This document shows positions 1-22,004 of a stretch of 22,004 bases of DNA, piece by piece. The notes under the pieces were generated by a model. It ran no database searches. It was not told the DNA's origin and worked only from the letters and a program-made list of their open reading frames with translations. The translations under genes and the position numbers were made by a program. The DNA comes from a virus. Numbering within the stretch: position 1 is the stretch's first letter; every line of letters starts with the position of its first letter. The stretch is taken from IMG/VR virus record IMGVR_UViG_3300044612_001186, positions 1 through 22,004 of that record. The stretch is one strand, 5' to 3'.

Positions 1-102
1 CGTCAGTACGACATCAACAACGACCGTATGCCCTGCCGTATTGACGTGCTGTACGGCTACAGCGTGATTCGTCCTCAGATGGCCGTGCGCCTCTGGGGCT
101 GA
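1..102 (+). CDS. Major capsid protein, C-terminal fragment (P22 coat-like)
   Basis: Frame 1 is open from the first base to a TGA at 100-102. It encodes 33 residues ending in RPQMAVRLWG. A C-terminus of the form 'LYG..VIRP..AVRL.G' is typical of P22-type coat proteins, which build the icosahedral shell. The genes that follow (gp4-like, gp10-like) belong to the same virion type, which supports the call. The N-terminal bulk lies outside the window, so no fold or length comparison is possible. The 27 bp after the stop hold a T-run and the ribosome site of the next gene, with no clear terminator hairpin. Transcription therefore probably continues into the next gene. Confidence 0.75.
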   Translation, partial: RQYDINNDRMPCRIDVLYGYSVIRPQMAVRLWG

Positions 103-129
103 TCGAAACTTTTTTGAAAGGACATCATC

Positions 130-531
130 ATGGCTATTCCTAATGGTGCTGGTGGCTATCAGTTCAATGATGGCAATACTGGCGAAGCTCTCCTGTTCGT
201 GCAGGGTGCTCCCACTGCTCTGACGGCCGGCGCAACCGCTACGGCCGAACAGCTGGCAAACGGTCTGTTCACCTTCAACGGCACCGCCGGCAACCTTCAG
301 TTGCCGACCGTGGCCGATCTGGAGGCCGAAGTCTCTTCGGCCACCAAGGTAAACGCAGCGTTCGACTTCTACGTCATCAACATTGATGCGTCCGGCTCGG
401 ACACCATCACGCTGACGACTGGTACTGGTTGGACGATTGTTGGCACGGCAGCAGTGACGGTGAACACCTCCGCTCACTTCCGCGCTCGCAAGACCAGCGA
501 TACCACTTGGACGGCGTACCGCGTGTCGTAA
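130..531 (+). CDS. Small beta-rich virion protein (possible decoration protein)
   Basis: This 133-residue protein is rich in Thr, Ala and Gly, with no membrane segment or signal peptide. The alternating polar/hydrophobic pattern predicts beta strands. The start is preceded by GAAAGGA about 8 bases upstream. It lies directly after the capsid gene and is followed by a hairpin terminator, so it would be expressed at capsid-like levels. Position and composition suggest a capsid decoration or head-associated protein, but I recognise no named family. The C-terminal half resembles that of the next gene product: a [LF]PT motif, a central strand, and an end with a Thr/Asp-Trp step (TTWTAYRVS here). 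The two may be distant paralogues. Confidence 0.8.
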   Translation: MAIPNGAGGYQFNDGNTGEALLFVQGAPTALTAGATATAEQLANGLFTFNGTAGNLQLPTVADLEAEVSSATKVNAAFDFYVINIDASGSDTITLTTGTGWTIVGTAAVTVNTSAHFRARKTSDTTWTAYRVS

Positions 532-536
532 TCAAC

Positions 537-560
537 GGGGGGCCTCGGCCCCCCATTTTT
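537..560 (+). terminator. Intrinsic terminator after the first small virion gene
   Basis: GGGGGGC (537-543) pairs perfectly with GCCCCCC (548-554) across a four-base loop. ATTTTT follows (T-run 556-560). This is a standard Rho-independent layout on the + strand. It begins five bases after the preceding stop codon and could end or attenuate the capsid/decoration transcript. Confidence 0.75.
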
Positions 561-574
561 GAAAGGACAAGGAC

Positions 575-1027
575 ATGCCAAATACCAAGGCTGTCGGTGT
601 CGCGTACAGCGACCCCGAGTTTGAAAGCGTCACCGTCACCGGCGCGGTTACCGCCGCGTCGGTTGCAACCACCGGGGCCGTCACCGGCGCTTCGGTTGCT
701 GTCACGGGCGCTTTGAACGGCACGCAGCTGGACTTGAACGCGCCCGTCACCAAGACGGCTTCGTTCTCGTTGGGCGCGACTGAAAACTTCGTTATTTGTA
801 ACGGAGCTTCTGCTAACGTCACTGTCACGTTCCCCACCGCTTCGGCCAACGCTGGCCGTGTGGTGTGGATTAAAAACCTGTCTGGCACCTACACGGTGAT
901 CTCGGCGTCATCAAACGTCAAACCAATCAACTCTGGCACCGCAGGTACGGCGATTCTCGCTGCGACCGCTGGCGCTTGGGCCATGTTGGTGTGCGATGGC
1001 ACTGACTGGGTTGTGATGGCTTCGTAA
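575..1027 (+). CDS. Small beta-rich virion protein (possible head fibre or decoration protein)
   Basis: This 150-residue protein has an N-terminal stretch (about residues 18-48) of near-repetitive Val/Thr/Gly/Ala segments such as TGAVTAASVATTGAVTGASV, as seen in phage fibre shafts. A globular beta-rich C-terminal half ends in GTDWVVMAS. The ribosome site GGACAAGGAC lies just upstream. The leader TTTTTGAAAGGACA is nearly the same as that of the preceding gene. The gene sits between two hairpins (537-560 and 1037-1058), so it forms its own cassette in the capsid region. A shaft plus knob layout suggests a short head fibre or decoration protein. No named family is recognised. Confidence 0.8.
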   Translation: MPNTKAVGVAYSDPEFESVTVTGAVTAASVATTGAVTGASVAVTGALNGTQLDLNAPVTKTASFSLGATENFVICNGASANVTVTFPTASANAGRVVWIKNLSGTYTVISASSNVKPINSGTAGTAILAATAGAWAMLVCDGTDWVVMAS

Positions 1028-1036
1028 AGCAAAGGG

Positions 1037-1058
1037 CGGGGGCCTTGTGCCCCCGTTT
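1037..1058 (+). terminator. Weak terminator-like hairpin after the second small virion gene
   Basis: CGGGGGC (1037-1043) pairs with GCCCCCG (1049-1055) across a five-base loop, followed by only TTT and then GAAAA. The stem is strong but the T-run is short, so partial termination is more likely than a full stop. The next gene starts nine bases after the hairpin region. Confidence 0.5.
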
Positions 1059-1066
1059 GAAAATCT

Positions 1067-1303
1067 ATGGCTGTCATCTATCTACGTCACCCCTTGCACG
1101 GGGCAAAAGTTGCAACTTCGGACATGGAAGCCGACAATGACTTCCAGAACGGTTGGGAAGAGTTCGACCCGACCGAACCTGTAACTGATTCAGCGCCGGC
1201 AGCTGACGTTGTGGCCGACGAGCCCGAGCCTCAAGAGGCACCCGTCGTCAACGAGCTGCAGCCGCGTCGGCGCGGTCGTCGTCCTCGGGAGGCCACGGAA
1301 TGA
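1067..1303 (+). CDS. Small hypothetical protein with acidic linker and Arg-rich tail
   Basis: The protein has 78 residues. The N-terminal part, with MAVIYLRHPLHGAKVA and an acidic EADNDFQNGWEEFDP stretch, looks compact. It is followed by a Pro/Glu/Ala-rich disordered segment (about residues 37-65) and a strongly basic end, RRRGRRPRE. No function can be named. The position between the capsid and the gp4-like gene suggests a small head or neck protein, and the basic tail could contact DNA. The ribosome site is weak (GAAAATCT before ATG). The stop overlaps the next start as ATGA, which supports co-translation. Confidence 0.75.
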   Translation: MAVIYLRHPLHGAKVATSDMEADNDFQNGWEEFDPTEPVTDSAPAADVVADEPEPQEAPVVNELQPRRRGRRPREATE

Positions 1304-2019
1304 CCACGTCTGCAACCGCCGGTGAAATCATCAACGGCTCCCTGCGTCTGCTGGGGGTCTTGGCTGAGGGCGAAACGTCTTCGGCTGCTGTGATGCAAGA
1401 CTCGATCATGGCGATCAATCAAATGATCCAGTCATGGGACACCGAGCGGTTGTCGGTCTTCAGCACGCAGGATCAGGTCTTCACTTGGCCTGCCAACGTC
1501 ATTTCTCGCACTTTGGGCCCGACCGGCGACTTTGTCGGCAACCGGCCCATCGAAGTTGACGACTCCACCTACTTCAAAGACCCGTCGTCGGGCTTGTCGT
1601 TTGGTGTCAAGATGATCAACCAGCAGCAGTACAACGGCATCGCGTTCAAGACCGTGACGTCGACGTACCCTCAAGTCCTGTGGGTGAACAACACGTTCCC
1701 CGACACGACCCTGACTATTTATCCAGTGCCCATCAAGGCGCTGGAGTGGCACATTGTTTCCGTCGAGACGCTGACCGAAGTCACCAGCGTGGCGACCGAC
1801 ATGTACTTCCCGCCCGGCTATCTGCGCGCCTTCCGCTACAACTTGGCGATGGAGCTGGCGCCGGAGTTCGGCGTAGAGCCCTCGCCCCAAGTCACTCGGA
1901 TTGCGATGACCAGCAAGCGCAACTTGAAGCGCATCAACAACCCGAATGACCTGATGGCGATTCCGTACCCGATTGTGGCGACCCGCCAGCGCTACAACAT
2001 CTATGCCAACAACTTCTGA
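1300..2019 (+). CDS. P22 gp4-like head-completion / packaged DNA stabilisation protein
   Basis: This 239-residue protein has the opening typical of the P22 gp4 tail-accessory family: an alpha-helical N-terminus with residues such as EIINGSLRLLGVLAEGE and INQMIQSWDTERL. In P22, gp4 binds below the portal ring after packaging and starts closing the DNA exit channel, forming the platform for gp10. A GGAGG site lies 7 bases before the ATG. The start overlaps the previous stop (ATGA), and its own TGA overlaps the next ATG (TGATG). The immediately following gp10-like gene repeats the P22 order and supports the call. The assignment rests on recognised sequence pattern and gene order, not on a database search. 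Confidence 0.8.
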   Translation: MTTSATAGEIINGSLRLLGVLAEGETSSAAVMQDSIMAINQMIQSWDTERLSVFSTQDQVFTWPANVISRTLGPTGDFVGNRPIEVDDSTYFKDPSSGLSFGVKMINQQQYNGIAFKTVTSTYPQVLWVNNTFPDTTLTIYPVPIKALEWHIVSVETLTEVTSVATDMYFPPGYLRAFRYNLAMELAPEFGVEPSPQVTRIAMTSKRNLKRINNPNDLMAIPYPIVATRQRYNIYANNF

Positions 2020-3449
2020 TGAAAACGCCGATCCTTGGAGCCACCTACGTCGCGCGGTCGGTCAACGCGGCCGACGCACGCATGGTGAACCTCTTTCCAG
2101 AGGTTGTGCCAGAGGCCGGCAAGGAGCCGGCCTTTCTCATGCGCGCGCCCGGGCTGCGCAAGCTCACTGAGGTTGGAACCGGCCCCATCAGGGGTTTGTG
2201 GGCGTTGGGCAGCTTCATGTACGTTGTCAGCGGCACCACGCTGTACAAGGTCAGCACCACCTACACCGCGACGTCGCTTGGCACGGTCGCTGGCACCGGC
2301 CCCGTGTCCATATCGGATAACGGCACGCAGATTTTCATCGCGGCCAACGGCCCGAGCTACATCTACAACTCGGCCACAAACGTCTTCGCGCCCATCACCG
2401 ACCCAGACTTTCCCGGCGCGGTCAGCGTGGGCTACCTTGATGGCTACTTCGTTTTCAACGAGCCCAACAGCCAGAAGTTCTGGGTCACTCAGCTGCTCGA
2501 CGGCTCATCGGTCGACCCGCTGGACTTCGCCAGCGCAGAAGGCGCGCCTGACGGTCTGGTTGGCCTCATCATTGACCACCGCGAGGTCTGGCTGTTCGGC
2601 ACCAACAGCGTCGAGGTTTGGTACGACGCTGGCCTGCTGGACTTCCCGCTGCAGCGAATCCAAGGTGCCTTCAACGAGATCGGCTGCGCAGCTGCCTACT
2701 CCATCGCCAAGATGGACAACGGGCTGTTCTGGCTTGGCAAGGACGCGCGCGGCCAAGGCGTCGTCTACCGCGCCAACGGCTACACCGGCCAGCGCATCAG
2801 CACGCACGCTGTCGAGTGGCAGATTCAGCAGTACGGCAACCTGTCGGATGCGATCGGCTACACCTACCAGCAGGACGGCCACAGCTTCTACGTTCTGATT
2901 TTCCCGAGCGCCAACACGACGTGGGTCTACGACGTTGCCACGCAGGCGTGGCATGAGCGCGCCGGCTGGGTCAACGGCGAGTTCACCCGGCACCGCAGCA
3001 ACTGTCAGGTGTTCTTCAACAGCGAAGTCGTCGTGGGCGACTACGAAGACGGGCGCATCTACGCTTTCGACCTTGACTACTACCAAGACGACGACCAGAT
3101 TCAGCGCTGGTATCGGACGTGGCGGGCGCTGCCCACTGGCGCCAACAACCTCAAGCGCACCGCGCACCATTCGCTCCAGATCGATCTGGAGTCGGGCGTC
3201 GGCATCAACCTCGGCCAAGGCAGCGACCCACAGGTCATGCTGCGCTGGAGCGACGACGGCGGCCACACTTGGTCAAACGAACACTGGGCCGGCATCGGCA
3301 AGATTGGTGAGTACTACAAGCGCGTCTTCTTCCGTCGTCTTGGCATGACCTTGAAGTTGCGCGACCGGGTGTACGAATTGTCGATGACTGACCCAGTGAA
3401 GACAGCCATCATGGGCGCCGAACTGCTGCTCAGTCCGACCAATGCCTAG
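2019..3449 (+). CDS. P22 gp10-like packaged DNA stabilisation / tail accessory protein
   Basis: This 476-residue protein matches the gp10-type phage stabilisation family in length and pattern. An early [18 protein letters not shown] segment is followed by repeated short blade-like beta segments ([21 protein letters not shown] and similar), suggesting a beta-propeller-like body. In P22, gp10 forms the hexameric ring between gp4 and the tail needle and tailspikes, and it locks DNA inside the capsid. It is translationally coupled to the gp4-like gene by a TGATG overlap. Its stop lies inside the start region of the next gene (8-base overlap). No missing region or frameshift is visible. Confidence 0.8.
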
Positions 3450-4479
3450 CCCGACCAACATCTCAAACATCACGCCTCCAAGGGTTGACTTAATCGACCC
3501 TCGGACGGGCCTGATCTCGCGTGAGTGGTATCGGTTCTTCCTGAACCTGTTTCAGCTGACCGGCAGCGGTCAAAACACAACGTCGCTGACCGACTTGCAA
3601 CTCGGCCCTCCAGCCCCGCAGCAAGAGGATTTGACAAACGTCATTGTTGATGTTTCCGGGCTCGAAAAACAACCCTCTCAAGAAAGCGCGCTTGACCAGA
3701 TTGCCGAGCTGGAAAAACAAATCAACGGTTTGCTGTCGGCGCCTGCCCCTACACCGCAAGTTTTGCAGCTTGTGTATGGGACTTTCTACAGCACCGCAAA
3801 CCAACTAGACGGCTCTAACACCACGGCGTACCCGGTCGTGTACGACACCACGGCGTACAGCAAGAACGTCACGTTAGAAAATAGGACAGCGGTGTTCACG
3901 GCGTCTATCGGCCCGGCCAGTACGACCATGACGGTGACGGCCATCACGTCTGGCCCGATCTACCCCGGCATGGTCATCACAGGCACGGGCGTGACGGCTG
4001 GCACTTACATCGTGTCGCAGCTAACAGGCACGGACGGCAGCACGGGAACGTACCAAGTCAGCGCTTCGCAAACCGTAGCGTCTACGACCATCACTGGCAC
4101 TTGCAAGTCCAAAATAAAAGCCGAGATCGCGGGCGTCTACAACGTGCAGTTCAGCATCCAGTTTGTAAACACCGACAACAACATCCACGACACAGACGTC
4201 TGGATGCGTAAGAACGGCGTCAATGTGCCTGACTCTAACAGCCGGTTTTCTGTGCCCAATCGGCACGGCGGCGTGGACGGGCACTTGATCGGCGCGCTAA
4301 ACCTGTTTATTGATCTGGCCGCTGACGAGTACATTGAGTTGATGTGGGCAACTACGAACACCTCCACTACAATTCAGTACATTGCTGCACAAACCGGGCC
4401 GGTTCGACCCGCTACGCCGTCCGTCATCGTCACGGTGGATTTAGTGTCTAAACCAACGCTTCAAGGAATTTCAGCATGA
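3442..4479 (+). CDS. Fibre-like tail protein with a mid-domain insertion
   Basis: The protein has 345 residues. Residues 1-45 hold a conserved-looking anchor ([17 protein letters not shown]) found in phage proteins at this position. Residues 81-100 form a short amphipathic helix, possibly a trimer coiled coil. Residues 108-335 are a beta-rich C-terminal domain with [23 protein letters not shown] and [10 protein letters not shown], resembling a C1q/TNF-like receptor-binding head. Within this domain, residues about 149-221 are a Thr/Gly-rich module ([19 protein letters not shown], ending in TVASTTITG). The module resembles mobile fibre repeats and interrupts the otherwise continuous fold. The likely role is a tail fibre or needle-tip protein contacting the host surface. 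The call is from pattern recognition and is moderately sure. Confidence 0.65.
3886..4104 (+). repeat. Inserted Thr/Gly-rich beta module inside the fibre gene
   Basis: These bases encode residues about 149-221 of the fibre-like protein. The flanking pieces NVTLEN and [17 protein letters not shown] read as adjacent strands of one domain. The intervening 73 residues follow a different style: [26 protein letters not shown] and [18 protein letters not shown]. That style is a widespread phage fibre module. The boundaries are estimated by eye to within about five residues. Confidence 0.5.
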
Positions 4480-4814
4480 CTGTTTACGCCAAGGTATTGA
4501 TCCCGGCCAAAAACGCCGAGAACAGCCAAACCACTCAGTACACGTCGACCAACGTCACGACGATCATCGACAAATTCACGGCGACGAACTACAGCGCAAC
4601 GGCCGCTACCATCAGCGTGAACCTTGTCACCTTAGCTGACACCGCCGGCAACCAGAACTTGATTGTCAAGACGAAAACGCTGCAGCCGGCCGAGACGTAC
4701 ACGTTCCCTGAGATCGTCGGTCAGATTCTTTCGCCCGGCGCTTTCATCAGCACGATCGCCAGCGCCGCCACCTCGATCAACATCCGCGCCTCGGGCCGCG
4801 AGATCACACAATGA
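4476..4814 (+). CDS. Small hypothetical virion-module protein
   Basis: This 112-residue protein is predicted to be mostly beta: [31 protein letters not shown] and [13 protein letters not shown]. It is not recognised. There is no signal peptide, transmembrane segment or catalytic motif. AAGGAA lies 8 bases before the ATG. Both ends overlap neighbours as ATGA (4476-4479 and 4811-4814), so it is co-translated with the fibre-like gene and the cupin gene. Its setting suggests a fibre- or tail-associated structural or assembly factor. Confidence 0.75.
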
Positions 4815-5269
4815 GCGACGCACTGACCATCGACCAGCCGCTGGAGCTGATGCAGCAAAAGGTGGAGGCTCTGCAATCTGAGCTTGCCAAGCTGCCGCAG
4901 TACCAGCCCGAGACGAAGCACTACTTCCACGGCGGGATGTACTGCCGCGAGGTGTTCCGTCATGCCGGCGTGTTGGTCGTTGGTGCAGTGCACAAAAAAG
5001 AGCACTTCTACCTGATTGTGTCTGGGACGGTAGCGATCACCGACGGCGAAGGCAACGTCGAAGAGGTCACCGGCCCGCATTTGTTCCAGAGCAAGCCCGG
5101 CACCAAGCGCGCCGTGTACGCGGTCACCGACGCTTTGTGCATGACTTTCCACGCGATTGAGGCCAAAACTGTTGAGGCCGCAGAAGCTGAACTTGTAGAA
5201 TTAGAACCCAGCAGTATGTACGCGCCGGGTAACTTGATCAAACACGACGCACAGGAGGTGCTGACATGA
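4811..5269 (+). CDS. Cupin-fold protein in the virion operon
   Basis: The protein has 152 residues. Residues 12-30 form a helix and residues about 38-116 form a single cupin-like barrel: GVLVVGAVHKKEHFYLIVSG, then GTVAITDGEGNVEEVTGP, then SKPGTKRAVYAVTDALCMTFH. Possible metal ligands are His61, His65 and His114, but the classic HxH(x)3-4E set is incomplete. A binding or structural role is as plausible as catalysis. The C-terminus is acidic and helical (VEAAEAELVELEP). The gene overlaps its neighbours by 4 bases on both sides, within a block of fibre and ejection genes, so the product is probably a virion or assembly component. Its substrate, if any, is unknown. Confidence 0.7.
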   Translation: MSDALTIDQPLELMQQKVEALQSELAKLPQYQPETKHYFHGGMYCREVFRHAGVLVVGAVHKKEHFYLIVSGTVAITDGEGNVEEVTGPHLFQSKPGTKRAVYAVTDALCMTFHAIEAKTVEAAEAELVELEPSSMYAPGNLIKHDAQEVLT

Positions 5270-5979
5270 CATTCTGGGTAGCTGGCGCAGTCGTTGGAAG
5301 CGCCGTCATTGGCGGCATGGCGTCCAATAGAGCCGCAAAAACACAAGCACAGGCCGCCGCGCAAGCCGGCGACGTTCAACGCGAAATTTTTGAGCGGCAG
5401 GTCGAGCTGCAAGAGCCTTGGCGCCAAGCCGGCATCAACGCGCTTGGCAAACTTGGCACGGGCTTCAGCGGTCAAGTCGATCTGACGCAAGACCCCGGCT
5501 ACGCTTTCCGAATGTCGGAGGGCATGAAAGGGTTGGAGCGGTCAGCTGCCGCACGCGGCGGCCTGTTGTCGGGCGGGGCACTCAAGGGCATCCAGCGGTT
5601 CGGGCAGGACTTGGCCTCGCAGGAGTACCAGAACGCCTACAACCGGGCGCTGACGCAGTACAACACCACGGCGGCGCTGGCCGGCGTCGGTCAAACCGCA
5701 ACGAATGCGCTCACCGGCGCGGCGGGGCAGTATGGTCAGAACGCCAGTGAAGCAATTCAAAACGCTGCGGCAGCGCGCGCGTCGGGGTACGTTGGTGGTG
5801 CGAATGCGCTGACCAGCGCGTTGGGCACTGGCTTGAACTACTACCAAGGCCAAAACTATCTGAACGCGCTGCGACCGCCAGCTGCAGCTGCGCCAGCAGC
5901 GTCCTACTCTTACGGCGGCGGCATGGCCCCGGTTGACTACTCACTGAGCAGCGGCGGCGTTCGCTTGGGTGGAGGTTAA
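5266..5979 (+). CDS. DNA transfer / internal virion protein (P22 gp7-type role)
   Basis: The protein has 237 residues. Residues 3-20 are hydrophobic (WVAGAVVGSAVIGGM) and could insert into a membrane. Residues about 75-125 carry the pattern DPGYAFRMSEGMKGLERSAA, AARGGLLSGGALKGIQRFGQ and ASQEYQNAYNRAL. This pattern is typical of small phage proteins annotated as DNA transfer or internal virion proteins. The rest is Ala/Gly/Gln-rich and ends in Gly-rich, probably disordered sequence. Such proteins are packaged in the head and leave with the DNA to help it cross the cell envelope. A strong AGGAGG site precedes the start, and the start overlaps the cupin gene's stop. Two larger ejection-type genes follow, as in the P22 gp7-gp20-gp16 set. 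Confidence 0.7.
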   Translation: MTFWVAGAVVGSAVIGGMASNRAAKTQAQAAAQAGDVQREIFERQVELQEPWRQAGINALGKLGTGFSGQVDLTQDPGYAFRMSEGMKGLERSAAARGGLLSGGALKGIQRFGQDLASQEYQNAYNRALTQYNTTAALAGVGQTATNALTGAAGQYGQNASEAIQNAAAARASGYVGGANALTSALGTGLNYYQGQNYLNALRPPAAAAPAASYSYGGGMAPVDYSLSSGGVRLGGG

Positions 5980-5981
5980 AA

Positions 5982-7955
5982 ATGCCTATCAATCCCGCAA
6001 TCGCATTGGGCGTTCAGCCCCTTCAGCTCGCTGACCCGCTGGCGCAGTACGGCAAGGTCGCCGCCATTCGTCAGGCGCAGAATGAGAACGCGCTGGCGCA
6101 GTACAAACTTGGCGCAGCGCAACGTGAAGAAGCCGCGCAAAACGCCCTAAGTCAGGCGTACCAAACCGCCTACGACCCTACAAAGGGAACTTACGACATC
6201 AACAAACTGCGTAGTTCGCTCATTAGCTCGGGCGTTGGCGCCAAGCTGCCTGAAATTGAAAAGAAACTGGGCGAGCTACGGACGCAGCAGCTTGCGCAAA
6301 GCGAGGCCGAGACTAAATTGGTGGGCGCCAAACTGACGCAGGCGCGCGCTTTTCTCGACACCCTTGACCCGTCTGACCCCAACGCGCCGACGCAATACAT
6401 TGCGTGGCATGAGGCCAACCACAAAGACCCCGTGCTGGGGCCGCTATTGGCCGCGCGGGGCGTGACTGTTGACCAATCCCGCGCTCGGATTGCGCAGGCC
6501 ATCCAGCAGGGCCCGGCGGCGTTTGCGCAGTTGATCAATCAGTCCAAGCTGGGCACTGAGAAGTTCATGGAACTGAACGCGCCCAAGACCGTCTCGCAAG
6601 ACCTTGGTGGAACCGCGCGCGTCCTGTCAATGCCCGGTCTGGGCGGCACCGCTACGGTCGTACCCGGCTCAGAGGCAACGCGCACGCTTACGCCCGGCGA
6701 GAGCAAAGAGTCCATCCGCGAGGTCAACGTCGGCAACGAGGTCATCACTGAAGCGTATGACCCAGTTTCAAAGACTACCCGCGTGGTCAGCCGTCGGCCC
6801 ATTCAGCTCACGCCTGAGCAAGCGCGCGTCGCAGCACAAGAACGCAACGTGGTTTCCAACACCATTACGGATGAGCGCGGCAACGTCACGCTGCTCAACA
6901 AGTTTGGTGAGGTGGTTCAACCGCGCGATGCAGCCGGCGGGGCGACCGCGCTCACGCCTCAGCGTAAGCCGGTCGTGTCTACGATTGACACGGGTTCTGA
7001 AACCATTACGCAAGAGTACGATCCCGTATCAGGCAACACCAGAATCATCAGCCGCACTCCTAAAACTCTTACGCCCGAGCAACAGCGTCAAGCCACGCAA
7101 GAGCGTAATGTGGTGTCTAACACGGTCACAGACGCGGCAGGCAACGTCACGTTGCTCAACAAGTTTGGGCAGATCATTCAGCCGCAGAACGCGGTCGGCG
7201 CTCCTGCGGCCATCAGAAATGAACAGAAGCCGGTGGTGCAAAACATCGATTCTGGCAACGAAGTCATCACTCAGTTGGTGAACCCCAATACCGGCCAAAT
7301 AACCGTTCTTGGCCGGCGCCCCAAACAGATGACGCCGGAACAAGTGCGCTCCGCTTCGCAAGAGTCGAGAACCGTGGCCGGGTCGTTTACCGACGCTGCT
7401 GGCAACGTCACGCAGTACAACAAGTTCGGCCAAGTCATTCAGTCTACTGCGCCTGCCGCAGCTGGCGGCGGCGCCGTCCAGCTCAGAGGCAAGCCCAGCG
7501 CGACGTTTGAGAAGACAGAAGCGCAGCGCAAGCAGCTGTCGAGAGACTTGGATACCGCGATCTTTGAACTCAAAGATGCCATCAAGCCCAACGGCTTGAT
7601 TGACCAGTCCACCGGCAGCGGTGTGGGCCGCGCAGTTGACGTCGGCGCCCGGTTCATCGGTCAGGCAACCAAGGGCGACATCGCCATCGGCAAACTCAAG
7701 CCAATCGCTGACATCGTCCTCAAGATGGTGCCGCGTTTTGAAGGCCCGCAGTCCGACAAGGACACGCAGTCTTACAAGGAAGCAGCCGGCCAGCTGGCTG
7801 ATCCGACGCTGCCACGCGAGATTCGCAAGGGTGCAGCGCAAACCATCATCCGCTTGATGGAGAACCGCAAGGGCCAGTTTGTGTCGACCGACATGGCCGC
7901 TGAAGGTACTGCGGCCGGCGGCGGCGTGGACGCCAACAACCCGTTGCTGAAGTAA
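5982..7955 (+). CDS. Putative DNA-ejection (internal virion) protein with three 87-residue repeats
   Basis: The protein has 657 residues. Residues 1-120 are helical and Gln/Ala-rich (LAQYKLGAAQREEAAQNALS), typical of ejected phage proteins. Residues about 247-490 hold three tandem repeats. Each has GNEVITE/GSETITQ/GNEVITQ, then YDPVS.TTRV.SRRP or a variant, then LTPEQ, then a variant of NVVSNT.TD..GNVTLLNKFG. The KFG triplets lie at 307, 394 and 481, giving an exact period of 87. Residues 505-657 are a helical C-terminal domain. GGAGG lies 8 bases before the ATG. Position after the gp7-like gene suggests the role of P22 gp20 or T7-type internal core proteins. The role is inferred from order and composition only. 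Confidence 0.65.
   Translation: MPINPAIALGVQPLQLADPLAQYGKVAAIRQAQNENALAQYKLGAAQREEAAQNALSQAYQTAYDPTKGTYDINKLRSSLISSGVGAKLPEIEKKLGELRTQQLAQSEAETKLVGAKLTQARAFLDTLDPSDPNAPTQYIAWHEANHKDPVLGPLLAARGVTVDQSRARIAQAIQQGPAAFAQLINQSKLGTEKFMELNAPKTVSQDLGGTARVLSMPGLGGTATVVPGSEATRTLTPGESKESIREVNVGNEVITEAYDPVSKTTRVVSRRPIQLTPEQARVAAQERNVVSNTITDERGNVTLLNKFGEVVQPRDAAGGATALTPQRKPVVSTIDTGSETITQEYDPVSGNTRIISRTPKTLTPEQQRQATQERNVVSNTVTDAAGNVTLLNKFGQIIQPQNAVGAPAAIRNEQKPVVQNIDSGNEVITQLVNPNTGQITVLGRRPKQMTPEQVRSASQESRTVAGSFTDAAGNVTQYNKFGQVIQSTAPAAAGGGAVQLRGKPSATFEKTEAQRKQLSRDLDTAIFELKDAIKPNGLIDQSTGSGVGRAVDVGARFIGQATKGDIAIGKLKPIADIVLKMVPRFEGPQSDKDTQSYKEAAGQLADPTLPREIRKGAAQTIIRLMENRKGQFVSTDMAAEGTAAGGGVDANNPLLK
6720..7451 (+). 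repeat. Three tandem 261-bp coding repeats (87 residues each)
   Basis: Three in-frame copies start near codons 247, 334 and 421 of the 657-residue ejection protein. Conserved anchors are E-[VT]-I-T-[EQ], [LM]TPEQ, GNVT and NKFG. Spacing between matching anchors is 87 codons each time. Copies 1 and 2 are closest, sharing NVVSNT and GNVTLLNKFG. Copy 3 has diverged more (GNVTQYNKFG, VNPNTGQI). Confidence 0.85.
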
Positions 7956-7965
7956 GGAGGGCGTC

Positions 7966-9933
7966 ATGGCCGCATCGCTCGCCGAGATCATCCAAGACCC
8001 CAACTACGTCAACGCCAACGAGGCGACCAAGCGCGCCATCTTTGACAAGTACGCGCCGCTCGACCCGAACTTTTCCAAGGCCAACGCTGCCACGCAGGAG
8101 GCCATTCGCGTCAAGTTTGGCGTGGCCCAGCCCCGTGCGGCCGAGTCTGAAGGAGTGCCCGGCCCCCGGGCAGAGCCGCCAGCATGGGCCTCCCAGTACC
8201 CTAACCTGTACAGGGGCGCGGTCGCCGCACGTCAGCTGCTCGGCCCTACGGTTGAGATGCTTGGCGGCGTCGCGGGCGGGGTCGGCGGCGCGGCCGCTGG
8301 CACGTTCGGTGCCGGGCCCGTGGGCACGGCAGTCGGCGGTATTTCTGGTTCGGCGCTGGGCTACGGCACGGCCAAGCAGGGCTTGCGCGCGGTCGATGTA
8401 GCCCTTGGCCTGCAGCCCCCGTCGCAGACGCTGGGGCAAGAGATGCGCCAAGCGGGTGGCAACGTCGTCGAGGGTGCTACCTACGAGGTCGGTGGCCGGC
8501 TGGCTGCGCCGGTCGTCAACCGGCTGGTGCAGGCCGGCGTGACCGGGGCCGGCAAGCTCGCTGACATCACCAAGCTGCCCAACCAGCTGGCCGCCCGCAC
8601 GGCCCGCGAGTCGCTGGGCACGCCAGAACAAGTCGCTGCCGCTCGGGCCGCGCTGCAGGCGCCGGAGGCCCAAGGGCTGACCGCGCAGCAGGCGTTGGCG
8701 CGGGGTGGCATCGTATCGCCCAGCGCGCAGGCCACAATTGAGAAGACGATCAAGAAGACCAGCACGGTCGACACCCGCGCGGGCATCGAGGCCGGCCAAG
8801 AGGCAGCACGCAGATCGACCATTCAAGGCGTCACGCCTGATCTGCAGGCGGCCATCAACGCCCGCCGGGCGGCATCCAAGCCCCTGTACGAGGCGGCTGA
8901 CCGCGCCGTAGTGCCGATCGATTCCGAGCTGACCAGCGTCATTTCTCGGATGCCTGAGGGTACGCTGGCTGCTGCGGCCAACATCGCCAAGATGGAGGGC
9001 CGGCCCTTCATCATGGGCAAGACCACGCCCGGCAAGATGGTCGAGATGCCCGGGCAATTTGATGTCACCGGCAAGCCCATAATGATTCAGGAGCCCGGCA
9101 AAACGGCCAGCATCACCGGCGAGTCGCTGCACTACATCAAGCGCGCGCTGGGCGACATCGCCTACGGCCCGACGGCCACCACCGGCGCCGGGCGCGACAC
9201 CCAGTTGGCCGCGCGGGCGCTGCTGGACGACTACGTCAAGGTGTTTGAGGCGAAGGTGCCCGAGTACGGGCAGGCCCGCGCTACGTTTTCCGCGCTGTCG
9301 GCGCCAGTCAATCAGGCGCAGGTGCTCAAAGAGATGGTGTCGGTGCTGGAGAAGCCCGGCGGCGGCGAGCGCATCGGGCCGTTCCTCAACGTGCTGGGCC
9401 GGGGCGAGCAGGCCATGCTCAAGCGCGCCGGCGGCCGGGGCGGCGCTCGCTTTGAGTCGCTCACCGAAGTGCTGACGCCCGAGCAGCTCACCAAGGTGCG
9501 CGAGGTTGCCAAGCAGCTGGAGACTGAGGCCGCCATCGGCCAGCAGATCAGCGCCGGCCAGCAGCGCGCCACCGAGCTGCTCAAGGAAGAGCTGCCCAAC
9601 TACCGTCTGCCCAACATCTTCAACGTGCTGGCGACGACGGCCAACAAGGTGCTGGACACGCTGGGCACCCGCGTCGGCGAGAAGACCATCAAGACGATGG
9701 CCGAGGCGTCGATGTCGGCCAAGTCGTTTGACGAGCTGCTGGGCATGTTGCCCGGCGATGAACGGATCAAGGTGCTCAAAGCCATCAACGACCCGCAGAC
9801 GTGGGCGTCAGTGCGCGCCGCGACGCCAAAAGCGGCGATGGGCGTTGGCGGGGCAATTGAGAACCCTGAGACACCCCAAATCAACAACTTGGCGCCAGCG
9901 CCTGCTGCGCCTGCAAATGCTCTGGCGAGGTGA
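7966..9933 (+). CDS. Putative DNA-ejection (internal virion) protein, gp16-like position
   Basis: The protein has 655 residues. Residues 1-52 form a helical module (LAEIIQDPNYVNANEATKRA, FDKYAPLDPNF) of the kind found at the start of large internal virion proteins. Residues 88-135 are a Gly/Ala-rich hydrophobic region (GGVAGGVGGAAAG) that could insert into a membrane. The remainder is long, Ala-rich and helical, with no catalytic motif I can name. The C-terminus is Pro/Ala-rich and disordered. AAGGAGG lies 6 bases before the ATG. It is the third gene of the ejection set and the last virion gene before the lysis genes, matching the P22 order. The stop overlaps a GTG (GTGA) of the next gene. 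Confidence 0.65.
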   Translation: MAASLAEIIQDPNYVNANEATKRAIFDKYAPLDPNFSKANAATQEAIRVKFGVAQPRAAESEGVPGPRAEPPAWASQYPNLYRGAVAARQLLGPTVEMLGGVAGGVGGAAAGTFGAGPVGTAVGGISGSALGYGTAKQGLRAVDVALGLQPPSQTLGQEMRQAGGNVVEGATYEVGGRLAAPVVNRLVQAGVTGAGKLADITKLPNQLAARTARESLGTPEQVAAARAALQAPEAQGLTAQQALARGGIVSPSAQATIEKTIKKTSTVDTRAGIEAGQEAARRSTIQGVTPDLQAAINARRAASKPLYEAADRAVVPIDSELTSVISRMPEGTLAAAANIAKMEGRPFIMGKTTPGKMVEMPGQFDVTGKPIMIQEPGKTASITGESLHYIKRALGDIAYGPTATTGAGRDTQLAARALLDDYVKVFEAKVPEYGQARATFSALSAPVNQAQVLKEMVSVLEKPGGGERIGPFLNVLGRGEQAMLKRAGGRGGARFESLTEVLTPEQLTKVREVAKQLETEAAIGQQISAGQQRATELLKEELPNYRLPNIFNVLATTANKVLDTLGTRVGEKTIKTMAEASMSAKSFDELLGMLPGDERIKVLKAINDPQTWASVRAATPKAAMGVGGAIENPETPQINNLAPAPAAPANALAR

Positions 9934-9935
9934 AC

Positions 9936-10148
9936 ATGGCTTTGGAAGGGAACGCGGAAATCGACCCCGTGAAATACGGTGTCCTGTGGCAAAAGGTGCA
10001 GGACATGGACAAGAAGATGGACAAGATGGAGCGCCAGATGGAGCTGCTGCTGGACATGGCAAGCCGCTCCAAAGGCGCGCTGTGGATCGGCATCGGCCTG
10101 TGGTCGGCCCTGACCGGCGTTGTCGGGTTCTTCTTCGGTAAACACTGA
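9936..10148 (+). CDS. XhlA-like coiled-coil plus one-TM protein (lysis module)
   Basis: The protein has 70 residues from the ATG at 9936. This start is preferred over the GTG at 9930 because GAGG lies 5 bases upstream. Residues about 20-42 form a short coiled coil (VQDMDKKMDKMERQMELLLD). Residues about 48-66 form one transmembrane helix (GALWIGIGLWSALTGVVGFF), ending in GKH. This is the layout of haemolysin XhlA-type proteins, which sit in the inner membrane and help holin/endolysin lysis. The neighbouring peptidase and holin genes support a lysis role. A simple membrane anchor or antiholin remains possible. Confidence 0.65.
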   Translation: MALEGNAEIDPVKYGVLWQKVQDMDKKMDKMERQMELLLDMASRSKGALWIGIGLWSALTGVVGFFFGKH

Positions 10149-10150
10149 TC

Positions 10151-10603
10151 GTGTTCAAGCTCAGCGCTCGCTCGCTGGCAAAGCTGGATGGGGTAAACCC
10201 TAGTCTGGTTCGCGTCGTCAAGCGCGCGATCGAGCTGACCAAGGTCGACTTCGCCGTCACTGAGGGGCTGCGCACGCCCGCGCGGCAGCGCGAACTGTTC
10301 GCCAAGGGCGCGAGCCAAATCAAGGAAGGCGGCACGCATGTGGATGGCCGGGCCGTCGATTTGGTGGCGTTTCTTGGTGGCCGCATCTCATGGGAGCTGA
10401 ACCTCTACGACGACATCGCCGACGCCATGCGTCTGGCCGCGCTGGAGGCCAACGCAGGGCTGCGCTGGGGCGCGGCGTGGAACGTGCCTGATATTCGTCA
10501 TTGGAAGGGCACGATGGAGTCGGCGATGATGTACTACATCGACACCCGTCGTAATATGGGCCAGCGGCCTTTCATCGACGGGCCGCACTTTGAACTGGCA
10601 TAG
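10151..10603 (+). CDS. M15-family peptidoglycan peptidase (endolysin)
   Basis: This 150-residue protein carries the M15 zinc-peptidase signature. GTHVDGRAVD gives ligands His63 and Asp70, and GPHFEL near the end gives His146. Length and motif order fit phage L-alanyl-D-glutamate endopeptidases of the T5 endolysin kind, which cut the peptide stem of peptidoglycan at lysis. There is no signal peptide, so release needs a holin, and a holin candidate follows directly. The start is GTG with a poor ribosome site, two bases after the previous stop, so translation is probably coupled. A virion-associated role is less likely because the gene sits between lysis genes. Confidence 0.85.
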   Translation: MFKLSARSLAKLDGVNPSLVRVVKRAIELTKVDFAVTEGLRTPARQRELFAKGASQIKEGGTHVDGRAVDLVAFLGGRISWELNLYDDIADAMRLAALEANAGLRWGAAWNVPDIRHWKGTMESAMMYYIDTRRNMGQRPFIDGPHFELA

Positions 10604-10611
10604 GAGGCCAT

Positions 10612-10980
10612 ATGGATCCGTTGACCATACTCGCTGCGCTGGGGCCACTGGCCGTTGACTTAGGGAAATCCCTCATCGGACGCTTCATCCAGACCGACGG
10701 CTACAAGCCCGTCAACGTGGACGAGTACGTCAAGATGCGCCAGTTCGATCTGGACATGTTCAAGGCCATGAACGAGGCTGGTGGGGCCAACCCCTCATAC
10801 CCGTGGGTTGAGGCCGCTGTGCGCCTCATGCGCCCGGCTGTTGCGGCCGTTGTGCTGGGCACTTGGGCGGCGCTGAAACTTCAAGGTCAGTCCAGCGAGA
10901 CGGTCGACAACTTTGCGGCCGCCGTGGGCTTCTACCTGTTCGGCGACCGCACGCTGTTCTACAGCCGCAAGGCAAAGTAG
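10612..10980 (+). CDS. Holin, 3TM gene-transfer-agent type
   Basis: This 122-residue protein matches the style of the '3TM' phage/GTA holin family. It has an N-terminal hydrophobic helix (LTILAALGPLAVDLG), a polar middle (VDEYVKMRQFDLDMFKAMNE), a WVEAAVRLMRP motif leading into a second helix (AVAAVVLGTWAAL), and a third hydrophobic segment (AAAVGFYLFG). It ends in basic FYSRKAK. Such proteins form lesions in the inner membrane that release the endolysin. A perfect AGGAGG lies 4 bases before the ATG. It is the last rightward gene of this block. No spanin gene was found next to it. Confidence 0.75.
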   Translation: MDPLTILAALGPLAVDLGKSLIGRFIQTDGYKPVNVDEYVKMRQFDLDMFKAMNEAGGANPSYPWVEAAVRLMRPAVAAVVLGTWAALKLQGQSSETVDNFAAAVGFYLFGDRTLFYSRKAK

Positions 10981-10992
10981 GCCCGCGCCTAC
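10977..10992. other. Small perfect hairpin spanning both converging stop codons
   Basis: GTAGGC (10977-10982) pairs perfectly with GCCTAC (10987-10992) across CCGC. The TAG of the rightward holin gene and the TAG of the leftward 160-residue gene both lie within the stem. There is no T-run on either strand, so this is not a standard intrinsic terminator. Confidence 0.4.
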
Positions 10993-11471
10993 ACCGGGAC
11001 GCCTTCGATTCTGGGCAGCACAGTCGCCCGCTTGTTGAGCAGCTCGGTCTGCGCAAGTCTGAGCGCCTGCTCCATGTCCTTGATGGTGATCACGTCCATT
11101 TGGGCGTCATGCAGCTCCATCAGCAGCTGAAGCGCCTTGATCTGCTCAGCCGTCGGCACGAATCGTTTGGTGGTCACGGCGCGGTAGGCGATGTTGAGCA
11201 GCGCCTCGCGGCCGCTGATGCCGACCTCCTTGTACTCTGACCCAAACCCCAAACGGTAAAGCGACTCCACGATGTTGGACATGGCGATCAGCGTGTCCAT
11301 GTCGCCCTTCACGGCCGCGCCGCGCATTAGCGCCAGCATCGCTTCGCTGTTCTTGATCTTGAGGTCAAGCAGGTAGCTGTCGTGCGCGGTTACCGGCGTG
11401 AGCGATTCTTTGACGTAGCCGAGGGTGTCCAGCCGAACACCTTTTGGCCTGTACTTGCTGCGTTTTCTCAT
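10989..11471 (-). CDS. Hypothetical helical early protein
   Basis: This 160-residue protein is mostly helical: LKIKNSEAMLALMRGAAVKG, DTLIAMSNIVESLYRLGFG and TAEQIKALQLLMELHDAQMD. It has a basic N-terminus (MRKRSKYRPKG). I recognise no family, and no catalytic motif, Zn site or membrane segment is visible. It is the last gene of the leftward operon and starts 2 bases after the stop of the 36-residue gene. GGAGG lies 13 bases upstream of the ATG, a little far, so translational coupling is likely. A small DNA-binding or regulatory role is possible but unsupported. Confidence 0.75.
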   Translation of the reverse strand: MRKRSKYRPKGVRLDTLGYVKESLTPVTAHDSYLLDLKIKNSEAMLALMRGAAVKGDMDTLIAMSNIVESLYRLGFGSEYKEVGISGREALLNIAYRAVTTKRFVPTAEQIKALQLLMELHDAQMDVITIKDMEQALRLAQTELLNKRATVLPRIEGVPV

Positions 11472-11473
11472 GG

Positions 11474-11584
11474 TCAGAACGGTGCCTCCGGCAACTGCTC
11501 ACGCTTCTGGCGCTCGTACTCTTTGATCTGCTCAGGCGTCCAAGGCGTAGGGCCGCCGGGCGGCGGGAAGGGCCATGTGTTCAT
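11474..11584 (-). CDS. Pro-rich 36-residue microprotein
   Basis: This short reading frame runs from an ATG (11584-11582), which overlaps the previous gene's stop as ATGA, to a TGA at 11474-11476. It encodes 36 residues: N-terminal MNTWPFPPPGGPTPW, then a charged helix (TPEQIKEYERQKREQLPEAP). The exact 4-base overlap upstream and the 2-base gap to the next ATG leave no gap in the operon, which argues that it is translated. The TPEQI(K)EYE segment has the look of a short conserved phage peptide. The function is unknown; a peptide that binds and modifies a host protein is one possibility. Confidence 0.6.
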   Translation of the reverse strand: MNTWPFPPPGGPTPWTPEQIKEYERQKREQLPEAPF

Positions 11585-12210
11585 GCTTTCGCCTCGATTG
11601 TGTAGAACCAGTCGTCGCCAGCAGACCACTTGCGTGTGCCGTCCACCGTCCAGAAAGTCTTAGCCGCTTGGAAGTCAGGAAACTTGACTTCGGCAGGAAT
11701 CAAGCTCTGGTCATACCACAAACATCTGTTGTTAGGCTGGCAGGCAAACTGGCCGTTTTCCAGCTTGATGAAGTTGAACGATTTGTGCTCCTCGGCCTGT
11801 TCGGTAAACCCGGTGTCAGCGTCCATGCTGTCGGCGCAGAAGTCCACCGTAAACAGGTAGCGCCCGTGATACCACTGCTTGTCTTTGCCGAGGAATTTGA
11901 CGCCGAGGTTGCGTAGGCCGATTTTTTCGCAGACAGTGAATCGATAACCCATGCAATCCCATAACTGCAAGGTGTCGATCGGCAGATCGCCGTGTTCCTT
12001 TGCCCAGACATATGCGCTAATTGGCAGTTTGTCGTACAAAGCGCCGTAGTTTGGCAGCAGCGACTCAATGCGAAACACTTGCCCCCGCAGCGCCTTGATG
12101 CTTACCCAAATGGCAGGCTCAAGTTCGCCAAAACCCTTGGTGAAGTTGTAGAGGTACTCGCGCCGCACAAAACACTTGAGTGGCGGCAGACTTGCAATGA
12201 TATAGCTCAC
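11581..12210 (-). CDS. Conserved phage protein of unknown function, 209 residues
   Basis: The 209-residue protein opens with MSYIIASLPPLKCFVRREYL and continues with VWVSIKALRGQVFRIE-like strands, LPNYGALYDKLPISAYVW, a WDCMGY segment, a YLFTVDFC segment and SFNFIKLENGQFACQPNNR. I have the impression of a conserved family of unknown function in environmental phages, but cannot name a domain. The mix of beta strands with a Trp/Tyr/Cys-rich core suggests a compact globular enzyme or binding protein. No signal peptide or membrane segment is seen. It overlaps its neighbours by 4 bases on both sides. Base composition is more AT-rich than the flanking genes. Confidence 0.75.
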   Translation of the reverse strand: MSYIIASLPPLKCFVRREYLYNFTKGFGELEPAIWVSIKALRGQVFRIESLLPNYGALYDKLPISAYVWAKEHGDLPIDTLQLWDCMGYRFTVCEKIGLRNLGVKFLGKDKQWYHGRYLFTVDFCADSMDADTGFTEQAEEHKSFNFIKLENGQFACQPNNRCLWYDQSLIPAEVKFPDFQAAKTFWTVDGTRKWSAGDDWFYTIEAKA

Positions 12211-12413
12211 GCTTGCTCCTCAGTAGCCTTGTGCAGATAAGCCGTCAGACGCTTGATCCGCGCTTCGTGGTACTTGCACATCGACTCAGAAAATTCGCGC
12301 GCTGACTGGGCCTCCAGCAGCTTGCGTTTGGCCTCCTCCAGCTCCTTGAGCGCCAGCGTCTCCGCGCTGGGCAGTCGGAAGTAAGCGCGCATCGCGTTCA
12401 TCAGTTCCCGCAT
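12207..12413 (-). CDS. Small helical protein with coiled coil
   Basis: The protein has 68 residues. From about residue 16 onward it is one charged helix (LALKELEEAKRKLLEAQSAR, ESMCKYHEARIKRLTAYLH), probably a coiled-coil dimer. It has no recognised family. The start is well supported: AAGGAG lies 6 bases before the ATG and overlaps the stop of the preceding small gene. It ends by overlapping the start of the 209-residue gene by 4 bases. It is one of three adjacent small coiled-coil genes. Confidence 0.7.
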   Translation of the reverse strand: MRELMNAMRAYFRLPSAETLALKELEEAKRKLLEAQSAREFSESMCKYHEARIKRLTAYLHKATEEQA

Positions 12414-12423
12414 GATCTTCTCC

Positions 12424-12633
12424 TTATAGTGCCCGGGCTTCTTTCAGAATCTCCATGCGCTCCCGGGCGGCGCGCAGGCTGGTGTAGCGCTGGTGCAGGC
12501 GCTCAAGAATCGACAGGCGCCGGCGGCCCGCGCGCTCGGCGTTGAGCAGCTCCAGCACCTCGTTTTCACTGAGCAGCGCCAGCTCTTTGTTCAGCTTTCG
12601 CCAGTTCGTTTGCAATCTTCTTCTCCAGTTCAT
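12424..12633 (-). CDS. Small basic helical protein, start uncertain
   Basis: The protein has 69 residues from the only ATG. It is helical and basic (LLNAERAGRRRLSILERLHQ, SLRAARERMEILKEARAL). From this start it overlaps the preceding gene by 68 bases and has no good ribosome site. A GTG at 12558 (codon 26), just after the preceding gene's stop, is an alternative and would give 44 residues. The 3' end is firm, because its TAA overlaps the ribosome site of the next gene. The function is unknown. Confidence 0.5.
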   Translation of the reverse strand: MNWRRRLQTNWRKLNKELALLSENEVLELLNAERAGRRRLSILERLHQRYTSLRAARERMEILKEARAL

Positions 12634-12757
12634 TGATCTGCCGACCCACGCGCAGCATGGCGCGGTCGGCGCGGTTGTACGCCTTGGCCCATTGACGCTC
12701 TTCGGCCTTGGACGCCTTGAGCTTGGCCTTGAGCAGCTTAATTTTTGTCGAGTCCAT
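12566..12757 (-). CDS. Small Lys-rich coiled-coil protein
   Basis: The 63-residue protein is helical along nearly its full length (KIKLLKAKLKASKAEERQWA, INELEKKIANELAKAEQRAG), with high Lys/Glu/Ala content. AAGGAG lies 4 bases before the ATG. The gene begins 20 bases inside the preceding 97-residue gene and its tail runs into the next small gene. No family is recognised. It could be a small structural or regulatory coiled coil. Confidence 0.6.
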   Translation of the reverse strand: MDSTKIKLLKAKLKASKAEERQWAKAYNRADRAMLRVGRQINELEKKIANELAKAEQRAGAAQ

Positions 12758-13031
12758 ATCGCTCCTTGATTACGCGAGTGATGTCACGGGGCGTCATGCC
12801 GGGGATCGCTGAGATGAGCGCGCACTCCATCGCCACCTTCTGCGCGAACTGGCGCATCTCTTTGACCGTCATCACCGCGATCGGCAGCTGCTCAGTGGCT
12901 GCGTCGCGGATCATCTCAATCAGCTCTTCGTCTTTGATCACACGCTGCTCCTTCCAATAGTTAATAGCGCGCTTGAGCGACCGGCGCATGTTTTCGGCAT
13001 ATGCCGCCGACAGTACGTCGTACTCGTTCAC
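12738..13031 (-). CDS. Small helical protein of unknown function, 97 residues
   Basis: The protein starts at a GTG that overlaps the helicase stop as GTGA. GGAGG lies 7 bases upstream, which supports this start. It is helical throughout (VLSAAYAENMRRSLKRAINY, DEELIEMIRDAATEQLP, VKEMRQFAQKVAMECALISA). It ends with TPRDITRVIKERYG, which could be a small helix-turn-helix-like or partner-binding tail. It is not recognised. It is tightly coupled to the helicase, so an accessory or regulatory partner is a reasonable but unproven idea. Confidence 0.7.
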   Translation of the reverse strand: MNEYDVLSAAYAENMRRSLKRAINYWKEQRVIKDEELIEMIRDAATEQLPIAVMTVKEMRQFAQKVAMECALISAIPGMTPRDITRVIKERYGLDKN

Positions 13032-14320
13032 TTCAGTTCCTCCATTGCTACGTCACTGATGGCGCGCTTGTCGTGCAGCGCGGCCCAAATCTTTTCGTCC
13101 ACGGTCTTGTTGGTCATCAGGACGTAGCACCAGACGTCGTGTCGCTGGCCGGAGCGGTGCAGTCGCCCAACGGTTTGTTCGTAAAGCTCAAGACTCCACG
13201 GCAAGGACAGAAAGACCATGTGTCGACCTCCATGTTGCAAGTTAAGGCCGTGACCTGCGGATTTTGGGTGCACTGCCAGAAGTGGAACCAAGCCGGCGTT
13301 CCATCGCTCAATGGCACCAGCATCGTCCAGCGTGGTGAGGTGTTTGTATCGTCGCTTGAGTTCGGCGAGTTCTTCTTGGTAGTTGTAGACGATGAGGGTG
13401 TTTGCATGTTGGTTCTCTTCCAGTAGGTCATCAAGGGCATCGAACTTGTGCGGGCTGAACCAGCGCGGCTCGGGTGTATAGACGAACCCGGACGACATCT
13501 GTTGCAGCTTCTGCGTGACCACGGCCGCGTTCTGGGCCACGGCAGCGGTGTCGGGAAACTGCACGATGAAGTCCTTCTTCATCGTCTCGTAGGGCTGGCG
13601 ATCCTCCAGCTCGACGCGCAGCTCGACCGTGTGCAGCGGCGGCAGCTTGTCCTTGTACTCGCCCGGCTCCAGCACGAACGTGGCCGGCTTGATGCGCGCC
13701 ATGACCTGCTCCAGCGCGCCGGGGCGCGGGGCCCACTCGTTGTAGTCCTTGTTGACGAGGTAGAAGTACTGTTGCAGGAAGGCGCCCTTGCTGCGGCCCA
13801 GCAGCTTCTGATCGATGATCTTGCACTGCCCGAAGACGTCCTCCAGACCGTTGCTGGTGAACGAGCCGGTCAGGCCCCAGCGGATTTTGATTGCGTCCAT
13901 GACCTTGAACAGCGCCTTGAAGCGCTTGCCCGAGGAGTTCTTGAGCTTGGTCAGCTCGTCGAACACCACGCCGTCGAAGATGCCAAGGTTCAGCTCGGAC
14001 AGCCATTGCAGGTTGTCGTAGTTGATGACCATGACGTGCGTGTCGGCCGCGTAGGCCACCAGACGCTGGCGCGGTGTGCCGATGCACACGGACATCGTCA
14101 GCTCGGGCGCCCACTTTGGCAGCTCGACCGGCCAGACGTCGGTGCAAACGCGCTTGGGCGCCACAACCAGCCAACGCTTGACCACAACCTCGCGCACCAT
14201 GTCGCGCATGGCCGTCAGCGTGAGCGCGGTCTTGCCTGCGCCCACCGGCGCCAGCACCATCGCCCGGTCGTGTTCGAACAGGAAGTCGGCGCCCTGATCT
14301 TGGTAGGGCCTCAGCTCCAC
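13028..14320 (-). CDS. SNF2-like superfamily 2 DNA helicase/translocase
   Basis: This 430-residue protein has complete SF2/SNF2 motifs: a Q-like RPYQDQGADFL start, Walker A PVGAGKT (residues 25-31), DELT Walker B (121-124), TGS motif III (151-153), motif V SAGHGLNLQHGG (about 354-364), and motif VI QTVGRLHRSGQ (about 382-392). The two RecA-like lobes are close together, as in compact phage SNF2-type helicases acting in replication or recombination. The start is GTG, 10 bases inside the preceding gene, with GGGAG 8 bases upstream. Codon use changes sharply at about 13165-13445, over the second lobe. It is separated by only one small gene from a VRR-NUC nuclease, a pairing well known in phages. 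Confidence 0.85.
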   Translation of the reverse strand: MELRPYQDQGADFLFEHDRAMVLAPVGAGKTALTLTAMRDMVREVVVKRWLVVAPKRVCTDVWPVELPKWAPELTMSVCIGTPRQRLVAYAADTHVMVINYDNLQWLSELNLGIFDGVVFDELTKLKNSSGKRFKALFKVMDAIKIRWGLTGSFTSNGLEDVFGQCKIIDQKLLGRSKGAFLQQYFYLVNKDYNEWAPRPGALEQVMARIKPATFVLEPGEYKDKLPPLHTVELRVELEDRQPYETMKKDFIVQFPDTAAVAQNAAVVTQKLQQMSSGFVYTPEPRWFSPHKFDALDDLLEENQHANTLIVYNYQEELAELKRRYKHLTTLDDAGAIERWNAGLVPLLAVHPKSAGHGLNLQHGGRHMVFLSLPWSLELYEQTVGRLHRSGQRHDVWCYVLMTNKTVDEKIWAALHDKRAISDVAMEELK

Positions 14321-14628
14321 TTCTTTGTCTCCCAGTTGTACCGGCGACTGCTGACGTATGCGGTCATCTCTTCGTCGGTCATGCGCGTGGTTACGGGCGG
14401 CACATACGGGTCAGGCGCGTACACGAACGGCTCGGTGCGGTTGTTCCACTCGTCAGCAATCTGCTTGGCGTGCGCCTCATCGGTCACCACAGCGCCGGGC
14501 TTGTCGGCAAACGTCAGCACGTTGACGCCGGTCTTGTTCATCACGCCCCACCACTTTGGGCCGACCTGCTCGGCGCGGTACGGGCCGACGGCAAAGTACT
14601 TAGCCGGCAATGCTTTTAAGCCACTCAT
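14311..14628 (-). CDS. Hypothetical protein between nuclease and helicase, 105 residues
   Basis: The chosen ATG at 14628 has AGGAG 7 bases upstream. The ATG at 14634 is too close to that site, and the longer frame to 14691 would lie wholly inside the nuclease gene. The protein starts MSGLKALPAKYFAVGPY. It has a beta-rich centre (GPKWWGVMNKTGVNVLTF), a helix (TDEAHAKQIADEWNN) and a charged tail ending in RRYNWETKKWS. The pattern suggests a small single alpha/beta domain. I recognise no family. It overlaps the nuclease gene by 29 bases and the helicase by 10, so it is part of the same operon. Confidence 0.7.
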   Translation of the reverse strand: MSGLKALPAKYFAVGPYRAEQVGPKWWGVMNKTGVNVLTFADKPGAVVTDEAHAKQIADEWNNRTEPFVYAPDPYVPPVTTRMTDEEMTAYVSSRRYNWETKKWS

Positions 14629-14875
14629 CGACATGCTCCTTTGACCACAGGCAGGCGTAACGCTGCCCCATGCGCGCCATCTCCGACGCAAAGTGTTTCT
14701 GCAGCGGCGACAGCCGGCCGCCGGGCGCCTTCAGCTCGACGAACCATGTGCTGCCGTCGGGCAGGCAGACGACGCGGTCGGCGACGCCTCGGTGCGCAGG
14801 GCTGGTGAACTTGTACGCTACGCCGCCCAGCTTCTTGACTTGGCTCACCAGATGAGCCTCGATTTGTTTTTCCAT
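14600..14875 (-). CDS. VRR-NUC domain nuclease
   Basis: The 91-residue protein starts at MEKQIEAHL. It has the VRR-NUC pattern: early Glu6, GVADRVVCLPDG with Asp33, FVELKAPGG with Glu47 and Lys49, and SPLQ with Gln59. It ends with a helical tail (HVDEWLKSI). Stand-alone VRR-NUC proteins are PD-(D/E)XK nucleases thought to cut branched DNA in replication and recombination. The open frame extends to 14950, but the extra 25 residues would be read through the promoter region and do not resemble the family, so 14875 is chosen. No ribosome site precedes it, and the predicted transcript start is about one base upstream, suggesting a leaderless mRNA. It is the first gene of the leftward operon. Confidence 0.8.
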   Translation of the reverse strand: MEKQIEAHLVSQVKKLGGVAYKFTSPAHRGVADRVVCLPDGSTWFVELKAPGGRLSPLQKHFASEMARMGQRYACLWSKEHVDEWLKSIAG

Positions 14876-14882
14876 GCGACGC

Positions 14883-14912
14883 ATCATAACATCGTCAAAA
14901 AGTTCTTGACAA
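14883..14912 (-). promoter_or_regulatory. Leftward sigma70-type promoter for the nuclease/helicase operon
   Basis: On the minus strand, TTGTCA (14912-14907) and TATGAT (14888-14883) are separated by 18 bases. This matches the TTGACA/TATAAT consensus at five and five positions. The predicted start point, around 14876, falls at the VRR-NUC ATG. Confidence 0.6.
14894..14910. promoter_or_regulatory. 17-bp near-palindromic operator candidate
   Basis: GTCAAAAAGTTCTTGAC reads as two 8-base half-sites around a central G at 14902, with seven of eight positions complementary. It overlaps the rightward -35 box and lies inside the leftward promoter spacer. That is the usual placement for a dimeric repressor or switch protein binding one face of DNA. 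Confidence 0.5.
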
Positions 14913-14936
14913 CCCTTTTTTGTTTTGTGGTAGCAT
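14906..14936 (+). promoter_or_regulatory. Rightward sigma70-type promoter for the replication operon
   Basis: A perfect TTGACA -35 box (14906-14911) is followed after 19 bases by TAGCAT (14931-14936), which matches TATAAT at four positions. A TG lies upstream of the -10 (TGTGG). The long spacer suggests moderate strength or dependence on an activator. The first gene starts 30 bases downstream. Confidence 0.6.
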
Positions 14937-14966
14937 GGCGGCTCGTTCAATCAACTGGAGTCCAAT

Positions 14967-16082
14967 ATGCAACACAGCAAGATCGTCGGCGGCTCGACCG
15001 CCAAGCGCGTCATCAACTGCCCCGGCAGTGTGGCGCTGGTTCAGAGAATGCCTCCCCAAGTGGAGAGTAAGTACGCCGCCGAGGGCACCATGCTGCACGC
15101 CTGCATGGAAGACCTTCTGGCCGATGGTGAGATGGGCGACGTCATCGCCAAGAACAAGCTCACCGAAGAGCAAGCCGACAAACTCCAGTACTGCCTTGGC
15201 GCTCTCGACGAGATCGACCCGAAGCAGGAGATGGTCTTCAACCAAGAGGTTGAGGTGTCGTTCGACGGCGTCAAGGGCCTTGAGGGCGTCTTCGGCAACG
15301 TCGACCTGATTGGCCGCCTTGGCGATCGCGTCATCGTGCTGGACTGGAAGTTCGGCGACGGCGTCATGGTCGAGGCCGAAGAGAACCCGCAGGGGCTGTT
15401 TTACGCTGCTGCGGCCATGCGTACCAAGTCGCTGGCATGGGCGTTCTACGACGCCAAGGAGATCGAGATCGTCATCGTGCAGCCCTTCTCAACCCGGCGC
15501 TGGGTGACGACCTTTGAGCGCGTGCTGGAATTCCGCGAGGAGCTGGTGCGCGCTGTCAAGCAGGCCGCCAAGGCCGACGCCCCGCTGGCGATCGGCGACT
15601 GGTGCCGCTGGTGTACAGGCAAACCCATCTGCCCTAAGATGACCGGCGCGATTGATCGCACGGTGCACATGAAGCTGGAGGCGCTCGCGCCCGAGGAGCT
15701 GTCCAAGGCGCTGGACTTGGCTGAGAAGCTGGAGTCCTTCATCGGCGACGCCCGCAAGCTGGCGCAGGAGCGCCTTGAGAAAAATATGCCCGTGCCCGGG
15801 TACAAACTTGTACCCAAGCGCGCGACGCGGCAGTGGACGAACACGGCCGACGCGGCCCATTGGATGGGTGAGAAAGGATTGGAACTCGATCAGATATTCA
15901 CCAAAGAGATCATCAGCCCTGCTCAAGCAGAGAAGGTGCTGAAAAAGAGCAAGCTGGCGCTGCCCGACAACCTCGTCGTGGCAGTGTCGAGCGGCAGCAC
16001 GTTGGCGCCGGAGAGCGATCCCCGGCCCGCCGTGCTCAACGTCGGGACGCAACTTGTTGCGGCCCTTTCTAAACTCCAGTAA
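14967..16082 (+). CDS. Cas4/RecB-like PD-(D/E)XK nuclease with Fe-S-type cysteines (DUF2800 family)
   Basis: This 371-residue protein has the RecB-family nuclease order: AAEGTMLHACME (His44), GNVDLIGRLGD (Asp113), VLDWKFGDG (Asp126, Lys128), and NPQGLFYAAA (Gln142, Tyr146). Cys18 in INCPGS and Cys213, Cys216 and Cys222 in DWCRWCTGKPICPK have the one-plus-three spacing that holds a 4Fe-4S cluster in Cas4 and AddB-type nucleases. I assign it to the DUF2800 phage nuclease family. It probably resects DNA ends for recombination-dependent replication. GGAG lies 6 bases before the ATG. It is the first gene of the rightward operon, and its likely single-strand-binding partner follows 11 bases later. 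Confidence 0.8.
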   Translation: MQHSKIVGGSTAKRVINCPGSVALVQRMPPQVESKYAAEGTMLHACMEDLLADGEMGDVIAKNKLTEEQADKLQYCLGALDEIDPKQEMVFNQEVEVSFDGVKGLEGVFGNVDLIGRLGDRVIVLDWKFGDGVMVEAEENPQGLFYAAAAMRTKSLAWAFYDAKEIEIVIVQPFSTRRWVTTFERVLEFREELVRAVKQAAKADAPLAIGDWCRWCTGKPICPKMTGAIDRTVHMKLEALAPEELSKALDLAEKLESFIGDARKLAQERLEKNMPVPGYKLVPKRATRQWTNTADAAHWMGEKGLELDQIFTKEIISPAQAEKVLKKSKLALPDNLVVAVSSGSTLAPESDPRPAVLNVGTQLVAALSKLQ

Positions 16083-16093
16083 GGAAGACTCAA

Positions 16094-16744
16094 ATGTCAA
16101 ATATCGTAACCTTCAAGCAAGCAAACCTGCCTGCAGTAGCAAGCCTCTCCACGGCGCTGCGTGCTCTTGAGAAGGATGTCGGCTCTGCCGGCGTCGTCCT
16201 GCTCAAGATGGACAAGACCGGCCACTGGGTCTATGGCGCCGATCAGACCGAAGTCGAGGATGACTCGACGTGGGCTGTCAACCCCTTCTCGTTCGTTCAC
16301 GGCTTCATTGCTTGGGGCGACGGCGAGGTGTTGGGCGAGAAGATGGTGTCTGTGTCGCAGCCGCTGCCCGAACTTGATGCCGCCCCGCCCAACGCCAAGC
16401 GCGGGTGGGAGACGCAAGTGGGCATGTCGTTGAAGTGCCTCAACGGCGAAGACAAGGATATGGAAGCACGCTACACGACCACCTCGGTAGGCGGCAAGCG
16501 CAGCGTCCAGACCCTTGCGCTGGCGATTGCAGCACAGGTTGAGAAAGACCAGTCCAAGCCCGTGCCAGTGGTGCGCCTGAAGAAGGATCACTACACGCAC
16601 AAGTCCTACGGGAAAATCTTCACGCCGGTCTTTGAGATCGTCGAGTGGATCAGCATGGACGGCGGTGCCGAAGATGCGGCCGAAGCCGCGCCTGAGGCCC
16701 CAGCAGCGGAAGAGGCGCCTCGTCGCCGTCGCCGCGCCGTCTAA
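16094..16744 (+). CDS. Putative single-stranded DNA-binding protein
   Basis: The protein has 216 residues. Residues 10-185 are beta-rich (GVVLLKMDKTGHWVYG, DDSTWAVNPFSFVHGFIAWG, SYGKIFTPVFEIVEWISMDG) and resemble phage proteins that travel with DUF2800 nucleases and are thought to bind single-stranded DNA. The tail is acidic and Ala-rich (EDAAEAAPEAPAAEEAP), which is SSB-like, but it ends unusually in RRRRRAV. AAGGAAG lies 6 bases before the ATG. Nuclease plus SSB-type partner suggests a recombination/replication pair. The call is inferred from context and composition, and no domain match can be shown here. Confidence 0.55.
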   Translation: MSNIVTFKQANLPAVASLSTALRALEKDVGSAGVVLLKMDKTGHWVYGADQTEVEDDSTWAVNPFSFVHGFIAWGDGEVLGEKMVSVSQPLPELDAAPPNAKRGWETQVGMSLKCLNGEDKDMEARYTTTSVGGKRSVQTLALAIAAQVEKDQSKPVPVVRLKKDHYTHKSYGKIFTPVFEIVEWISMDGGAEDAAEAAPEAPAAEEAPRRRRRAV

Positions 16745-16750
16745 GGTCGG

Positions 16751-16784
16751 AGGCCGGGGCCTTGTGAAAGGTTCCGGCCTTTTT
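16751..16784 (+). terminator. Intrinsic terminator / attenuator between SSB-like and polymerase genes
   Basis: AGGCCGGGGCC (16751-16761) pairs with GGTTCCGGCCT (16770-16780) in an 11-bp stem with two G-U pairs. The loop has eight bases, and TTTTT follows. The next gene starts 17 bases later with its own AGGAG. Since no clear promoter lies between, partial read-through would set polymerase and primase at lower levels than the upstream pair. Confidence 0.75.
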
Positions 16785-16800
16785 CTTTCAGGAGAAACAC

Positions 16801-16986
16801 ATGCACCCCTACCAAGAACTCTGCCATTTGCTGCGCGAGTACCAGCTGGCCTGTGATGCGATGGACGACGATGGCGCGCTCAAGATCGCCATGCAAGTAC
16901 GCGAGGCCGCGCAGCAGCTCGTCGTTCAAGCCGCCAAGAATGTCAACCCGCCGGCAGACCCGCGCCAGCTGGAGCTTGACCTATGA
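16801..16986 (+). CDS. Small protein ending in a sliding-clamp-binding-like motif
   Basis: The protein has 61 residues. Residues 2-47 form two helices (YQELCHLLREYQLACDAM, ALKIAMQVREAAQQLVVQAA). Residues 48-55 are a Pro-rich linker, and the last six residues are QLELDL. This fits the QLxLxL hexapeptide known to bind the bacterial beta sliding clamp, as in Hda-type proteins, and it is placed at a free C-terminus after a flexible linker. AGGAGA lies 6 bases before the ATG. It lies two genes before the phage DNA polymerase. An adaptor between host clamp and phage replisome is a possible role, but the motif is short and could be chance. Confidence 0.65.
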   Translation: MHPYQELCHLLREYQLACDAMDDDGALKIAMQVREAAQQLVVQAAKNVNPPADPRQLELDL

Positions 16987-17204
16987 ACCGAGAAGACACT
17001 ACCCGCATGGCGCGGGAGGCTGGGTTCGTAGGTTTTGATGGAGACAACGGGTCACTGCGGCGATTCGCCGCCCTTGTCGCCGCAGCCGAGCGCAACAAGC
17101 TGGCTCAGTGGATGATGGCGCACGGCTACGCCACAGGCCACGGCGACAGCATAGAAGACCTGCTGCAAGAGCTTGAGTGGCAGATTGCGGAGCGTACGCA
17201 ATGA
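16983..17204 (+). CDS. Small hypothetical protein upstream of DNA polymerase
   Basis: The 73-residue protein opens with MNREDTTRMAREAGFVGFDG, followed by RRFAALVAAAERNKLAQWM and an acidic end (IEDLLQELEWQIAERTQ). Short proteins with an 'REDxxRMAREAGF...RFAALVAAAER' pattern are, as I recall, common in phages and prophages of betaproteobacteria, with no known function. It overlaps both neighbours as ATGA, so it is co-translated with the 61-residue protein and with DNA polymerase. It has no membrane or metal motif. Confidence 0.7.
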   Translation: MNREDTTRMAREAGFVGFDGDNGSLRRFAALVAAAERNKLAQWMMAHGYATGHGDSIEDLLQELEWQIAERTQ

Positions 17205-19177
17205 GTATCCTCTGGATCGATTTTGAGACGCGCAGCCGGTGTGACTTGCCGGCGCACGGCGTCTACAACTACGCGCAAGACCCCAGCACTGAAGTGCTGT
17301 GCATGTCTTACGCCTTCAACGACGAAGACGTCGTGACATGGCGCCCCGGCGAGCCCTTCCCGCACCGCGTCTATGACGCTGTGCAGTACGGCATCACCAT
17401 CCGCGCCCACAACGCTGCCTTTGAGCGCCTGATCTGGACGTATGTCCTTGCGCCTGACTACAACATCTCCACGCCCCGGCTGGAGCAGTTTTACTGCACC
17501 GCCGCGCAGGCCCGTGCCAACTGCGGCCCGGGCAGTCTGGAGGACGTGGGGCGCTTTGCCAGCGCCGATATGAAGAAGGACTACCGTGGCGCGCAGCTGA
17601 TCCGTCTGTTGTCCGTGCCGCAGGCCGATGGCACCTTCCGCAAAGACCCTGAGCTGCTGGCTGAGATGATCGCCTACTGCGAGCAGGACGTGCGCGCCAT
17701 GCGGGCCATCTCCAAGGCCATGCGCGACCTGAGCGCCGAAGAGCTGGCCGACTACCACACCAACGAGCGCATCAACGACCGGGGCGTGCTGGTCGACGTC
17801 GACTTGTGCAAGGCCGCCGTCAAGTACGCCAGTGACGAGCTGGTCGAGATCGAAGAGATCGTGGCCGAGGTCACCGAGGGTGAGATTCAGTCGGTGCGCA
17901 GCCCCAAGATGCGCGAGTGGGTGCTGGAGCGGGTCGGCGAGCAGGCGCGCAAGATGATGACCGTCTACAAGGACGGCGAGCAGAAGTTCAGCATTGACAA
18001 AACCGTGCGCGCCAATTTGTTGGCGTTCGCCGAGGAGAACCCCGATGAAGTACCGCCCGACGTTGCGGAAGTTATCCAGTGCGCCGACGACCTCTGGGCG
18101 TCAAGCGTTGCGAAGTTCAGCCGCCTCGCAGCTCTTGCAGACGACGAAGACCGTCGGGTGCGAGGAGCCTTTGTATTTGCGGGTGGATCTGCTACGGGAC
18201 GGGCGTCGTCCTACGGCGCTCAAGTTCACAACTTTACCCGGAAGGTCGCGGCTGCCCCAGAAGACGTTCGTCATGCAATGGTCAGAGGTCATGCGATTGT
18301 CCCAAAGTACGGAAAGCGCGTAACCGACGTTTTGAAGGGAATGCTTCGTCCTGCGCTTGTGCCGGCGCCGGGGCATGTGCTCATCGTAGCAGACTGGTCT
18401 GCGATCGAGGCGCGCATGAACCCGTGGCTGTCGGCCGATGCGACGTCCGAGGCCAAGCTGGAGCTGTTCCGCACCGGCGCTGACGTCTACAAGGTCAACG
18501 CCAGCAAGACGTTCCACGTCAGCGTGGGCGAGATCGACAAAGAGCAGCGCCAGATCGGCAAGGTGCAGGAGCTGGCCTGCGGCTACGGCGGCGGCGTCGG
18601 GGCCTTCGCTGCAATGGGCCGCATCTACGGCGTGCACCTGCCCGAGTCGGACGCCCGCCGGATGGTCGACGCATGGCGCCGGGCCAACCCTTGGGCTGTC
18701 GCCTACTGGACAGCTCTGGAGTCGGCCTACACCCGAGCCATGCGCCACAAGAACCATGAGTTCCACGCCGGCCGCGTGACGTACATGTTCGACGGCCAGC
18801 ACCTGTGGTACGCCCTGCCATCGGGCCGCATCCTGTGCTACCCCTATGCCCGGCTGGAGAGCGACGGGGTATCCTACGCCAAGGCGTCATGGAAGCCCGC
18901 AGCCGATGCCAAGGAGTGGCCCCGGGCGCGGCTGTGGAAGGGTCTGGCTTGCGAAAATATCACGCAGGCTGCGGCCAACGACGTCCTGCGCGCGTCTCTG
19001 CGCCAGCTCGACGGCGTGGTGCTGCATGTGCACGACGAGATCGTGCTGGAGGTGCCGCAGGACACCGCAGACGCTGCCAAGGCGCGGCTGCATGAAGTGA
19101 TGTGCACCCCGCCGGTATGGGCAAACGGTCTGCCCTTGGAGGCCGAAGTCAATGTGATGACCAGATACGGAAAGTAA
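17201..19177 (+). CDS. Family A DNA polymerase with 3'-5' exonuclease
   Basis: The protein has 658 residues from the ATG at 17201, which overlaps the previous stop. An upstream ATG at 17177 would add eight residues that do not look like the family. The N-terminal DEDD exonuclease shows IDFETRS (Asp7, Glu9), AHNAAFE and YCEQDVRAM. The polymerase motifs are intact: motif A VADWSAIEAR with Asp398; motif B with Arg450, Lys454, Tyr462 and Gly463 in R-x3-K-x7-YG spacing; motif C VVLHVHDEIV with His611, Asp612 and Glu613. There is no 5'-3' exonuclease domain, as usual for phage enzymes. It copies the phage genome together with the downstream primase-helicase. Codon use is clearly different at 18050-18400. 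Confidence 0.92.
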   Translation: MSILWIDFETRSRCDLPAHGVYNYAQDPSTEVLCMSYAFNDEDVVTWRPGEPFPHRVYDAVQYGITIRAHNAAFERLIWTYVLAPDYNISTPRLEQFYCTAAQARANCGPGSLEDVGRFASADMKKDYRGAQLIRLLSVPQADGTFRKDPELLAEMIAYCEQDVRAMRAISKAMRDLSAEELADYHTNERINDRGVLVDVDLCKAAVKYASDELVEIEEIVAEVTEGEIQSVRSPKMREWVLERVGEQARKMMTVYKDGEQKFSIDKTVRANLLAFAEENPDEVPPDVAEVIQCADDLWASSVAKFSRLAALADDEDRRVRGAFVFAGGSATGRASSYGAQVHNFTRKVAAAPEDVRHAMVRGHAIVPKYGKRVTDVLKGMLRPALVPAPGHVLIVADWSAIEARMNPWLSADATSEAKLELFRTGADVYKVNASKTFHVSVGEIDKEQRQIGKVQELACGYGGGVGAFAAMGRIYGVHLPESDARRMVDAWRRANPWAVAYWTALESAYTRAMRHKNHEFHAGRVTYMFDGQHLWYALPSGRILCYPYARLESDGVSYAKASWKPAADAKEWPRARLWKGLACENITQAAANDVLRASLRQLDGVVLHVHDEIVLEVPQDTADAAKARLHEVMCTPPVWANGLPLEAEVNVMTRYGK

Positions 19178-19180
19178 AAA

Positions 19181-21505
19181 ATGACAAGACAGGCAACTAT
19201 GCAATTTCTGGAGTTTCTGACAGGACTGGCGCCGGAGGGGGAGACGGCGCTGATCGTGCGGCAGAAACCGCAGCGCAAAGACGGCGAGATTCAGCTGCAC
19301 GCTGACGGGGCCGTCAAGTGCACATGGCCGGCGTACCTGCCGGACATCAAACGCATCAAGGACGATCAGGCATGGTACGGCAACACCGCCAGCTTCATCG
19401 TCGATCGCTTCCGCGACGGTCACATCAGCGCCGGCGCTGCCAACTGCGAGTACTGCCTTGTGCTGGTGCTCGACGACATTGGCACCAAGTCCAAAGAGCC
19501 CTCGCTGGCGCCGACGTGGAAGATGGAGACGTCGCCCGGCAGCTTTCAGTGGGGCTACGCCTTCAGCGACGACCAGCCCACCAAGGCCGAGTTCTCTGCG
19601 GCCATCAAGGCCATCGCCGACGCCGGCTACACCGACCCCGGGGCGATCAACGCTGTCAGAAACTTCAGGCTGCCGGGCTCGATCAATCTGAAGCCCGGCC
19701 GCAACAACTTCGCGGCCAAACTGGCCGAGTTCCACCCCGAGCGTGAGTTCTCCCTGCAAGAGATATGCGACGCCCTCGGCGTCGTGCCGGCCGAAGCCGA
19801 CTCGCTGACCGTGCGGCCCATCCGCGTGCACGACACCGGCGGCGACGACGTCTTTGCGTGGCTGTCCGAGAAGGGGCTGGTGCTGCGCAACCCGAACCCT
19901 GAGGGCTGGGCCGGCGTCATCTGCCCGAACCACACCGAGCACACCGACGGCAACCCAGAGGGCCGCTACCTGCCGGCCTCGCGGGCCTACTGCTGCCTGC
20001 ACTCGCACTGCATCGACTTCGACACCAAGACCTTTCTTCAGTGGGTGGCCGACAACGGCGGCCCCAAGCATGACCCGGGCATTCGCGACGACCTGATGGC
20101 GTCGGTCATGCACGATGCCCTCCAGAAGTTGGAGCCCACCACGTTCTTCACCGACGACGCTGCCAAGGTCATCGAGGAGGTCGAGCGCAAGGAGGTCGGC
20201 CGGCTGCAGAAGGCGCAGTGGTATGAACGATTCGCCTACGTCCAGACTGACGACAGTTACTTCGACATGATCGACCGGCGCGAGATCAGCCGGGGCACGT
20301 TTAACGCCATCTTCCGGCATGTGTCGTGCCGCTCGATCCACAACCAGCGCAAGGTCGAGGCCAGCGTGTGCTTCGACGAGAACCGCCAGAGCATGAATGC
20401 CAAGACCCTGATCGGGATCACCTACGCCGCCGGCGAGTCGGTGCTGGTGGCCCGGGACGGCGACGTCTACGGCAACCGCTGGCGAGACGCCCGGCCGGTC
20501 GTGGACAAGCGCGGCCTTGCGTCCGTGACGCCGTGGCTGGAGCACTGCGCGGCGCTGGTGCCTGATGCCAGCGAGCGCGAGCACCTGTTCAACGTCATGG
20601 CGTACAAGGTGCAGCACCCGGAAGTCAAGATCAATCACGCTGTGCTGCACGGCGGCGATCAGGGCTGCGGCAAGGACACCATGTGGGCGCCCTTCATCTG
20701 GGCCATCTGCGGCCCGGGCATGAAGAACCGGGGCTTGCTGGACAACGACACGCTCAACAGCCAATGGGGCTATCAGCTGGAATCCGAGATTCTCATCATC
20801 AATGAGCTGAAGGAGCCAGAGGCGCGGGAGCGCCGGGCGTTGGCGAACAAGCTCAAGCCCATCATCGCGGCCCCGCCGGAGATGCTGCCGATCAACCGTA
20901 AGGGTTTGCACCCATACGACATGGTCAACCGAATGTTCGTGCTCGCGTTTTCCAATGACCCTGTGCCGATCTCGATCGACAGCCAAGACCGGCGCTGGTT
21001 CTGCATCTGGTCATCGGCCCCGCGCATGAACCCTGACGCGGCCCTGAAGCTGTGGAACTGGTACAAAAGCGGCGGCTTTGAGGCGATCGCCAGCTGGTTG
21101 TATGCCCGTGACGTGAGCGCGTTCAATCCTGCAGCGTCGCCGTCGTGGACTGAGTTCAAGGCCAACCTTGTCGAGCACGGCATGAGCCTTGCCGAGTCGT
21201 ATCTGGTCGACTTGATGCGCGAGCGCAAAGGTGAGTTCGCCCGGGGCGTGGTCGGCTCGCCGTTCCACGCGCTGTGCGACCGTCTGGCCGGTGCTGCGCC
21301 GTCGGGCGTCAAGGTGCCGCAGGCTGCGCTGCTGCACGCGCTCAAGGAGGCAAACTGGGTCGACCTTGGACGTGTATCGTCCGGCGACCTGCCCAGCAAA
21401 AAGCACCTGTTCTGCGCGCCCGATATGGTCGGCATGGTCAGTAAGTCTGAAATGCGGCGGCTGGTCGAGGAGGCGCCTCCGCTGCGCATGGCACTTGTAA
21501 AGTGA
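19181..21505 (+). CDS. Primase-helicase with SF3-type ATPase domain (DUF5906-like)
   Basis: The protein has 774 residues. The N-terminal part (about 40-190) looks like a RepB/AEP-type primase: VLVLDDIGTK with Asp98 and Asp99, and RNFRLPGSINLK at 160-171. A metal-binding-like module follows, with Cys248-x2-His251 and Cys271, Cys272, His274, His276 and Cys277. The C-terminal ATPase has Walker A GGDQGCGKD (491-499), Walker B-like EILIINE (536-542), and a sensor Asn592 in FVLAFSND followed by QDRRWF, as in SF3 helicases of the DUF5906 group. Combined primase and helicase proteins of this type start and drive replication. The start lies 3 bases after the polymerase stop. The repeat array directly downstream may be its binding site. 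Confidence 0.85.
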   Translation: MTRQATMQFLEFLTGLAPEGETALIVRQKPQRKDGEIQLHADGAVKCTWPAYLPDIKRIKDDQAWYGNTASFIVDRFRDGHISAGAANCEYCLVLVLDDIGTKSKEPSLAPTWKMETSPGSFQWGYAFSDDQPTKAEFSAAIKAIADAGYTDPGAINAVRNFRLPGSINLKPGRNNFAAKLAEFHPEREFSLQEICDALGVVPAEADSLTVRPIRVHDTGGDDVFAWLSEKGLVLRNPNPEGWAGVICPNHTEHTDGNPEGRYLPASRAYCCLHSHCIDFDTKTFLQWVADNGGPKHDPGIRDDLMASVMHDALQKLEPTTFFTDDAAKVIEEVERKEVGRLQKAQWYERFAYVQTDDSYFDMIDRREISRGTFNAIFRHVSCRSIHNQRKVEASVCFDENRQSMNAKTLIGITYAAGESVLVARDGDVYGNRWRDARPVVDKRGLASVTPWLEHCAALVPDASEREHLFNVMAYKVQHPEVKINHAVLHGGDQGCGKDTMWAPFIWAICGPGMKNRGLLDNDTLNSQWGYQLESEILIINELKEPEARERRALANKLKPIIAAPPEMLPINRKGLHPYDMVNRMFVLAFSNDPVPISIDSQDRRWFCIWSSAPRMNPDAALKLWNWYKSGGFEAIASWLYARDVSAFNPAASPSWTEFKANLVEHGMSLAESYLVDLMRERKGEFARGVVGSPFHALCDRLAGAAPSGVKVPQAALLHALKEANWVDLGRVSSGDLPSKKHLFCAPDMVGMVSKSEMRRLVEEAPPLRMALVK

Positions 21506-21507
21506 CG

Positions 21508-21614
21508 AAAAACGGGAGCGTTGCCCTGCAAAAAACGGGAGCTTCGCCCTGCAAGAATCCAAAAAACGGGAGCGTTTGCCTGCAAAAAACGGGAGCGTTG
21601 CCCTGCAGGAATCC
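21508..21614 (+). repeat. Iteron-like array: four 22-bp repeats in two 54-bp units
   Basis: Copies begin at 21508, 21531, 21562 and 21585. Each is A5 followed by ACGGGAGCGTTGCCCTGC-like sequence with at most a few changes (GCTTCGCC in copy 2, GCGTTTGC in copy 3). Copies 1-2 and 3-4 are each spaced 23 bp and followed by AAGAATCC or AGGAATCC, so a 54-bp unit is itself duplicated. On the minus strand each copy reads as a short GGG...CCC hairpin followed by a T-run. Confidence 0.85.
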
Positions 21615-21639
21615 ATGCGCGGCGCTCCCCCGCGCGTAT

Positions 21640-21885
21640 GGCCGGGCGGCCGGGCGGCCGGCCGGGCGCCGGCCAGCTGGCGCCGGCGGCCACGGCCGGC
21701 AGCAGCTCGGCGGCCACCGGCTCGGCCAGCTGGCGCCGACGGCCGGGCGCCGGCAGCAGCTCGGCGGCCACCGGCCCGGCCACGGCCGCGCGCCGGCCAG
21801 CTGGCGGCCGCTCAGGCGCGCGCAGCAGCTCGGGCAGGCCACGGCCCCGGCCGGCGGCCGTCGGCCAGCTGGCGGCCCGGCCCGG
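21640..21885. repeat. Very GC-rich degenerate tandem repeat
   Basis: The palindromic core GGCCAGCTGGC occurs four times, at 21671, 21724, 21795 and 21863. A second element, GCAGCAGCTCGGCGGCCACC, occurs at 21699 and 21753 (54 bp apart), with a partial third copy near 21822. The first two units are close to 54 bp and later ones diverge to about 70 bp. The sequence is almost purely G and C, with many GGCCGGC blocks and the potential to fold into long hairpins. Confidence 0.75.
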
Positions 21886-21889
21886 GCAT

Positions 21890-21920
21890 AAAAAAGCCCC
21901 GACGGTTTAGCGTCGGGGCT
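21890..21920 (-). terminator. Strong leftward intrinsic terminator
   Basis: AGCCCCGACG (21895-21904) pairs perfectly with CGTCGGGGCT (21911-21920) across a six-base loop. On the minus strand the hairpin is followed by TTTTTT (from the A-run 21890-21895). It therefore stops transcription coming from the right and does not serve the primase-helicase operon. Confidence 0.85.
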
Positions 21921-21967
21921 GGAAAGCCGGGAGGGCCGGCCGGGGCAACTGCGCGCGCTGCGCGCGG

Positions 21968-22004
21968 TTATAAGTCTAGCAGCTCGACCAGCAGCGCGGC
22001 CACG
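21968..22004 (-). CDS. C-terminal end of a gene entering from the right
   Basis: On the minus strand, one frame is open from the window edge to a TAA at 21968-21970, encoding only VAALLVELLDL. The strong leftward terminator starts about 48 bases after this stop, which supports a leftward gene ending here. Eleven residues are too few to identify it, and another minus frame is also open at the edge, so the frame choice is uncertain. Confidence 0.4.
   Translation of the reverse strand, partial: VAALLVELLDL

Follow-up and report, generated by a model that had tools for sequence, protein, structure and literature searches.

Overlapping divergent promoters

The stretch of viral DNA analysed here (the window; 22,004 nucleotides, from a record that is a fragment of a genome) carries at 14883–14936 two divergent promoters with a common -35 region. 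They probably form a compact bidirectional hub for early transcription by the host sigma70-type RNA polymerase, one that would need no dedicated switch; in other words, the locus resembles a fixed, compact site of initiation, not a proven genetic switch. On the plus strand, the rightward -35 box TTGACA (14906–14911) agrees with the consensus at all six positions, a strong sigma70-type match, and is separated by a spacer of 19 bp from the extended -10 element TGG-TAGCAT (14928–14936; hexamer 14931–14936), with a predicted start at about 14942–14943. On the minus strand, the leftward -35 box TTGTCA (14907–14912) has five of the six consensus bases and overlaps the rightward box by 5 bp; a spacer of 18 bp leads to the extended -10 element TGT-TATGAT (14883–14891; hexamer 14888–14883) and to a predicted start at about 14876–14875. 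The hexamers on the two strands face apart, and both spacers are within the range of 16–19 bp. The two -10 boxes are 42 bp apart and the predicted starts approximately 67 bp apart.

Each -35 box is preceded by an A-tract. The A5 tract upstream of the rightward box (14897–14901, plus strand) is proximal UP-like, and the sequence has an A6 tract upstream of the leftward box (14916–14921, minus strand). The two tracts give rise to a 27-bp pseudo-palindrome, CAAAAAGTTCTTGACAACCCTTTTTTG (14896–14922), whose centre is the shared -35. In addition, a 17-bp dyad of the form GTCAA-N7-TTGAC, GTCAAAAAGTTCTTGAC (14894–14910; seven of eight pairs), covers this site and is, for one subgroup, a candidate operator. 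The rightward -35 box itself forms its right arm, and its left arm falls within the leftward spacer.

The leftward operon begins with the VRR-NUC nuclease gene (14600–14875, minus strand), in which homology begins at the ATG at 14875, followed by a small protein, an SNF2-type helicase gene (13028–14320, minus strand) and small genes. The rightward operon, on the plus strand, begins with the DUF2800/PD-(D/E)XK exonuclease gene (14967–16082), whose ATG at 14967 is preceded by the Shine-Dalgarno sequence GGAG (14957–14960), a motif also carried by relatives; a phrog_9528 protein, the family A DNA polymerase (17177–19177) and the DUF5906/primase-helicase-like gene (19181–21505) follow. The remaining window holds structural and lysis genes for the most part. 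According to the sequence-only reading, these nuclease/helicase and polymerase operons start from divergent promoters whose -35 boxes overlap; all of its coordinates were correct, the matrix described below agrees with them, and the 5' ends that it expected, near 14876 and 14942, agree with the starts predicted here.

Only one forward and one reverse match in the 22,004 bases score 10 or more with a sigma70 matrix, and both are this pair; the matrix was built from E. coli frequencies with a bonus for TGn. The same promoter pair provides the two best matches in the complete close relative G001. When the 91-bp intergenic region was shuffled 5000 times with dinucleotides preserved, a divergent pair with overlapping -35 boxes at score 8 appeared in 0.2% of the shuffles, and the strength of the real pair was reached in none of them. 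A simple consensus scan detected the leftward promoter alone, because its spacer limit was 18.

A predicted leaderless leftward message

The ATG of the VRR-NUC gene (14873–14875, minus strand) is 7 nt past the leftward -10: TATGAT is followed by GCGTCGC and then by the start codon, with no Shine-Dalgarno sequence. The leftward mRNA is therefore apparently leaderless, with a predicted 5'-terminal AUG from the ATG at 14875. The leftward -10 hexamer (14883–14888) covers two upstream in-frame ATG candidates, at 14887 and 14884, which a gene caller might choose. It should be mentioned that homology, and not the promoter or its -10, defined the start at 14875. Neither the coverage of these ATGs nor the leaderless message was part of the sequence-only reading, and the prediction of a leaderless leftward mRNA is apparently new in this analysis.

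Relatives show the same association. A total of 160 loci having both flanking genes was collected from IMG/VR and reduced to 46 nonredundant clusters (<88% DNA identity). The best -10 hexamer was sought within 45 nt of the start codon. Among the 33 clusters that have no Shine-Dalgarno sequence, 25 show it ending 6–7 nt ahead of this codon, versus 0 of 13 where a Shine-Dalgarno sequence is present (Fisher P 2e-6, which is overstated since the clusters are related). The eight exceptions are, by elimination, clusters in which VRR-NUC and DUF2800 are at least 442 nt apart; VRR-NUC there most likely belongs to a longer leftward operon. L088 is a natural counter-example: the shared -35 and the dyad are kept, but the gene has a GGAGG leader. 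In the clades of L035, L055 and L065, an ATG or GTG 7 nt past the -10 is accompanied by a Shine-Dalgarno start 33 nt downstream. This 5'-uAUG layout, in which an AUG at the 5' terminus is combined with a Shine-Dalgarno start, is known from some E. coli mRNAs (PMC4965119). The three clades resemble them in carrying both start types, as predicted from sequence alone, whereas the window is without a downstream Shine-Dalgarno start. These observations suggest that environmental phages infecting Betaproteobacteria may often make early mRNAs of the leaderless type, and that they are overlooked because gene callers seek Shine-Dalgarno sequences.

Conservation of the shared -35 region

A shared -35 box, a -10 at 16–18 bp and an ATG or GTG 6–7 nt further on are kept together in 24 of the 46 clusters. 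The box takes the form TTGTCAA, TTGTGCAA or TTGCACAA in these clusters, and across relatives it can be written as TTGNCAA / TTGNNCAA on both strands. Since TTG is present on both strands of these motifs, each is a -35 for leftward as well as rightward transcription. L047 and L154 have an unrelated gene inserted ahead of VRR-NUC, next to the promoter, and the start codon of this gene is at the same distance from the -10. Four or more consecutive A residues adjoin the rightward -35 in 24 of the 25 clusters with a shared -35 (the above 24 and L088), so that the combination of shared -35 and A-tract is near-universal among them. The rightward spacer, 19 bp in the window, is 16 bp in most relatives. 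One public record was added beyond the 46 clusters and was not comparable: in MW202483.1, DUF2800 and VRR-NUC are divergent, yet no correspondence could be established between its promoters and those of the window.

Other clades form different palindromes on their overlapping promoters. L069 has GTTGACA-N6-TGTCAAC on the overlap. L134, L098 and L153 have TAGCACA-N10/11-TGTGCTA, which spans two extended -10 boxes. In L156, a 46-bp near-palindrome, TGTATCACGAAAAAAGATGTTG-tg-CAAAAGTTTTTTACATGATACA, extends upstream of VRR-NUC across both -10 boxes and the shared -35. Several of these palindromes are individually weak against shuffles (p ~0.13–0.20). Because the palindromes differ between clades, the feature that is constant is the overlap of two promoters rather than this one operator sequence.

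L069 belongs, with L062, L066 and L032, to a separate clade having inverted -35 boxes (GTTGACA-N5/6-TGTCAAC), in which each -35 sits within the spacer of the other promoter. L069 has a Shine-Dalgarno-led leader at this inverted promoter.

Proposed mode of transcription

In the bidirectional hub proposed here, the pseudo-symmetric core, namely the A-tract, TTGACAA and T-tract, would supply a -35 region to polymerases of either orientation. Transcription starting rightward near 14942 would give a Shine-Dalgarno-led mRNA for the exonuclease, polymerase and primase, and leftward initiation at about 14875 would give a leaderless mRNA beginning at the VRR-NUC start codon. Because the predicted starts are closer together than two polymerase footprints, two polymerases would not be able to bind together. 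If simultaneous occupancy is impossible, the two operons would be co-expressed by alternating occupancy, and a dedicated switch would be unnecessary. The GTC half-site that completes the dyad seems to be no promoter element. Its conservation in one subgroup suggests that these phages may have acquired a regulator.

Three points stand against this model. The promoter matrix is an E. coli one, the 19-bp rightward spacer in the window is suboptimal, and the dyad is conserved, in its GTC arm as well as its centre, beyond the needs of a bare promoter.

The dyad and the search for a regulator

The sequence-only reading had proposed to test whether the dyad is conserved above its flanks. This held in the TTGTCAA subgroup: in its 13 clusters, conservation of the 19-bp block TTGTCAAGAACTTTTTGAC clearly exceeds that of the flanks, with approximately 1.4 bits in the TGAC arm, 0.5 in the next four spacer positions and 0.15–0.7 from the -10 to the ATG. 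It did not hold throughout the 25 clusters with a shared -35, among which the arms are perfect in 10, match at four of five positions in one and are absent or degraded in 14. Ten clusters have the GTC of the left arm without variation although the spacer bases beside it differ among them, and L107 has a longer repeat, TAACCTGTCAAAAA-c-TATTTGACAAGTTA. When the -35 is changed to TTGCAC or TTGTGC, compensation of the arms in frame was not seen; four clusters with these boxes show a match at four of five arm positions after a shift of 1 bp.

A search of the 22-kb window for further copies of the 17-mer, as the sequence-only reading had proposed, found it once only. Each dyad-bearing genome searched has one copy with perfect arms and no extra site of this kind elsewhere, and sites with one mismatch are approximately as frequent as those of a reversed-pattern control. 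The window contains 21 odd 17-bp dyads of equal quality (seven of eight pairs). The dyad could thus have arisen by chance, and its interest rests on its conservation.

The genes flanking the promoters are VRR-NUC and DUF2800, in agreement with the earlier statement that no repressor gene is recognisable nearby. A search for the HTH_3 (CI-like) repressor family gave a match above the cut-off in 0 of 20 relatives. A Phage_integrase match was found in one of the 20 (G017) and none in the complete G001. With no HTH_3 match and a single integrase among 20, these phages look virulent from their gene content. Scans of the small genes of G001 and of the window revealed no DNA-binding family. A small coiled-coil protein (12566–12757 of the window) was tied to the dyad by blastp and was rejected, as a profile search finds its gene everywhere.

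Alternative explanations of the symmetry

The dyad may be no more than the symmetry of ordinary promoters: a palindromic TTGACAA with an A-tract, the GTC being either ancestral or a spacer contact of sigma70. We give this explanation an even chance, and it is compatible with the bidirectional hub lacking its optional regulator. TTGACAA is nearly its own complement, dyads of the same quality abound in the window, and several clades build other palindromes from their own overlapping promoters; the invariance of GTC amid varying spacer bases is what it leaves unexplained. That invariance would be accounted for by a true operator, on which a dimeric regulator of the phage or host would block one or both promoters, for early shut-off or to set their ratio. 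This is a tentative proposal that we consider somewhat unlikely. The conservation of the non-promoter TGAC arm over the adjoining spacer, the perfect arms in 10 of 25 clusters, the extended repeat in L107 and the one perfect-arm site per dyad-bearing genome speak for it. However, the dyad has disappeared from clades in which the shared -35 persists, its right arm coincides with the -35, phage repressors do not usually have just one site, the search for an HTH_3 repressor found none and the gene that seemed to track the dyad proved universal.

The sequence-only reading had gone further and suggested that one bound regulator could choose between the nuclease/helicase and the polymerase operon. 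The overlap of the -35 boxes would permit this, and strong activation of an E. coli bidirectional promoter in one direction can repress the other (PMC12825309). The suggestion is nevertheless very improbable: the dyad is not universal and its right arm is the -35 itself, other clades have other palindromes, no regulator gene was found, and both operons encode replication or recombination functions that are likely needed together. Furthermore, the basal activity of the E. coli bidirectional promoters tested was too low for competition (PMC12825309), which appears there only if one side is strongly active (PMC12825309); the near-consensus promoters of the window could be within the range where competition appears.

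It is also conceivable, although we think it unlikely, that in this lineage of apparently virulent phages the symmetric core, serving both early operons as their -35 and having one leaderless arm, was rebuilt repeatedly as differing palindromes with the promoter overlap retained, that exclusion was selected to balance the two operons and that a dyad-binding regulator came later in one subgroup. Mutual exclusion of polymerases would then be a selected balancing device, and the regulator would be of a new kind. The relatives make up a natural series in which the degree and kind of promoter overlap vary while the flanking genes stay constant, so that polymerase competition and leaderless initiation can be tested by comparison.

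Comparison with known systems

The lambda PRM and PR promoters are divergent and back to back, with -35 boxes that do not coincide and with three operators. The lambda cI mRNA is leaderless (PMC4965119, PMC9031893). The present locus is similar in having back-to-back divergent phage promoters and one leaderless transcript, here predicted, but the leaderless gene is a nuclease and not a repressor, and there is at most one dyad. A lysis/lysogeny switch of the lambda type does not fit with respect to the repressor, the integrase and the several operators.

The bidirectional promoters of E. coli and Salmonella described by Warman, Grainger and co-workers (PMC12825309, PMC10268837) are likewise near-symmetric DNA that accepts polymerase in either orientation, one binding excluding the other. 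They share the -10, and their starts are 7–25 bp apart, usually 18 (PMC12825309, PMC10268837). Here, in contrast, the -35 is shared, the predicted starts are approximately 67 bp apart and each would drive an mRNA. Sharing of the -35 instead of the -10 places the locus outside the published definition of a bidirectional promoter. In the Pr/Pc pair of pLS20, one promoter's -10 and the other's -35 are proposed to occupy the same bases, and Rco, encoded adjacently, acts by looping (PMC4207663). Both cases involve physical overlap of divergent promoters, at which polymerases must exclude each other (PMC4207663); the register of the overlap is different, and the window has no counterpart of the adjacent regulator or of looping. 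The locus is filed among overlapping divergent promoters, as a variant with a common -35. Literature searches of partial coverage found no earlier account of overlapping -35 boxes in phages, which is weak evidence.

Other features of the window and its relatives

Many of the loci L001–L160 carry insertions of unrelated small ORFs to the left or right of the promoter, and the distance between VRR-NUC and DUF2800 ranges from 76 to 1788 nt. This intergenic region looks like an insertion hot spot beside the early promoters. Relatives were found in contigs of Betaproteobacteria MAGs; this association by itself hints at a Betaproteobacteria host. In the distal part of the leftward operon, the protein encoded at 11584–12210 (minus strand) matches phrog_3704, labelled ferredoxin / host takeover, with an E value of 1e-73. 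The region past the primase-like gene, approximately 21500–22004, is very GC-rich and its translations look internally repetitive; it probably consists of non-coding repeats. G001 is 37,970 b long with a terminal repeat of 127 b, and is approximately 95% identical to the window where aligned. Direct terminal repeats of 122–127 b are present at the record ends of G001 (L177/L178), G005 (L181/L182), G013 (L191/L192) and G026 (L209/L210); each of these records, about 37 kb long, is therefore probably a complete genome.
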